Below are positions 1-64,000 of a stretch of DNA of 64,000 bases, piece by piece. Both the position numbers and the translations under genes were made by a program. Under the pieces are notes generated by a model that saw nothing but the letters and a program-made list of their open reading frames with translations, was not told the DNA's origin and did not search any database. Each line of letters opens with the position of its first letter. Within the stretch, counting starts at the first letter, position 1. Source of the DNA: Actinomyces sp. (GTDB lineage: Bacteria > Actinomycetota > Actinomycetes > Actinomycetales > Actinomycetaceae); NCBI GenBank assembly GCA_022649165.1, contig JALCNR010000004.1, positions 62,001 to 126,000 of the forward strand, read 5' to 3'.

Positions 1-700
1 CGTAGAACGGGCTCCCGAACGTCCACCCGTCGGCGACCAGCACCGCCAGACCGGACATCGCCAGCGCCGGCCACACCGTGCGGGGGGTCACTCGGGTGAG
101 GACCACCTCGAGGGCGAACACGGCTCCCGACAGGGGGATCGAGTAGACGGCGGCCAGACCGGCTCCGGCCCCGCAGGCGACGATCGTGCGCCGGTCCTCC
201 GGCGACAGGCCCAGTCGGTCGGACAGCCAGGCCGACAGGGAGGCCGCGAGCTCGCGCGGAGCCGCCTCCCGGCCGATCGAGGCGCCCATCGCCACGATGA
301 CGACCTGGGTGGTCGTGTGCCAGAAGGCGGCGGGCAGAGGAGCGGGCCGGCCCTCGGCCGTCGCCGCGACGTCGACGCCCGCGTGACCCCGGCGGAAGTA
401 GAGGAACCAGGAGAGCCCGCCGACGACCCCGGCCACGGCGAGCACCGCGACGCGCCGCCAGGGGTCCGCGGCCTCGACCATCGTGAGGAGAGAGGGGCCG
501 GAACGGACGTCGAGCCAGCCGGCGCGGACAGGGCCGCCGCCCGTCCCCGGGCCGATCCCGAAGGCGAGCCGCTGGAGGACGTGCAGCAGGCGCTGGAAGA
601 ACCATCCCGTCAGGCCGGCCGCGACACCGCCCAGCACCACGGCGGCGACCAGGCGGCTCCCCGCGCCACGTCCCGTGGTCGTCGTCCCGGCTGATCGCAT
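1..700 (-). CDS. ClC-family chloride channel/antiporter, 3' end outside the window
   Basis: This is the N-terminal 233 residues of a ClC chloride channel or H+/Cl- exchanger, an integral membrane protein. The ClC signature GREAAP is at residues 143-148, after a first hydrophobic helix at about 16-32 and another at about 84-100. Further helices with the VYSIPLSGAVFALE stretch, typical of ClC helix F-G, follow at 185-200. The gene runs off the left edge of the window, so the gating and C-terminal parts are unseen. The start ATG at 700-698 is preceded at 6 nt by a TAGCGT -10 box, and no Shine-Dalgarno is present. The family call is secure from the motifs; ion specificity cannot be told. Confidence 0.88.
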   Translation of the reverse strand, partial: MRSAGTTTTGRGAGSRLVAAVVLGGVAAGLTGWFFQRLLHVLQRLAFGIGPGTGGGPVRAGWLDVRSGPSLLTMVEAADPWRRVAVLAVAGVVGGLSWFLYFRRGHAGVDVAATAEGRPAPLPAAFWHTTTQVVIVAMGASIGREAAPRELAASLSAWLSDRLGLSPEDRRTIVACGAGAGLAAVYSIPLSGAVFALEVVLTRVTPRTVWPALAMSGLAVLVADGWTFGSPFY

Positions 701-706
701 GCACCC

Positions 707-712
707 ACGCTA
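707..712 (-). promoter_or_regulatory. -10 box for leaderless ClC transcript
   Basis: On the minus strand TAGCGT lies 6 nt before the ATG. The transcription start would fall at or next to the A of the start codon. No convincing -35 is seen. Confidence 0.45.
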
Positions 713-831
713 CGGTTGACGGGGGCGCTTGCACAAAGTCCCGCGCGGCGCCCGTGCCGGACTCCCCGTCGAACGGGACTCCGGGCCCCGAACGCCCCAT
801 CCCCGTCGACATCACCCCTGAGGAGCATCTG

Positions 832-1497
832 ATGACTGAGGACACCACCCCGCCGTCCGTCGCCCGCCCGCTGAGCCCCTCAGACGCGCTGCGCCTGGAG
901 GCCCGCGAACTCACACGCGCCGCCATCGTCCGCATCCGGTGGATGTTCGGCATCGCGGGGATCGCGGCCGCCGTCATCGGCCTCGCCCTGCTGGTGTGGC
1001 CGGGAAAGTCCCTGAAGGTCGCGGCCGTCCTGCTGGGCGTCTACTTCATCGTCTCCGCCGTCGTCCGGCTGGCCGTCGCGGTCGCCGCCCCCGACATCAG
1101 CGCCGGCTGGCGCATCCTCGACGTGTTGTTCTCCGTGCTGTTCCTCATGGGCGGCGTGTTCATGGTGCGCAACTCGGCCGTGGCCGCCGGCACGCTCGCC
1201 ATCATCGTCGCGTTCATCGTCGGCATCGGGTGGATCTCGGAGGGCATCCTGGCCCTCATCGAGTCCGCCCGCTCGGCCTCGCCGGGGTGGGCCGTGGCCT
1301 TCGGCCTGCTCTCGATCGCGGCCGGCGTCATCGTGGCGGCGGTCCCCGGCTGGTCGGCGGTCACGTTGGTGATCTTCACCGGCGCCGCGGCGCTGGTCAC
1401 GGGCGTCGCCGCCCTCGCGCGGGCCTTCACCTTCGGGCGCGACGTCCTGCGCTCCGCCGGCGGCGCCGTCGTCGAGGGCGAGGTGATCGACGGCTGA
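832..1497 (+). CDS. DUF308/HdeD-family membrane protein
   Basis: This 221-residue protein has about six hydrophobic helices in three hairpin pairs (from residue 37 onward), the pattern of the HdeD/DUF308 family. The helices are short and rich in Gly, Ala and Val. The function of actinobacterial members is not known; E. coli HdeD is acid-stress linked. I chose ATG 832 because GAGGAG sits 7 nt upstream. A start at 754 would add 26 residues of hydrophilic sequence without a ribosome site. The gene is divergent from the ClC gene and converges on the marR gene, with 24 nt between them. Confidence 0.75.
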   Translation: MTEDTTPPSVARPLSPSDALRLEARELTRAAIVRIRWMFGIAGIAAAVIGLALLVWPGKSLKVAAVLLGVYFIVSAVVRLAVAVAAPDISAGWRILDVLFSVLFLMGGVFMVRNSAVAAGTLAIIVAFIVGIGWISEGILALIESARSASPGWAVAFGLLSIAAGVIVAAVPGWSAVTLVIFTGAAALVTGVAALARAFTFGRDVLRSAGGAVVEGEVIDG

Positions 1498-1521
1498 GCT
1501 GGGCGGCCCGTCCCGCCGCCG

Positions 1522-1974
1522 TCACCGCCGCCGGGCGTCCTCCTCGTCCAGCCGCTGGGCGATCCGTCCGAAGACCCGGCCCAGCGCCTCGGTGTCCCCT
1601 GGTTCCAGCGAATCCAGGACCAGGCGGCGCACGGCGGCGCGGTGCACCTGCGCCGCCGCCTCGAACTCCGCGGCTCCGGCCTCGGTGAGCGTCACGACGC
1701 CGCCGCGGGCGTCGGTGTCGCAGGCGGAGCGTTGGACCAGGCCGCGGTCCCGGAGCCGGTGCAGCGTGTGGGTGAGCCTCGACGGGCTGAAGACGACCTC
1801 CCGCGACAGCGCCGAGGGCCGCGTTCCGGTCCCGCCGGCCCGCGACAGCTGGAGCAGCACGTTGTACTCCGGCAGACTGATCCCCCGTTCCGACTTGAGT
1901 TCGCGCTCGATGCGGTCCGAGAGGCGCCGCGTGGTGGTGAAGTAGGTCTCCCAGGCTTCTCCCCGTGAGCTCAT
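1522..1974 (-). CDS. MarR-family transcriptional regulator
   Basis: This 150-residue winged-helix protein matches MarR regulators. It has an N-terminal dimerisation helix, an HTH around residues 40-90 with the pattern LSREVVFSPSRLTHTLHRL, the DxDARGG wing (residues about 88-93), and C-terminal helices. Its start codon overlaps the stop of the upstream FMN reductase by 4 nt (ATGA), so it is the last cistron of the monooxygenase operon and is probably translationally coupled. MarR proteins in such operons usually respond to aromatic or oxidant ligands and repress their own operon. The ligand here is unknown. Confidence 0.88.
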   Translation of the reverse strand: MSSRGEAWETYFTTTRRLSDRIERELKSERGISLPEYNVLLQLSRAGGTGTRPSALSREVVFSPSRLTHTLHRLRDRGLVQRSACDTDARGGVVTLTEAGAAEFEAAAQVHRAAVRRLVLDSLEPGDTEALGRVFGRIAQRLDEEDARRR

Positions 1975-2708
1975 CGCACGCCTCCGCGTGACAGGAGCGT
2001 CTCGAAGTCGACGAAGTCGGGGTAGCCCTCCCGCGCGTCGGCGGGGGAGGCGGGGGCGGGCGCTGCGGCGCGGCCCTCGCCGTCCTGCCGGTCTCCGCCG
2101 CCGACTCCCACCGACGAGGGCGGCGCCGCGTCCCGCGGCGCGGCGATGTGCCCGCCGACCCGGTCGAGCAGTTCGCCGGCTGCCCGGCGGACGCGCGACC
2201 CCAGCCGCCCCCCGTCGCGGCCCGAGGAGTCAGAGGCATGGGCCCCCCAGTCCTCGGTGGCGGCGAAGACCGCGGTCGGGACGGGGTCGGCGTGCATGTA
2301 GATGAACAGCGGGCGCATCGCGGTCTCGGTGACCAGCGAGTGGCGGGCCGAGCCTCCGGTGGCGCCGATGAGCACGGGCGTGTCCCGCAGGGCGCCGTCC
2401 TCGAGGATGTCCAGGAACGCCTTGAACAGCCCGGAGAACGACGCCTGGTACGTGGGCGTCAACGCCACCACCGCGTCGGCGGCGCGCACCCGCTCGATGG
2501 CCGTGCGCAGGCCGCCGGCCGGGAACCCCGTGAGCAGGTTGTCGATGATCTGGTGGGCGAGCGGACGCAGGTCGACCCATGTGACCTGCAGGTCGGACAC
2601 CGCGTGGCCGGCCGCGAGATCGCGCAGGGCGTCCTCGATCGTGTGCCCCAGGCGGGCGGTGGTCGATTCCTCGGACATCCCCGCATTGATGACGGCGATG
2701 GTGGTCAT
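1971..2708 (-). CDS. LLM-partnered FMN reductase, CE1759-like
   Basis: This 245-residue protein starts MTTIAVINAGMSEES and has the flavodoxin-like fold of NADPH-dependent FMN reductases. A flavin-contacting segment TPTYQASFSG lies near residues 86-95 and GATGGSARH near 117-125. It should supply reduced FMN to the luciferase-like monooxygenase encoded 62 nt upstream; such pairs are known as the CE1758/CE1759 families. The last 65 or so residues are a Gly/Asp/Pro-rich tail before a short folded end, unusual for the family. The ATG at 2708 has AGGAGC upstream. The open frame continues upstream for 385 codons, but that part is a shadow of the monooxygenase. Confidence 0.87.
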   Translation of the reverse strand: MTTIAVINAGMSEESTTARLGHTIEDALRDLAAGHAVSDLQVTWVDLRPLAHQIIDNLLTGFPAGGLRTAIERVRAADAVVALTPTYQASFSGLFKAFLDILEDGALRDTPVLIGATGGSARHSLVTETAMRPLFIYMHADPVPTAVFAATEDWGAHASDSSGRDGGRLGSRVRRAAGELLDRVGGHIAAPRDAAPPSSVGVGGGDRQDGEGRAAAPAPASPADAREGYPDFVDFETLLSRGGVR

Positions 2709-2770
2709 GGCACGTGCTCCTCGACGGTCGGTCGGATGCTGTTTGAATGGGCGCCCCAGACGGGGCGGGA

Positions 2771-4222
2771 TCAGCGCCGGGCCCTCGGCCCGCCGGCCGG
2801 GGCGGCGCCCCCCAGCAGCGCGTCGGCGTGCTCGACGGCGGCCTCGTCGCTGTCCTGCTGGGGGTAGAACGACGCGCCGGTCACCGAGTCCTGGGTCGCC
2901 GACTCCACGCGGACGCCGAAGCCGTCGCCGGACCCGAAGGCCTCCTTTGCGGCGTCGGCGAAGGCGGCGTGCGGATCGTCCGCGGTCCCGGCCGCCGGGC
3001 GGGGGGCCGCCTCCTCCGCCGGGCCGCGCTCGCCGGCGGTGACGGGGGAGGGCGCCGCGGGGATCGTCCCGGCGCGCTCGGCGCGGACCTCCTGCTGGAT
3101 TCGAGCGGAGCGGGCGAGCTCGGCGGTGATCCGAGGAACGGCTCCGGCCCCGTCGCGGGCGGCCAGCAGCGACGCGTGGGTAGGCGGGTCGGAGGGCACG
3201 CCGGGCGCGCGCATGGCGTCGAACTCCCGGCGCAGCACGGGCGCGATCTCCCCGAGCATGTCGAGCTGCTCGAGGACCGTCTTGAGCGGCAGGCCGGCGT
3301 GGTCCATGAGGAAGAGCTGGCGCTGGTAGTCGCCGACGACCTCGCGGAAGCCGAGGGTGCGGTCGATGACCTCCTGCGGGGAGCCGACGGTCAGCGGCGT
3401 CTCGCGGGTGAAGTCCTCCATCGAGGGACCGTGGCCGTAGACGGGGGCGTTGTCGAAGTAGGGGCGGAACTCCCGCTTGGCGTCCTGGGAGCTGGGCCGC
3501 ATGAAGACCTGTCCGCCCAGGCCGACGATCGCCTTCTCGGCGGGACCGTGGCCGTGGTGCTCGTAGCGCTGGCGGTACAGGGCGACCATGCGCTTCGTGT
3601 GCTCGGCCGGCCAGAAGATGTTGTTGTGGAAGAAGCCGTCCCCGTAGTAGGCCGCCTGCTCGGCGATCTCGGGGGAGCGGATCGAGCCGTGCCACACGAA
3701 GGGCGGGATGCCGTCGAGCGGGCGGGGAACCGAGGTGAAGCCGCGCAGCGGAGTGCGGTGCTGGCCGGCCCAGTTCACGACCTCCTGGTCCCATAGCTGG
3801 CGCAGCAGGTCGTAGTTCTCGATGGCCAGGGGGATGCCCTCGCGGATGTCCTTGCCGAACCACGGGTAGACGGGGCCCGTGTTCCCGCGGCCCATCATGA
3901 GGTCGACGCGGCCGTCCGACATGTACTGGAGCATCGCGTAGTCCTCGGCGATCTTGACGGGGTCGTTCGTCGTGATCAGCGTCGTGGAGGTGCTGAGCTG
4001 CAGGGTCGTGGTCTGCGCGGCGATCCGCGCGAGCGTCGTGGTGGGGGAGGAGGAGAAGAAGGGCGGGTTGTGGTGCTCGCCGATCGCGAAGACGTCCAGG
4101 CCGACCTCCTCGGCGTGGCGGGCGATCGTGAGGATGCCGGCGATGCGCTCGGCGTCGTCGGGGGTGCGGCCGGTGGCCGGGTCCGTGGTGAGGTCGGAGA
4201 CCGAGAAGATTCCTATCTGCAT
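2771..4222 (-). CDS. FMN-dependent luciferase-like monooxygenase, CE1758-like
   Basis: This 483-residue protein has a bacterial-luciferase TIM-barrel over residues 1-350. Visible elements are GEHHNPPFF near 48-56, the YMSDGRVDLMMGRG segment near 100-113, and a WHGSIRSPE segment near 177-185. It should oxidise an organic substrate with O2 and FMNH2 provided by the downstream reductase. The remaining 120 residues are a low-complexity Ala/Gly/Pro/Glu tail absent from ordinary members. The start at MQIGIF is favoured because a near-consensus promoter lies directly before it and there is no ribosome site. The substrate is unknown. Confidence 0.87.
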   Translation of the reverse strand: MQIGIFSVSDLTTDPATGRTPDDAERIAGILTIARHAEEVGLDVFAIGEHHNPPFFSSSPTTTLARIAAQTTTLQLSTSTTLITTNDPVKIAEDYAMLQYMSDGRVDLMMGRGNTGPVYPWFGKDIREGIPLAIENYDLLRQLWDQEVVNWAGQHRTPLRGFTSVPRPLDGIPPFVWHGSIRSPEIAEQAAYYGDGFFHNNIFWPAEHTKRMVALYRQRYEHHGHGPAEKAIVGLGGQVFMRPSSQDAKREFRPYFDNAPVYGHGPSMEDFTRETPLTVGSPQEVIDRTLGFREVVGDYQRQLFLMDHAGLPLKTVLEQLDMLGEIAPVLRREFDAMRAPGVPSDPPTHASLLAARDGAGAVPRITAELARSARIQQEVRAERAGTIPAAPSPVTAGERGPAEEAAPRPAAGTADDPHAAFADAAKEAFGSGDGFGVRVESATQDSVTGASFYPQQDSDEAAVEHADALLGGAAPAGGPRARR

Positions 4223-4228
4223 GGGCAC

Positions 4229-4257
4229 AAGTATTTCACTTTTCAACATCCTGTCAA
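4229..4257 (-). promoter_or_regulatory. Near-consensus promoter for leaderless monooxygenase operon
   Basis: The minus strand reads TTGACA (4257-4252), 17 nt, then ATACTT (4234-4229), followed by 6 nt and the ATG. The transcription start therefore coincides with the start codon. The -10 is part of an AAGT-N5-ACTT inverted repeat that could be a MarR operator. Confidence 0.75.
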
Positions 4258-4403
4258 GGGTGATCGCTCCGTGGCCCCGGCGGCCTCCCGGGGGCGCGGG
4301 CGGTCGCGTTCGGACCGGATCCCGGTGCGCCCCGGGCCAGCGCGTGCCATGCCCGGGGCATGTGCCCGGTCGGGCGCCCCGGACAGGAAGGACCGCGACG
4401 ACC

Positions 4404-4787
4404 ATGAGCACCGGGACCGCCGCGATGCGCTCCCAGACTCTCGACACACCCGACGGCCCCTTCACCATCGTCGAATCCGCCGGCGGGGGAGCCGCATTCC
4501 GCCTCCGCCGTCCCCGTGCGTTCGAAGGGCGCGAATTTCCAGGAGAAGGTCTGGGAATACCTGCGCTCCATTCCGGCCGGAGAGGTCAGGACCTATTCGG
4601 AGGTCGCTGCCGCATTGGGGCGCCCGCGCGCCTTCCGGAAAGTCGCCCAGGCATGCGGGCGCGATCCCGCCGGCCTATTGTCCCGTGTCACCGGGTGGTC
4701 GCGGCAGACGGCGCTCCAGCGGGATTCGCCTGGGGAATCAACGTCAAGAAGAAACTTCCGGCGCGTGAGGCCGCTCTCATTCGATGA
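4404..4787 (+). pseudogene. Frameshifted O6-alkylguanine-DNA alkyltransferase (Ogt-like)
   Basis: Pieces of a methylated-DNA-protein cysteine methyltransferase lie in two frames. Frame 4404 gives TPDGPFTIVESAGGG, a typical N-terminus. The other frame, from about 4520, gives FQEKVWEYLRSIPAGEVRTY and the HTH segment ALGRPRAFRKVAQACGRDP. The first frame returns at about 4680 with the active-site PCHRVV and a lysine-rich end. So at least two frame changes are needed. The N-terminal domain also lacks about 50 residues normally found between the two segments. It is divergent from the monooxygenase operon. The gene should be inactive for DNA repair unless these are sequencing errors. Confidence 0.75.
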
Positions 4788-4911
4788 ATCCGGCGCCGCT
4801 GACCTGGGCGATTCCGGTGGGATTCGGCAGGGGCGGCCTCGTCAATGGCGGAGTGGCGGCGTCATTCGAATTCGAGTGGGAGAGCGTCGGCGTAGATTGC
4901 GCAGAATCGAC

Positions 4912-4935
4912 GCGGATTCGCTATTCTGAATCCGC
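4912..4935 (+). promoter_or_regulatory. lsr2 promoter -10 inside an 8-bp inverted repeat
   Basis: GCGGATTC (4912-4919) and GAATCCGC (4928-4935) form a perfect inverted repeat. The 8-nt centre holds TATTCT (4922-4927), a good -10. Another GAATC/GATTC pair overlaps it (4904-4919). A repressor bound here would cover the RNA-polymerase -10 contact. Confidence 0.55.
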
Positions 4936-4971
4936 CCACCCAGTCTGTGATGCTCGAAAGGCGATTGGACC

Positions 4972-5304
4972 ATGAAACAGACCAAGACTGTGCTCATCGA
5001 TGACATTGATGGGTCCCAGGCTGACCGCACCATCTCATTCTCGTTCAACAAGACCTCCTATGAGATCGATCTCTCCGAGGCCCACGCCAAGGAGATGCTC
5101 GAGGACCTGGAGAAGTGGCAGTCCCACGCCCGACAGGTCGGCCGCAGCGGCCGCGCGGCACGCTCCCCGCGCCCGGCGGGCGGCGCGCGCAACTCCGAGT
5201 CCGCTCTGATCCGCGCGTGGGCGCATGAGAACGGCATCGAGGTCTCCGATCGCGGGCGCATCCCCGCCTCGGTCGCCGAGCAGTACCACGAGGCGGTCAA
5301 GTGA
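4972..5304 (+). CDS. lsr2: Lsr2-family nucleoid-associated protein
   Basis: This 110-residue protein has the two Lsr2 domains. An N-terminal beta/helix dimerisation domain (residues 1-55) starts MKQTKTVLIDDIDG. A basic linker at 56-72 follows. The C-terminal DNA-binding domain ends IEVSDRGRIPASV, where RGR (about residues 97-99) is the minor-groove AT-hook-like motif. Lsr2 bridges DNA and silences AT-rich, often foreign, genes, like H-NS. AAAGG lies upstream of the ATG. The promoter has a palindrome around its -10, which suggests autoregulation. Confidence 0.95.
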   Translation: MKQTKTVLIDDIDGSQADRTISFSFNKTSYEIDLSEAHAKEMLEDLEKWQSHARQVGRSGRAARSPRPAGGARNSESALIRAWAHENGIEVSDRGRIPASVAEQYHEAVK

Positions 5305-5318
5305 CGGGATCCCGCTGA

Positions 5319-5342
5319 GCCGCCTCCCCGAGCGGTGGCGGC
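5319..5342 (+). terminator. Possible lsr2 terminator
   Basis: GCCGCC (5319-5324) pairs with GGCGGC (5337-5342) 14 nt after the lsr2 stop. The stem is only 6 bp and has no T-run. Confidence 0.35.
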
Positions 5343-5427
5343 CTCCCGGCGCCGGACGGGGAGGCGCCCGGCCGCCGGGGCGGAGGGTCCCGTGACAGGT
5401 TCGCTCCGGGAATGGGAGAATATCGGC

Positions 5428-6165
5428 ATGACCTACACATTGGTGCTGCTCCGCCACGGCGAGAGCGAATGGAATGCGAAGAACCTGTTCACGGGCTGGG
5501 TCGACGTCCCGCTGTCCGAGAAGGGGCGCGCGGAGGCGGTCCATGGCGGCGAGCTGCTCAAGGAGGCGGGCGTGCTGCCCGACCTGCTGTTCACCTCGCT
5601 CCTGCGTCGGGCCATCATGACGGCGAACCTCGCCCTGGACGCCGCCGACCGCCACTGGATCCCCGTGGAGCGCAGCTGGCGGCTCAACGAGCGTCACTAC
5701 GGCGCCCTGCAGGGCAAGAACAAGAAGGAGATCCGCGACCAGTACGGCGAGGACCAGTTCATGCAGTGGCGCCGTTCCTACGACGTGCCGCCGCCCGCCA
5801 TCGAACTGGGATCGGAGTTCTCCCAGGACGCCGACGTCCGCTACGCCGGCGAGCCGATTCCGCGCACCGAATGCCTCAAGGACGTCCTCGAGCGCGCGCT
5901 GCCCTACTGGGACGGCGCAATCGTCCCGGCGATCAGGACGGGCAGGACGGTGATGGTCGCCGCGCACGGCAACTCGCTGCGCGCGATCGTCAAGCATCTC
6001 GACGGCATCTCGGACGATGACATCGCGGGCCTGAACATCCCGACGGGCATTCCCCTGGTCTACGAACTCGACGAGCAGACCCTCGCGCCGGTCAAGAAGG
6101 GCGGCACGTACCTGGACCCGGACGCCCAGGCGAAGATCGACGCCGTCGCCAACCAGGGCAGGTGA
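5428..6165 (+). CDS. gpmA: 2,3-bisphosphoglycerate-dependent phosphoglycerate mutase
   Basis: This 245-residue protein is the cofactor-dependent phosphoglycerate mutase that interconverts 3- and 2-phosphoglycerate in glycolysis. It has the catalytic [10 protein letters not shown] motif at residues 6-15 with the phosphorylated His, the [12 protein letters not shown] segment near 86-97, and the second catalytic His in [10 protein letters not shown] near 176-185. Its length matches the family. The start ATG at 5428 follows GGGAGA by 8 nt; an in-frame ATG upstream would add unrelated sequence. It ends in a strong bidirectional terminator shared with phoU. Confidence 0.95.
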
Positions 6166-6194
6166 CGCGGCGGCGGGCCGGCCGTGTGACATGA

Positions 6195-6240
6195 CGGATG
6201 GGTGCGGCCCTGACCTCGAGGTCCGGGCCGCACCCATCCG
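6195..6240. terminator. Bidirectional terminator between gpmA and phoU
   Basis: A perfect 16-bp stem (6195-6210 with 6225-6240) closes a 14-nt loop that is itself nearly all a GACCTCGAGGTC palindrome. It lies between convergent genes and can serve both. Confidence 0.85.
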
Positions 6241-6275
6241 CCCATCCGGGCGCGCCCGTCACAGGCTCCGGCCGG

Positions 6276-6947
6276 TCACAGGCGCGGGTGGATGCCCTCC
6301 TCGTCGGGGGCGTCGGCGCCCTCGACGATGTAGGCGACGCGGCGGGCGACAGACACGGCGTGGTCGCCGAAGCGCTCGAGGAATCGGGCCGCCAGGACCA
6401 GGTCGATGATCTGGGACCGGGTGAGGTCCAGATCCGGGTCGACGACGAGCTTGCGCACCTGGACCTGGAGGTCGTCGAGGGCGTCGTCCTCGTCCTGCAG
6501 CCGGGCGGCGATCTCCAGGTCCTGGGTGGACACCAACTCGTCCTGGAGCCTGCCCATCAGGACGGCCTGCTCGCCCATGCGGGTGAGCAGAGGGCCCGCG
6601 TCGGGCGCGATGGACTGGGCCGGGTAGGTCGAACGCGCGATGAGGGCGATGTGCCGGGCGAGGTCGCCCTGGCGCTCCATCGTCTGCGAGAGCCTCAGCG
6701 CGGCGAGGATGAGGCGGAGGTCGGAGGCGACGGGCCCCTGGAGAGCCAGAAGCCCGACGCACATCTCGTCGATGGAGCGCGCGGCATCGTCCAGCCGCTC
6801 ATCGGCGTCGATCGTCTGCTCGGCGATCGTGAGATCGCCCTCGCGCAGCGCCTCCACGGCGCGCGAGATCGCGCGGTGGACATGATGGCTCATATGCTCC
6901 AGCTCAATCCCGAGCTGGGCCAGATCCTGGCGGTACAGTTCACGCAT
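6276..6947 (-). CDS. phoU: Phosphate-signalling accessory protein PhoU
   Basis: This 223-residue all-helical protein has the two three-helix PhoU repeats. Each has the metal-binding E/DxxxD pattern; visible segments are DADERLDDAARSIDEMC near 46-62 and FLERFGDHAVSVARR near 187-201. PhoU links the Pst phosphate transporter to the SenX3/RegX3 two-component system and keeps it off when phosphate is plentiful. The ATG at 6947 is followed by RELYRQDL, the usual N-terminus. The gene is divergent from senX3-regX3, the arrangement known from mycobacteria, across an intergenic region with PHO-box-like repeats. Confidence 0.95.
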   Translation of the reverse strand: MRELYRQDLAQLGIELEHMSHHVHRAISRAVEALREGDLTIAEQTIDADERLDDAARSIDEMCVGLLALQGPVASDLRLILAALRLSQTMERQGDLARHIALIARSTYPAQSIAPDAGPLLTRMGEQAVLMGRLQDELVSTQDLEIAARLQDEDDALDDLQVQVRKLVVDPDLDLTRSQIIDLVLAARFLERFGDHAVSVARRVAYIVEGADAPDEEGIHPRL

Positions 6948-7020
6948 CGAGGGCGCACCTTCCTCGGCCCGAACGGGCCACCAAACGATAAAACCATTCG
7001 AGCGCGGCCGCCGCGCGCAC

Positions 7021-7053
7021 GGGCGGTGAACGACGGATGAACGGGGAGTGACC
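7021..7053 (-). promoter_or_regulatory. Three tandem PHO-box-like 11-mers
   Basis: On the minus strand three abutting 11-bp units start at 7053, 7042 and 7031. Each begins G(G/T)TCA followed by pyrimidines, as in the actinobacterial PhoP/RegX3 box. They lie 74 nt upstream of phoU and also upstream of senX3, so they can control both. Confidence 0.6.
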
Positions 7054-7112
7054 GTTCGGCTCCCGGACTCCCCCGATCGCGCGACGGTGGCGTTCCCGGG
7101 GCGCGGCCCCAG

Positions 7113-7118
7113 TAGTCT
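7113..7118 (+). promoter_or_regulatory. -10 box for leaderless senX3 transcript
   Basis: TAGTCT ends 6 nt before the GTG at 7125. There is no ribosome site. The same hexamer and spacing occur before ispF. Confidence 0.5.
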
Positions 7119-7124
7119 GTGGGC

Positions 7125-8336
7125 GTGCCCGACGTGCTCACGCTGATTGTCGTGGCCGCCCTCGGACTGCTGGTCGGGGCGGTCGGAGTGGGGGCGTTCC
7201 GCGTCTCCGAGCACCAGATCGACCGCGAGGGCACCGTGCAGGCCCCCGCCGAGGCGGACGCGGACCGCCTGCCGGCCGAGGTCCTGGCCGTGCTCACCGC
7301 GATACCGGAGATCGCGATCGTCGTCGACGCCGACGACACGATCGCCCGGGCGGACGCCACCGCCTACGCGAAGGGCCTGACGCGGGGCGACGAGCTGGCG
7401 CACGAGGCCCTGGTCGACCTCGTCCGCCGCGTGCGGGACGGCGGGATGCCGATCGAGCAGGAGCTCCAGGTGCCCCGGTCCCCGGTGAGGGGAGCGGCGG
7501 TGCGGGATTTCGACGTACGGGCGGCGGCCCTGCCCGGAGGCCGGGTGCTGGTCACGGCGGAGGACCTCACGGTGAGGCGCCGCAGCGAGCAGACGCGCCG
7601 CGACTTCACGGCCAACGTCTCCCACGAGCTCAAGACCCCGGTGGGCGCCATCCAGCTGCTGGCCGAGACGATCGCGGACAACCCCGACGATCCCGAGATG
7701 ATCGCCCATTTCGCGCCGAAGCTGCGTCGCGAGGCCGAGCGCCTGTCGGTGCTCATCCAGGACCTCATCGATCTCTCGCGCTTCCAGGACCCCGAGGCGC
7801 TGAGCACCCCCGTGCTGGTGGACATCGACGACGTCGTCGCCGCGGCCCTGGCCCGCCAGGAGACGGTCGCCCAGTCCTCCGGCATCGAGCTGGCCGGGCC
7901 GCGCACGCCGACCGGGGCGCAGGTGTGGGGGAACCGCGACATGCTGGTGACGGCCGTGCGGAACCTCCTGGACAACGCCGTGCGCTACTCGGACCGGGGC
8001 ACGCGGGTGAGCGCCGGGATCTCCGTGGAGGACGACCTGGTGAACATCTCCGTCGTCGACTCGGGCATCGGCATCCCGCCCGCCGACCAGGACCGCATCT
8101 TCGAGCGCTTCTACCGGGTGGATCCCGCCCGCTCGCGCAACACCGGCGGAACGGGCCTGGGGCTGTCGATCGTCAAGCACGTCGCCTCGGACCACGGCGG
8201 CACGGTCACCGTGTGGTCGCGCCCCGGGCGGGGGTCGACATTCACACTGGTCCTGCCGCAGGCGGGCGAGGGCGACGCCGCGTGGAGCGCGGCGCGGGCC
8301 GACGGAGAACGGACCGAGGAGGGCAATCGGACATGA
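7125..8336 (+). CDS. senX3: Sensor histidine kinase SenX3-like
   Basis: This 403-residue kinase senses phosphate supply through PhoU/Pst and phosphorylates RegX3. A single N-terminal membrane helix (residues 4-25) is followed by a PAS-like region (about 45-140). The HisKA box FTANVSHELKTPVGA (about 161-175) holds the phospho-accepting His. The ATPase domain has the N box NLLDNAVRYS, the G1 box DSGIGIPP and the G2 region GTGLGLS. I chose GTG 7125 over GTG 7119 because the TAGTCT -10 box lies at the spacing expected for a leaderless start. The stop overlaps regX3 by 4 nt. Confidence 0.92.
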   Translation: MPDVLTLIVVAALGLLVGAVGVGAFRVSEHQIDREGTVQAPAEADADRLPAEVLAVLTAIPEIAIVVDADDTIARADATAYAKGLTRGDELAHEALVDLVRRVRDGGMPIEQELQVPRSPVRGAAVRDFDVRAAALPGGRVLVTAEDLTVRRRSEQTRRDFTANVSHELKTPVGAIQLLAETIADNPDDPEMIAHFAPKLRREAERLSVLIQDLIDLSRFQDPEALSTPVLVDIDDVVAAALARQETVAQSSGIELAGPRTPTGAQVWGNRDMLVTAVRNLLDNAVRYSDRGTRVSAGISVEDDLVNISVVDSGIGIPPADQDRIFERFYRVDPARSRNTGGTGLGLSIVKHVASDHGGTVTVWSRPGRGSTFTLVLPQAGEGDAAWSAARADGERTEEGNRT

Positions 8337-9034
8337 CGGCGATCCTGGTGATCGAGGACGAGGACTCCTACCGGGAGCCGCTGGCGTTCAACCTGCGTCG
8401 AGACGGCTTCGAGGTGGGGGAGGCGGCCGACGGCGAGCGCGGCCTCGAGCTGGCGCTAGCGGGACGCTACGACCTGGTGCTGCTGGATCTCATGCTCCCG
8501 GGGATGTCCGGCACCGAGGTGTGCCGGCGTCTGCGCCAGTCCTCGGATGTGCCCATCATCATGGTGACCGCCAAGGATGATGTGGTGGACCGCGTCGTGG
8601 GCCTGGAGCTGGGGGCCGACGACTATGTGAGCAAGCCGTACAGCTACCGTGAGCTCCTGGCCCGCGTGCGCGCGGTCCTGCGCCGCCGCCTTCCCGTCGC
8701 GGCGGAGGAGGGTGACGACGAGGCCCTCGTGGTCGGATCCGTCGAGGTGCGCGTCGAGCGCCACGAGGTCCTGGTCGACGGGCAGCCGGTCGCGATGCCC
8801 CTGCGGGAGTTCGAGCTGCTGGAGTACCTGGCGCGCAACGCGGACCGCGTGCTCACGCGCGGCCAGCTGATGGACCGCGTGTGGGGAGCGGACTACGTCG
8901 GAGACACGAAGACCTTGGACGTCCACGTGAAACGGGTGCGTGCGAAGATCGAGCCCGATCCCGCCCATCCGGTGCGCCTGCTGACCGTGAGGGGCTTGGG
9001 CTACAAGCTCGTCTCCGAACCGCCGTCCGTCTGA
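8333..9034 (+). CDS. regX3: Response regulator RegX3-like, OmpR family
   Basis: This 233-residue regulator pairs with SenX3. The receiver domain (1-115) has the acidic pair ED at residues 9-10, the phospho-accepting Asp in LVLLDLMLPG, the Thr in MVTAKD, and the Lys in SKPYSYREL. The C-terminal OmpR/PhoB winged helix (about 135-230) has LREFELLEYL and a recognition-helix region DTKTLDVHVKRVRAKIE. It likely binds the PHO-box repeats upstream of phoU. ATGA overlap with senX3 means coupled translation. Confidence 0.94.
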   Translation: MTAILVIEDEDSYREPLAFNLRRDGFEVGEAADGERGLELALAGRYDLVLLDLMLPGMSGTEVCRRLRQSSDVPIIMVTAKDDVVDRVVGLELGADDYVSKPYSYRELLARVRAVLRRRLPVAAEEGDDEALVVGSVEVRVERHEVLVDGQPVAMPLREFELLEYLARNADRVLTRGQLMDRVWGADYVGDTKTLDVHVKRVRAKIEPDPAHPVRLLTVRGLGYKLVSEPPSV

Positions 9035-9048
9035 CGGGCGAGCCCCGG

Positions 9049-9064
9049 GAGGCGTTCCCGCCTC
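9049..9064 (+). terminator. Short hairpin after regX3
   Basis: GAGGCG, loop TTCC, CGCCTC starts 14 nt after the regX3 stop. A second GC-rich hairpin (around 9086-9103) follows. Neither has a T-run. Confidence 0.45.
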
Positions 9065-9193
9065 GGACGGGGACGCCGACGGCAGGGCCGGCGCGTGCGC
9101 CGGCGCCGCCCTCGCGCGAACGGCGCGTTCCGCGCACAGGCGGCAGACCTTACCCCTCGCCGAGGGCGAACGGCCACTCGACGCGCCAGCTGG

Positions 9194-9199
9194 TAGAAT
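9194..9199 (+). promoter_or_regulatory. -10 box for carD
   Basis: TAGAAT is a strong -10 about 37 nt before the carD start. No clear -35 is visible; a 5' leader of about 30 nt carrying AGGGAGA is expected. Confidence 0.5.
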
Positions 9200-9235
9200 C
9201 GGTGCATCGCGTCGAGTCACAGGGAGAACAATTTC

Positions 9236-9757
9236 ATGTCGTTCACCGTTGGACAGACGGTCGTCTATCCCCATCACGGGGCCGCCACGATCGAGGAGAT
9301 CTCCACTCGGAAGATCCGCGGGGAGGAGAAGACCTACCTCACGCTCCGCGTCACACAGGGCGATCTCACCATCCAGGTCCCCGCGGAGAACGTCGACCTG
9401 GTCGGCGTCCGTGACGTCGTCAACGAGGAGGGCCTCGAGGAGGTCATCTCCGTGCTGCGCGCCCCCTATGTCGAGGAGCCCACCAACTGGTCGCGCCGCT
9501 TCAAGGCGAACCAGGAGAAGATCGCGACCGGCGACATCGTCAAGGTGTCCGAGGTGGTGCGCGACCTCACACGCCGGGACGAGCACAAGAAGCTCTCCAC
9601 CGGTGAGAAGCGCATGCTCACCAAGGCCCGGCAGATCCTCACCTCCGAGCTGGCGCTTGCCCGCCACATCGACAAGGTCCGCGCCGCCGAGCGCTTGGAC
9701 TCGATCCTGGCCGAGGGCGAGGAGGCCGCCGATCCGGAGGCCGTCGCCTCCCGCTGA
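9236..9757 (+). CDS. carD: CarD-family RNA-polymerase-binding regulator
   Basis: This 173-residue protein matches the CarD/CdnL family of open-complex stabilisers that bind the RNA polymerase beta subunit. The N-terminal RNAP-interaction domain (1-55) starts [17 protein letters not shown]. The C-terminal helical DNA-binding domain (about 65-160) contains [13 protein letters not shown], whose Trp wedges into the -10 upstream edge. Length and order are normal. AGGGAGA precedes the ATG. The carD-ispD arrangement is a standard actinobacterial neighbourhood, with 11 nt between the two genes. Confidence 0.95.
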
Positions 9758-9768
9758 TCCGGGCGCCC

Positions 9769-10563
9769 ATGAGCGTGCCCGAGCCCGCCCTGGCAGTGGT
9801 GACCGCCGCCGGCTCTGGGACCAGGCTGGGATGCGAGGGTCCCAAGGCGCTGGTCCCCGTCGCCGGCGAGCCGATGGTCCGCCGCGCCGTCCGGATGCTG
9901 GCCCTCGCCGGGATCGCGGGAGTCGTCGTGACCGCGCCCGAGGAGTCCCTGGCGGCCTTCCGCGTGGCCGTTGAGGGAATCCGGGACGAGGCGGGCGCGG
10001 CCATCCCCGTCGAAGTGACGGCGGGTTCCGCATTCTCGCGGCAGGCCTCCGTCGCCCGTGGGCTGGACGCGCTGCCGGATCTGGCGGCGCGCGCCGGGGC
10101 GGCGCTGGACGACGCGACGCCCGTCCTCGTCCACGACGCCGCCCGATGCCTGACGCCGCCCGACCTCGTCCGCCGCGTCGTCGCGGCGGTCCGCTCCGGG
10201 GCCGGGGCCGTTGTGCCGGGTCTGCCCGTCACCGACACGCTCAAAAAGGTCGGGGAGGGGCCCGCGGAAGGATCGCTGCCGGTCGTCGGCACCCCCGACC
10301 GCACCCGGCTGCGGGCCGTCCAGACCCCCCAGGGTTTCCGATGGGGCGTGCTGAGGCGCGCACACCGCGCCGCCCGGGGCCTCGGCGGATCGGAGTCGAC
10401 GGCGGCCACGGACGACGCCTCGCTGGTGGAGGCCCTCGGGCTCACCGTCGTCATGGTGCCGGGGGACCTGATGGCGCTCAAAGTGACGACGCGCTCCGAC
10501 CTGCTGTTGGCCGGGCTGCTGGCGAGCGTCGACGGCGAGGGGTCGGGCCTCGGGGGGAAGTGA
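9769..10563 (+). CDS. ispD: 2-C-methyl-D-erythritol 4-phosphate cytidylyltransferase
   Basis: This 264-residue enzyme transfers CMP from CTP to MEP in the non-mevalonate isoprenoid pathway. The nucleotide-binding motif AAGSGTRLG (about 12-20) and PKAL (about 25-28) are followed by VHDAARCLTPPDLV near 123-136. It is a little longer than the usual 230 residues because of inserts around residues 65 and 155. It lies 11 nt after carD and probably shares its transcript. The next enzyme in the shared pathway, ispF, is found 1.6 kb downstream after a transporter gene. Confidence 0.93.
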   Translation: MSVPEPALAVVTAAGSGTRLGCEGPKALVPVAGEPMVRRAVRMLALAGIAGVVVTAPEESLAAFRVAVEGIRDEAGAAIPVEVTAGSAFSRQASVARGLDALPDLAARAGAALDDATPVLVHDAARCLTPPDLVRRVVAAVRSGAGAVVPGLPVTDTLKKVGEGPAEGSLPVVGTPDRTRLRAVQTPQGFRWGVLRRAHRAARGLGGSESTAATDDASLVEALGLTVVMVPGDLMALKVTTRSDLLLAGLLASVDGEGSGLGGK

Positions 10564-10654
10564 ACCCAGGCGGTCACCTCCACGTGGTAGTTTGCGCACG
10601 ACGGGCCCGGGATCTGGATTCCCGGCCCGCGCCGCGCACAGGAAGCGACTCACG

Positions 10655-12049
10655 ATGACTCACCTCGTTCCGACCGCCCCGGCCGCCTCCGCGGCGTCCG
10701 CCGACGATCCGAAACCCCGAATCCTCACCCCGCGGATCCTCGGCTGGGCGTTCTGGGACTGGGGGTCGGCCGCCTTCAACGCGGTCGCCACGACATTCGT
10801 GTTCTCGGTGTATCTCACCAGCGACGGCATGTTCACCGACAAGGCCACCGCCACCGAACACCTGTCCACCGGCCTGACCGTCGCCGGCGTCCTCATCGCC
10901 CTCCTGGCCCCCGTCACCGGGCAGCGCGCGGACCGTCGCGGCAGGGGCGGGGTGTGGCTGGGATGGTTCACGGCGGCGGTCGTCGTCTGCCTGGGACTCA
11001 TGTTCTTCGTCGCCCCCGACAGCCCGCTGGGCCGGGAGGGCGCGCTCTGGCTGGGGATCGGGCTGCTGGGCCTCGGCAACGTCTTCTTCGAGTTCGCCTC
11101 CGTCAACTACAACGCGATGCTCAACCACATCTCGACGAAGCGGACGATGGGGAGGATCTCCGGACTGGGATGGGGGCTGGGATACGTCGGCGGCATCGTC
11201 CTGCTGCTCATCCTGTTCGTCGGGTTCATCAACCCGGAGGTCGGCTGGTTCGGCGTGACCGCGCAGAACGGCCTCAACGTCCGGGTATCGATGCTGGTGG
11301 CGGCCCTGTGGTTCGGCGTGTCCGCGCTGCCGGTGATCCTCAACCCGCCCCGGCCCGCCCACCCCGGCCACGACACCGGGCGCGAGTCCCTCATCGACTC
11401 CTACCGGAAGCTCTGGGGCACGATCGTCTCGTTGTTCCGCGAGGCGCCGCACACTCTGTCCTTCCTCATCGCCTCCGCGATCTACCGCGACGGGCTGGCC
11501 GGGGTGTTCACCTTCGGGGCGATCATCGCCGCCTCGGTGTTCGGGTTCTCGTCCTCGGAGGTCATCGTCTTCGCGATCGCCGCGAACGTCGTGGCGGGGC
11601 TCGCCACCATCGCCTTCGGCGCGCTCGACGACAGGGTGGGGCCGAAACGGGTCATCATGATCTCACTGGTGTGCATGGTCGCCGCGGGGCTGGGGGTCTT
11701 CGCCCTGAGCGGGCGGGGGCCGATGGTGTTCTGGATCCTCGGCCTGATCCTGTGCGTGTTCGTCGGTCCCGCCCAGTCGGCCTCCCGGTCCTTCCTGGGA
11801 CGCGTCATCCCGGAGGGCCGCGAGGGGGAGGTCTTCGGCCTGTACGCGACCACCGGCCGGGCCGTGTCCTTCCTGTCGCCCCTGCTCTACGGTGTGTTCA
11901 TCCGCATCGGCCGGGCGTTCGGTCCGGAGGGCGGCGATCCCACTGCCTGGGGGATCCTCGGGATCATCGTGATCCTGGCCGCCGGGCTGGCACTGCTGGC
12001 TCCCATCAGGACGGAGCGGGCGCATCTGGATATCTACCGCGAGGGTTGA
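10655..12049 (+). CDS. MFS transporter, UMF1/Atg22-like
   Basis: This 464-residue protein has 12 predicted membrane helices. The N-terminal segment RILGWAFWDWGSAAFNAVATT is the hallmark of the UMF1 (Atg22-like) branch of the major facilitator superfamily. RADRRGRGG, a cytoplasmic loop 2-3 basic motif, follows near residue 92. The substrate is not known; fungal members export amino acids from the vacuole. AGGAAG is 9 nt upstream of ATG 10655, and a TAGTTT -10 candidate lies at 10588-10593. The gene interrupts the ispD-ispF order usual in actinobacteria. Confidence 0.82.
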   Translation: MTHLVPTAPAASAASADDPKPRILTPRILGWAFWDWGSAAFNAVATTFVFSVYLTSDGMFTDKATATEHLSTGLTVAGVLIALLAPVTGQRADRRGRGGVWLGWFTAAVVVCLGLMFFVAPDSPLGREGALWLGIGLLGLGNVFFEFASVNYNAMLNHISTKRTMGRISGLGWGLGYVGGIVLLLILFVGFINPEVGWFGVTAQNGLNVRVSMLVAALWFGVSALPVILNPPRPAHPGHDTGRESLIDSYRKLWGTIVSLFREAPHTLSFLIASAIYRDGLAGVFTFGAIIAASVFGFSSSEVIVFAIAANVVAGLATIAFGALDDRVGPKRVIMISLVCMVAAGLGVFALSGRGPMVFWILGLILCVFVGPAQSASRSFLGRVIPEGREGEVFGLYATTGRAVSFLSPLLYGVFIRIGRAFGPEGGDPTAWGILGIIVILAAGLALLAPIRTERAHLDIYREG

Positions 12050-12143
12050 TCCGATCCCTTGGCTGGGTCGTGGAGAGCGTCGGGCTGCGCCGAGGACGAG
12101 GCTCGATGCGATCCGGAGGCTTTTCAAGGCCGTTTCCGGCACC

Positions 12144-12162
12144 GAACCTCGTGCCGGGCGCC
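12144..12162 (-). repeat. Possible half copy of the palindromic repeat at 25148 and 26384
   Basis: The minus strand reads GGCGCCCGGCACGAGGTTC, close to the left arm of the 25148 element. The partner arm is not present here. It sits between the UMF1 gene and ispF. Confidence 0.3.
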
Positions 12163-12196
12163 TGAGCGGGCGTGAACCACGCGCTCGGCGCCCGGG

Positions 12197-12202
12197 TAGT
12201 CT
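12197..12202 (+). promoter_or_regulatory. -10 box for leaderless ispF transcript
   Basis: TAGTCT ends 6 nt before the ATG, with no ribosome site. An identical 20-bp promoter-start segment recurs at 14668-14687. Confidence 0.55.
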
Positions 12203-12208
12203 GGCGCC

Positions 12209-12754
12209 ATGGCCATCCCTTTCCGTGTCGGTCAGGCCCTTGACGTCCACGCCTTCGCATCTTTCCCGAGGGGGGACGGCTCATCCGAGCAGGAGACGCC
12301 CTCGTCGCCCCCGATGATGCTGGCCTGCCTGGAGTGGCCGGGTGAGCCGGCGTTGGTTGGGCATTCGGATGGCGACGTCGCCGCGCACGCTTTGTGTGAT
12401 GCGCTGTTGGGGGCGGCGGGATTGGGCGATATGGGGACGAACTTCGGGACGGATCGGCCTGAGTGGGCGGGGGCGTCTGGTGAGGTGTTCCTTGGCGAGG
12501 TTGTTGCCCGTCTGGTGTGTGCCGGTTGGGTGCCGGTCAATGCGACGGTGCAGGTGATCGGGAACCGGCCGCGGATGGCCCAACGCCTGGAAGAGGCCTC
12601 GGCCCGGATGAGCGGGATCGTCGGCGCGGCGGTGAACGTGTCGGCGACGACGACGGACGGCCTGGGGTTCACCGGGCGCGGCGAGGGGCTGGCCGCGCAG
12701 GCGGCCGTCCTCATCGCGCGCGTCCCGGACGGCCCCGGGACGCCGCGGCCGTGA
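12209..12754 (+). CDS. ispF: 2-C-methyl-D-erythritol 2,4-cyclodiphosphate synthase
   Basis: This 181-residue protein is IspF, which cyclises CDP-ME 2-phosphate to MEcPP. The metal ligands are in DVHAF (Asp and His, residues 12-14) and in [18 protein letters not shown] (about 51-68). The substrate loop [15 protein letters not shown] is at about 149-163. A 12-residue Ser/Pro-rich insertion follows the first metal motif. Codon choice between 12340 and 12600 shifts to G/T-ending codons (GTT, TTG, GGG), unlike both flanks. The 75 bp at 12524-12598 recur with one mismatch at 14769-14843. A leaderless start at 12209 is indicated by TAGTCT. Confidence 0.93.
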
Positions 12755-13253
12755 CGGACCGGGCGAGGACGCCCTCGAAGTAGCCGTACCCGAGGGAGAT
12801 GAACGGCTGGGCGTACAGGTCGGTGAGCGCGGCCACGCCGTTCTTCTCGAAGAACTTGCTGAGCGGCAGCGCCAGGTCGGGGTAGAAGGTGCCGTAGTGG
12901 CCGTTCGCGTCGTAGCCCGGGTACCTGTTCTTGAGGATGCGATCCAGCTTGTTCAGCTGGCACATCAGGCGCGCGCCCTTCCACAGGTTGAGGCCGGTGA
13001 AGGGCCGGTACAGCTTGCCGTCTGGGCGGCGGAAGTCGGTGTGCGCAAGCGACTCGGGCCCTCCCTCCGGGACGCCGGCGGCCGCGCCGAGCTCCTTGAC
13101 GGTGTCGTAGTTGGGCACGCCCATGATGGCGCCCGTCTCGATGCTCTTGCCGCGTAGCTTCGGCGAGTACGTCTTGCCGCCGACCCGGTCGTTCGCCTCC
13201 AGGACCGTGTAGTCGTGGTAACCCTTCTTTTAGAGGAAGTGGGCGGCGGCCAG
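12755..13253 (-). pseudogene. Remnant of an FAD/NAD(P)-binding oxidoreductase
   Basis: About 165 residues of a flavin oxidoreductase remain. The piece begins LAAAHFL at 13253, directly after where a GxGxxG motif should be. It continues past a TAA stop (13232-13230) into GYHDYTVLEANDRVGGKTYS, the typical end of the FAD Rossmann fold. It ends GYGYFEG just before ispF. Both ends are lost: the N-terminal glycine motif and the C-terminal two thirds. An internal ATG at 13124 opens a frame to 12711, but a working enzyme is not possible. The right-hand join fuses it out of frame to the SRPBCC gene. Confidence 0.75.
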
Positions 13254-14106
13254 TCGGGTCGTCGGTGAACGGCGCGCGCAGCGCGGCCACGCGCGGGAAG
13301 TCGCGCGAGTAGCGGGTCTGAGGGTAGGGGTATTTCTTCTGCAACTGAGGATCCGTCGCGTACGCGCGGCCCATGAGCCGCGCGTAGAGGCGCATCGCCG
13401 GAGGTTTGGGCTCCTCGTGGCGGGCGGAGGACTCGATCTTCTTCGACAGGCGGCGGTTCATGATCTGTCCGCCGGAGTCGATGACGAGGCCCATCAGCGC
13501 ATGGACGACCGGGTTCGTGTTGGGACCGACCAGGATGTTCCACCGGCAGTACAGCCGCGTGCGCCGCCCGCCGTCCAGAGGCTCCAGAGCATAGGTGTGG
13601 TTCCACTTGGTGAAGTCCATGAGCGGGGTCAGGATGAAGCTGCCGCCCGGAGTCCACGTGGGGTCGCGGCTGTCGCCGTACCACACCAGGTACTTGCCGG
13701 GCACCATGTCGGCGACCTCGCAGCCCCACCCGGCGTAGCTCCAGGCGAAGAGGTCCCCGGGCGCGTAGGCGTCGGGCTCTTGGTGTTCCGGCTGGAGGGT
13801 GTACATGTTGTCCACCGACATCCTGAACAGCTTCTCGAAGAACGTGAAGCTGTAGAAGCCGGCCTTGGCCGGGTGCAGCTGGTAGATGTGCTTCCACACC
13901 TCCTCCACCGGCGCGTCGAGATCGGCGGCCTGGGTCATGCGGGCGGCCTCCGGCTCGGGAGTCGCCTTGATCGGGTCGGCGTACAGGGCGACGAAGGCCT
14001 TCATGCCGCCGTAGACGGCGCCCGCGGCGGCGGTCGGGACCAGCAGCGCCAGCGCTGCTGTGCGGAGCCTCCCGCTTGTCCTCGTCGTACCCGGTGAATG
14101 CGCCAT
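13254..14106 (-). CDS. SRPBCC-domain membrane-anchored protein, C-terminus fused to remnant
   Basis: This reading frame starts MAHSPGTTRTSGRL, with an uncleaved signal or anchor at residues 13-35. An SRPBCC/polyketide-cyclase-like domain (about 55-220) follows: DLDAPVEEVWKHIYQ is the first strand-helix, and YALEPLDGGRRTRLYCRW is a late strand. It is coding-like for 284 residues, to about 13254. There the frame runs on antisense through the oxidoreductase remnant and ispF without a stop until 12232. So the natural C-terminus and stop were lost by deletion. GAAGGAG precedes the ATG. The function is unknown; it was probably an operon with the upstream TetR gene. Confidence 0.6.
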
Positions 14107-14157
14107 CGTCTTCTCCTTCGACTCCGTGGTGGTGTTCGATGGTTCCCCTCGGCGGGC

Positions 14158-14670
14158 TCACGCGTCCGTGCGCATGCCATGTCCGTTGGGAAGCTGCGGG
14201 GTGCGGGCGAGCTGGTCCAAGGTCAGCTCCTTGAGATGGAGCGACTGGTAGACGCTGTCGGCCAGCACGACGTCGGGGATCTCGGGGTGGAGGCGCATCC
14301 GGTCGACGACGCCGTGGAGCAGGACCAGGCAGGCGTCGCGCAGATGGGCGACGGGCGGACCGTAGGCCGACATGTAGCTGGCCAGCGTCGTGCGGATGAA
14401 CTCGTCGGCGAGCTGGTCCACGACCCGGTCGGTGAGCCGCACGTGGAACCGGGCGTTCTCCGGCTGGTTCATGTCCGGGATCAGAGGCGGGTCGGGAAAG
14501 AGCAATTCGCGCAGCAGGGCCACCCACTCGACGGCCGTGTGGTGGACGTGTCCGCGGCTACGGTGGGCGTCCCACTGGTCGAAGCGGGCGACCATGTCGT
14601 CGACGACCTCTCGCAGGACGGCGTCGATGAGCGAGTCGCGCGTGGGGAAATAGTGGTAGACGAGTCCCCG
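14158..14670 (-). pseudogene. TetR-family regulator lacking its N-terminal HTH
   Basis: About 170 residues of a TetR repressor remain. They start at the end of the recognition helix, GLVYHYFPTRDSLIDAVL, and continue through the ligand-binding helices to a stop at 14158. The first 35 or so residues (HTH helices 1-2) and the start codon are missing. At about 14670 the sequence switches to the ispF-like promoter and leader. The antisense frame continues open through that segment but encodes nothing TetR-like. It lies 51 nt upstream of the SRPBCC gene, which it probably once controlled. Confidence 0.72.
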
Positions 14671-14672
14671 GG

Positions 14673-14678
14673 TAGTCT
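14673..14678 (+). promoter_or_regulatory. Duplicated ispF-type -10 box
   Basis: TAGTCT ends 6 nt before ATG 14685, inside a 20-bp segment identical to the ispF promoter and start. It now drives the ispF-derived leader ORF and the MFS gene. Confidence 0.5.
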
Positions 14679-14684
14679 GGCGCC

Positions 14685-14849
14685 ATGACCATCCCTTTTC
14701 GTGCCGGCCAGGCTGTTGATGTCCATACCTTGGCGTCTTCGCCGTCGTCGATGACGCCGGCGTGCGCTGGTTGGGTGCCGGTCGATGCGACGGTGCAGGT
14801 GATCGGGAACCGGCCGCGGATGGCCCAACGCCTGGAAGAGGCCGCATGA
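14685..14849 (+). pseudogene. 54-codon ispF-derived leader ORF
   Basis: An intact frame begins MTIPFRAGQAVDVHTLASSP, clearly related to the IspF N-terminus. It then jumps in frame to [18 protein letters not shown] and ends RLEEAA. About 55 central codons with the catalytic GHSDGD region, and the whole C-terminus, are missing, so it cannot be IspF. Its TGA overlaps the ATG of the MFS gene (ATGA). The GGAAGAGG at 14833-14840, part of the ispF sequence, is placed as that gene's ribosome site. The 3' 75 bp are almost identical to ispF while the 5' part is diverged. It may act only as a translated leader. Confidence 0.7.
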
Positions 14850-16081
14850 CGGTGCGTTCCGGCGACCCGGCTCGCATCGCGTGGGGCGCGCTGGTCCCCG
14901 TGCTGCTGGTCACCGCCTGCCTGCGCGCGCCCATGTCCTCGGTGAGCCCGCTCGTGGATCTCATCGGCTCTGACACGGGGCTGGCCGCGTGGGCGCTCGG
15001 ACTGCTCACGACCGTGCCGCTGCTAGCCTTCGCCGTGGTGTCCCCGCTGGCCGGCCGCGTCGCCGGGAGGCTGGGCATCGAGCCGGCGATCGCCGTGTCG
15101 CTGGCAGTCCTGGCCCTGGGAGTCGGCGTGCGCTCCCTGCCGTCGGTCGTCGCGCTCTATGCCGGAACCGCGCTGATCGGCGCCGGCATCGCGGTGTGCA
15201 ATGTGCTGGTGCCCGCCGTCCTCAAGAGGGACTTCCCGCAGTCGATCTCGGCGCTCACCGGCCTGTACTCCGGGGTGATGGCCGGCGTCTCCGGCATCGC
15301 CTCCGCGTCCGCGGTCCCCCTGGCCGCCGGATTCGCCGGGCGATGGCGGCTCACGCTCGCCTTGGTCGCGGTGGTCGTCCTCATCGCCGCCCTCGCGTGG
15401 CTTCCGCGCCTGCGATCCGGGTGGACGGCGCCCCCGACGACCGTGGCCGGGACGGGCGCGCCCGCGGCGGGACCCGCGCTGGGCGGCGGCGCGCGCATGC
15501 TCCGATCCCCGGCGGCGTGGGCCGTGTCGGCCTTCATGGGCCTCCAGTCTGCGACTTTCTACATGCTGCTGGCGTGGCTGCCCACCATGGAGAAGACCCA
15601 CGGCCTGAGCGCCGCGACCGCCGGCAGTCATCTCATGCTGCTCATGGTCGTCGGCATCGCCGGCAGCCTGGCCATCGGCCAGTGGATGCAACGGGTCGAC
15701 GACCAGCGGCTGCCCGCCGCGGCCACCGGCGTCGCGATGGCCATCGGCGCCGTCGGCATGGTCGTGGCGCCCGGTTCCGCCGTCGCCTGGGTCGTCGTCA
15801 TGGGCGCCAGCCAGGGGGCGGCCCTGGTGGTCGCGCTGGCCCTGCCCGGGCTGCGCACCCGGACCCCTCAGGAGACCGCCGCGATGGCCGGCATGGCTCA
15901 GTCCCTCGGATATCTGCTCGCGTCGGCGGGGCCCGTCGCCGCCGGTGCGGTCAGCGGCGCCGGCGGGTGGGACTCCGTGCTGTGGATGATCGCCGCCCTG
16001 GCTGCCGCGCAGGTCGCGGTGTCCTTCCTCGCGGCCCGCCCCCGCCCCCGCCTCCGTCCCGGGGCCAGATCCCGGTCGTGA
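14846..16081 (+). CDS. MFS transporter, CynX/NimT-like
   Basis: This 411-residue protein has 12 hydrophobic helices and resembles the cyanate/nitroimidazole (CynX/NimT) branch of the major facilitator superfamily. The N-terminus [14 protein letters not shown] leads into a first helix with [13 protein letters not shown], a segment usual in that branch. The loop 2-3 is AGRVAGRLG. The substrate cannot be told. The start overlaps the stop of the ispF-derived leader, so its expression is probably coupled to that leader's translation and to the copied ispF promoter. Confidence 0.82.
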
Positions 16082-16101
16082 GGGCGGGCAGCGCCGCCCT
16101 C
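16080..16101 (+). terminator. Hairpin at the end of the MFS gene
   Basis: GAGGGCGG (16080-16087) pairs with CCGCCCTC (16094-16101). The stem includes part of the stop codon. Confidence 0.55.
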
Positions 16102-16144
16102 GTCACCTGATCTCAGGGGATCCCGGCCCTCCTAGCGCTCCCAC

Positions 16145-16150
16145 TACGAT
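16145..16150 (+). promoter_or_regulatory. -10 box for leaderless cysS transcript
   Basis: TACGAT ends 7 nt before ATG 16158. It overlaps the alternative ATG at 16149, which argues for the later start. Confidence 0.5.
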
Positions 16151-16157
16151 GGGCCGT

Positions 16158-17615
16158 ATGACGGTGCACCTGTACGACTCGAAGACCGCGCGCGTCCAGT
16201 CGTTGGATCCCGTGACGCCCGGACACGTCGGGATCTACTTGTGCGGGGCGACGGTTCAGGGGTCTCCGCATGTCGGCCACCTGCGCAGCGCCGTCGCTTT
16301 CGACGCGCTCATCCGCTGGCTGCGCCGGGCCGGCCTGGACGTGACGTACGTCCGCAACGTCACCGACATCGATGACAAGATCCTCGCCAAGTCCGCGCAG
16401 GCGGGACGCCCGTGGTGGGCGTGGGCCTACCGCTTCGAACGCGAGTTCACCGACGCCTACCGCATCCTCGGCGTCCTGCCCCCCACCTACGAGCCACGCG
16501 CCACGGGCCACATCCCCGACCAGATCGCGCTGGTCCGACGGCTCATCGACCGCGGCCACGCCTACGCGGATCCGGCGTCGGGCTCCGTCTACTTCGACGT
16601 CCACTCCCAGCCCGACTACGGCTCGCTCACCCGTCAGCGCCTGGTCGACATGCGCACCACCGAGGACGACGCTCAGATCGACGCCGCCGTCGAGGCGGGC
16701 AAACGCGACCCCCGAGACTTCGCCCTGTGGAAGGCCGCGAAGCCGGGCGAGCCCGAGACCGCGCAGTGGGACTCGCCATGGGGCCGAGGGCGCCCCGGAT
16801 GGCATCTGGAGTGCTCGGCGATGTCGCGGCGCTATCTCGGCGAGGAGTTCGACATCCACGGCGGTGGCATCGATCTGCGCTTCCCCCACCACGAGAACGA
16901 ACAGGCCCAGTCGCACGGGGCCGGCTGGGGCTTCGCGCGCCTGTGGGTCCACAACGCCTGGGTGACGACCAAGGGCGAGAAGATGTCGAAGTCGCTGGGC
17001 AATGTGCTCTCGATCGAGGCGCTGACGCGCGACTTCCCACCCGCCGTCCTGCGCTGGGCGCTGTCCACCGTCCATCACCGCAGCGCCATCGAATGGGGGC
17101 CGGAGACCCTGCCTGCCGCCGCGCTCGCCTGGGAGCGCTTCTCGGGCTTCGTCGGACGCGCGATCGACGTGGCGGGCGAAGTGCCCCTCGAGGAGGTCCG
17201 CGCCCTGGCTCCCGACGAGCTTCCGGAGGCATTCTCCGCCGCCATGGACGACGACCTCAACGTGGCGGGCGCGCTCGCGGCCGCCCACGAGCACCTGCGC
17301 GCCGGGAACACCGCTCTGGGCGAGGGGGACGCTCCCGCCGTGCGCCGCGAGCAGCTCCTCGTCCGCTCGATGCTCGACATCCTCGGGCTGGATCCCGCCT
17401 CCCCGCAGTGGCGCGACACGCTGGGGGCGGGCGCGGGGTCGGGCGGCGCCGAGCACGAGGCGCTCGAGGCGCTGGTGCGCGCCGTCGTGGAGGAACGCGC
17501 GCAGGCGCGGGCCGCCAAGGACTGGGCGAGGGCAGACGCCCTGCGCGATCGGCTGACCGCGTCGGGCATCGTGCTGGAGGACGGGCGGGGCGGCGCCACC
17601 TGGCGCCTCGCCTGA
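16158..17615 (+). CDS. cysS: Cysteinyl-tRNA synthetase
   Basis: This 485-residue class I synthetase charges tRNA-Cys. The HIGH-type motif SPHVGH is at about residues 35-40, after the zinc-ligand Cys in YLCGATV. The other zinc ligands are in GWHLECS (about 214-220) and the FPHHENE block (about 239-245). KMSKS is at 275-279. A C-terminal anticodon-binding helical domain ([12 protein letters not shown]) follows. This is true CysS rather than the mycothiol ligase MshC, as the C-terminal domain is present and GWHLEC is intact. The ispF-cysS proximity is usual in actinobacteria. Confidence 0.95.
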
Positions 17616-17820
17616 CCCGTGCGCCCCTGCCCGGGCGCTGGGACGAGGGCGTCCCCGCGGTGAGAGCCGGCGCCATCACGGCGGCGGGCCCCTGTCCAGA
17701 CCTGATCGCATGGCGGGACGGCGGCAGGGTGCGGACGTCCATTCTGTGAACAGTTGGTCACGACCTTGGAAAGAAAGGTTGATGATGTCGAAACCCCCAC
17801 AGTGAGACGACGGAGAACCG

Positions 17821-20800
17821 ATGAGACGCGCGATCACAGCGTTGATCGGTCTGGTCGCCAGCGCGGGCCTTGCCGTACCGGGCATCGCCTCCGCAGCGCC
17901 GACTGAGTCAACCAGCCCAGCCCACGACCCCTCCCAGGCGGTGACGGCCTCGACACGGACGGTCCGCGTCGTCGTGACCCTGGACAACCAGCCCGCCACG
18001 GCGTCCAGCGGCGCCGAGGCCGCCAACCTCGCCCAGCAAGACGCCCTCCTCGACACGTGGTCCGAGGCCTTCGGGCTCACCGTGGACCGCCAGTTCGGCT
18101 ACCTGGTCAACGGGTTCTCCGCGGAGATCCCCGAGGACAAGATCCCGGCGCTCGCCGCCGCGCCCGGCGTCGCGACCGTCCAGCGGTCACGGGAGTACGT
18201 GCCCACCGACGAGCACTCCTCCGAACTCGTCCAGGCCACCGCGGCCGGCCGGTCCTACGGGGTCGACGGATCAGGGCTGGTCGTGGCCATCATCGACACC
18301 GGCATCGACGCCTCCCACCAGGACATGCGCCTGGACGCCGACGCGCAGGACGACGTCGCGATCACGGACTACGACGCCTCCAAGGGCTTCACCCTCAAGG
18401 TCCCCTACGGGCACAACTTCGCCGACGAGAACGACACGATCAAGGACACGACCTCCTCTCAGCATGGCATGCACGTCGCCGGCATCGTCGCCGCGAACGG
18501 CGGTTCCGAGGGCGCCAGCCCGACCACCACCGGCACCGTCAACGGCATCGCACCGAACGCCCAGCTGCTGGCCATGAAGGTGTTCTCCAACGCCCCCGCG
18601 AAGTCCGGCAGCGCCTACGACGACGACATCATCGCCGCCATCGAGGACTCCGTGAAGCACGGGGCCGACGTCATCAACATGTCGCTGGGATCGGTCGGCG
18701 GTTTCACCGACTCCGACTACGGCATCCAGAGGGCGGTCGACACGGCCACCGAGGCCGGCACCTTCGTCGTCGTCTCGGCCGGCAACTCCGGCCTGCGCGG
18801 CTCCAGCTCGGGTGAGACCGAGGACTACTACGGCTACCAGGACAGCGCCACCGTGGGAGGGCCCTCCACCGCGCTGAGCGCCCTGTCGGTGGCCTCCGTC
18901 GAGAACAGCGTCGTCACCTCCGAAAAGGCCAGCGCCTACTGGAGCGGCACCGACGCGGCGGACCTGTCCTTCCCCTACTCCCACCAGGCGGGGGACCTGG
19001 TGACCACGCCGACGGAGATCGTGGATGCGGGATATGGCGGTGCGGTATCCGACTTCGCGGGGGCCGAGGGGAAAATCGCCCTGGTCCAGCGCGGCGAGTA
19101 CAACTTCGCCGACAAGATCGCCAATGCCTTCGAAGCGGGCGCCGACGGGATCCTCGTCTACAACAATGAAGGGGGCGGCGACGAGATCGTCAGCATGGCG
19201 GGGACCGAGGGGGCCACGGGCTTCGTCGGGTTCGCCGGCCACTCCTATGGCAGCCAGATCGCCGGGCAGCTCCAGGCCGGCCACACGGTCAGGGTGACCC
19301 TCACCGCCGACGCCATTGAGACCGGAAACGCCGCGGCGCTCACGCCCTCCGGCTTCACGTCGTGGGGCCCCGCCCCCGACCTCGAGTTCAAGCCCGACAT
19401 CGCCGGCATCGGCGGCAACGTCTACTCCACGCTCAACGACAACACCTATGGCTCGATGTCGGGCACGTCAATGGCCTCTCCGCAGCTGGCCGGCATCGTC
19501 GCGCTGGGTCTCCAGGAGTACCAGGAGCGCTTCGCAGACGCGAACGACGTCGATCTCAACGCGCTCTTCCGCACGGCCCTCATCAACACCGCCCAAGTGC
19601 TCAAGGACGCCGACGGCGTGCCCTACGCCCCGCGCCAGATCGGCGCGGGCCTGGCCCAGACCGAGGACGCCCTGGACACGAGCGTCTTCGCCACGGTGGA
19701 CGGCGACGCCCACGTCGCCCTCAAGGAGGTCGACGCGCCGCGCACGGTCACGGTGACGCTGACGAACAAGGGGGACGCCGATCTCACCTTCACGCCGGGT
19801 GCGACCGCCGTCACGGAGACGCAGGACCAGGCGACCGGCAACGTGGTGACGGAGAACGCCTCCGACACCGTGACGGCGTCGGCCGGGACCGTGACTGTCC
19901 CGGCGGGCGGCACCGCCACCGCCTCCTTCGCGATCGCGCCCGACACCTCGGCCGACGACCACTACCTCGAGGGATGGCTGGACTTCGACTCGGCGAGCGA
20001 CACCCAGCCGGACCTGCGCGTGCCCTTCCTGGGATACGTCGGGGATTGGAACGCGGAGGACATCATCGACCCCTACGCCTTCAGCGAGGAGGCGGTCTAC
20101 CCGGCGCTGTTCGGGGGCGGCGGGGGCGCCAAGGATCCCTCAGTCGGCACCCAGCTGGCCACGGTGTCGGACGGGACCACCTATTACCTCGGTGACGGGG
20201 GGTGGATCTCGCCCAACGGAGACGGCCAGTCCGATGCGGTCTTCCCGCTGCTCACCCTCATGCGCAACGCGCAGCGGATCGATTACTCCGTCCTCGACTC
20301 CTCGGGCGCGGTGATCGCCCGCCCGGGCACCAGCAGCGAAGTCTCCGCCCCTGCGCTGGCGGACGTGCTGGCGGACGAGGTCAGCCAGTTCCACGTGGCC
20401 ACCGAGGCGATGTTCGACGGCACGGTGTGGGACGCGAAGACGGCTGAGGACGAGACCCTGCCCGACGGCCGGTATGTCTTCCAGGCCGCCGCCACCATCG
20501 CCGACGGCTTCCCCGCCCAGGACCCGGTGTCGATGCCCTTCGGCATCGACACGGTCGCCCCGACGATCGCTCTGCAGAACACGGAGAAGAGCGGCAACGA
20601 CCTGCTGCTCACCTACTCCTTCTCCGACACCTCGGGCGCGGCGGACGGCGGCGCCGCGGGATGGTCGAACGCCACCGTCCTGGCGGACCAGGCGGAGGAC
20701 GAGGGCGCGGTGTCCAGCGGCATCGAGGCGGGCGCCGCCAGCGGCACCTTCACGGTGACCGTGCCCGAGGGCACCGCCTCGGTCCAGGTCACGGCCGTCG

Positions 20801-23025
20801 ACCAGGCGGGCAACCCCTCCGACGCCGACGTCCAGGCGTTGGCCTCCGGCCTGGCCGCGGTCGACCAGTCGGTCCTCACCGGCGGCCCGATCAACGACGC
20901 CACGCGCGGCGCCGACGGCCGGGCCCTGGTCGAGGGCGGGCAGCTCTCCCTGAGGGTCAGGGCCGGCGGCCAGATCGCCAGCGTGGCCGTCGACGGCGGC
21001 GCACTCGTCGCGGTCGACGCCTCGACCGGCCTCGCGACGCTCACCGCGCCCATCACGGAAGGGACGACCTCGTACACCCTCCAGGGCTTCGACGCGACGG
21101 GGAAGGCCGCGGGCGACCCCCTGAGCGTGGCCGTCACCTACGACGTCACCGCGCCGGAGGTGACGATCGGCTCGGCCGCGGCCAACGCCGACGGCACGGT
21201 GACGGTGGCCGGATCGGTCACAGACAACATCGCGACAGCCCCCTCCGTCATCGTCAACGGCAAGGCCTCCGCGGTGGAACCGGATGGCTCGTTCAGGGTG
21301 ACGCTCGACGCGGTCGCCCGCACCCGCCGCACGGTGACGGTCACCGCGAGCGACGGCGTCAACCTGGCCCCCGCCCAGGCGGCTCGTATCGAGGTTCCGG
21401 CAGTGGACGGCGGATTCGTCCTCGACTCGAACGTCGATCCCGCCAACGAGATCGTGCACGCGGTGACGAGCGGAGACCCGGACCTCACCTACGCGCAGGA
21501 TGGATCCGCTCAGTTCCACGTCACCGGCCGGCTGGCCGCTCAGCCGCAGGAGTTCTCCATCGGTGGGGCCGGCGTGACCGTCGCGGCGGATGGCACCTTC
21601 GACGCCGTCGTCCCGCTGGCCGTCGGCGTCAACGACACGAACTTCCGCCTGGTCGACGCCGACGGGACGCTCGTGTGGGACTACGCGGTCAAGTTCCTGT
21701 ACGACGAGGAAGCGCCGGCCGTGACGGTCGACTCAGTCAAGCCAGGTGAGATCGTGGAGGACCCCGGCGCGACAGATCCGGCGCGCGCCCTGTCCATCCG
21801 CGTTCCCGCCGACGCCTCGTCGGCCCGGATCGACCTGGCGGGCACGATCTCCGATGAGACCGCCAGCTACACGCTCACGGTGAACAACGACGCCGTGGCG
21901 AACTTCGAGACGGCGCTCTCCGACTTCGGAAACGCCGCGGGCACCTGGAAGTGGAGCGGCACGGTCCACGACGGTGACACGATCCGCCTGGTCGCCACCG
22001 ACCAGCTGGGAAACGCCCGTACGCTCTACATCGGCGGCGTCATCCTCGACACGACGTCCCCCGATGTCACCGTCAACGGGGCCGTGGACGGCGACGTGAT
22101 CACGGCGGGAACGGAGACGCCCGTGACGGTGTCGACGAGCGACCCCGAGGCGACGGTGTCCGCCGAGTTGAATGGCGAACCTCTCGAGGCCGCAACCGAG
22201 GACGGGACCTCCGAGGTCGCGTTCGACGCGGGCGCGCTCAAGCCCGGCACCTATGTGTTGACGGCCCGGGCGACCGACTGGGCGGGCAACGAGTCCGAAA
22301 AAGCGGTGACCTTCCTCATCAACGCGGTGCCGGTCATCGACGGGCCGGACTCGCTCACCCTCAACCCGGACACGGACCTGCCCTTCGACCCCGCAGCGCA
22401 CTGGAGCGTCACCGACGACCAGGACGGCACGGAGCTGGTCGCGGATCCGGAGACGCTGGCCCTCGGCGACAACACCGTCGTGCTGACCGCCACGGATTCC
22501 CACGGTGCGGCGGCGACCCGCACAGTCACCGTGACGCTCGCGCGTCCGGTCACGACGCTCGCCTCCGGGTGCGTGTCGATGGATGCGGCGTTCGCGGCCG
22601 GCGACTCGCTGAGCGCGACGTGCTCGACCTCGGGCAACCAGCAGACGGTGGCGGTGTCCAACGCCAAGGGCACGCTCACGGGCGTGCTCACGATCGCGAG
22701 CGGCCTTGACGTCCAGCGGGTCGAGCAGGTGGTCGACGGCCAGAGGCTGCCCGTCTCCTTCGAGAAGGTCGACGGCGGCGTCCGACTCACCGGGCCCTCC
22801 GACGCGACCTTCGTCCTGGTCGGCCGCGCCACGGCGGACACGCCCGGCGCAGGCTCCGACGGCCCGGGCGCGGCCGTGCCGATCGGCGGCGCGGGAGGCG
22901 GCTCCCGGCTGTCCTCCACCGGCGCGGGGGTGCGGCCGCTGCTGCTGGCGGCCGGCGCGCTCGCGCTGGGCGGGCTCGGCCTCGCCGGATGGCGGCGAAG
23001 GAGCGCGCATACGGCACGGCGCTGA
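17821..23025 (+). CDS. Giant S8 subtilisin-like protease with PA domain, wall-anchored
   Basis: This 1734-residue secreted protease begins with a signal peptide (residues 1-28) and an I9-like propeptide (about 40-125). The S8 domain carries the triad Asp159 (AIIDTGID), His215 (QHGMHVAG) and Ser550 (GTSMASP), with VSAGNSG as the oxyanion region. A protease-associated (PA) domain is inserted at about 410-490 (KIALVQRGEYNFADKI). Behind it are an Fn3-like domain and several Ig-like modules up to about 1640. The C-terminus has LSSTG, a hydrophobic helix and RRR, a sortase signal with Ser in the second position. It probably cleaves host or biofilm proteins at the cell surface. GGAG precedes the ATG. 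Confidence 0.92.
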   Translation: MRRAITALIGLVASAGLAVPGIASAAPTESTSPAHDPSQAVTASTRTVRVVVTLDNQPATASSGAEAANLAQQDALLDTWSEAFGLTVDRQFGYLVNGFSAEIPEDKIPALAAAPGVATVQRSREYVPTDEHSSELVQATAAGRSYGVDGSGLVVAIIDTGIDASHQDMRLDADAQDDVAITDYDASKGFTLKVPYGHNFADENDTIKDTTSSQHGMHVAGIVAANGGSEGASPTTTGTVNGIAPNAQLLAMKVFSNAPAKSGSAYDDDIIAAIEDSVKHGADVINMSLGSVGGFTDSDYGIQRAVDTATEAGTFVVVSAGNSGLRGSSSGETEDYYGYQDSATVGGPSTALSALSVASVENSVVTSEKASAYWSGTDAADLSFPYSHQAGDLVTTPTEIVDAGYGGAVSDFAGAEGKIALVQRGEYNFADKIANAFEAGADGILVYNNEGGGDEIVSMAGTEGATGFVGFAGHSYGSQIAGQLQAGHTVRVTLTADAIETGNAAALTPSGFTSWGPAPDLEFKPDIAGIGGNVYSTLNDNTYGSMSGTSMASPQLAGIVALGLQEYQERFADANDVDLNALFRTALINTAQVLKDADGVPYAPRQIGAGLAQTEDALDTSVFATVDGDAHVALKEVDAPRTVTVTLTNKGDADLTFTPGATAVTETQDQATGNVVTENASDTVTASAGTVTVPAGGTATASFAIAPDTSADDHYLEGWLDFDSASDTQPDLRVPFLGYVGDWNAEDIIDPYAFSEEAVYPALFGGGGGAKDPSVGTQLATVSDGTTYYLGDGGWISPNGDGQSDAVFPLLTLMRNAQRIDYSVLDSSGAVIARPGTSSEVSAPALADVLADEVSQFHVATEAMFDGTVWDAKTAEDETLPDGRYVFQAAATIADGFPAQDPVSMPFGIDTVAPTIALQNTEKSGNDLLLTYSFSDTSGAADGGAAGWSNATVLADQAEDEGAVSSGIEAGAASGTFTVTVPEGTASVQVTAVDQAGNPSDADVQALASGLAAVDQSVLTGGPINDATRGADGRALVEGGQLSLRVRAGGQIASVAVDGGALVAVDASTGLATLTAPITEGTTSYTLQGFDATGKAAGDPLSVAVTYDVTAPEVTIGSAAANADGTVTVAGSVTDNIATAPSVIVNGKASAVEPDGSFRVTLDAVARTRRTVTVTASDGVNLAPAQAARIEVPAVDGGFVLDSNVDPANEIVHAVTSGDPDLTYAQDGSAQFHVTGRLAAQPQEFSIGGAGVTVAADGTFDAVVPLAVGVNDTNFRLVDADGTLVWDYAVKFLYDEEAPAVTVDSVKPGEIVEDPGATDPARALSIRVPADASSARIDLAGTISDETASYTLTVNNDAVANFETALSDFGNAAGTWKWSGTVHDGDTIRLVATDQLGNARTLYIGGVILDTTSPDVTVNGAVDGDVITAGTETPVTVSTSDPEATVSAELNGEPLEAATEDGTSEVAFDAGALKPGTYVLTARATDWAGNESEKAVTFLINAVPVIDGPDSLTLNPDTDLPFDPAAHWSVTDDQDGTELVADPETLALGDNTVVLTATDSHGAAATRTVTVTLARPVTTLASGCVSMDAAFAAGDSLSATCSTSGNQQTVAVSNAKGTLTGVLTIASGLDVQRVEQVVDGQRLPVSFEKVDGGVRLTGPSDATFVLVGRATADTPGAGSDGPGAAVPIGGAGGGSRLSSTGAGVRPLLLAAGALALGGLGLAGWRRRSAHTARR

Positions 23026-23031
23026 TCCCTG

Positions 23032-23088
23032 GGAGGAGGGGCTCCGCACAGGTGAACCCGTGCGGTCTGCGGTCCTGGCTCCTCCTCC
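23032..23088 (+). terminator. Two-part hairpin after the protease gene
   Basis: Outer arms GGAGGAGG (23032-23039) and CCTCCTCC (23081-23088) enclose CCGCAC/GTGCGG (23044-23049/23060-23065). It starts 6 nt after the stop. Confidence 0.6.
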
Positions 23089-23255
23089 TCGGGCGTGGCG
23101 AGGACGGCCCTGCGCAGCCCGGTCCGTGCGTCCTCCGGGAGCGCGGGTCTTGGGCGTGCGGGCCGCCCTCGTCGTGTGTGCGGGCGGAGGACCCGGCCGG
23201 ATCCTCTACGCTGGGCGTGCTCCCGCTCCCGCGGGCGCATGAACGGGAGAGTGCG

Positions 23256-24251
23256 ATGGCAGGGAACCAGGGGCGTCGCGGCGCCGTGCGCAAGCCGACG
23301 ACGAAGAAGGGCGCGAGGGTCGGGACCGGCGGCCACGGCCGCAAGGCCCTGGAGGGCCGCGGGCCCACGCCGAAGGCCGAGGACCGCACCTACCATCCCG
23401 CCCACAAGCGCAAGGTGGCCAGGGAGAAGCGCGCCGAGCAGGACGCCGCGATCGCCCGGGCGCGCGCGAAGACCTCCATCAGACTCCCGGAGGGCCACGA
23501 GCTGATCGCCGGACGCAACCCCGTGGCGGAGGCGGTCCGCGCGGAGGTGCCCGTCGAACGGGTCTTCGTGATCGGCAACATCGCTGACGACCGTGTCGAG
23601 GAGGTCGTGCGCGCCGCCGCACGCACCGGCGCCCCGGTCGTGGAGGTGACGCGCCGGGACCTGGACGTCGCCTCGGACGGGGCCGCCCACCAGGGCGTGG
23701 CCATCGAGGTCCCGGCCTATCAGTACGCGCAGGTCGAGGACCTCATCGCGGACTCGATGCAGCAGATCGGCGCGCCCCTCCTGGTGGCGCTGGACCAGGT
23801 GACGGACCCGCACAACCTGGGGGCCGTGCTGCGCTCCTCGGGGGCGTTCGGGGCGGACGGTGTCGTCATCCCGGAGAGGCGCTCGGCCGGCGTCACCACG
23901 GCTGCGTGGAAGGTGTCCGCCGGGGCGGCCGCGCGCGTGCCCGTCGCGCGGGCGACGAACCTGGTCCGCGCGCTCCAGGAGTGCAAGAAGGCCGGGTTCT
24001 TCGTCGTCGGGCTGGACGGCGGATCGGATGTCCCGATCCGTGGTCTGGGGCTGGCCGCCGAGCCGCTGGTCATCGTCACGGGCGCCGAGGGGACCGGCCT
24101 GTCGCGTCTGGTGCGCGAGACCTGCGACCAGGTTGTCTCCATCCCGATCTCCTCGCGCGTGGAGTCGCTCAATGCCGCCGTCGCCACGGGGATCGCCCTG
24201 TACGAGGTCGTCTCCGTGCGCGCCGGATCCCAGCGGGCCGCCGCCGAATAG
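23256..24251 (+). CDS. rlmB: 23S rRNA (guanosine-2'-O-)-methyltransferase RlmB-like
   Basis: This 331-residue SPOUT-class enzyme has a basic N-terminal extension (1-85), a substrate-binding domain starting at ELIAGRNPVAEAV (about 87-99), and the knotted methyltransferase domain. The SpoU motifs are ALDQVTDPHNLGAVLRSS (motif 1), VTGAEGTGLS (motif 2), and VSIPISSRVESLNAAVA (motif 3). It should methylate G2251 of 23S rRNA. The Lys/Arg-rich N-terminal tail is typical of actinobacterial RlmB. GGGAGA precedes the ATG. A TACGCT -10 lies at 23208-23213. The gene converges on a second SpoU gene with 15 nt between them. Confidence 0.9.
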   Translation: MAGNQGRRGAVRKPTTKKGARVGTGGHGRKALEGRGPTPKAEDRTYHPAHKRKVAREKRAEQDAAIARARAKTSIRLPEGHELIAGRNPVAEAVRAEVPVERVFVIGNIADDRVEEVVRAAARTGAPVVEVTRRDLDVASDGAAHQGVAIEVPAYQYAQVEDLIADSMQQIGAPLLVALDQVTDPHNLGAVLRSSGAFGADGVVIPERRSAGVTTAAWKVSAGAAARVPVARATNLVRALQECKKAGFFVVGLDGGSDVPIRGLGLAAEPLVIVTGAEGTGLSRLVRETCDQVVSIPISSRVESLNAAVATGIALYEVVSVRAGSQRAAAE

Positions 24252-24266
24252 GGGCCGCCAGGAGGG

Positions 24267-25106
24267 TCACTCGACGAGGGGGACCCGCCGTCGGTACTCG
24301 AACGCGATGACGGCGGCGGCCGCGGACAGGTTGAGCGAGTCCACCGCGGGGGAGAACGGGATGCGGACCATCGCGTCGCAGGCGGCCTGGAGCTCGGGGG
24401 TCATGCCGGCGCCCTCGTTGCCCAGGATGATGGCGGAGCGGTCGGGCAGCTCGGCCTCCCACAGCGACTCGGCGGCGCCGCCCGATGTCCCGATCAGAGC
24501 GCGCCCGCTGCGACGCGCCCACGTCACCAGGTCGCCGGCGCCGATGCCGGGCGCCAAGGGCACGCCGAACACGGACCCCATCGAGGACCGCACGGCTGAC
24601 GGGCAGAACGGGTCGGCGTGCGGTCCGATCAGCGTGACACCGCCCAGACCCGCGGCCTCGCACGTGCGGACGATCGTGCCGATGTTGCCTGGGGCGGAGG
24701 GGTGCTCGAGGACCAGGAAAGGGCGGTCGCCGGGCAGCTCGTCCAGGCGATGGGCGCGTCGGTGCGCCAGGACGACGACGCCGGCGGGCATCTGGCGCTG
24801 AGTGATGTGGAGGAAGACGGGCGCGGTGACCCGGGCGACCGGGACCCGGCGCGCCTGCGCCAGACGCTCGACGTCGGCCAGCGCGGGGGAGCGGTCCGGG
24901 TCGGAGACGATGATCTGCTCGATGTCCCAGTCGGGTGCGCGCAGGGCGCGGGTGGCGATCTGGACGCCCTCGGCGGCGAAGAGATCGCCGAAACGGCGGC
25001 CATGCCCGCCTCCTGAGCCCTTGAGCAGGGCACGTGCCCGTTTGACCTGGGGGTTCGAGTCCGAGGCGATGACCGGGGATTCAGGGGCGGACGATGGATG
25101 CGGCAC
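24267..25106 (-). CDS. TrmH/SpoU-family RNA 2'-O-methyltransferase
   Basis: This 279-residue SPOUT enzyme has the N-terminal substrate-binding domain (about 20-110; SNPQVKRARALL) and a knotted catalytic domain. The motifs are LEHPSAPGNIGTIVRTCEAA (with Pro-Gly-Asn-Ile-Gly), LGNEGAGM, and VRIPFSPAVDSLNLSAAAAV. It resembles TsnR-type and RlmB-like 23S rRNA methyltransferases; the exact RNA position is unknown. The start MPHPSSAPES at 25106 is preceded by a short leader that overlaps the repeat-bearing spacer. Being next to rlmB, it may be an old duplicate with changed specificity. Confidence 0.85.
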   Translation of the reverse strand: MPHPSSAPESPVIASDSNPQVKRARALLKGSGGGHGRRFGDLFAAEGVQIATRALRAPDWDIEQIIVSDPDRSPALADVERLAQARRVPVARVTAPVFLHITQRQMPAGVVVLAHRRAHRLDELPGDRPFLVLEHPSAPGNIGTIVRTCEAAGLGGVTLIGPHADPFCPSAVRSSMGSVFGVPLAPGIGAGDLVTWARRSGRALIGTSGGAAESLWEAELPDRSAIILGNEGAGMTPELQAACDAMVRIPFSPAVDSLNLSAAAAVIAFEYRRRVPLVE

Positions 25107-25147
25107 TCCGGCATGCTAGCAGCGGGCCCCGGCGCCCGGCCCATGGT

Positions 25148-25222
25148 GCGCCCGGCCCGAGGTTCGGCGGGCTGAGGGCGCCGGATCCGGCCGATTGAGG
25201 TGCCCAACCTCGGGCTGGGCGC
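25148..25222. repeat. Palindromic repeat element, copy 1
   Basis: Arms of 17 nt (25148-25164 and 25206-25222) pair with one mismatch. The left arm is GCGCCCGGCCCGAGGTT. The loop holds CCGGATCCGG. The same design and the same GGCGGGCGGGCG tail recur at 26384-26458, on the other side of the DUF559-like gene. Confidence 0.6.
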
Positions 25223-25277
25223 TTGACAGGCGGGCGGGCGGGCGGGACGCAGCCCATCCACAACCCCTCCCGGAGTG

Positions 25278-25304
25278 TTGTCAAACATAGTGAACTGGTA
25301 TGAA
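25278..25304 (+). promoter_or_regulatory. Promoter of the DUF559-like gene
   Basis: TTGTCA (25278-25283) and TATGAA (25299-25304) are 15 nt apart. The GTG start is 8 nt after the -10, so the transcript may be leaderless. A TGAACTG direct repeat overlaps the region. Confidence 0.45.
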
Positions 25305-25312
25305 CTGTTGTC

Positions 25313-26371
25313 GTGATCGATCTCTGGAAGGTCCGGGAGCATCTGGTCGTCTCCACGCGTGCGACGGCCAAGCGGTGCGCCGCCGCCCAACGCGGCGGTG
25401 AGCTGACGCGGGTGTGGCGTCAGGTCCTCCTCGACACATCCTGCTTGGCGGGACTCGGCCATCAGTGGAGGGCCTTCGAGCTCGCCACCGTGGCACGGGC
25501 GTTCGCGGTGCAGATCGTCCTGGGGTCGCGGGCCGTCATCAGCCACCAGACCGCCGCTCTGTGCCACGGGGTCGAGGTGCGCGATGAGCTGATGGACGTG
25601 CACGTCTGTGATCCGAGAGCGCGGGGCGTGGGCAGGATGGTCCTCCCGCGCATCCAGCTCCCGGACTTCTCGGCGGGCATCGGGATCGTGCCCGAGGCGC
25701 GTGTGCTGCGTCATCAGACCCGTCTCGATCCGGCGTGGATGCGAGAGGGGCCGGCGGGCCTCCGGCTGGTGGATCCGGTGACGGCAGCGGTGCAGGCGTC
25801 CATGGAACAGGCGCCCAGGGAGGGCGTCATCGTCGTCTCGGGGACGCTGCGGCAGTGCGCCGCGTTCAACCGGTTCTCCGAGGAGGTCGAGACCAGCCGG
25901 GCGCGGGAGGAGGAGGTCCGGGAACTTCTGTTCCGCCGTCTGCGGGAGGCTCCCGGACGCCGGGGTGTGCGGAAGGCCGTGGCGGTGATCGCGGCGGCGG
26001 ACGCGGCCTGCGAGTCCGTGGCGGAGAGGGAGCTCCTGTGGATCCTCAAGGCGGCCGGGTTCCGGGAGGTGCGGACCCAGGTGATCCATGTGGCGGGGAG
26101 GAAGGAGTACTACGTCGACTTCGAGTTGCCGGAGCACCGCATCGTCGTCGAGTTCGACGGTGAGGGGAAGCGGGGGCGGTCCGTCGTGGAGGTCCTGCGC
26201 TCCTACGACCGGGAGGCGATACGGCAGAAGGACCTTGAGGCGCTCGGGTACATCGTCCTGAGGGCGAAGGGCCGGGAGCTGAGAAGTCCGGAACTCATCG
26301 TCGGGGAGATCGTCCGGCGGGCAGGGCTTTCCCGTCCTCCTCGGCCCGTCCGTCTGCTCGGCGGCCGATGA
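25313..26371 (+). CDS. AbiEi-like/DUF559 restriction-endonuclease-fold protein
   Basis: This 352-residue protein is related to a large set of actinobacterial proteins with a very-short-patch-repair-like (DUF559) end. The C-terminal part has a PD-(D/E)XK-like pattern: YYVDFELP with the Asp, and IVVEFDGEGKRG with the Glu and Lys, followed by QKDLEALGYIVLRAKGREL. The N-terminal 110 residues look like the HTH plus linker of AbiEi-type proteins (TRATAKRCAAAQRGG). The role is unknown; such genes are often near mobile or defence loci. The start is a GTG placed 8 nt after a -10. Two copies of a palindromic repeat flank the gene. Confidence 0.7.
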   Translation: MIDLWKVREHLVVSTRATAKRCAAAQRGGELTRVWRQVLLDTSCLAGLGHQWRAFELATVARAFAVQIVLGSRAVISHQTAALCHGVEVRDELMDVHVCDPRARGVGRMVLPRIQLPDFSAGIGIVPEARVLRHQTRLDPAWMREGPAGLRLVDPVTAAVQASMEQAPREGVIVVSGTLRQCAAFNRFSEEVETSRAREEEVRELLFRRLREAPGRRGVRKAVAVIAAADAACESVAERELLWILKAAGFREVRTQVIHVAGRKEYYVDFELPEHRIVVEFDGEGKRGRSVVEVLRSYDREAIRQKDLEALGYIVLRAKGRELRSPELIVGEIVRRAGLSRPPRPVRLLGGR

Positions 26372-26383
26372 GCTCCTGGGTGT

Positions 26384-26458
26384 GCGCCCAACCCGAGGTT
26401 CAACGGCCGCGGAGATCGGAATCGGACCCGTCGGGGCGCTGAGCCTCGGGTTGGGCGC
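26384..26458. repeat. Palindromic repeat element, copy 2
   Basis: Arms of 17 nt (26384-26400 and 26442-26458) pair with one mismatch. The left arm is GCGCCCAACCCGAGGTT. Orientation and tail match copy 1, so the two are direct repeats of a palindrome. It could also serve as terminator of the DUF559-like gene, 13 nt upstream. Confidence 0.6.
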
Positions 26459-26486
26459 CCTCTGGCGGGCGGGCGAGCCGGTCCCA

Positions 26487-26515
26487 TTGAAAAATAGATA
26501 TCACTTTGATAGCCT
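26487..26515 (+). promoter_or_regulatory. SPFH-gene promoter with inverted-repeat operator
   Basis: TTGAAA (26487-26492), 17 nt, then TAGCCT (26510-26515). The spacer carries TATCA-N3-TGATA (26499-26511), a symmetrical repressor-like site reaching into the -10. Confidence 0.65.
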
Positions 26516-26543
26516 CGTGGCATCCGAACACAAGGAGCCTGAC

Positions 26544-27563
26544 ATGCCCACTCCCCTCAATCCGTTCCCCGACGACCCGCAGCGGTCGGCCGACGCCTCC
26601 CTCGTGCCCAGCGCGGCCCCGGAGGAGGCCTCCGCCGCGAGCCCCGTCGGCCACGAGGGCACGCGCGTTGACATCGAGGAGAGGCCGGCGCCCTCGGCCG
26701 GCTCCTTCGCCGCCCTGCTCGCGCTCGTCGCGATCCTGGCGGTCATGGTCCTCGGCGTCGTCCTGTTCGTCCGAGGCGCCATCGCCGCCGATGCCCAGCA
26801 GAGCGGCGCGCCCGGGCTCATCGGAGGCACCGTGCTGGTGCTCCTCGCCCTGGTCGCGTGCACCTCGCTCACCATCGTGGCCCCCGGCCAGACGAAGGTC
26901 CGCCAGTTCCTGGGACGCTACATCGGCACGGTCCGGCGCACCGGGCTCAGCCTCGTCCCCCCGCTCACCACCGGCAAGAAGGTCTCGGTCAAGGTCCACA
27001 ACTTCGAGACCAACGAACTCAAGGTCAATGACCTGGACGGCAACCCGATCAACATCGCCGCCATCGTCGTGTGGCAGGTGGCCGACACCGCCCGCGCCGT
27101 CTTCGCGGTCGAGGACTACGAGGAGTTCATCAAGACCCAGTCGGAGGCGGCCCTGCGCCACGTCGCGACCACCCATCCCTATGACGAGCCCGGAACGGGC
27201 GAGACCTCGCTGCGCGGTGCCACCGACCTGGTGTCGGCGGAGTTGGCCTCCGAGGTCGCCGAGCGTGTCGCGCTCGCGGGACTGGAGATCGTCGAGGTCC
27301 GGATCTCCTCGCTGGCCTACGCCCCCGAGATCGCCCAGGCGATGCTCCAGCGCCAGCAGGCGGGTGCCGTCATCGCCGCCCGGGAGCAGATCGTCGAGGG
27401 CGCCGTGACCATGGTCGACCAGGCTCTCAGCCGCCTGGAGAGCGAGGAGATCGTCTCCTTCGACGACGAGCGCAAGGCGCAGATGGTCTCGAACCTCCTC
27501 GTGGTGCTCTGCTCGGACCAGCGCACCACACCCGTCGTCAACGCGGGCTCGCTGTACGCGTGA
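26544..27563 (+). CDS. SPFH-domain membrane protein
   Basis: This 339-residue protein has a hydrophilic N-terminus (1-52), two hydrophobic helices (about 54-78 and 91-112), and an SPFH (stomatin/prohibitin/flotillin/HflK) domain. The SPFH core starts [19 protein letters not shown] and includes [15 protein letters not shown] and the late [18 protein letters not shown] helix. Such proteins form membrane ring assemblies that organise proteases or transporters. AAGGAG precedes ATG 26544. A small ribbon-helix-helix gene follows after a strong hairpin; SPFH genes with such a partner are common in actinobacteria. Whether the partner regulates the palindromic promoter is inference. Confidence 0.87.
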
Positions 27564-27575
27564 GCCGGACGGACC

Positions 27576-27604
27576 CGGCGCGGCGGCCTCGGACCGCCGC
27601 GCCG
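27576..27604 (+). terminator. Hairpin between the SPFH and RHH genes
   Basis: CGGCGCGGCGG (27576-27586) pairs perfectly with 27594-27604 around a 7-nt loop. It can end or attenuate transcription before the small downstream gene. Confidence 0.65.
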
Positions 27605-27635
27605 ACCGCCGTATCGGGAGGAGGAGGTGCGCGCC

Positions 27636-27929
27636 GTGGCCGTCACGGACGAGGGCGATCCCCGGTCTGAGAGCCCGGTTCACGACCCGGGCGGAGGGGC
27701 GGGAACCGGCGCGGAGGCGAACGCCCTCCGGCGGCCGCGCGCCCGCAAGCAGGTGCTGCTGCGCCTGGACCCGGATGTGCACGCGGCCGTGGCCAAGTGG
27801 GCGGCCGACGACCTGCGCTCGGTGAACGCCCAGATCGAGGTCGTCCTGCGCCGGGCTCTCAAGGAGACGGGGAGGGATCCCCATCCCGTGCCGATGCGGG
27901 GACGAGGACGGCCGCGCGCCGGCGAGTGA
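27636..27929 (+). CDS. Arc-like ribbon-helix-helix DNA-binding protein
   Basis: This 97-residue protein has a disordered N-terminus and a ribbon-helix-helix domain at about 38-82: [19 protein letters not shown] is the strand and first helix, [16 protein letters not shown] the second helix. The Arc/MetJ fold usually binds operators as a dimer. I chose GTG 27636 because GGGAGGAGGAGG ends 8 nt upstream; GTG 27627 would overlap it. It is probably co-transcribed with the SPFH gene. It could be an autorepressor of that operon or an orphan antitoxin; no toxin gene is adjacent. Confidence 0.7.
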
Positions 27930-28056
27930 CACGGAGGCCGGCGGCCCACGATCCGAGCGAGGGCGTGAGGCAGTGCACCCTTCCCCTAGGATTGGCGGGG
28001 ACGGTCCCATGCCGTCCTCGCGGGAACCGCCGCGACATCGGAGGAGGGGACGTCCA

Positions 28057-29340
28057 ATGCCAGCCGTCATCGTGCTCGGGGCCCAGTGGGGGGACGAAGG
28101 CAAGGGCAAGGCCACCGACCAGCTCGGCAGCCACACCGATGTCGTCGTCAAGTACAACGGGGGCAACAACGCCGGGCACACCGTCGTCGTCGACGGGGAG
28201 AAGTACGCGCTGCACCTGCTTCCCGCCGGCGTCCTCAGCCCCGGGGTCACCCCGGTGATCGGCAATGGCGTGGTGGTGGACCTGGAGGTCCTGTTCCAGG
28301 AGATCGATCAGATGACGGCGCGCGGGGTCGACTGCTCGAAGCTGCTCGTCAGCTCCAACGCCCACATCATCGCGCCCTACAACCGGGTGATGGACCGGGC
28401 GAGCGAGAAGCGGCTGGGCGAGCACCAGATCGGCACGACGGGCCGGGGCATCGGCCCGACCTACGCGGACAAGATGAACCGCATCGGCCTGCGTATCCAG
28501 GACCTCTTCGACGCCGAGCCCCTGGCGGGGAAGGTCCGCGCGGCGCTGGCGGACAAGAACCGGCTGCTGTCCGCCTACGGCCTGGACACGATCGACCCGC
28601 AGGCCATCACCGACGAACTCCTGTCCTACGCGGACCGCGTCCGCCCGATGGTCGCCGACGCCTCCCTGGTGGTCAACGACGCCCTCGACGCCGGCCGGAC
28701 GGTCCTCTTCGAGGGCGGGCAGGCCACGATGCTCGACATCGACCACGGGACATACCCGTTCGTCACCTCTTCGAACCCCACCGCCGGCGGCGCGCTGACC
28801 GGCACGGGCGTGGGCCCGACCCGCATCGATCGCGTGGTCGGGGTCGCCAAGGCCTACACGACGCGTGTCGGAGAGGGGCCGTTCCCCACCGAGCTCACGG
28901 ACGAGGTCGGGGACGCCCTGCGCGACAAGGGCGGCGAGTTCGGCGTGACGACCGGGCGCCCGCGACGCACTGGCTGGTTCGATTCGGTGGTGGTGCGCTA
29001 CGCGACGCGCGTCAACGGCCTCACCGACATCTGCCTGACCAAGCTGGACGTGCTCACCGACTACCCGTCCATCCCCGTGTGCGTCGCCTACGAGGTCGAT
29101 GGGCGCCGGTGTGAGGAGATGCCGCTGGACCAGGCCGCGTTCAACCGCGCCGTCCCCGTCTACGAGGAGTTGCCGGGCTGGACCGGAGACATCACCGGCG
29201 TCACATCCTTCGAGGACCTGCCCGCCAATGCGCGGGCCTACATCAGGCGTTTGGAGGAGCTGTGCCGCTGCCGCATCTCCTCCATCGGGGTGGGGCCCGG
29301 GCGCGAGGAGACGATCGTGCGTTTCCCGCTCCTGGGGTGA
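28057..29340 (+). CDS. purA: Adenylosuccinate synthetase
   Basis: This 427-residue enzyme makes adenylosuccinate from IMP, aspartate and GTP, the first step from IMP to AMP. The N-terminal phosphate loop and catalytic Asp are in [14 protein letters not shown]. The catalytic His is in NNAGHTVV. The IMP site [16 protein letters not shown] and the GTP site [14 protein letters not shown] are intact. Length is normal. GGAGGAGGGG precedes the ATG, and a TAGGAT -10 candidate is at 27987-27992. Confidence 0.96.
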
Positions 29341-29358
29341 GGCGGAGAGGTCCCGGGA

Positions 29359-30156
29359 ATGGGCTCCGGCGCCATCGACGAGGTCGGCTCCGCGCCTGAG
29401 GGCGCGGAGCGGTCCGGCGCGCCTCGGCCGCCCGGCGGGGCCGCTGCGCCCGCTGGAGGTCCGGCGGGCCCGCTGTGGCTGCGGTTCCTCAAGTTGTTCT
29501 CCGACCTGGTCAATCCGGTCAACATCGCGATCCTGGCGGGCCTGGCGGTCATCGCCGTCACGGGCGCCTTCGGCGGATGGCGGGCCGCGGAGGAGGACCC
29601 CGAGGCCCTCGCCGTCGTGGAGGAGGGCGCGCCGGCCTCCGCGGACCCGTTCACCATCACGATCCAAGAGGCGTTCTGGACCGCGGATACCGCCCCGCTG
29701 GGCTGGCAGCCGGAGGACACGGTCTCGCTGGTCGTCCGCGCCCACGTGGAGTCCTCCTTCGACGCCCCCGTCCCGGTCTCCCAGCTGTGCCAGAGCGTCG
29801 TCGCGATCATGCCGGGCGTCGAGGCGGCGGCGGGGCAGGCCTCCCAGGCCGAGGGCCTGGACGGCGCGGGCCAGTCTCAGCAGTCGGGAGGCGGCGTGCC
29901 CGCGGGACTCGTCCCATGGGCCGCCTACCGGGTGGTGGACGGCGCGCACGAGCGGGCCGTCCAGCCGGGCATCCCCCAGGACTACTGGCTGGTGTGGCAG
30001 ATCCCCGCGGACTCCCCGCAGCCGGATGCGCTGCGGATCGTCCACACCCGCGCGACCTGGCGGGCCTCCAGCCTCGACGGCGGGATGTTCTGGGCGGACC
30101 GCACGGCCGCGTCCACCCAGGAGATCGCCGTCGCCCCGACCGGGAAGGTGGACTGA
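29359..30156 (+). CDS. Hypothetical single-pass membrane protein
   Basis: This 265-residue protein is not recognised. It has an Ala/Gly/Pro-rich cytoplasmic N-terminus, one membrane helix (about 52-71) and an extracellular domain with a Gln/Gly linker around 165-185. The extracellular domain has beta-strand-like segments such as DTVSLVVRAHVES and DYWLVWQIPAD. It is the first of three genes with the same design that overlap or abut and end at 31533. ATG 29359 follows GGAGAGG. A hairpin lies inside its first codons (29387-29410). DUF4352-like accessory domains are a possible fold, but I cannot confirm it. Confidence 0.6.
   Translation: MGSGAIDEVGSAPEGAERSGAPRPPGGAAAPAGGPAGPLWLRFLKLFSDLVNPVNIAILAGLAVIAVTGAFGGWRAAEEDPEALAVVEEGAPASADPFTITIQEAFWTADTAPLGWQPEDTVSLVVRAHVESSFDAPVPVSQLCQSVVAIMPGVEAAAGQASQAEGLDGAGQSQQSGGGVPAGLVPWAAYRVVDGAHERAVQPGIPQDYWLVWQIPADSPQPDALRIVHTRATWRASSLDGGMFWADRTAASTQEIAVAPTGKVD
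29387..29410 (+). other. Stable hairpin within the 5' coding part
   Basis: GCTCCGCGCC (29387-29396), loop TGAG, GGCGCGGAGC (29401-29410) is a perfect 10-bp stem, 47 nt after the purA stop. It may end part of the purA transcription or set the level of the next genes. Confidence 0.5.
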
Positions 30157-30157
30157 C

Positions 30158-30748
30158 ATGCCTCGGTGGTCCCTTCCGGCTTCGGCGGTCACGACCGTCG
30201 TCATCCTGGCCGGGCTCGCGCTCGGCTCGGCCATCGACCGTGCGGTGCCGTCCTCGGGCGACGTCCTGGACGAGCCTTTCGTCCACGAGGTGGCCTTGGG
30301 GCAGACGGCCCGGCTGCGCACGGGCGCGGTCACGCCCGTCGCGGTGCGCACCGCCCGGTCGATCCAGTGGTACGGCGAGACCTACGGCACCGCCGGGACG
30401 TGGGTCGTGCTGACGATGGACATCGAGGCCGCGGGAAAGCCCCGCGTGTTCGCCGGATTCGAGGCGCATGGGGCATCCGGGCGCACCTACGCCGACTCCG
30501 TGGGGCCCACCGGATGCTCGACCGCCCAGCCGGGAGTGCCGCTGGAATGCACCGTGGCGTTCGAGGTCGCCTCCGACGACGTCGCCGGCCTCGTCGTCGG
30601 CATTCCCGCCGAGGGCGTCCCGGGCTCCCCGTCCGATGACCTGGCGATGGTCGACCTCGGCCTCGACGAGGACGGCCCCCTCGTCCGCGCGCCCGAGGAC
30701 ATTGTGAGCGTGACGGAGGCGGCCGTGCCCGGAGGGGAGCAGTCATGA
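30158..30748 (+). CDS. Hypothetical exported or anchored protein
   Basis: This 196-residue protein is not recognised. It has an N-terminal hydrophobic helix (6-27) without a clear cleavage site, and an extracellular domain with two Cys residues (in TGCSTAQ and LECTVAF) likely to form a disulfide. The segment GTWVVLTMDIEAAGKP resembles a strand of DUF4352/telomeric-repeat-factor-like immunoglobulin folds. The start is 1 nt after the previous stop, and the end overlaps the next gene by 4 nt. It is the middle gene of a three-gene membrane set. Confidence 0.6.
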   Translation: MPRWSLPASAVTTVVILAGLALGSAIDRAVPSSGDVLDEPFVHEVALGQTARLRTGAVTPVAVRTARSIQWYGETYGTAGTWVVLTMDIEAAGKPRVFAGFEAHGASGRTYADSVGPTGCSTAQPGVPLECTVAFEVASDDVAGLVVGIPAEGVPGSPSDDLAMVDLGLDEDGPLVRAPEDIVSVTEAAVPGGEQS

Positions 30749-31533
30749 GGGGCGAGGACGCCGGAGGGCCCATCGGCGCGCAGGCGGGAGCGGACTCCGC
30801 GACAGGCGGGGAGGACCGCGCCGATCCGCTGGCCGGCCCCGCCGGTCCGGCAGCCGACGGGGCGGCACCGTCGTGGTGGCGGGCGAACCGCTGGTACCTG
30901 GCGGCGCTGGTCCCGGCGTTGGCGCTGGCCGTCGCGGCCAATCTCTTCCGCCTGGTGGGCGTCGCGCTGCCGTGGATGGCCCACGACCAGGTCCGGGGCG
31001 ACCGCTCGGTCACCATCGGCACAGAGGACTCCGTGGTGGTGTACCCGCAGGGCACGGGCGCGGACTACCGCGCCACCCTCACCGTGGACAGCGTCGTGCC
31101 CGCGACGGCCGTGCCGGCGGCGTCCGACCTGGACCTCGAGCTCTACGGCCAGGCCGTCGCCATGCCCGGCGCGCGGCTGTGGAAGGTCACCCTGGAGGTG
31201 AGCGCCCCGCCGGAGATGGTGCTGGACGAATGCTCGGTGGAGCTGACGGGGCCTGACGGGACGCGCTACGGATCCCAGGGGGGGAAGATGCGCGGCGGCG
31301 AGCCCTACATCGACTACGCGGCGGGGACCTGCGTCCCCCTGGACGCGCCGGGGCCGACATTCGACTGGCAGACCTTCACCTGGGTCGCCGCGGAGGTCGA
31401 GCGGCCGGATGCCTACGAGGTGCAGACCTTCGTCGCGGTGCCGTCGGCGGTCACGCCGTCCGACGTCCGCGTGGACATGGGGCGGCTCAGCGGGGAGTCG
31501 GGGACCGCCTGGGTGATGCCCACGGGCCTGTGA
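30745..31533 (+). CDS. Hypothetical single-pass membrane protein
   Basis: This 262-residue protein is not recognised. A 45-residue cytoplasmic N-terminus precedes a membrane helix (about 49-71; WYLAALVPALALAVAANLF). The extracellular domain has two Cys residues (DECSVEL and AGTCVPL) and strand-like segments such as LWKVTLEVSAPPEM. It overlaps the previous gene by ATGA, so the three proteins are probably made together and may form a complex. It converges on the next membrane-protein gene with 7 nt between the stops. Confidence 0.6.
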   Translation: MRGEDAGGPIGAQAGADSATGGEDRADPLAGPAGPAADGAAPSWWRANRWYLAALVPALALAVAANLFRLVGVALPWMAHDQVRGDRSVTIGTEDSVVVYPQGTGADYRATLTVDSVVPATAVPAASDLDLELYGQAVAMPGARLWKVTLEVSAPPEMVLDECSVELTGPDGTRYGSQGGKMRGGEPYIDYAAGTCVPLDAPGPTFDWQTFTWVAAEVERPDAYEVQTFVAVPSAVTPSDVRVDMGRLSGESGTAWVMPTGL

Positions 31534-31540
31534 CCCGCGG

Positions 31541-32776
31541 TCAGGCGTCCTCCGGGGCCTGTTCGAGCCTCCGGGCGGCGATGGTGTTGACGGCCGCGGC
31601 CAGGAGCACGACGGCAACCACGGTGTAGACGCCCCTGGCGGCCATATCCGCGATGGGCGTCAGCGAGTAGGCGACCAACTGGGATTGCGGCCCGATGAGC
31701 GCATGCAGCACACGCGCCGTCAGCATGCGCAGGTGAGAGGCTCCGGCGAGGACCAGGCAGAGGAACACCATCGGCAGGACACCGGCCACGGCGATGCGGC
31801 CGATGGCCGTGAGCGCGTTCTGGATGGGACTGACGACCGGCTCGACCACCTGGGAGGCGGCACGGCGCATGGGGTTCGGGATCCTGTGGAGCCTCCGGGT
31901 GACCTCCTCCGGCGTCGCCAGCGGCGAGGCGTCGGGCAGAGAGGTGCCGTAGACGGTGGCGCCGACCGCCATCCAGGCGACCGGGACGATCACCAGCGCG
32001 CCCATCGACGAGATGACGGCGGCGACCTGGTCGATGGCGGCCTGCGCGGCCCGGCCGAGGGGGCCGAGCACATCGATCGCGGTCCGGAGGGCGTCGGTGA
32101 GGCGAACGATGACGGCGCGCGAGCCCACCCACTCCTTGAGCGAGTCGATCGATCGCGTGAAGGCGGTGGCCAGCGTCACCATCCACAGGGCCTCCAGGTA
32201 GCCGGCGAACGCGGCGATGCCGAGATGGCGCCGGGACAGGCCGAATCCCGCGATCACCTTGCGCACGACGAGCGCGGCGATGACGATGACGAGGTAGACG
32301 CTGTCGGGCGTGTCGCTGAAACGCCCGAAGTCGAGCGCGTCGAGGGAGCTGTTCATCCACTCGTCGGCGGTGGCGTCGTGGATGGCGGTTCGGGCGTCGG
32401 CCGCGAGCATCCCCTGGGAGGCGTAGACCGCCAGGAACGGGATCAGCACCTGGACGGCCACGGTGATGTCGGCCCGCAGGCGCTGCCGCGGGCGGTCTGG
32501 GCCCACCGACTCCCGGAGCAGGGGGAGGGTCGGCGCGACGGCGCGGAGCATGAGGACCATGGCCACCAGCATCGAGATCGAGGCCAGGGGGATGAGCAGC
32601 GTGCCGCCCAGTGACCAGAGGTCGGAGACCTCGACCGCCAGCCACAGGAACCCGGCCCGTGCCGCGGCGCCGAGGAGGTAGATGACGAGGAGCGCCGGCC
32701 AATGACGGGCCAGAGCGTGAGCCGCGTCGACGACGATGGTCCCGAGGGATCGCCCGGCGTCGGCCACGAGGTGCAT
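31541..32776 (-). CDS. Hypothetical multi-pass membrane protein
   Basis: This 411-residue protein is not recognised by name. About eight hydrophobic helices alternate with amphipathic stretches. It starts MHLVADAGRSLGTIVVDAAH, and the first helix is at about 25-45. An extracytoplasmic loop around 130-160 contains DARTAIHDATADEW. The overall form resembles actinobacterial membrane proteins of unknown role. The ATG at 32776 has TAGGAT 7 nt upstream and no ribosome site, so the transcript should be leaderless. The gene is divergent from the next membrane-protein gene. Confidence 0.65.
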   Translation of the reverse strand: MHLVADAGRSLGTIVVDAAHALARHWPALLVIYLLGAAARAGFLWLAVEVSDLWSLGGTLLIPLASISMLVAMVLMLRAVAPTLPLLRESVGPDRPRQRLRADITVAVQVLIPFLAVYASQGMLAADARTAIHDATADEWMNSSLDALDFGRFSDTPDSVYLVIVIAALVVRKVIAGFGLSRRHLGIAAFAGYLEALWMVTLATAFTRSIDSLKEWVGSRAVIVRLTDALRTAIDVLGPLGRAAQAAIDQVAAVISSMGALVIVPVAWMAVGATVYGTSLPDASPLATPEEVTRRLHRIPNPMRRAASQVVEPVVSPIQNALTAIGRIAVAGVLPMVFLCLVLAGASHLRMLTARVLHALIGPQSQLVAYSLTPIADMAARGVYTVVAVVLLAAAVNTIAARRLEQAPEDA

Positions 32777-32783
32777 GACGCAG

Positions 32784-32789
32784 ATCCTA
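32784..32789 (-). promoter_or_regulatory. -10 box for leaderless membrane-protein transcript
   Basis: Minus-strand TAGGAT lies 7 nt before the ATG at 32776. No -35 is clear. Confidence 0.5.
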
Positions 32790-33013
32790 CGTGGGCCGGA
32801 CGCGGCGCGGCATCGCTGTCGGAGATCTGGGACACCGACCCGGAAGCGCCTGTCGGCGCGAAGGCCGCTCGAGGCGGCAATAGTTGGAGCCCGGGGCTTA
32901 CCGAGCCGGTGCCGTGCTCCAGCATACGGCACGCGGGGCGCCTGCCGCGCGCGGCAGGCGCCCGGGCCGGAGCGGGCCGTACGCATCCGCCGGGGATATG
33001 GGACGATCCCCCT

Positions 33014-34030
33014 GTGAGCAATCGGCATCCGCCAGTCTTCCCGGGCGCGCACCGCGCGCGGCATGGCAGTCCGCCGCGTCGGGACGCGGCGCGCCCGCCC
33101 GCGTCCCGAGCGCAGGCGGAGGCAGCGGGGCTCCGCCTGCGGGTGTCCGCGTGGACCGTCGCCGGTCTGGCGGCCATGATGGCGATGGGCCTGGCGGGGG
33201 CGGGCGCGACCTCGCTGGCGGTGGGGCCCCTCTCGTTGGGCGTCCGCGCCGCGGCGGCCGTGGCGGTGACGGCCGTGGCCTGCGTCGGCCTGGGCGTCGG
33301 GTGGCCGGACCTCACCGAGAGCCCGATGACGGTGGCCGGACGCGTCGTGGTGGCCGTCGCCGGCATCGTCGCGGGCGCCGGGGCGATGGTCTGGCGCGAC
33401 ATGTTCGCCGTGACGCTCGCCGCGGGCTTGGGCGTCGTGTGCCTGGTCGGCGCGGAGCTGGCCTTCGCCTCAACCCCTCGGGACCTCTCGGGCGCCGAGC
33501 CCCAGCGGGCGGCGCCCGGGTCCGGCGGCCGGCCGACCCCGATGACGGTCTCGCTGCCCGGTGCGGTGACCGGCGCCCTCGTGTCGACCGCGGGCGCCTG
33601 CTGGGTGGCCCTCGCCGCCGCTCCTCAGTGGTCGGGGACCGCCGTCATCGCGTGTTTCGTCGTCGTCGCGGCGGTGGCCGGCGACCAGATCGGGCGCACC
33701 TACCGGGCGAACTCGCTGGGAGCTCTGTGCGGAGGGATCCTCGGCGGTCTGCTGGTCGGCGCCGCCGCCTGGGCCGCCGCGCGAGGGGGGATCGCACTTC
33801 CACGGGTCCTGCCCCACCTGGCGCGGGGGATCGGCGACACGGCGGCCATCCTGGTCGCCGGCCTGGCCACCGGCGTGTCGGTGGCGCTGGCGGTCATCGC
33901 GGTCGACGGGCTGCTGGGCGACCACGGCCGCCGCCATCCCACGGCACGCGGGGGGCTGGCCCGCGGGTGCGCGAAATTCCTGGTCGCGGTCCTGCCGTTC
34001 TACGTCATGATCCGTGTCGGCGGCATCTGA
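33014..34030 (+). CDS. Hypothetical multi-pass membrane protein
   Basis: This 338-residue protein has an Arg/Pro-rich cytoplasmic N-terminus (1-45) and about eight Gly/Ala/Val-rich membrane helices. A charged loop lies at about 150-175 (RDLSGAEPQRAAPG). There is no motif I recognise; permease-like or DUF-type actinobacterial proteins of similar layout exist. I chose GTG 33014 because it follows a weak GACGAT -10-like box at 6 nt, and upstream codons read as non-membrane sequence of low quality. It ends 57 nt before the nitrobindin-like gene, which has its own promoter. Confidence 0.6.
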   Translation: MSNRHPPVFPGAHRARHGSPPRRDAARPPASRAQAEAAGLRLRVSAWTVAGLAAMMAMGLAGAGATSLAVGPLSLGVRAAAAVAVTAVACVGLGVGWPDLTESPMTVAGRVVVAVAGIVAGAGAMVWRDMFAVTLAAGLGVVCLVGAELAFASTPRDLSGAEPQRAAPGSGGRPTPMTVSLPGAVTGALVSTAGACWVALAAAPQWSGTAVIACFVVVAAVAGDQIGRTYRANSLGALCGGILGGLLVGAAAWAAARGGIALPRVLPHLARGIGDTAAILVAGLATGVSVALAVIAVDGLLGDHGRRHPTARGGLARGCAKFLVAVLPFYVMIRVGGI

Positions 34031-34074
34031 CGCCGGGTGCCGGGCGCCGCGGGGACGCCTCGTCCGGGCGGCCG

Positions 34075-34080
34075 TAGGCT
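34075..34080 (+). promoter_or_regulatory. -10 box for leaderless nitrobindin-like operon
   Basis: TAGGCT ends 7 nt before ATG 34088. No ribosome site is present. Confidence 0.5.
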
Positions 34081-34087
34081 GGTGCGC

Positions 34088-34834
34088 ATGATGGTGATTC
34101 CCTCAGATCTGCCGCCCGAGGTGGCGCCGTTGGCCTGGATGCTGGGCACGTGGAAGGGATGGGGCATGCTCGCCACCCCCGGCGATGCGCCCGACCGGGT
34201 GGTCGTCGAGGACATCGCGGCCGACGTCAGGGGTGTCCAGGTGCGCCTGGTGACGACGATCCGCGCGGCGTCGACCGCGGCGGATCCCGACGGGGCGGAC
34301 GCTCCCGCGGACAGCCCCGATATCGATCCGACGCTCGATGCCCGGGAGGGGCTGGCGGTGCTCGCCGAGGGGGAGATCCTGCGCGAGGAGACCGTCTACC
34401 TCGCCGTCCTTCCGGGATCGGGCCAGCTCCCCCCGCCCGGCGAGCAGGAGCCGCGCGAGCTCACCGGCTCCGGCTCGGACATGTCCGGGCTGGCCACCCT
34501 GTGGGCCGGCGTCGGCATGGGGCCGCGCGTGCAGCTCAACTCCGACGCGATCGCCCGCGGTCCGCGCGCCGAGTCCGTCGAGTCGCTCGCCCGCCTCTAC
34601 GGCATGGTCGCCGGGGAGCTCATGTGGACGCAGGAACGCACCGTCTCCGGCGAGGAGGTCGCGATCGATCTGTCCGGCCGCCTCACTCGCACCGGATTCG
34701 CGCGCACGGCCTCGGGCGAGGCCGTCCCCGCCGACGTCGCCGCCTCCCCGGGGGGAGGCCTCCCGCTGTTCGACGTCTCGTCCGCCGCCGAGGTCTCGCC
34801 TCTGTTCCCCATGGACGAGGGCGATCCGCGGTGA
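34088..34834 (+). CDS. Nitrobindin-like (DUF1794/FABP-like) beta-barrel protein
   Basis: This 248-residue protein resembles bacterial nitrobindins, ten-stranded barrels that bind heme. The family signature PLAWMLGTWKGWGMLATPG is at residues 16-34. Near the middle, SGLATLWAGVGMGPRVQLNSDAIARG reads as late barrel strands, and LYGMVAGELMWTQER follows at about 174-188. The His ligand usual near the C-terminus is not obvious, so heme binding is uncertain. Extra acidic inserts at 60-85 and 110-130 make it longer than the usual 160-200 residues. It is coupled by GTGA overlap to a YgfZ/GcvT-like gene. Confidence 0.75.
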   Translation: MMVIPSDLPPEVAPLAWMLGTWKGWGMLATPGDAPDRVVVEDIAADVRGVQVRLVTTIRAASTAADPDGADAPADSPDIDPTLDAREGLAVLAEGEILREETVYLAVLPGSGQLPPPGEQEPRELTGSGSDMSGLATLWAGVGMGPRVQLNSDAIARGPRAESVESLARLYGMVAGELMWTQERTVSGEEVAIDLSGRLTRTGFARTASGEAVPADVAASPGGGLPLFDVSSAAEVSPLFPMDEGDPR

Positions 34835-36033
34835 GCGCGGGGGGCTGGCGGTCGCCGCTGCTCGCCCGTCCGGGGGCCGTGCCCGGGGAGGGTGAGCTGG
34901 AGGGCGTGCCGATGCACTTCGGGGATCCCTCGGGCGAGCAATGGGCCCTGGAGGAGGGGCGCGGCCTGGTCGACCGCGGCGATCTCCGGGTCGTCGAGGT
35001 GCGCGGCCCGGACCGGCAGGCATGGCTGACGTCGATCACCTCCCAGGTGATCACGGGCATGGGGCCCGGGGACGCGCGCGAGCTGCTGGTCCTGGACCCC
35101 CAGGGCCACATCGAGCACGCCGCCGCCGTGGCCGACGACGGGACCGCCACATTCCTCACCACCGAGGGCGACCGCGCGCAGGCTCTGGCGGAGTGGCTGG
35201 ACTCGATGCGTTTCGCGCTGAGGGTCGAGGTCGCCGTGCGCGGGGACCTCACGGTCTTCGGGACCGTGACGCCTCGCCCGGCCCCAGCGGGCGGCGGTGG
35301 GACCGGGGCCTGGCCTGGATGGATGCTGACCTGGGATGACCCCTGGCCTGGTGTGACGGAGGGAGGGACCGCGTACTTCCGCGGCCGCCATCCGGGGGCG
35401 GGGCTGCAGGCCCACCTGCATCTCGTCCAGCGCGAGCGGGCCGGCGAGTTCGCCGCCGCCTGGCTGGGAGGCGCGGGCGCGCCGGAGGAGGCCGGTCGGC
35501 GCCGGCCCGCCGGTCTGCTGGCCTGGGAGGCGGTGCGCGTGGCCGCGTGGCGTCCCCGGATCGGGCGCGAGGCGGACGCTCGGGCGATCCCGGCGGAGTT
35601 GGACTGGCTGCGCACGGCCGTCCACATCGACAAGGGCTGCTATCGCGGGCAGGAGTCGGTGGCGCGCGTCCTCAACCTGGGACGCCCGCCCCGACGGCTG
35701 GTGTTCCTCCAACTCGACGGGTCGATGGGGGAGATTCCGCGGGCCGGGGCGCGGCTGGAGCGCGGCGGGCGCCAGGTGGGGGTGGTGACCTCGGTGGCGC
35801 GCCATGCGGAGATGGGGCCGATCGCGCTCGCCCTGGTGGCCCGCGCCGTTCCCGCCGACGTCGTCTTCGACATCGACGGGGTGGCCGCGTCCCAGGAGCT
35901 GATCGTGCCGCTCGAGGGCAGGGCCCAGGATTCGCCGGCGCAGCGTCCCGGAGCCGGGCTGTCCAACCCGGCGCTTCGGCGGCCGGACGTGCCGGGCGCG
36001 GGAGGCCCCGGCGGGTTGGGGTCCGCGCGATGA
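34831..36033 (+). CDS. ygfZ: YgfZ/GcvT-domain folate-binding protein
   Basis: This 400-residue protein has the GcvT-like fold of YgfZ/IBA57, a tetrahydrofolate-dependent factor for maintaining iron-sulfur proteins. The signature [12 protein letters not shown] is at about 269-280, including the conserved Cys. The barrel C-terminal part contains [11 protein letters not shown] 30-residue Pro/Gly tail is extra. It starts with GTG overlapping the nitrobindin-like stop and ends with ATGA into dtd. The nitrobindin-like/ygfZ/dtd order is usual in actinobacteria. Confidence 0.88.
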
Positions 36034-36455
36034 GGGCCGTCCTGCAGCGCGTGCTGCATGCGAGCGTGAGCGTCGACGGCTCGGTGGTCGGGGCGATCGG
36101 CCGGCCGGGGCTGGTGGCGCTCGTCGGGGTGGCGCGCGGCGACGGCCCCGCCCAGGTGGAGACCGTGGTCCGCAAGATCGCGGAGCTGCGCATCCTCGAG
36201 GACGAGGAGTCGGTGGCCTCGACCGGCGCCCCCGTGCTGGTGGTCTCCCAGTTCACCCTCTACGGCGACACGCGCAAGGGCCGGCGCCCGTCGTGGTCGC
36301 ATGCCGCCCCCGGCGATGAGGCCGAGCCGCTGGTCGACGCCGTGGTCGCGGGGCTGCGAGCCCGCGGCGTCGAGGTGGCCACCGGCGTCTTCGGCGCGAA
36401 GATGCGGGTCGATCTGGTCAACGACGGCCCCTTCACCGTCCTCGTCGAGGCGTGA
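36030..36455 (+). CDS. dtd: D-aminoacyl-tRNA deacylase
   Basis: This 141-residue enzyme removes D-amino acids and glycine from mischarged tRNAs. It starts [17 protein letters not shown] and has the catalytic SQFTLYGD motif (about 73-80), the [11 protein letters not shown] segment, and the C-terminal [10 protein letters not shown]. In most Dtd the last motif is N-x-G-P-V-T; here Phe replaces Val next to the cross-subunit Gly-Pro. Length is normal. The start overlaps the ygfZ stop by 4 nt. A hairpin overlaps its own stop. Confidence 0.93.
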
Positions 36456-36483
36456 GGGCGCGCCCCGGGTGCGGGCGGCCCTC
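36454..36483 (+). terminator. Hairpin at the dtd stop
   Basis: GAGGGC (36454-36459) pairs with GCCCTC (36478-36483); inner GC-rich parts can extend the stem. It overlaps the dtd stop codon. Confidence 0.5.
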
Positions 36484-36516
36484 GGATCCGGTGCGCGCGA
36501 CGACAGGCGGGCGCAA

Positions 36517-36546
36517 TTGACTATGAGAAGATAGTGTTCTTATCAT
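36517..36546 (+). promoter_or_regulatory. MarR-exporter promoter with overlapping operator
   Basis: TTGACT (36517-36522) and TATCAT (36541-36546) are 18 nt apart. ATGAGAAGA (36523-36531) and TCTTATCAT (36538-36546) form an inverted repeat with one mismatch. The repeat fills the spacer and the -10, as expected for MarR autorepression. Confidence 0.65.
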
Positions 36547-36580
36547 CGATGATGTTCGTGCCGATGAGAGGGGACACCGT

Positions 36581-37105
36581 ATGGATGAACGGAACGAGGC
36601 CGCCGCGGACCTGGCGGACGCCGTGCTGAGCGTGGCGCGCAAGATCACCGTGCGGGACCACGCCGCCGGCGTAGATGTGCTCTCACCCGTGGAGAGCCTG
36701 GTCCTGCGCGTCGTCAGCTCCGCTCCGGGGATCTCCCCGTCCGCCGCCGCCGCCCGGGTCGGGCTCACCTCCTCCAACATGAGCGCCGCGCTGCGCTCGC
36801 TGGAGGCCCGGGGCCTGGTGAGCAGGAGCCCCGATCCCGCGGACCGCCGATGCGTGCGCCTGGCCTCCACCGGCCTGGCGGCGGAGAACCTGGACCGGAT
36901 CCGCGCCGGATGGGCGGCGATGCTCGCCCCTCTGGTCGGCGATGACCCGGCGCGCCTGGACGCGGCCCTCGCGCTGCTGGGCGCCCTCGACGAGAGGCTC
37001 GCCCCGCCGCCGGAGGGGCGGCCTGGCCCGTCCCGGCCCGCCGGAGCCGCGAGCCGGGGCGACGCCCTCGTCACGTCGCAGGAGAGCGAGGCCGCCCATG
37101 TCTGA
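36581..37105 (+). CDS. MarR-family transcriptional regulator
   Basis: This 174-residue regulator has an N-terminal helix (1-25), a winged HTH (about 36-95) with the recognition region VGLTSSNMSAALRSLEARGLV, and the wing PDPADRRCVRL. A 30-residue Pro/Gly tail is added. GAGAGGGGAC is 7 nt before the ATG. It overlaps the exporter gene by 8 nt. The inverted repeat in its promoter suggests it represses itself and the exporter, with release by a drug or metabolite. Confidence 0.88.
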   Translation: MDERNEAAADLADAVLSVARKITVRDHAAGVDVLSPVESLVLRVVSSAPGISPSAAAARVGLTSSNMSAALRSLEARGLVSRSPDPADRRCVRLASTGLAAENLDRIRAGWAAMLAPLVGDDPARLDAALALLGALDERLAPPPEGRPGPSRPAGAASRGDALVTSQESEAAHV

Positions 37106-38441
37106 GCGGACCGCGGACGCGCTCGAGCGGCCCGCGCCGGAGGCGGCGCCCGCCCCCGTCCCCGGACGGGACGCCGGCCGCCTCGGGCGGTGGTGGCGCA
37201 TGGGGCCTGCCATGGACGGGCGCGCCGTCACCATGACGGCCGGGCTGATGGCCGTCGTCGCGCTGCTGGGAGCGGTCACGCCCCTGGCGACTGACATGTA
37301 CACGCCCTCCCTGCCGGAGATCGCCACCGATCTGGGCGTCACCTCCGCGCACGTGCAGTCCACGGTCGCGCTGTACATGGTCGGCATGGCCGTGGGCCAG
37401 CTGTTCTGGGGCCCCCTGTCCGACCGCTTCGGACGTCGGCGGCCCCTCCTCGTGGCCTCCGCCCTGTTCGTGCTCTCCAGCGTCGGCGCGGCCGCGGCCC
37501 CCTCGATCGGGCTGCTCATCGCGGCCCGCTTCCTGCAGGGCTTCACCGGGTCGGTGGGCATCACGATGGGCAAGGCGCTCGCCCGCGACCTGTCCAACGG
37601 GGTCCGCCTGGGCCAGGTGCTCAGCCTGCTCGGCGTCATCACAGGCCTGGCGCCCATCGTCGCGCCGGTCCTCGGCGGGGTCCTGGCCGAGCCCATCGGG
37701 TGGCGCGGCATCATGTGGGTGCTGGCCGGCATCGCCGTGGCCCTCCTCACCGGCTGCGCGGGCCTCGTCAGCGAGTCCCTGCCCCCCGGGAGGCGCCGGA
37801 GCGGGGAGGAGGCGGGCTGGCTGCGGCGCAGCGCCCGCAGTGTCCTGACCGACCGCATGTTCCTCGGATACACCCTGGCCCAGGCCTTCGGATGCGGTGT
37901 GCTCTTCGCGTTCATCTCCGGGTCCGCCATCGTCATCGAGAACCAGTACGGGCTGCGTCCCCTCCAGTATTCGCTGGTGTTCGCCCTCAACGCGGTCGTC
38001 ATGATCATCGGGGGCCTGCTCAACAGCCGGCTCATCGTGCGGCATGCGCCCCGGCGCGTGCTGGCTGGAGCGCTGGCGCTCAGCCTGGCCGCCTCCCTGG
38101 TCGCGGCGGCCCTCGCGGCGCTCACCGGGCAGCCGCCGCTGTGGCTGCTCATGGTCGTCATCGCCTTCGCCTCCCTGGCGAACGGGCCGATCATGGCGAA
38201 CACGACGGCGCTGGCGCTGGAGCCGCACGGGGCGAACGCCGGGATGGCCGCCGCCGTCCAGGGCGCGGTCCAGGCGTTGTTCGCCGGCGTCGCCGCGCAG
38301 CTGGTCGCGGTGGGAGGCGAGGCCACCGCGGCCTCGATGACCGCCGTCATGGGCGGGGCCGCCGTGCTCGCGGCCGTGTCCTACCTCGTGCTGTGCACCC
38401 GGCCGCAGCGGAGCGCCGTCCCCCAGGGGGCCGGTGCCTGA
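37098..38441 (+). CDS. MFS multidrug exporter, Bcr/CflA-like
   Basis: This 447-residue protein has a 45-residue cytoplasmic start and 12 membrane helices. It belongs to the Bcr/CflA (DHA1) exporters. The helix 1 signature LATDMYTPSLPEIATDLG is present. The loop 2-3 motif GPLSDRFGRRRPLL and the helix 5 motif region GLAPIVAPVLGG follow. It should export drugs with protons, in the cytoplasmic membrane. It is coupled to the upstream marR gene by an 8-nt overlap. The substrate is unknown. Confidence 0.88.
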   Translation: MSERTADALERPAPEAAPAPVPGRDAGRLGRWWRMGPAMDGRAVTMTAGLMAVVALLGAVTPLATDMYTPSLPEIATDLGVTSAHVQSTVALYMVGMAVGQLFWGPLSDRFGRRRPLLVASALFVLSSVGAAAAPSIGLLIAARFLQGFTGSVGITMGKALARDLSNGVRLGQVLSLLGVITGLAPIVAPVLGGVLAEPIGWRGIMWVLAGIAVALLTGCAGLVSESLPPGRRRSGEEAGWLRRSARSVLTDRMFLGYTLAQAFGCGVLFAFISGSAIVIENQYGLRPLQYSLVFALNAVVMIIGGLLNSRLIVRHAPRRVLAGALALSLAASLVAAALAALTGQPPLWLLMVVIAFASLANGPIMANTTALALEPHGANAGMAAAVQGAVQALFAGVAAQLVAVGGEATAASMTAVMGGAAVLAAVSYLVLCTRPQRSAVPQGAGA

Positions 38442-38557
38442 GGGCGGGCTCACGCCTTGAGTGAACAGTCCTGACGCCGGCTCCCGATGCCCGTAGTGTG
38501 GGGACCAGCTGTCAGGCGTTCCCGTGCGTCTGCACCCCATCCACCGAGGAGGAGCCC

Positions 38558-41116
38558 ATGTTCGAACGGTTCACCGACCGAGCGCGGCGAGTCGTCGTCC
38601 TGGCGCAGGACGAGGCCCGGGGCCTCAACCACAACTACATCGGGACCGAGCACCTCCTTCTGGGGCTCATCACCGAGGGCGAGGGCGTGGCCGCCAAGGC
38701 CCTGGAGATGATGGACATCAAGCGCGACGACGTGCGCGCCGCCGTCATCGACATCATCGGGGAGGGCGAGAAGCCCGTCGAGGGCCACATCCCCTTCACG
38801 CCGCGCGCCAAGCGCGTCTTCGAGCTCTCGCTGCGCGAGGCCCTCCAGCTGGGACACAACTATATCGGGACGGAGCACCTGCTCCTCGGCCTCCTCAAGG
38901 AGGGCGAGGGCGTGGCCGCCCAGGTGCTGACGAAGCTCGGCGCGGACCTCGGCCAGGTCCGCCAGACGGTCATCCAGCTGCTGTCGGGCTACCAGCGCCA
39001 GACCGGGGAGGGCGACGGGCGCGAGGCGGTGGGCGTCTCGGGCGCCCCGCTGCGCGACCCGGGGCAGACGAATTCCGCGATCCTCGAGCAGTTCGGGCGC
39101 AACCTCACCCAGGCCGCCCGCGAGGGCAAGCTCGACCCCGTCATCGGGCGCCAGACCGAGATGGAGCGCGTCATGCAGGTCCTCTCCCGGCGCACGAAGA
39201 ACAACCCGGTGCTGGTCGGCGAGCCCGGCGTCGGCAAGACCGCCGTCGTCGAGGGCCTCGCGCAGGCCATCGTGCGCGGGGACGTGCCCGAGACCATCAA
39301 GGACAAGCAGATCTACAGCCTGGACATGGGCTCGCTCGTGGCGGGGTCGCGCTACCGCGGCGACTTCGAGGAGCGCCTGAAGAAGGTCCTCAAGGAGATC
39401 CGCACCCGCGGGGACATCATCCTGTTCATCGACGAGATCCACACCCTGGTCGGGGCGGGCGCCGCAGAGGGGTCGATCGACGCCGCCCAGATGCTCAAGC
39501 CGATGCTGGCCCGCGGGGAGCTGCAGACCATCGGCGCCACGACGATGGACGAGTACCGCAAGTACATCGAGAAGGACGCCGCTCTGGAGCGGCGCTTCCA
39601 GCCGGTCAAGGTGGAGGAGCCCAGCGTCGAGGAGACGGTGGGCATCCTCAAGGGGCTGCGCGACCGCTACGAGGCCCACCACCGCGTCATCATCACGGAC
39701 CAGGCGATCGAGGCCGCCGCCGAGCTCGCGGACCGCTACGTCTCCGACCGTTTCCTGCCCGACAAGGCGATCGACCTGATGGACGAGGCCGGCGCCCGCC
39801 TGCGCATCCGCCGGATGACGGCGCCCCCCGAGCTGCGCGAGCTCGACGAGAAGATCGCGGGCGTGCGCCGCGACAAGGAGTCCGCGATCGACGACCAGGA
39901 CTTCGAGAAGGCGGCGTCGCTGCGCGACGAGGAGCAGAAGCTCGGCGAGCAGCGCGCAGAGAAGGAGAAGGCCTGGAAGGGCGGAGACCTCGACGACATC
40001 GCCGAGGTCTCCGAGGACGACATCGCCGAGGTGCTGTCCATGTCGACCGGCATCCCCGTGTTCAAGCTGACCCAGACGGAGTCCGCGAAGCTCCTCCACA
40101 TGGAGGACGAGCTGCACAAGCGCGTCATCGGCCAGGACGAGGCCGTCAAGGCCCTGTCCCAGGCGATCCGGCGCACCCGCTCCGGCCTGAAGGACCCCAA
40201 GCGCCCCGGCGGGTCGTTCATCTTCGCCGGTCCCACGGGCGTCGGCAAGACGGAGTTGGCCAAGGCGCTCGCGGAGTTCCTCTTCGGCGACGAGGACGCC
40301 CTCATCCAGCTCGACATGTCGGAGTTCTCCGAGAAGCACACGGCCTCCCGGCTGTTCGGCGCGCCCCCCGGGTACGTCGGCTACGACGAGGGCGGCCAGC
40401 TCACGGAGAAGGTCCGCCGCCGTCCGTTCTCTGTCGTGCTTTTCGACGAGGTGGAGAAGGCCCACCCCGATATCTTCAACTCGCTGCTGCAGATCCTGGA
40501 GGAGGGCCGACTCACCGACGCGCAGGGCCGCAAGGTCGACTTCAAGAACACCGTCATCATCATGACGACGAACCTGGGCACGCGCGACATCAACAAGGGC
40601 GTGCTCACCGGGTTCCAGTCCTCCCAGAATCTCACCCACGACTACTCGCGGATGAAGGCGAAGGTCAACGAGGAGCTCAAGCAGCACTTCCGCCCCGAGT
40701 TCCTCAACCGCGTCGACGACACGATCGTGTTCCCGCCGCTGGAGAAGGACCAGATCAAGCAGATCGTCGACCTCATGGTCGCCAGGCTCGCCGAGCGCAT
40801 GCGCGCCCAGGGCATGGAACTGCAGCTCACCGACGCGGCGCGCGACCTGCTGGCCGACCGGGGCTTCGATCCGGTGCTCGGCGCCCGCCCGCTGCGCCGC
40901 GCGATCCAGCGCGACATCGAGGACGCCCTGTCCGAGCGCATCCTGTTCGGCGAGGTCCTCCCCGGCCAGGTCGTCACCGTCGGCGTCCAGGGCGAGGGGG
41001 CGGACCGCGAGTTCACCTTCGCATCCGACGGGGCGATCCAGGCGCCGCGCGAGGGCCGGGAGGACGAGTCGCCGGCGGGGCCCGTCGCCGCGGCGGAGGA
41101 GCAGCACGTCGGCTGA
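38558..41116 (+). CDS. clpC: ATP-dependent Clp protease ATPase subunit ClpC
   Basis: This 852-residue AAA+ unfoldase feeds ClpP. The N domain has two Clp-N repeats (about 1-145; GTEHLLLGL occurs twice). D1 has Walker A GEPGVGKT and Walker [14 protein letters not shown] motif region (about 425-460, [20 protein letters not shown]) separates it from D2, which has Walker A GPTGVGKT and Walker [14 protein letters not shown] and length identify ClpC rather than ClpA or ClpB. GAGGAGGAG precedes the ATG. A TAGTGT -10-like box lies near 38490. A 15-bp terminator follows. Confidence 0.97.
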
Positions 41117-41134
41117 CGCACCCGTCCCTGGGCC

Positions 41135-41175
41135 GGCGCCGCCCTCGTCTCCGGAATGGGGACGAGGGCGGCGCC
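41135..41175. terminator. Bidirectional terminator after clpC
   Basis: A perfect 15-bp stem (41135-41149 with 41161-41175) and an 11-nt loop lie between clpC and the convergent PspC gene. Confidence 0.85.
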
Positions 41176-41209
41176 GCGCGAACGCGGACCGCGGGGCGAG
41201 CCGGCAGGG

Positions 41210-41386
41210 TCACTCCGCCGGCAGCGCGAGCCAGAGCACGAGGTAGATCGGGATCACCGGGACGGGCGTGAGCCCGACGAGCACCGTGAGGAGACGGACG
41301 GTCGCCGGGGTGAGGCCGCTGGACCGGGCGATGCCGCCGCAGACGCCGCCGAGGATCTTGTCAGTGGAGCTCCGTGTCAATGCCAT
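41210..41386 (-). CDS. Small PspC-domain membrane protein
   Basis: This 58-residue protein reads MALTRSSTDKILGGVCGGIA and then a hydrophobic part ending LVLWLALPAE. The KILGGVCGGIA segment with a following helix is the PspC (phage-shock C) domain core. It is complete but minimal, with one membrane helix (about 30-52). PspC-type proteins respond to envelope stress; stand-alone copies are common in actinobacteria. No clear ribosome site precedes the ATG at 41386. The gene is convergent with clpC across the terminator. Confidence 0.82.
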   Translation of the reverse strand: MALTRSSTDKILGGVCGGIARSSGLTPATVRLLTVLVGLTPVPVIPIYLVLWLALPAE

Positions 41387-41670
41387 GGGGACAGCCCATC
41401 ACGCCCGCCGGGCCGGCGGAATCGGGGAGCACCCTGGTTCCCCACCGATTCCGCCGACCGGACGCCCCTCGGCGGGCCGCTGGCCGTCCGACAGGCCCGG
41501 GGCCGATGTTCGTGGCGGTGACGGTTGTCCGACGAAGGTCCCGGTCGCCTGCCGCGGGGTGAGGAGCGGTTTCGCCGTCGTCTGGTGACGTAGGTCCTTG
41601 AATGGGTACAGTTGAGGCACTGCGCACGCAGCGCTGGAGTGGCAGCGACGTCACGGAGAGAGGACCTCCA

Positions 41671-44394
<2,724 letters not shown>

Positions 44395-44418
44395 GCGGAG
44401 CGGTGACGCGGTATCGTC

Positions 44419-44448
44419 GGGGCCCGGCGGCGTCAGCCGCCGGGCCCC
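44419..44448 (+). terminator. ppdK terminator
   Basis: GGGGCCCGGCGGC (44419-44431), loop GTCA, then the perfect complement (44436-44448), 25 nt after the stop. Confidence 0.85.
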
Positions 44449-44502
44449 GCTGTGCGGCGTCGGAGGCCGCGAGGGCATCGGGACAGGTCAGAGCCATTCA
44501 AT

Positions 44503-44521
44503 TGAGGGAAGCCTCACCTCA
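44503..44521 (+). promoter_or_regulatory. Upstream DtxR/IdeR-like box
   Basis: TGAGGGAAGCCTCACCTCA matches the 19-bp DtxR consensus at 14 of 19 positions. It lies 47 nt upstream of the better box. Confidence 0.5.
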
Positions 44522-44540
44522 TCTAGGACTAAGGGCCCTC

Positions 44541-44586
44541 TTTACTTCCGAGGTGGTGTTCGTAGACTTAGGTTTACCAAACCTCA
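44541..44586 (+). promoter_or_regulatory. Iron-operon promoter with DtxR/IdeR box
   Basis: TTTACT (44541-44546), 16 nt, then TAGACT (44563-44568). The 19-bp box TTAGGTTTACCAAACCTCA (44568-44586) begins on the last -10 base and covers the start site. Iron-loaded DtxR would block transcription. Confidence 0.8.
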
Positions 44587-44607
44587 GGAAGAACGGACGT
44601 CGCACCA

Positions 44608-46284
44608 GTGAGCAGCACGACGGGGACCATCGCGGTGCCGGGACGTCGATCAGGGGAGATGACACGGGCGTCAGATGCTTCGGGTCTCCGCCCCTTCCTC
44701 GCGGGACGCCGCGCCATCCGCCTCCTGCTGACGGTCCTGTGCCTGGGCGTCACCGCGCTCATGGTCGCCCCCGCCGCGCATGCGGAGGACACGGACTGGG
44801 ACTCGGTCGTCGATCAGATGACCGAGACGATCCAGCAGGTCCCCGACCAGTACGCCGCGGGCGACACCGAGGGCGTCGAGACCTCCATCCGGAAGGCCTA
44901 CTACGAGACCTACCAGGTCAGTGGCCTTGAGGCGCAGATCGACCATCGCCTGGGGACGGATCGCGCCGACGCCTTCGTCACCCAACTCCTCGCCCTGCGC
45001 GATCTCGCCCGCAACGCCGCCTCCCAGTCGGAGGTCGAGGAGGCCACCACCGCGACCGTCGGCCTGCTGCGCGCCGACGTCGCCGATCTGGCCGCCACCC
45101 CGGAGCTCAACGACCAGTGGACGCGCGTCGGCCAGCGGATCATCGAGCGCATCGAGGCCGCGAAGACGGCCTACGCCCAGGGGGACTACGAGAGCGCGGC
45201 CTCCGCCGCGAGGGACGCCTACCTCGCGCACTACGAGGCCGACGGCCTGGAGAAGGCGACGATCTCCTACATCGGGCAGTCGCGCGTCACTGACCTCGAG
45301 TCCATGTTCACCCAGCTTCGCCAGGACGGGCGCGACGGAAGCCTCAGCGTGGAGGACTACGCCGCGAAGGCCGATGAGCTGACGGCGGCGATCACCCAGG
45401 ACGCCGCGCAGCTGGACGAGATGACCTCGCGGGACGAACTCGGCTGGAGCGGGTTCTGGGCCTCCTTCCTGGTCCTGGTCCGCGAGGGCGCCGAGGCGCT
45501 CCTGGTCGTCGCCGCGCTCGTGACCTACGCGATGAAGGCCGGCAGGCGCGACCAGCTGGTCGGCATCATGACCGGGGTCGTCGCGGCCCTCGCGATCTCC
45601 ATCGGGCTCGCCGTCCTGTTCTCGAGGCTGGCCAGCTCCGCGACGTCGGGATTCAGCCAGGAGTTCCTGGAGGGCATCACCGGCCTGCTGGCGGTCATCA
45701 TGCTGATCTGGGTGTCGAACTGGATTCTGTCGAAGGCCAGCGGGGCGCGCTTCCAGGAGTACATCGACCGCGCCGCCAGCAAGGGCGTGGCGGCGGGCGG
45801 CTCCTTCGCGCTCGCCTCGGCCGCCTTCCTCGCAGTCCTGCGCGAGGGATCGGAGACCATCCTGTTCTTCGCGCCGATCATCGCCGGCGCGAAGACCGGC
45901 GGGGACCACGCGAAGATCTGGATGGGCGTCGGCGCGGCCGTCGCGCTGCTCGCCCTCCTGTTCACACTGGTGTGGGTGTTCGGCGTCCGGTTGCCGCTCA
46001 GGCCGTTCTTCACCTGGACCTCGGTCCTGCTGGGCATCCTGTCCGTCACCATCGCCGGCGGGGCCGTCAAGGAATTCCAGGACGCGACCCTCGTCTCCCA
46101 GACGCTGGTGCCCGGAGTCCCGCAGGTCACAATCCTCGGCCTGTACCCCACGGCCGAGACCCTGGCGGCGCAACTGGCCGTCGTCGCGATCCTGGTCGTG
46201 CTGGCTGTCCTTCAACGCCGCAAGTCCAGGGCCGAAAAGCGGGGGGCCCACGTCCCGGACCCCGCCGCTGTCACACAGAGATGA
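44608..46284 (+). CDS. FTR1-family iron permease with N-terminal extracytoplasmic domain
   Basis: This 558-residue protein has a signal peptide (about 38-62, ending APAAHA), an exported helical domain (63-275), and seven membrane helices (276-540). The two REXXE iron motifs, REGAE (about 291) and REGSE (about 411), identify FTR1 permeases (FtrC/FetM-like). It should pass Fe(III)/Fe(II) together with the P19-like protein. The GTG start at 44608 lies about 30 nt after the predicted transcription start, with only a weak ribosome site; ATG 44659 is an alternative. The stop overlaps an ATG 17 nt before the next gene. Confidence 0.93.
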   Translation: MSSTTGTIAVPGRRSGEMTRASDASGLRPFLAGRRAIRLLLTVLCLGVTALMVAPAAHAEDTDWDSVVDQMTETIQQVPDQYAAGDTEGVETSIRKAYYETYQVSGLEAQIDHRLGTDRADAFVTQLLALRDLARNAASQSEVEEATTATVGLLRADVADLAATPELNDQWTRVGQRIIERIEAAKTAYAQGDYESAASAARDAYLAHYEADGLEKATISYIGQSRVTDLESMFTQLRQDGRDGSLSVEDYAAKADELTAAITQDAAQLDEMTSRDELGWSGFWASFLVLVREGAEALLVVAALVTYAMKAGRRDQLVGIMTGVVAALAISIGLAVLFSRLASSATSGFSQEFLEGITGLLAVIMLIWVSNWILSKASGARFQEYIDRAASKGVAAGGSFALASAAFLAVLREGSETILFFAPIIAGAKTGGDHAKIWMGVGAAVALLALLFTLVWVFGVRLPLRPFFTWTSVLLGILSVTIAGGAVKEFQDATLVSQTLVPGVPQVTILGLYPTAETLAAQLAVVAILVVLAVLQRRKSRAEKRGAHVPDPAAVTQR

Positions 46285-46298
46285 GAGGAATCCCGAAC

Positions 46299-46955
46299 GT
46301 GAAGAAGAAGCTCCTCGCCTGCACCGCTGCCGCGGCCATGGCCGTCTCGCTGGGTGCGTGCAGCTCCGGCGACTCCGCGGAGTCGGCGGACTCCAGCGCG
46401 CCGGCCGCCACCACGGAGGAGTCGGCGGCCGCCGACGCCACGGACGACGCCTCGGCGGAGGCCGACGTCATCGGCATCAACGAGATCCCGGTGGGCGACT
46501 CCGGTCCCCAGACCAACGACGCTCTGACCGTCGACGCCGTGTACTTCCAGGCGGTCGACCTCGAGCACGGCTCCATGGCGATGCCGGCCGCCTCGGAGTC
46601 CGACATGCACTTCGAGATCGACGTCGCCACCAACGAGAAGGCCACGGAATGGGGCTATGAGGCCGACCAGTTCCTCCCCTACCTCGATGTCACGGCCGTG
46701 GCGACGAACATCGACACCGGCGAGGAGGTCGACCTGGGCACGATGATGCCGATGATCGCCTCGGACGGGCCGCACTACGGAAACAACATCTCCCTGGAGC
46801 CCGGCAACTACAACGTGGTGGTCACCATCGCCTCCCCCGCGGACTCCTTCATGCTGCACACCGGCAAGGACTCCTCCGGCGTCAAGGGACGGTTCTGGAC
46901 CGAGCCCCTGACCTTCGAATTCGACAATTGGCAGTGGGACGGCCAGCTGATCTGA
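46299..46955 (+). CDS. P19/FetP-like iron-binding lipoprotein
   Basis: This 218-residue protein has a lipobox LGAC at residues 19-22 followed by an Ala/Ser/Asp linker (25-60). The mature domain is P19-like: the metal-site Met and His residues are in EHGSMAMP (about 87-94), SDMHFEID (about 99-106), and SFMLHTGKD (about 186-194). P19 homologues bind Cu and Fe and supply iron to FTR1. I chose GTG 46299, since AGAGGAA precedes it. ATG 46281 would add six residues and overlaps the FTR1 stop. A strong hairpin follows the stop by 7 nt. Confidence 0.9.
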   Translation: MKKKLLACTAAAAMAVSLGACSSGDSAESADSSAPAATTEESAAADATDDASAEADVIGINEIPVGDSGPQTNDALTVDAVYFQAVDLEHGSMAMPAASESDMHFEIDVATNEKATEWGYEADQFLPYLDVTAVATNIDTGEEVDLGTMMPMIASDGPHYGNNISLEPGNYNVVVTIASPADSFMLHTGKDSSGVKGRFWTEPLTFEFDNWQWDGQLI

Positions 46956-46962
46956 CCCGGTC

Positions 46963-46996
46963 CGCCGCCCCGGAGCCGCATGCTCCCGGGGCGGCG
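46963..46996 (+). terminator. Strong hairpin inside the iron operon
   Basis: Arms 46963-46976 and 46982-46996 pair with one bulged G around a 5-nt loop. A second 7-bp stem (47023-47029/47033-47039) follows. They may partly end transcription or protect the 5' mRNA. Confidence 0.6.
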
Positions 46997-47060
46997 CCCG
47001 CCCTGCCCCCGCACACATCGAGGCGTCCCCGCGGGACGCGGAACCTGGTTCACCGCCGTC

Positions 47061-48326
47061 ATGCTCAAGCTGTTCGTCCTCTCGGTCCAGAGCGCGCTGC
47101 CCCTGTGCCTCGCCGTGGCGATCCTGGTCGCCGCCCGCGCCTACTCCCCCCGTGAACGGCGGACCCTCGCGCGCCTGACATGGTCGATCGCAGCGGCCGG
47201 GCTGGCCGGCGGCGCGGTGGTCGCGTGGCTGCGCATCAACACGACCCACATCGACGTCCCGACCTTCAATGCGATCGTCGGGCCCCTCACCTTCCTCGCG
47301 ATCCTGCTGTTCCTGGTCGCCCTGTGGGTCTTCGGCAACCGCGACCTCCACGACATCGCCCAGGGGCGCCGCCATCGCGCGCTGTCGGCCACCGCTCTGG
47401 CGGCGCTGGCCACCGCCTCCGTGTTCTACGGCTTCACCTACTTCTTCAACGCCTCCGGCATCACGCCGATGGGCTCCAGCCTGTTCGACTCCGAGAGCCT
47501 CCTGCGCCTGGCCGGATACGTGCTGGGCACCCTGCTGGTGGTCGTGGCCTCCTGGGGGTACGTCGTCTCGGCGGCGCGGGTCCCCTGGTACATGCGCTCG
47601 GTCATCACCACGGTCGTGTTCGCCGCGATGGTGCTGCCCCGCGCGATCCTCCTCTACCAGCAATTCGCGACCCGGCGCCTGGTCCCGCGCAGCTCGCTGG
47701 TGTTCCGTTGGGTCCTGTGGATCCAGGAGCACGAGGCCACGACGCAGCTGTCGCTGGCGATCCTCATCGCGATCCCGGGCATCGTGGCGCTGTGGACCCA
47801 CGCGCGCGCCGCGCACCCGAACCCGGCGCAGGAGCGGCTGGAGCGCGCCGAGCAGCTCTCGCGCCGCCGGTTCCTGGGTCTCTCCGTCGTGGGAGCGCTG
47901 ATCTTCGTGGGCGCGCTCACCGAGGGCAAGCGCCGCGCCGACTACGTGCCCGAGCTCTCCGCGATCGAGCCCTCGGAGGTCCAGGGGGACTCCGTGCTGG
48001 TCTCGCGCGAGCTGGTCAGCGACGGGCACCTCCACCGTTTCGCCTACCGGGCGCAGGACGGCACCGATGTGCGCTTCATCGTCATCCAGAAGAACCAGTC
48101 CGCGTTCGGCACCGGCCTGGACGCGTGCGAGATCTGCGGGGACGCCGGCTACTACGAGGACGACGGCAAGGTCATCTGCCGGCGGTGCGGCGTCATGATG
48201 AACATCCAGACCATCGGCTTCGAGGGGGGCTGCAACCCCATCCCCATCTCCTACGGGCAGACGGATGACGCCCTGACCTTCTCGGTCGAGGAGCTGGAGA
48301 GCCATGTCAAGGTCTTCAGGAGCTGA
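47061..48326 (+). CDS. DUF2318-domain membrane protein (FtrD-like)
   Basis: This 421-residue protein has about seven membrane helices (1-275) and an extracytoplasmic C-terminal domain. The DUF2318 signature is CEICGDAGYYEDDGKVICRR followed by CGVMMNIQTIGFEGGCNPIP, with CxxC pairs and a later single Cys (residues about 357-405). Such domains occur in FtrD proteins with FTR1/P19 systems and may bind metal or an iron-sulfur centre. It probably handles electrons or iron on the outer membrane face. No ribosome site precedes ATG 47061. It ends 9 nt before the permease gene. Confidence 0.88.
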   Translation: MLKLFVLSVQSALPLCLAVAILVAARAYSPRERRTLARLTWSIAAAGLAGGAVVAWLRINTTHIDVPTFNAIVGPLTFLAILLFLVALWVFGNRDLHDIAQGRRHRALSATALAALATASVFYGFTYFFNASGITPMGSSLFDSESLLRLAGYVLGTLLVVVASWGYVVSAARVPWYMRSVITTVVFAAMVLPRAILLYQQFATRRLVPRSSLVFRWVLWIQEHEATTQLSLAILIAIPGIVALWTHARAAHPNPAQERLERAEQLSRRRFLGLSVVGALIFVGALTEGKRRADYVPELSAIEPSEVQGDSVLVSRELVSDGHLHRFAYRAQDGTDVRFIVIQKNQSAFGTGLDACEICGDAGYYEDDGKVICRRCGVMMNIQTIGFEGGCNPIPISYGQTDDALTFSVEELESHVKVFRS

Positions 48327-48335
48327 GGCGGCGCC

Positions 48336-49667
48336 ATGTTCTTCTGGAGGATGATCGTCCAGGCGCTGCGGCGCCAGGTGGGCAAACGGCTGATGATCGC
48401 CGTGACGATCCTGCTGGGGTCCAGCCTGACCACCTCCATGCTGGCCGTCATGCTGGACGTCGGGGACAAGGTTCAGGAGGAACTGAGCTCCTATGGGGCG
48501 AACATCCAGGTCCTGCCCCAGTCCACCGCCATCGTCTCCGATATGTACGAGGTCGACTCCGTCTCCAGCTCGTCGGCCGGCTCGATCCGTGAGGACGAGC
48601 TGGCGGACATCAAGACGATCTTCTGGGCCTACAACATCGAGGACTTCGCGCCCTTCCTGGAGGTCGCCGCCACGGTCGACGGACAGGAGGCCACGGTCGC
48701 CGGGACGTGGTTCAGCCACGACCTGGATCTGGCCACCGGCCAGTCGGTGACCACGGGCATCGAGAACATGCGCGACTGGTGGGATGTCGCCGGGGACTGG
48801 CCCCAGAGCGACGATCAGGCCCTGATCGGCGCGCGGCTGGCCCAGACGCTGGGCGTGCAGGCCGGCGATCGGGTGAGCGTGGCCGCCGTCCCGTCGGAGC
48901 AGGAGGGCTCCCAGTCGGGGTCGTCCTCGACCCCGGGCGCGAGCGGGGCGTCTCCGCGAACGGTGACGATCACGGGCGTCATCGAGTCGGGCGACGAGGA
49001 GGACTCGAAACTCTTCACCACCCTGGCGACGGCCCAGGCGATGGCGGGACGCCCCGGCGAGGTCGGCAGCATCGAGGTGCGGGCCATCACCACCCCGGAC
49101 AACGACCTCGCGCGCCGGGCCGCGCGCGACCCCTCGACGCTGTCGATCGACGAATGGGAGACCTGGTACTGCACGGCCTATGTCAGCTCGATCGCGTACC
49201 AGATCGAGGAGGCGATGACGAACGTGGTCGCCAAGCCCGTGCACCAGATCGCGGACACCGAGGGCGAGATCCTGGAGAAGACGCAGCTCATCATGACGGT
49301 CGTCGCGGTCTTCGCGATGGTCGCGGCCTCGCTGGGCATCGCGAACCTGGTGACGGCCTCGGTGATGGAACGCTCGAAGGAGATCGGCCTGATGAAGGCG
49401 CTCGGAGCGCGCAACCGGTCCATCGTCGCCACGATCCTCACCGAGACCTTCGTCGTGGCGCTGGCAGGCGGCGCTGCCGGCTTCGGGCTGGGCATCGGCC
49501 TCGCCCAACTGGTGGGGCACCTGGTGTTCGGATCGGGCATCGCGGTGCGCCCGATCGTCGCGCCCCTCATGGCCTTGGTCATCCTCGTGACGGCGCTGGT
49601 CGGGTGCCTGCCGTCGATCCGGTATCTGCTACGCCTGCAGCCCGCCCAGGTGCTGCACGGGAGGTGA
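48336..49667 (+). CDS. MacB/FtsX-type ABC permease (1)
   Basis: This 443-residue permease has one N-terminal helix (about 20-45), a large extracytoplasmic MacB-PCD domain (50-315), and three C-terminal helices (about 320-440). The cytoplasmic coupling segment is MERSKEIGLMKALGARNRSI, typical of FtsX-like domains. With the second permease and the ATPase it should form a mechanotransmitting ABC complex like those in Campylobacter P19 loci. AGGCGGC is a weak ribosome site. It is followed after 7 nt by permease 2. Confidence 0.92.
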   Translation: MFFWRMIVQALRRQVGKRLMIAVTILLGSSLTTSMLAVMLDVGDKVQEELSSYGANIQVLPQSTAIVSDMYEVDSVSSSSAGSIREDELADIKTIFWAYNIEDFAPFLEVAATVDGQEATVAGTWFSHDLDLATGQSVTTGIENMRDWWDVAGDWPQSDDQALIGARLAQTLGVQAGDRVSVAAVPSEQEGSQSGSSSTPGASGASPRTVTITGVIESGDEEDSKLFTTLATAQAMAGRPGEVGSIEVRAITTPDNDLARRAARDPSTLSIDEWETWYCTAYVSSIAYQIEEAMTNVVAKPVHQIADTEGEILEKTQLIMTVVAVFAMVAASLGIANLVTASVMERSKEIGLMKALGARNRSIVATILTETFVVALAGGAAGFGLGIGLAQLVGHLVFGSGIAVRPIVAPLMALVILVTALVGCLPSIRYLLRLQPAQVLHGR

Positions 49668-49674
49668 GGGGGAC

Positions 49675-50805
49675 ATGGACGGACATCACCGGATGTACCT
49701 GCGGATGATCACGCAGTCGTTCTGGCACAGGGCCTCCCGGGTGCTCATCGCCTCGCTGTCGATCGCCGTGGGCGCCACGACCCTGTCGTGCCTGGGCCTC
49801 GTGGCCTATGCGGTTCCCGCGCAGATGGCGCGCGAGCTGCGGTCCTACGGCGCCAACATGGTGGTCCTCCCCGACGGGGCGGCGAGCCTCTCCGCCGACC
49901 AGCTCGACGCCGCGGACCGCGCCGTCGGCGACGCCGCGCTGGGGCGCGCCGCCTACCAGTACGCGAACCTGCTGTACAACCAGCAGGCCGTGCAGGTCAT
50001 GGGCACGGACATCGACGACGCCCTCTCGGTGCGCCCCTACTGGGAGATCGACGGATCCGCCCCCACCGGTGCGGACGAGATCCTCGTCGGGGAGAGCGTG
50101 GCCGACCTCTACCGCTTCTCGGTCGGGGAGAAGGTGGGGCTCACGGAGCCCACCACCGAGGACGGCGCCGCGCGGCAGCTGACGGTCACCGGGATCCTCC
50201 GCACCGGGGGAGCGGAGGACGACCTTATCGTGACGAACCCGCAGACCCTGGCGGAGTTCACCGGCGGGGTCACCGCCTACGACGTCATCGAGTACTCGGT
50301 GGACGCCGACGGCGCGGACCTGGCGGCCGTGGCCGACGCGGTGGGGGCGCAGGGGACCGGCATGGAGGCCGAGGTCGTGCGCCGCGTCAGCGAGTCCGAG
50401 TCGGGCGTCGCCCAAACGCTCCAGACGCTCATCTGGATCGTCAGCGTGATCATCTGCCTGCTCACCCTCATCTCGATCTCGGCGACGCTCAGCGCCGTCG
50501 TCTCCGAGCGGGCGCGGGAGATCGGCCTGAAGAAGGCCCTGGGGGCGCTCGCCAGGGATGTCATGGGCGAGTTCGTCGGGGAGTCGGTGCTGCTCGGCCT
50601 GCTGGGCGGGGCCGTGGGGGCGGCGCTCGGCGTGTGGATCGCGGACGAGATCTCGATGAGGGCCTTCGCCGTCCAGATCGGGGTGAACTGGTGGGTCGTC
50701 CCCCTCACCCTGGTGTTCTCCGTGGCCGTCGCCCTGGTGGGCAGTCTGCTGCCGGCCCGGCGGATCTCGGCAATCAATCCCGTCGACGTGTTGGGAGGGG
50801 AGTGA
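49675..50805 (+). CDS. MacB/FtsX-type ABC permease (2)
   Basis: This 376-residue permease has the same layout as its neighbour but a smaller extracytoplasmic domain (50-245). The coupling segment SERAREIGLKKALGALARDV lies before the penultimate helix pair. GAGGTGAGGGGG precedes ATG 49675; Met7 could be an alternative. The two permeases share only the motif region, so they probably form a heterodimer. Stop and next ATG are 2 nt apart. Confidence 0.92.
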   Translation: MDGHHRMYLRMITQSFWHRASRVLIASLSIAVGATTLSCLGLVAYAVPAQMARELRSYGANMVVLPDGAASLSADQLDAADRAVGDAALGRAAYQYANLLYNQQAVQVMGTDIDDALSVRPYWEIDGSAPTGADEILVGESVADLYRFSVGEKVGLTEPTTEDGAARQLTVTGILRTGGAEDDLIVTNPQTLAEFTGGVTAYDVIEYSVDADGADLAAVADAVGAQGTGMEAEVVRRVSESESGVAQTLQTLIWIVSVIICLLTLISISATLSAVVSERAREIGLKKALGALARDVMGEFVGESVLLGLLGGAVGAALGVWIADEISMRAFAVQIGVNWWVVPLTLVFSVAVALVGSLLPARRISAINPVDVLGGE

Positions 50806-50807
50806 CC

Positions 50808-51595
<788 letters not shown>

Positions 51596-51599
<4 letters not shown>

Positions 51600-52066
51600 G
51601 CGCCCGGAGCCCGCTCCGGGCCCGCGCCCTCCTGGCCGGGGCCGCCGTCGGCGCGGCGATCGGGCAGGCTGTGCTCACCGGGTGCGCCGTGGACGCGGGG
51701 CCGGCCGCAAGCACCCTGCCCGACGGGGACTACACCGGCACGTCCGCCACGGAGGACGACGGCTCCTACGGGGTGGTGACGTTCTCCGTCTCCGGCGGCG
51801 CCGTCACCGACGCCTCGTTCCTCGTCTACGACGAGGACGGCACCCCCCACGACGAGGACTACGGCCTGGGCAGCGACGGCACGCCCGCCGACCAGGAGTT
51901 CTACCAGCGCGCTCAGAACGCCATCGCCGCTGAGAAGGAGTTCGTCTCCGAGTTCGAGGAGACCGGCGACCAGAACCAGGTCGAGGCGATCGCGGGAGCC
52001 TCGCTGTCACACCGCCTGTTCCTGGATGCGGTGGCGGACGCCGTGGCGGATGCTCGGCAGTCCTGA
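51596..52066 (+). CDS. FMN-binding-domain lipoprotein
   Basis: This 156-residue protein has a lipobox LTGC (Cys at about residue 30) and a short FMN-binding domain. The end VEAIAGASLSHRLF is placed where flavinylated domains carry [S/T]GA[T/S]; here it is AGAS, so the last Ser is the likely FMN acceptor. YTGTSATEDDGSYGVV is the usual early strand. It starts with GTG overlapping the ATPase stop. The next gene is an ApbE flavinyltransferase, which strongly suggests covalent FMN and a role as an extracytoplasmic electron carrier for the iron system. Confidence 0.82.
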
Positions 52067-53072
52067 TCCCCAGCGGGGCGGAGACCCCCGGCCCGCCTCG
52101 TGCACATTCGCGACCATGGGCACGCTGGCGCATGTGTCGTGGGGGCCGGCCGGGCGGGGAGAGAGGGACCTCGCGCGCCGTCTGGCGGGGCGGGCCGCAC
52201 ATCTGGAGGGCCTCCTCACCCGCTTCGACCCCGCCTCGGAGGTGTCGCTCCTGGACGGGCGGTGGCGCCCGGTCAGCGAGGACACGGCCGCAGTGCTCTC
52301 GAGCGCGCAGGACCTCTGTCGGCGCACCCGCGCCGGATTCTCCGCGTTGCTGGGGGCGCGGGTGCGCGCCTGGGAGGGCGTGGCCCGCGGCGAGGACGCC
52401 CCGGGGGCGGATCCGGGCCCGGTGCGCGGGCGGATCGAGGTATCCGCCGACGCCGCGGGCGTGAGCGCGCGCGTGGTCGGCGCCGATCCACGGGCCGTGG
52501 ACCTGGGGGGCATCGCGAAAGGGTATGCGGCGGACCAGCTGCGCGACCTGGCCCAGGCCTCGGGCGCCTCGGACGTCCTGGTCTCGCTGGGCCGGTCCTC
52601 GATGGCCGTGGCTGGCGCCGCGGCGCGGATCGCGCTGGCCAGCCCGTGGCGGGGCCTGGAGGCCTTCGGGACGTTGGTGCTGGAGTCGGGGTCCCTGTCC
52701 GTGTCCGCGGATCCGGGAACCCGGATCGGTCCGGGCCGCCAGCGCAGCCACGCCCTGGACCCCGTCACCGGCCGCCCGGCCGTCACGGACCTGTGCGGGG
52801 TCGTCGTGTGCGGCGAGGACGGGATGGTCTGCGAGGCCTTCTCGACGGCCTATCTGGTGTGCGGGCTGGACGCGGCGCTGGCGATGGACCGGGAGCACCC
52901 GGAACTGCGTTCGATCTTCATGACCGTCGACGGGCGGGTCCTGGCCGACCCGGCGCTGCGGGTCGCGGCCGTCCCCGGAGCCCAGCGCCGGCTCTCCTCC
53001 GCGAGGGCGGCGCTCCCGCTCCGTGCCGCGGGTCCCGCAGATCACATCCGAAGGTCCCTCTCCCGAAAGTAA
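52050..53072 (+). CDS. apbE: FAD:protein FMN transferase, ApbE-like variant
   Basis: This 340-residue protein has ApbE motifs: DLGGIAKGYAAD (about 151-162), SHALDPVTGRPA (about 233-244), and the late CEAFSTAYLVCG. Two usual motifs are altered. NLGG reads SLGR, and the metal-binding Asp of the DAxxTA motif is Glu. It carries no secretion signal. ATG 52050 overlaps the FMN-binding gene by 17 nt. It should attach FMN from FAD to that lipoprotein, though cytoplasmic ApbE proteins with changed metal ligands may differ. It is followed by feoA after 21 nt with a new promoter. Confidence 0.85.
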   Translation: MLGSPDPQRGGDPRPASCTFATMGTLAHVSWGPAGRGERDLARRLAGRAAHLEGLLTRFDPASEVSLLDGRWRPVSEDTAAVLSSAQDLCRRTRAGFSALLGARVRAWEGVARGEDAPGADPGPVRGRIEVSADAAGVSARVVGADPRAVDLGGIAKGYAADQLRDLAQASGASDVLVSLGRSSMAVAGAAARIALASPWRGLEAFGTLVLESGSLSVSADPGTRIGPGRQRSHALDPVTGRPAVTDLCGVVVCGEDGMVCEAFSTAYLVCGLDAALAMDREHPELRSIFMTVDGRVLADPALRVAAVPGAQRRLSSARAALPLRAAGPADHIRRSLSRK

Positions 53073-53087
53073 GGGAGGGCTTATCTT
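53060..53087 (+). promoter_or_regulatory. feoA promoter region
   Basis: CTCCC (53060-53064) and GGGAG (53073-53077) flank 8 nt. TATCTT (53082-53087) lies 6 nt before the feoA ATG, suggesting a leaderless transcript within the iron island. Confidence 0.5.
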
Positions 53088-53093
53088 GGTGAC

Positions 53094-53357
53094 ATGCTGT
53101 TGAGCACATGTCCGACGGGCGCCCAGGCCCGCCTTGCCCGAATCGACGTGGATCCCGCTTATCGTCTGCGCCTGGAGGAGCTCGGCATGCGCCCGGGCGC
53201 CGAGTTCCGCCTGACCAACCGCGCGGCATTCGGCGGGATCGTCATCAACATCGCGGGCACGCGCATCGCGGTGGACCGCCGCTCGGCCCGGCTCATCGAC
53301 GTCGAGACCGCCGGTTCCGATGCCGCGGGGACCACGCAGCAGGAGGCCCGCGCATGA
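53094..53357 (+). CDS. feoA: Ferrous iron transport protein A
   Basis: This 87-residue SH3-like protein is FeoA, a cytoplasmic partner of FeoB. The core RLEELGMRPGAEFRLTNRAA (about 25-44) and the final IAVDRRSARLIDVE are typical. Its stop overlaps the feoB start by ATGA. The start follows a TATCTT box by 6 nt and has no ribosome site. Confidence 0.92.
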   Translation: MLLSTCPTGAQARLARIDVDPAYRLRLEELGMRPGAEFRLTNRAAFGGIVINIAGTRIAVDRRSARLIDVETAGSDAAGTTQQEARA

Positions 53358-55540
53358 GCTGCCCGAAGTGCAATCCATCCGGCGGCGCCCCCCAGAGGCC
53401 GTCGCGCCGGCCGGCGACGCCCTCGTCCCTCCTGCGCCGGGCGAGCGGCGCCCGCCGCGTCCCGATCGCCCTGACCCGCGAGGCTCCAGTCGCCGTCGAC
53501 GTCCTCGAGGACGAGGCCGGCGCCGTGGCCGGCGAGCCCACGATCCTGCTGGTCGGCAACCCGAACGTCGGCAAGTCGACGATATTCAACATCGTCACCG
53601 GTGCCCGCCAGCGCGTCGTCAACGCGCCAGGCACCACGGTCGAGGTCATGGCGGGCCGCTGGGGAGCGGTGGGGGCGCGGGTCCTGGATCTTCCGGGGAC
53701 GTACTCGCTGATCGCGAACTCGCGTGACGAGCAGGTCGTCGTCGACACGGTCGCCGGGGCTCCCGGATCCTTCACCGATCCGGTCCGCGGCCGGTCCGCC
53801 GACCTCATCCTCGTCGTGTTGGACGCGACGGCGCTCACGCGCTCCCTCTACCTCTTGGGCCAGGTCGCGCGCACCGGCCGTCCCGTCGCGGCCGTCATCA
53901 CCCTGGCCGACGTGGCCGAACGGGAGGGAGAGAGGATCGACGCCTCCGCCCTGTCGAAGGCGCTCGGCATCCCGGTCATGGCGATCGATCCCCGGACCTC
54001 GAAGGGGGTCGAGGGCCTCGACGACATGGTGGCCTCGGCCCTGAGCGCCGGCCCGCACGTGCGCGACGTCGATCCCGACCCGTCCGCGCCCGGCTACGGC
54101 GGGGCAGACGCTTCCGGCCCCGGCCGGGACGCGGCCGGCGCCCTCGTCGAAGATCCCCTGGCGGAGGCGGAGGACATCTTCGCGTGGGTCGAGGACGTCC
54201 AGCGGGAGGCGTCGGGAACGACCGCCGCGCAGGCCGCGCTGTCGCGCTCGGACCGGATCGACCGGTTCCTGCTGCATCCCGTCGTCGGCATCCCCGTGTT
54301 CTTCGCCCTGATGTGGCTGCTGTTCAAGATCGCCGGAGAGTGGGTCGGCCCGATCCAGGACTTCTTCGACGGGCTGTTCTCGTCGACCGACCCGGGGGCG
54401 GTGTCGGTGGCCGCCGGCGTCAACGCGCTCCTCGGGCTGGCCGGGTGGGAGGACACCTGGGTGCAGGGGCTGCTGGTCGGCGGCCTGTGCACCGGCCTGG
54501 GCGTGGTCGCCTCCTTCCTTCCGCTGATGTTCGCGATCTTCCTGATGATCTCCGTCCTGGAGGACTCCGGGTACATGGCCCGCGCCGCCTTCCTGGGCGA
54601 CCGCGTCATGCGGGCGATCGGCCTCGACGGGCGCGTCATCATGCCGCTCATCATGGGCTTCGGATGCAACCTGCCGTCGCTGGCCGCGACCCGCACGCTG
54701 CCCAGCGACCGGCAGCGGCTGGTCACCACGCTCATCACCCCCTACACGTCCTGCGCCGCGCGACTGACGATCTACCTGATGATCGCCCGCATCTTCTTCC
54801 CCGAGAACACGGGGACGGTGGTGTTCGGGCTGTACATGATGTCCCTGCTCCTGGTCGTGCTGGCGGCGCTGGCCCTCAAGCCGTTCCTCACGAAGCGCGA
54901 GTCGCAGGCCCCGCTGATGCTCGTGCTGCCCCCCTACCAGATGCCGCGCCTGCTCATCATCCTCAAGAACACGTGGATGCGGGCGTGGGACTTCGTCAAG
55001 GGCGCGGGCCGGATCATCGTCGCGATGACGCTGGTCGTGTGGTTCATGGGCGCGATCCCGGTCGTCTCCGGGTTCTCCTTCGCGCAGGAGGATCTGCCGA
55101 TGGAGGACTCCCTCTACGGGCGCACCGCGCAGGTCCTGGTGCCGGTCTTCGAGCCCACCGGGTTCGGCGAATGGCACCTCACCGGCGCGCTGATGACGGG
55201 GTTCGTCGCGAAGGAGACCGTGATCAGCTCGATCGTCACCTCCTACAACATGGATCCGGAGACGGCCGGCGGCGACGCCGAGGATGGCGGCACGGACCTG
55301 GGCTCCCTGCCGGATCTGGTGAGGGGCTCGTTCGACCAGTCCGCGGGGACCGGCGCCGCATCGTTGGCGGCGTTCGCCTTCATGGTCTTCGTCCTGGCGT
55401 ACACGCCGTGCATGGCGACGGTGGCGGAGCAGTCCCGACAGATCGGCGGGAAACGCACCGCTGCGGCCGTGGGCGTGCAGCTGGCGGTCGCCTGGGTGCT
55501 CGCCACGGCCATCTTCCAGATCGGGAGGCTGTTCCTGTGA
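53354..55540 (+). CDS. feoB: Ferrous iron transporter FeoB
   Basis: This 728-residue Fe(II) permease has an N-terminal G domain and about nine membrane helices. G1 is GNPNVGKS (about 70-77), G3 is DLPGTYS, and the G4 position reads TLAD instead of NxxD, so guanine specificity may be altered. The Gate motifs GFGCNLPS and YTSCAARL each keep the conserved Cys. A 55-residue N-terminal extension starts MSCPKCNPSGG with a CxxC. An acidic insert (about 240-265) is extra. It is coupled to feoA and, through GTGA, to the FeoC-like gene. Confidence 0.95.
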   Translation: MSCPKCNPSGGAPQRPSRRPATPSSLLRRASGARRVPIALTREAPVAVDVLEDEAGAVAGEPTILLVGNPNVGKSTIFNIVTGARQRVVNAPGTTVEVMAGRWGAVGARVLDLPGTYSLIANSRDEQVVVDTVAGAPGSFTDPVRGRSADLILVVLDATALTRSLYLLGQVARTGRPVAAVITLADVAEREGERIDASALSKALGIPVMAIDPRTSKGVEGLDDMVASALSAGPHVRDVDPDPSAPGYGGADASGPGRDAAGALVEDPLAEAEDIFAWVEDVQREASGTTAAQAALSRSDRIDRFLLHPVVGIPVFFALMWLLFKIAGEWVGPIQDFFDGLFSSTDPGAVSVAAGVNALLGLAGWEDTWVQGLLVGGLCTGLGVVASFLPLMFAIFLMISVLEDSGYMARAAFLGDRVMRAIGLDGRVIMPLIMGFGCNLPSLAATRTLPSDRQRLVTTLITPYTSCAARLTIYLMIARIFFPENTGTVVFGLYMMSLLLVVLAALALKPFLTKRESQAPLMLVLPPYQMPRLLIILKNTWMRAWDFVKGAGRIIVAMTLVVWFMGAIPVVSGFSFAQEDLPMEDSLYGRTAQVLVPVFEPTGFGEWHLTGALMTGFVAKETVISSIVTSYNMDPETAGGDAEDGGTDLGSLPDLVRGSFDQSAGTGAASLAAFAFMVFVLAYTPCMATVAEQSRQIGGKRTAAAVGVQLAVAWVLATAIFQIGRLFL

Positions 55541-55923
55541 GCATCGCAGCGCCGGCGGCGGAGCGCCCGGGGCGCGAGCGCGCGCGGATGCGGTCGGCGC
55601 GCCAGACGGTGCTCCGCGCGCTCGAGGCCGGGGCCACCGTCAGCGCCGCAGCCGCCCGAGCCGGGATCTCCGCGGAGATGGCCGGCGTCATGGTCGACGA
55701 GATGCGCCGGTCCGGACTGCTGGTCGACGCCACGTCGCTGTGCGCGTCGGGGCTGGGCGCCTGTCACACCGCGGGGGGACTGACCGGCGCCAGCGAGGAG
55801 GTCCGCGTCCACTGCGCGGGCTGCCCGATGATCCCGCTGCGCCCGCGCGGCAACGGTGTGGGGTCTCGGCGCCTGTTCGCCCGTTTGCGTCGCGGAACCC
55901 CCGCCGAGACCGCGTCTCGTTGA
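55537..55923 (+). CDS. FeoC-like winged-helix protein with four cysteines
   Basis: This 128-residue protein follows feoB with a 4-nt overlap. The first half reads as a winged helix (residues 22-65; VSAAAARAGISAEMAGVMVDEM). The second half has Cys residues in LCASGLGACH and VHCAGCPM, a C-x6-C...C-x2-C set that could hold iron-sulfur or zinc. It fits the position and size of FeoC, although classic FeoC is about 80 residues. It may regulate feoB translation or stability, or sense iron. Its stop is 15 nt from the convergent dehydrogenase gene. Confidence 0.7.
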   Translation: MSIAAPAAERPGRERARMRSARQTVLRALEAGATVSAAAARAGISAEMAGVMVDEMRRSGLLVDATSLCASGLGACHTAGGLTGASEEVRVHCAGCPMIPLRPRGNGVGSRRLFARLRRGTPAETASR

Positions 55924-55938
55924 TCCCGGCCCCTCTCC

Positions 55939-58900
55939 TCAGGACCTCCCGTTCAGGAGCGTCGCCAGGTGCATCCCTCGGCGCCCGGCCAACTGCGCGG
56001 CCTGCGTGCGGCAGGAGAACCCGTCGGCCAGAAACACGGCGCCGGGATGCTCGCGGAGCGCCGGCAGCAGCGCGTTCTCCGCGACCCTGACCGACACATC
56101 GTAGTGGCCCCGCTCATAGCCGAAGTTGCCGGCCAGCCCGCAGCACCCGGCCAGCTCGACGACGTCGGCGCCCAGCGATCGAAGCAGCTCCCGGTCGGCC
56201 GACCACGTCATCACCGAGTAGTGGTGGCAGTGCGGTTGGGCGACGACCTGCACGCCTGTGAGGTCCGGCAGCCGGCGCTCGTCCGCGGGAACGGTGGCGA
56301 GGAGCTCCGCCAGGGTCCGGACCGCCCCCGACACGGCGCGCGATCGAGGGTCGTCGGGCAGTAGGTCGATCAGGTCGTCGCGCAGCACCGCGGTGCATGA
56401 GGGCTCCACCCCGACGATCGGGATCCCGTTGACGGCGAAAGGCCCCAGCACGCCGAGCAGCGCCGACAGGCGTTTCTTCGCGCCGCCCAGTTGGCCGGTG
56501 GTGATCCAGGTCAGCCCGCAGCACGCATCGGCCGGGGGGACCAGCACGGTGAAGCCGTTGGCCTCAAGGACCTCGACCATCGCGCGGGCGCCTGCATCGT
56601 CCAGGGTCTCGGAGAAGGAATCCGCCCACAGGACGACGTGACGGGGGCCAGTGGGCGCACGGACCTCGCCGGTCCGGACGGCCGTCTCCCGCGGGCGAGG
56701 GCGGATGCCGCCCGCCGAACTCGCCAGGCCCCGCTCACGCCGCGCCCATCGCGAGAACGTCCCCCTCTGGAACCCGGGCATCCCCCGGCGCGGGTCCAGG
56801 CCGATGACGCGGAACGCCAACCCGCGCAGCGCGCCCACGCCGAGAACCGCGTTACCCGCCGCGGCGAGCCCCGGCACGCGGGCGGTCAACCGGGTCCAGC
56901 GGGGCAGCCATCCCAGCGTGTAGTGGGACAACGGCCGCAACCGGCGGCGATAGCGGCGGAAGAAGGCCTCCGAGCGGTATTTCGCCATGTCGACGCCCGC
57001 CGGGCAGTCCGAGGAGCATGCCTTGCAGGCGAGGCACAGATCGAGCGCCTCCAAAACCTCAGGGCTCGCGATCGAGCGCACGAGCTGCCCGTTCGCCGCC
57101 TCCTGCAGGGTGCGGGCGCGTCCGCGCGTCACGTCCTTCTCATCGCGCGTGGCCTGCCACGACGGGCACATGAACGTCCCCGCGATGTCGGCGCGGCATT
57201 TGCCGACGCCGGTGCACCGGTGCAGCGCCGTGGTGAAGTCCCCGTGGTCCTCACCGAACGCGAACCCGCCGTCGGCGGGCATCGGCGCCGCACCGGGACG
57301 CCGCAGGAACTGGTCGAGCAGGTCGATCCCCTCCCGCCACCGGGCGCGCCGCGGGTCCGGTGCCAGGGGTCCGTCCTCGTCGTCGACGAGGGCGCCGCCT
57401 GCCGTGCCCGATCGGGCGGCCCCGATCCCGCCCTCGACCGGCGCCGGGCGGGTACGGGCCGCCGCGGGTCCAACGGGGCTCGTCAACACCCCGGGGTTCA
57501 GCAGGTTCTCCGGGTCGAACAGGTGCTTGACGCGGCCGAAGAGCTCGAGCATCTCCGGGGAGTACATGAACTGCAGCAACTCGGTGCGAGCCCGTCCGTC
57601 CCCGTGTTCGCCGGAGACGGAGCCTCCGTGGGCGGCGCAGATCTGCGCCGCCCGCTCGAGAAACCGGCGCGAATGGGCGACGCCCTCGTCGGTCTCCAGG
57701 GGCAGGTCCAGGCGGATGTGGACGCATCCGTCGCCGAAGTGCCCGTAGAGCAGTCCGTCCACGTCGAACTCGGCCATCAGGGCGGTGAAGTCGCGGAGGT
57801 AGGCGCCCAGGCGCTCGGGCGGGACGGCGGCGTCCTCGAAGCTGGGCCAGCCCTGCTCGTTGCCGCCGACGACACTGCCCCGCCCATCCAGGCGGACGGG
57901 GGTGCGCCCTCCCAGGCCCGCGCCGTCGGCCCGGATGCGCCACAGGGCCGCGGCGTCCGCGCCGGGCGGGTAGACGGCCACGGCCCTGCTCGACGCGGAG
58001 GCGGCCAGCGCGTGGGCGCGGGCGAGCGAGTCCTCTGGGGAGGCGCCTCCGACCTCGCACATCAGCCAGCCCTCGCCGGCGGGGAGCCCGGGAACGGCGC
58101 CGGGGCCGTTGTGGCGGCGGACGACGTCGACCAGGCGGGAGTCCAGTCCCTCCACGGCCAGCGGATGGTGGGCGAGCAGGGCGGGCACATCGTCGGCTGC
58201 GGCGATCATGTCGGGGTAGCCCAGCGCCACCAGCACCGGCGCCGTGGGGAGGGGGACCAGGCGGACCGTGATCGACAGGACTGTCACCAGAGTGCCCTCG
58301 GTGCCCACCAGCATGGCCGCGAGGTTGCGCCGGCGCTCGGGCAGCAGGTGCTCCAGCGAGTAGCCCGACACCTGGCGCCCGAAACGCCCGAGTTCCACGC
58401 GGATCGGCGCCAGGTGGGCGTCGACCAGGGCGGCGAGTCCGGGCACCTCGGGGAGCGCGGCCTCGTGCGAGGTTCGGGCGGTGAAGCGCCGGCCGGCCCC
58501 GTCGACGCAGTCGAGCGAGACGATGTTGTCTGCCGTGCGCCCCCAGGCGGTGGCGTGGGGCCCGCAGGCGTTGTTGCCCACCATGCCGCCGATGGTGGCG
58601 CGGTTCTGGCTGGAGGGGTCGGGCCCGAAGCGCAGTCCGAAGGGTGCGGCGGCAGCCTGCAGGGTGGCCTCCACGCAGCCCGGCTCGACGACGGCGGTGC
58701 GTGTCTCGGGGTCGATGGACACGACGTGGTCGAGGTGGCGGGAGAACTCCAGGACGATGCCGGGGCCCACGGCGTTGCCCGCGCAGGAGGTGCCGCCGCC
58801 GCGGTTCGTGACGGGGACCCGGCGGGCTCGGCAGATCGCCAGGGCCTGGAGAGCGTCGTCCACCGACGCGGGGAAGACGACGGCCAGCGGCGGGATCCGG

Positions 58901-59127
58901 TAATTGCCGGCGTCGGTCGAGTATCGGGCGCGCGTGCCGGTGGTGGCGTCGACCTCGCCGTCCAGCACGCGGGTGAGCTCGTCCAGGAGGCGCGCGGCGG
59001 CGGGGTCCTCATGGGGGTCTCGCAGGGCGGGGGCCGGGCGGGTCGGGGCCGGTCCCGGACCCGGCGAGGGCGACGCCGCCCCCGTCGCGGCCGTGGGCCC
59101 ATGAGTCCCCGATGTTTGCGCGCTCAC
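55939..59127 (-). CDS. FAD-binding and Fe-S dehydrogenase (D-lactate dehydrogenase-like)
   Basis: This 1062-residue fusion has a PCMH-type FAD domain (about 60-290; RGGGTSCAGNAVGPG and ATIGGMVGNNACGPHA), an FAD-oxidase C-terminal domain (300-580; YGHFGDGCVHIRLDLP), two 4Fe-4S segments (CTGVGKCRADIAGTFMCP and CLACKACSSDCPAG), and a CCG domain pair near the end (CCGLTW and CCGLAGNFG). The layout is that of D-2-hydroxyacid or D-lactate dehydrogenases that pass electrons to quinones. The start at 59127 follows a TA-rich spacer; the N-terminal 40 residues are Pro/Ala-rich. Substrate is inference. Confidence 0.88.
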   Translation of the reverse strand: MSAQTSGTHGPTAATGAASPSPGPGPAPTRPAPALRDPHEDPAAARLLDELTRVLDGEVDATTGTRARYSTDAGNYRIPPLAVVFPASVDDALQALAICRARRVPVTNRGGGTSCAGNAVGPGIVLEFSRHLDHVVSIDPETRTAVVEPGCVEATLQAAAAPFGLRFGPDPSSQNRATIGGMVGNNACGPHATAWGRTADNIVSLDCVDGAGRRFTARTSHEAALPEVPGLAALVDAHLAPIRVELGRFGRQVSGYSLEHLLPERRRNLAAMLVGTEGTLVTVLSITVRLVPLPTAPVLVALGYPDMIAAADDVPALLAHHPLAVEGLDSRLVDVVRRHNGPGAVPGLPAGEGWLMCEVGGASPEDSLARAHALAASASSRAVAVYPPGADAAALWRIRADGAGLGGRTPVRLDGRGSVVGGNEQGWPSFEDAAVPPERLGAYLRDFTALMAEFDVDGLLYGHFGDGCVHIRLDLPLETDEGVAHSRRFLERAAQICAAHGGSVSGEHGDGRARTELLQFMYSPEMLELFGRVKHLFDPENLLNPGVLTSPVGPAAARTRPAPVEGGIGAARSGTAGGALVDDEDGPLAPDPRRARWREGIDLLDQFLRRPGAAPMPADGGFAFGEDHGDFTTALHRCTGVGKCRADIAGTFMCPSWQATRDEKDVTRGRARTLQEAANGQLVRSIASPEVLEALDLCLACKACSSDCPAGVDMAKYRSEAFFRRYRRRLRPLSHYTLGWLPRWTRLTARVPGLAAAGNAVLGVGALRGLAFRVIGLDPRRGMPGFQRGTFSRWARRERGLASSAGGIRPRPRETAVRTGEVRAPTGPRHVVLWADSFSETLDDAGARAMVEVLEANGFTVLVPPADACCGLTWITTGQLGGAKKRLSALLGVLGPFAVNGIPIVGVEPSCTAVLRDDLIDLLPDDPRSRAVSGAVRTLAELLATVPADERRLPDLTGVQVVAQPHCHHYSVMTWSADRELLRSLGADVVELAGCCGLAGNFGYERGHYDVSVRVAENALLPALREHPGAVFLADGFSCRTQAAQLAGRRGMHLATLLNGRS

Positions 59128-59229
59128 ATGCCGATTGTGTCACCCATGGCGGGGAGCGGGTCGGGATGTCCGGGCTGGGTGGGTCTGGCGAGTGACTAGG
59201 TAAGGGATTTCTGACGGGTTTCTATATGG

Positions 59230-59279
59230 GTGTGACAACAATTTCTTGAAGGACCATTCTCCGTCACACATCATTGTCA
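59230..59279. promoter_or_regulatory. Inverted repeats upstream of the WhiB-domain gene
   Basis: GTGTGAC (59230-59236) pairs with GTCACAC (59263-59269), and TGACAA (59233-59238) with TTGTCA (59274-59279). The spacer 59128-59460 has no other gene. It is AT-richer than its flanks and holds these palindromes plus AAGGAGC before the start codon. Confidence 0.5.
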
Positions 59280-59460
59280 ACACTTCAGATGGAGGGGGGT
59301 GCTGGGGCGCACCTCACCGCTTCGGTCGCCAGCGCTCGTGAGAGGTCCTGGATTCCCCGTGACGGGGGTCCGGTCCACTCACGAGCGCTCTGTCTATCAG
59401 CCACCTCCCCAGCAGCGTCAAGCGTCCTTCGTACCTTCCACGCGAGTGAAGGAGCTTGGC

Positions 59461-60564
59461 GTGGGAAGCGAACTCGAAGCAACTGATTCATGGACGTGGG
59501 CGGAACAGGCATCGTGCCGGTTCGCGGATCCGGCGATGTTCGATGATGAGTTCGATGAGAGAACGTCCGCCGGGGGGCGGGCACAGCATCGTGAAACGAT
59601 CCGACAGGCACGGGCGATCTGTCTAGCCTGCCCGGCGCTTGTGGCGTGCTGGGACCATGTCGTCAGTGAGGAGCGCGGCACCGGGCAGCGGGATCCGGAG
59701 ATCATAGACAACCGGAGCGAGGCAGGCGCGCCCGAGGATACCGATCGTGAGGACCACCGGGATGGCTCGGTTCATCAGCAGGCTCTCTTCACGATCCGCG
59801 CCGGACTGACGGCGCCGGAGCGGGAGCAGGTCTATCGGCGGGGACGCCGAGCAATCGCGGCCTATGGCAGCCGGGTGGAGCTCATTGCTCGTGGCGGTGA
59901 ACCTGTTGATCGTCGGAGAGTCTCCGAGACGGAGATGTGGGCGTTGCTGGAATCCCTGGACCGGCTACCCGAGCTGATCGCGATGGCAGAGAGATCTGCG
60001 GGACCGCGATCGAGCCGGTGGAGTGACGCGCCGAGGTCACGGGGGAGTTCGGGGTCAAGCATCCAGTGGAGGGTCGCGCCGCAGTTGATCGAGGCCGAGC
60101 GAGCACTGCGGGCGTGTGCGGGACACGGGCACGCGGGTGCTCCGGCGAGCGGAGCCGATTGGAGCGCCGTTGCTCGTGGTCTGCAGGAGACCCTGATCAG
60201 AGGGGACGGCGATCAAGCGCGTCGCCTCTCGCGCGCCCTCGGCGTGCTGATGGATGTTGCGGATCCTCAGAGGGTTGTCGACCGGCAGGCCAAAGCGAGA
60301 CTGGCGCGGTGCCTCCACGAGGAGAGCGTCAACTGCGCGTGGCTTCCGATGGGGGAACTGGTCGCTCTGTTGGGCAGGCTGACGAGAACTCCTCCCTCGC
60401 CAGCCGCCATCCGGCAGTGGGTCGTGCGGGGAAAGGTCCGGAAGGGACAACAGGACGGAGTGGTCGTCTACAGCGTCGCGGACGCAGTGATGCGGGTATC
60501 GCGGGGCGCCGGGATGAGTCTGAGGCACTATTGCCAGGATGGCCAATCAGAGAACGCGCTGTAA
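59461..60564 (+). CDS. WhiB-domain protein with C-terminal winged-helix-like region
   Basis: This 367-residue protein starts with a WhiB-like iron-sulfur domain. Cys19, Cys54, Cys57 and Cys63 follow the C-x34-C-x2-C-x5-C spacing (SCRFADP, CLACPALVACW). The GVWGG turn that follows in normal WhiB is absent. After about 250 residues of mostly helical sequence, the end PSPAAIRQWVVRGKVR plus VVVYSVADAVMRVSR resembles an HTH with a wing, as in MerR or excisionase proteins. WhiB proteins are usually 80-130 residues. GTG 59461 has AAGGAGC 6 nt upstream. It overlaps the opposing lipoprotein gene by 37 nt. Redox or NO-sensitive regulation of the neighbours is inference. Confidence 0.72.
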   Translation: MGSELEATDSWTWAEQASCRFADPAMFDDEFDERTSAGGRAQHRETIRQARAICLACPALVACWDHVVSEERGTGQRDPEIIDNRSEAGAPEDTDREDHRDGSVHQQALFTIRAGLTAPEREQVYRRGRRAIAAYGSRVELIARGGEPVDRRRVSETEMWALLESLDRLPELIAMAERSAGPRSSRWSDAPRSRGSSGSSIQWRVAPQLIEAERALRACAGHGHAGAPASGADWSAVARGLQETLIRGDGDQARRLSRALGVLMDVADPQRVVDRQAKARLARCLHEESVNCAWLPMGELVALLGRLTRTPPSPAAIRQWVVRGKVRKGQQDGVVVYSVADAVMRVSRGAGMSLRHYCQDGQSENAL

Positions 60565-61247
60565 GGGCCCTCGGGGGTTTCCGCTGTGGCGGGAGCATCA
60601 GGATCGCAGAATCCGCCTGGGATCAGTTCGTAGGGCGAGGGAGTGTCCCATTCGTTGAAGTCATCGGGGAGGTTGTCGATGTCGGGCACGGCGAAATCGG
60701 TCGGCGAGATCCCCATGAGCTCCTGGATCCAGGCGACCCTGACGTCCTGAGGTGCCTCCGGGTTGTTGAACCAGGCGACGCAGTAGCGGTTGAGGGCTTC
60801 CCAGGCCTCCTCCTCGGTGGCAAGAGCCGTGACACCCGACTTCTGAACCTGGAGGAAGTAGTTCTTCTGGATGCTGTAGGCGGGCTCGGTCGAGGTCCCG
60901 GTGACGGCGTCCCTCCGGGATCCATTCATTGAGCGATCCGGCTGGATCGGGGGGAGCACTCGGCCGCCGGCGATCAGCGGCACCGGGGTGCCGTACGTTC
61001 CGGGCGCAACCGCCAGAAGGCCCCCAGAGCCGGAGCCGGCTGTCGTCGGGCCGTTCGCTGGTGTCTCCGAGGACGTGGGGGCGGCGGTCTGTGTGTCGCC
61101 GGGCTGTGCCGACGTGGGCGAGTGCGCACCGGAGACAGGGAGTGACTGGGCCTCCTCGGAGCTGGTGCCGGGCGCAGATGGCGTACATCCGGTGAGAGCA
61201 GTCATCGCCATCAGGGTGCCCACGAGGACTCTTCGATGAGACGGCAT
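60528..61247 (-). CDS. Hypothetical lipoprotein
   Basis: This 239-residue protein has a signal peptide with lipobox LTGC (Cys at residue 21). A Ser/Thr/Pro linker (22-85) leads to a small extracellular domain (about 90-225). The domain contains YFLQVQKSGVTALATEEEAW and ALNRYCVAWFNN, with two later Cys residues. No family is recognised; sequence resembles DUF6318-type lipoproteins of actinobacteria. It ends in overlap with the WhiB-domain gene. It is divergent from the endolysin-like gene by 116 nt, so the two could share a control region. Confidence 0.65.
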   Translation of the reverse strand: MPSHRRVLVGTLMAMTALTGCTPSAPGTSSEEAQSLPVSGAHSPTSAQPGDTQTAAPTSSETPANGPTTAGSGSGGLLAVAPGTYGTPVPLIAGGRVLPPIQPDRSMNGSRRDAVTGTSTEPAYSIQKNYFLQVQKSGVTALATEEEAWEALNRYCVAWFNNPEAPQDVRVAWIQELMGISPTDFAVPDIDNLPDDFNEWDTPSPYELIPGGFCDPDAPATAETPEGPYSAFSDWPSWQ

Positions 61248-61363
61248 GGATTCGGTCTACGCCTCCACGACGTCGACGTCAAGTCTCCACCGTCGCCATG
61301 ACGGTGAGTGTGTGCCGCATCAACGGCATGCGGGTCAACGGAAAGATGAAAGGAAGTCCCGAA

Positions 61364-62650
61364 ATGGGAAAGGTGAAATCTGCGCTCCAGATCGCGCAGA
61401 ACGAGACGGGGTATTCGTACTATGCCGACGTCGAGGCGGGGAGCAAGTACGGTCGATGGGCGGCGGCCTACGACAGTTGGTCCTACCTGGGGGCGAATGG
61501 TGTTCCGTACTGCGCCATGTTTGTGTCATGGGTCCTCTACCAGGCGGGAGTACCGAACATCGGCCACCAGGTTGTCCAGATCAACACGGAGACCATGAGG
61601 AATGCCGCTGCGTCAGATGGCCGTCTGGTGCCATTCCGCGATGCCCAGCCCGGAGATCTGATCCTCTACGACTGGGACGAGGACGGCCGGACGGATCATA
61701 TCGGCTTCTTCGTGCGAGAGACCGAGAACGGGACCGTCAGGACGATCGAAGGGAACACGAGCCGCTCGGACGGCAGAGGGGACGGGTACGTCTCCAACAA
61801 AGAGAGGCCTATCGACAATGCGGTCTTTCCGTACCTCATGCGCCCGTATTACGAGGATGCCGGCGCGTTCACGCCGGGGTCTCCGGTGTGGGACGGCGAG
61901 ACGCCGTTCCCGGACTACCCGACGGGCCAGGTCGAGGTCGACGGGTACTGGGGCGCCCGGACGACGACGGCCCTGCAGCAGGTGTACGGCCAGACCGTGG
62001 ACGGCGTGATCTCCAGCCAGGACCGGACGTGGCAGGCCCAAAATCCGGGTCTGACCAGCGGGTGGAACTGGGTGGGTGACGCCGAGGGCAGTCAGATCAT
62101 CATGGAGATGCAGCGCCGTTACTGGAACGTGAGCCCCGCCGACGGCCTCATCGGGCCAACGACGATTCGAGCGATGCAGCGTCATTATGGAACGACGGTC
62201 GATGGCGTGATCGATGAGGGTTCGCAAGTCGTGATGGCCCTCCAGCGTGACATCAACGCGCAGTTCCGTGCGGCGCCGGGTGCCGGAGGAAAGCCTGGCT
62301 CAGGCACTCCTCAGTCTCCTGTGGTGCAGGACGGCTATTGGGGGAGCGGGCTGACCCGCGCGCTCCAGCGCGCCTATTCCACCCCCGTTGACGGAGTGGT
62401 CTCAAGCCAGCCGATCGAGTGGAAGGCGGCGAACCCCGGCCTGACGTCGGGATGGGAATGGTCCTCTGACGCGGTGGGGAGTCAGATCATCGCGCGTCTG
62501 CAACGGGTATGGGGCGTCGAGGCAGACGGCCTCATCGGTCCGAACACGATCAGGGCGATGCAGCGCTACTACGGGACGACAGCGGACGGCATGCTGGATG
62601 AGCAGTCGTCCGTGATTCTCGCCCTCCAACGAGAGCTCAACCGGAGATGA
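61364..62650 (+). CDS. CHAP-domain endolysin-like protein with duplicated binding modules
   Basis: This 428-residue protein has an N-terminal CHAP-like amidase/endopeptidase domain (1-160). The catalytic Cys is in VPYCAMFVSW (about 48-57) and the His in TDHIGFFV (about 110-117). Two modules of about 105 residues follow (190-300 and 320-428). Both contain PGLTSGW, GSQIIxxxQR and ADGLIGPxTIRAMQR, a peptidoglycan-binding-like repeat. There is no signal peptide, so export would need the holin-like partner. ATG 61364 has AAGGAAG upstream. It resembles a phage endolysin but lies without head or tail genes. Confidence 0.85.
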   Translation: MGKVKSALQIAQNETGYSYYADVEAGSKYGRWAAAYDSWSYLGANGVPYCAMFVSWVLYQAGVPNIGHQVVQINTETMRNAAASDGRLVPFRDAQPGDLILYDWDEDGRTDHIGFFVRETENGTVRTIEGNTSRSDGRGDGYVSNKERPIDNAVFPYLMRPYYEDAGAFTPGSPVWDGETPFPDYPTGQVEVDGYWGARTTTALQQVYGQTVDGVISSQDRTWQAQNPGLTSGWNWVGDAEGSQIIMEMQRRYWNVSPADGLIGPTTIRAMQRHYGTTVDGVIDEGSQVVMALQRDINAQFRAAPGAGGKPGSGTPQSPVVQDGYWGSGLTRALQRAYSTPVDGVVSSQPIEWKAANPGLTSGWEWSSDAVGSQIIARLQRVWGVEADGLIGPNTIRAMQRYYGTTADGMLDEQSSVILALQRELNRR

Positions 62651-62711
62651 CGGCGGGGCGTGCCCGATCCTGACAAGGACGGGCACGCCCGTTCCCGTTG
62701 GGAGGGGATCC

Positions 62712-63014
62712 ATGAACGATATTCCGGAATTCTCGGCTGTCGCGGGTTCCATCGCCGCGTTGCTGGGAGCCGTGATCAACCAGTCGCATTGGTCGTCTCG
62801 GACGAAGCGCATGGTCTCCGCCGCCGTCGCCGTCGTGGTAGCGGGTGTGGGTGTCGTGTCGGTCTTTCGTCCGGACACGTGGACAACCGTTGCGACTGCG
62901 GCATTGGCGACTGTAGGGGCGGCGCAGGTGGTCTATACGGCATTCGCGCCTGTTTTCCGGGGGATTGAGCAGGCGACGACGCGGTCCGAGAAACAAGAGG
63001 GGGAACCGGACTGA
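62712..63014 (+). CDS. Holin-like small membrane protein
   Basis: This 100-residue protein has two hydrophobic helices (about 34-50 and 55-79) separated by a short turn, a short charged N-terminus and a charged C-terminus (ATTRSEKQEGEPD). That is the form of class II holins. It is 61 nt downstream of the endolysin-like gene with GGGAGGGG at 62699-62706. Holin activity is inference from size, helices and position. Its stop overlaps the start of a small ORF. Confidence 0.65.
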   Translation: MNDIPEFSAVAGSIAALLGAVINQSHWSSRTKRMVSAAVAVVVAGVGVVSVFRPDTWTTVATAALATVGAAQVVYTAFAPVFRGIEQATTRSEKQEGEPD

Positions 63015-63166
63015 GCGAGCAGGAGATCATCGCTCTCCTTGCCGATCTCGGCGGCCTGGGCGGTCTCGTCAGCAGTTTGACCGCTCAGAGTCGTTCGTCT
63101 GGAGGACGTCACCATCAGGACAAGAGACAGAACCCCGATCTGGAGAAGCGGCACAAGTACCACTGA
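63011..63166 (+). CDS. 51-residue micro-ORF with CTG start
   Basis: The frame starts CTG at 63011 inside the CTGA that ends the holin-like gene. It reads SEQEIIALLADLGGLGG, then a Ser/Thr turn, and ends in a basic His/Lys-rich tail (KRHKYH). AGAGGGGG lies 7 nt before the CTG. There is no ATG, GTG or TTG in frame at the 5' end. The first half could form an amphipathic helix. It is followed after 43 nt by the next gene with its own ribosome site. No family is known; it is supported by spacing and coupling, not by homology. Confidence 0.55.
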   Translation: MSEQEIIALLADLGGLGGLVSSLTAQSRSSGGRHHQDKRQNPDLEKRHKYH

Positions 63167-63209
63167 CAACCGGCCCACAGGAGCGGGCCCGACGAGGAAG
63201 GACAAGCAG

Positions 63210-64000
63210 ATGTCAGAAGCAACGCAGGTTCAGATGACTCAGCACTGGCTGAACCAGACTTACGGGTCGGTCGCCGGATGGGTGCCTCTGGACGAGGACA
63301 ACATGACAGGCTGGAACACCATCTATGGATTGCGGCGCGGTCTCCAGCACGAGTTGGGGATCTCGCCGGTGGCCTCGGGGTTTGGCGATCAGACGAAGGC
63401 GGCATATGTCGCAAAGATCGAGAAGATCACGGAAACGAGCAAGACATCGGTGAACGTGTTGCGCCTGCTCTCGGGAGCGCTATGGTGCAAGGGGTATGCG
63501 GGTGAGACGAGCTTCTCGGTGACACCCGCGTTCTCCCACATGGCCGCCTCCGTCACGGAGATTCGTCAGCTCCTGGGACTCGGTTCGGGAACTCCCGACG
63601 TCGATGTCAAACTGATGGCCTTCCTGATGTCCATGGATTCGCCGACCCTGCTATCGGCCTACGGGGGCGTGACGGCGGTGCGCACGATCCAACAGTGGTT
63701 GAACGGCCAGTATGTCGATCGGGCGGGCTTCCCGTTGTGCCCGGCGGATGGGGTGTTCTCGCGTCAGATGCTGACGGAGTTTCTCTATGCGATCCAGTAT
63801 GAGATCGGAATGGATGACGAGACCGCGAACGGTAACTACGGTCCGGGCACACGGACAGGTCTGAGGAACCAAGCACAGGTTGCGGTCGGGGATGTGGACG
63901 AGACTCATCACTTCGTGCGTCTTCTGCAGGGGCTGCTGAGGTGTAACGGTTACCAAAGTATCGCGTTCAACGGGATGTTTGACTCGTACACGGCGACGAA
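63210..64000 (+). CDS. DUF1906-type glycoside-hydrolase-like protein, 3' end outside the window
   Basis: The first 263 residues are visible. They start MSEATQVQMTQHWLNQTYGS and contain repeated peptidoglycan-binding-like units: FGDQTKAAYVAKIEK, TIQQWLNGQYV plus LYAIQYEIGM, and NGNYGPGTRTGL. This layout precedes a DUF1906 (Rv2525c-like) glycoside-hydrolase-like domain in many Gram-positive proteins. That domain would be beyond the window edge. GAGGAAGGA is before the ATG. No signal peptide is present. It is the last visible gene of the lysis-like module. Confidence 0.7.
   Translation, partial: MSEATQVQMTQHWLNQTYGSVAGWVPLDEDNMTGWNTIYGLRRGLQHELGISPVASGFGDQTKAAYVAKIEKITETSKTSVNVLRLLSGALWCKGYAGETSFSVTPAFSHMAASVTEIRQLLGLGSGTPDVDVKLMAFLMSMDSPTLLSAYGGVTAVRTIQQWLNGQYVDRAGFPLCPADGVFSRQMLTEFLYAIQYEIGMDDETANGNYGPGTRTGLRNQAQVAVGDVDETHHFVRLLQGLLRCNGYQSIAFNGMFDSYTAT

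Follow-up and report, generated by a model that had tools for sequence, protein, structure and literature searches.

An ispF fragment in front of a transporter gene in an Actinomyces genome: a rearrangement scar with possibly captured expression signals

A fragment of the metabolic gene ispF, which encodes 2-C-methyl-D-erythritol 2,4-cyclodiphosphate synthase, that runs, stop codon on start codon, into an intact transporter gene raises the question of whether such a piece can supply the signals by which its new neighbor is expressed or is only the debris of a rearrangement. The locus lies in a window of 64,000 nucleotides (the whole stretch of DNA that was analyzed) from an Actinomyces genome of 2.80 Mb, a draft in 33 contigs. 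As judged from its sequence, the region looks first of all like the scar of a rearrangement, since a TetR-family gene is cut at the left join and the intact ispF is inverted. The reading preferred here, at a probability of roughly 0.6, is that a local, probably replicative patchwork rearrangement gave rise to the region and that retained ispF signals start and carry expression of the transporter.

The locus and its pieces

The intact ispF (12209-12754, plus strand), which matches YgbB at E 3e-46 and TIGR00151 above its cut-off, is preceded on its 5' side by what we take to be a phosphoglycerate-mutase-like gene, senX3-like and regX3-like genes and ispD, followed by an MFS gene at 10592-12049. 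On its 3' side the minus strand carries an amine-oxidase-like remnant (12711-13229; PF01593 at E 4e-8, with 75 of the 443 profile positions covered), an SRPBCC-like frame and a TetR-family remnant (14158-14672), after which the plus strand carries the ispF fragment, a CynX/NimT-like transporter (14846-16081) and cysS (16158-17615). The names ispF, amine oxidase and MFS rest on Pfam and NCBIfam matches, and the other gene names are judged from the sequence. Along the minus strand, 12711-14106 holds the SRPBCC-like frame first and the amine-oxidase-like remnant next, in a different frame; the remnant is thus out of frame with its upstream gene. Neither Pfam nor NCBIfam gives a match for the SRPBCC-like frame, whose relatives among 198 genomes are only distant (at most 36% identity), and a distant homologue gives a sub-threshold match to Polyketide_cyc2 only. 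A foreign composition of this island was considered and rejected, the GC3 of the TetR, SRPBCC-like, amine-oxidase and transporter pieces being 0.91-0.94 against 0.91-0.95 in five neighbors.

The transporter matches MFS_1 at E 2e-25 and TIGR00896 at E 2e-83, in the latter case with 280 bits, below the curated cut-off of 406; it is therefore alike to CynX/NimT and not a certified member of that family. A scan of genome contigs found no donor for it, and the best identity elsewhere, among 58 genomes, is 43-45%.

Between the TetR remnant and the transporter, two blocks match the intact ispF, both far beyond chance for a 64-kb window. The first (14667-14744 versus 12191-12268) is identical at 65 of 78 positions (E 7e-18). 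It comprises a -10 region at 14667-14684, made up of CCCGGG, TAGTCT and GGCGCC, a putative leaderless promoter core, followed by a 5' coding block at 14685-14744, the counterpart of 12209-12268. The second block (14759-14843 versus 12514-12598) is internal to ispF and identical at 81 of 85 positions (E 2e-29). The two share a reading phase and so leave open the 54-codon frame of ispF origin that the earlier note had described (14685-14849, plus strand, with an ATG start), a putative leaderless mini-cistron. Its stop, TGA at 14847-14849, overlaps the transporter start, ATG at 14846-14848, as ATGA, and the putative ribosome site of the transporter, a Shine-Dalgarno-like GGAAGAGG at 14834-14841, lies within the second ispF block; on both points the earlier note was correct.

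Its further statement that central codons had been cleanly removed in frame is supported for the phase and not for a single clean excision. Between the blocks a short, degenerate remainder of the ispF loop appears to persist, with about 10/11 and 13/16 matches by eye around a 6-base gap, so that the join is ambiguous and the junction zone (14745-14758) may be either degenerate loop remnant or filler. The 33-base and 6-base length differences may represent loop expansion in the intact ispF rather than loss from the fragment.

A third donor for the central stretch (about 14735-14762) was also considered and set aside. The stretch is read as a common codon word because the junction 27-mer has no other copy in its own genome at up to three mismatches and many weak matches there. 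In 200 genomes of the family, with at most 4 candidates scored in each, the matches listed fall on the second block or the central word, and those on the central word were examined; 20 of the listed matches, all short, fall on this stretch. By eye, five of these seem to lie in one gene family, presumably YgfZ-like, two in a second family and 13 are without common context, and in most of the seven assigned to a family the word runs antisense to the gene.

Traces of rearrangement and a likely second donor

One break is at the left join, where the TetR gene appears to be cut inside its DNA-binding domain. Its minus-strand frame runs into ispF sequence within the helix-turn-helix, and comparison with homologues indicates that the first 29 of the 47 TetR_N positions are missing: the remnant gives a weak match, below cut-off, to positions 30-47 (E 0.05), versus full matches over positions 1-47 in the three homologues tested (E 5e-13 to 6e-18). 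TetR matches were found in 16 genomes besides its own among the 198 searched, and all 11 homologues inspected extend in frame upstream of the RxLxYHY word. The TetR gene and the ispF promoter region have CCCGG(G) in common at the join. A native pairing of this regulator with the transporter was considered and found no support; the homologues are on different contigs in G053, which has both.

A further trace is the orientation of the intact ispF. In all 20 genomes of the genus where the two were found, the upstream MFS gene stands on the strand opposite to ispF, as it does in 21/21 named loci with both (an overlapping set), and ispF and cysS likewise occupy different strands in 8/8 loci of the genus with both; in the window, all three genes are on one strand. 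Counted against this are named loci in which ispF and cysS share a strand (8 of the 20 with both genes), all of them outside the genus and titled Arcanobacterium or more distant. In six of these eight, an MFS gene sits between ispF and cysS in the opposite orientation. The order in the window fits neither pattern and would not simply be ancestral; the shortest path to it would be for ispF to have flipped out of the arrangement usual in the genus. A perfect 9-base inverted repeat, CCGGGCGCC/GGCGCCCGG with a 24-base spacer (12154-12195), ends beside the ispF -10 box, probably where the inverted segment has its left edge, and may be either a breakpoint feature or a terminator for the MFS gene. 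Across the genus, the intervals between the MFS gene, ispF and cysS are a variable site: in L097, L098, L099, L101, L103 and L106, the interval on one or the other side of ispF contains variable insertions of about 1.5-5 kb.

The start of the transporter points to a second source. Its start region GGCCGCATGACGGTGC (14840-14855) equals the cysS start region GGCCGTATGACGGTGC (16152-16167) at 15 of 16 positions, and the ispF block, which ends in GGCC, overlaps the cysS piece at that GGCC. The pattern GGCCG-N-ATGACGGTGC is found at exactly two sites in the 2.8-Mb genome, the transporter and cysS starts, 1312 bases apart, while a single mismatch yields no site and two mismatches yield 28; in the 34 other genomes of the genus it has two exact sites altogether, and the backward control has none. 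Only these two starts (cysS itself included) score at least 14 among the 1403 ATGs of the window, while 14 is the best score against the pattern for 6435 ATGs in relatives' loci. Four of the 20,706 pairs formed from 204 start contexts reach at least 14/16, and the other three appear orthologous by position. Counted against the copy reading, the pattern is of favored composition: written backward, it still matches 12 sites in its own genome when up to two mismatches are allowed, versus 30 forward. The transporter start nevertheless appears to have been copied from the start of cysS, and to be neither ispF sequence nor native to the transporter, and cysS is the likely donor, since G028 carries ATGACGGTGCACCT at its cysS start. 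The cysS gene is 75-85% identical in the eight loci of the genus where it was found. Just upstream of it in the window stands a promoter-like TACGAT element of its own, like one in L095, L096 and L102, the three of seven relatives shown in which CACTACGAT is present upstream of cysS.

What can be read from the sequence are thus the pieces, their likely sources, the cut TetR gene and the odd orientation of ispF. As proposed, a local, probably replicative patchwork rearrangement would have flipped ispF and placed copied pieces of both flanking housekeeping genes before an acquired transporter gene, namely the -10 and start region of ispF, a piece from within ispF and some 16 bases from the start of cysS. 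At the left join the TetR gene would have been truncated at the front of its DNA-binding domain, and the ispF piece would have decayed afterwards. Template switching during replication produces patchworks with short shared words at the joins, and it would explain the pieces of both neighbors, the inversion and the cut TetR gene together; separate events are the alternative. Pseudogenes from partial gene duplication are truncated, internally deleted copies near their parent; the ispF fragment resembles them in each of these respects and differs in its place as the possible 5' leader of another gene. A search of the literature on promoter capture with gene fragments, template switching in bacterial genomes, partial duplication of ispF or in Actinomyces, citT and ATGA leaders found no account of this locus among the titles listed.

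Putative promoter and coupled start

A local rearrangement of this kind probably supplied the expression signals of the transporter. Among these is the -10 region. The arrangement TAGTCT-GGCGCC-ATG is unchanged in the fragment (14673-14687), including its 6-nt spacing, and in the genus a TANNNT stands 6-7 nt before an in-frame ATG at 26/29 ispF loci, compared with 53 of the 2686 ATGs in those loci. The scan covered loci L032-L060 with gaps of 5-8 and at most 16 in-frame codons per locus, the background being ATGs with gaps of 5-8; it found no TANNNT at the ispF start of L052, L053 and L054. From its spacing at these 26 loci, ispF of the genus appears to be expressed leaderless. In the passages on leaderless promoters of M. 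tuberculosis in PMC3898074, TANNNT is found at -10 without a conserved -35. The likeness to such actinobacterial promoters, as those passages describe them, lies in the TAGTCT, the 6 nt and the ATG of both ispF and the fragment, whereas the genus is another one (PMC3898074).

TAGTCT-N6-ATG thus looks like a leaderless ispF promoter, and its capture together with a mini-cistron coupled through ATGA is plausible. The claim of the earlier note that the ispF promoter was kept can be maintained for the -10 box and the six bases that flank it to the left and to the right, and for nothing further left, as the homology begins with CCCGGG. The following was counted against capture: no -35 match was found in the fragment (best 2/6; 3/6 in intact ispF), a sigma-70 consensus scan detected no promoter within 12040-16200, and the minimum-energy fold pairs the transporter ATG. 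An attenuator or otherwise unusual leader RNA structure found no support, the fold being unremarkable (z -0.44).

If the retained -10 box is active, leaderless RNA would start at 14685. Ribosomes would read its 54 codons into a carrier peptide without meaning or function of its own and, with GGAAGAGG as an aid, would resume translation at the overlapping ATGA and so produce the transporter. As there is no room for an adjacent promoter, a leaderless start with restart at ATGA would be the simplest route to the transporter. Pairs of genes overlapping as ATGA or TGATG were strictly coupled in 13 of the 14 cases for which PMC6728339 gives tests. The present pair is like the termination-reinitiation pairs of that account in its stop/start overlap and in the Shine-Dalgarno-like site upstream, and unlike them in that the upstream frame is a gene remnant and no true gene (PMC6728339). 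A parallel for the event as a whole is citT in the Lenski E. coli lines, where a transporter gene gains a promoter through local rearrangement (PMC4718724); the present case differs in that the decayed piece of a gene would contribute a translated mini-cistron as well, and that the start would come from a second neighbor.

The foremost alternative is that none of these signals is in use. The fragment would then be dead and the transporter silent or expressed by read-through or from a cryptic start, with the open frame and the ATGA overlap arising by luck. Such an outcome would suit a site where the adjacent TetR and amine-oxidase genes are broken too, where the fragment has altered fixed ispF residues and where 34 other genomes of the genus showed no comparable fragment. 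It would leave to chance the exact preservation of the -10 box and its 6-nt spacing, and it sits poorly with a transporter frame intact across 411 codons and with the lack of intergenic space for another promoter between fragment and transporter, so that we consider it doubtful, if the most credible of the alternatives.

In the comparison of relatives' loci that the earlier note had proposed, the absence of a comparable fragment from those 34 genomes offers nothing in favor of a selected use. A protein search of 35 genomes of the genus returned second ispF-like matches only in the genome studied here, where it is the fragment, and in G020, where the match is weak (35% identity, E 4e-4) and lies within a 1009-residue frame. 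The remaining genomes have one ispF match each, except G004, which has none in that search, through an assembly gap or possible loss. At the DNA level, with at most 23 candidates scored in each genome, 11 other genomes have matches, in 8 places at ispF and in 4 at the short central word. G010, which has only a 5' piece of ispF, was rejected as a parallel case, as its ispF runs into a stretch of N.

To call the fragment recycled as promoter and leader cistron, as the earlier note did, would imply selection for use, and the fragment appears to be known from one genome. The ispF origin, a plausible promoter, the open frame to ATGA and the Shine-Dalgarno-like site speak for that description; the start region that looks copied from cysS, the lost fixed residues, the cut TetR gene and the inverted ispF sit less well with it. 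Similarly tentative, with the odds clearly against it, is the fuller proposition that the whole expression set came from the two neighbors (promoter, carrier cistron and Shine-Dalgarno-like site from ispF, start from cysS), with the cistron still used and its end kept the same as in ispF through gene conversion. Under the preferred reading of capture through local rearrangement, the locus would be a readable natural case in which an acquired gene with a broken regulator may gain the expression signals of its neighbors. Because leaderless promoters fit in a few dozen bases, a 5' fragment of a leaderless gene could act as a portable promoter and start.

Decay and uneven identity of the fragment

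By its substitutions the fragment appears to be a decayed ispF remnant. It changes A15 to T and N111 to D, the first base of both codons being invariant in 29/29 relatives, as well as the second base of codon 7, which is the same in 28/29; the third base of codon 16, C or T in 29/29 relatives, is G in the fragment. With residues altered that are fixed in 29 relatives, the sequence would not be held by IspF function. An intact or functional second IspF was rejected on the loss of these residues and the lack of a domain match, the 54-residue frame having no Pfam match at E 0.001, at which the intact ispF does match.

Over 163 aligned bases the copies show 17 differences, which are unevenly spread: identity is 18/18 upstream of the ATG, 47/60 in the first coding block, 22/26 where the second block begins and 59/59 over its remainder. 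A longest identical run of 59 has a permutation P of 0.005 for 17 differences in 163 positions, and such a 59/59 end match is absent from the 25 closest species pairs listed. The uneven identity suggests that the last 59 bases were renewed by later gene conversion with the intact ispF or came from a second copying event. The divergence of the first block, in which 13 of 60 bases differ with six amino-acid changes, indicates that the rearrangement is not recent. Ten of the 17 differences are at third codon positions, a weak sign that the sequence was once coding and one that may in part reflect changes in the intact gene.

The same divergence, with 8 of the 13 differences at third codon positions, could also mean that the fragment is no copy of the resident gene and came from the ispF allele of a sister species on foreign DNA, an origin compatible with the claims about use. 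The shorter loop of the fragment, closer in length to those of relatives than the resident ispF loop is, would agree with such an import. The final 59 bases would not: they are identical to the resident ispF, which the best of 29 relatives matches at 48/59, and the GC3 of the island resembles the rest. Import is therefore judged unlikely.

Still less likely is a selected regulatory leader, in which the 54-codon frame would be kept because its translation controls the transporter. The net length differences preserve phase, none of the 17 substitutions creates a stop, the frame ends in the ATGA overlap and the 59 unchanged bases include the Shine-Dalgarno-like site; these points would speak for such a leader. 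Yet two of the in-phase length differences may be normal variation of the ispF loop, the RNA structure is not unusual, and gene conversion accounts for the 59-base identity without selection on a leader. An assembly artefact, conceivable in a draft genome of 33 contigs, is very improbable given the 17 differences between the copies, a longest exact repeat of 59 bases and a left join that lies inside the TetR gene with a short shared word.

The N-terminal loop of the intact ispF (12255-12330) is enlarged relative to that of its closest relatives. Across the genus the length of the ispF loop is highly variable, and in L052 it is very long.
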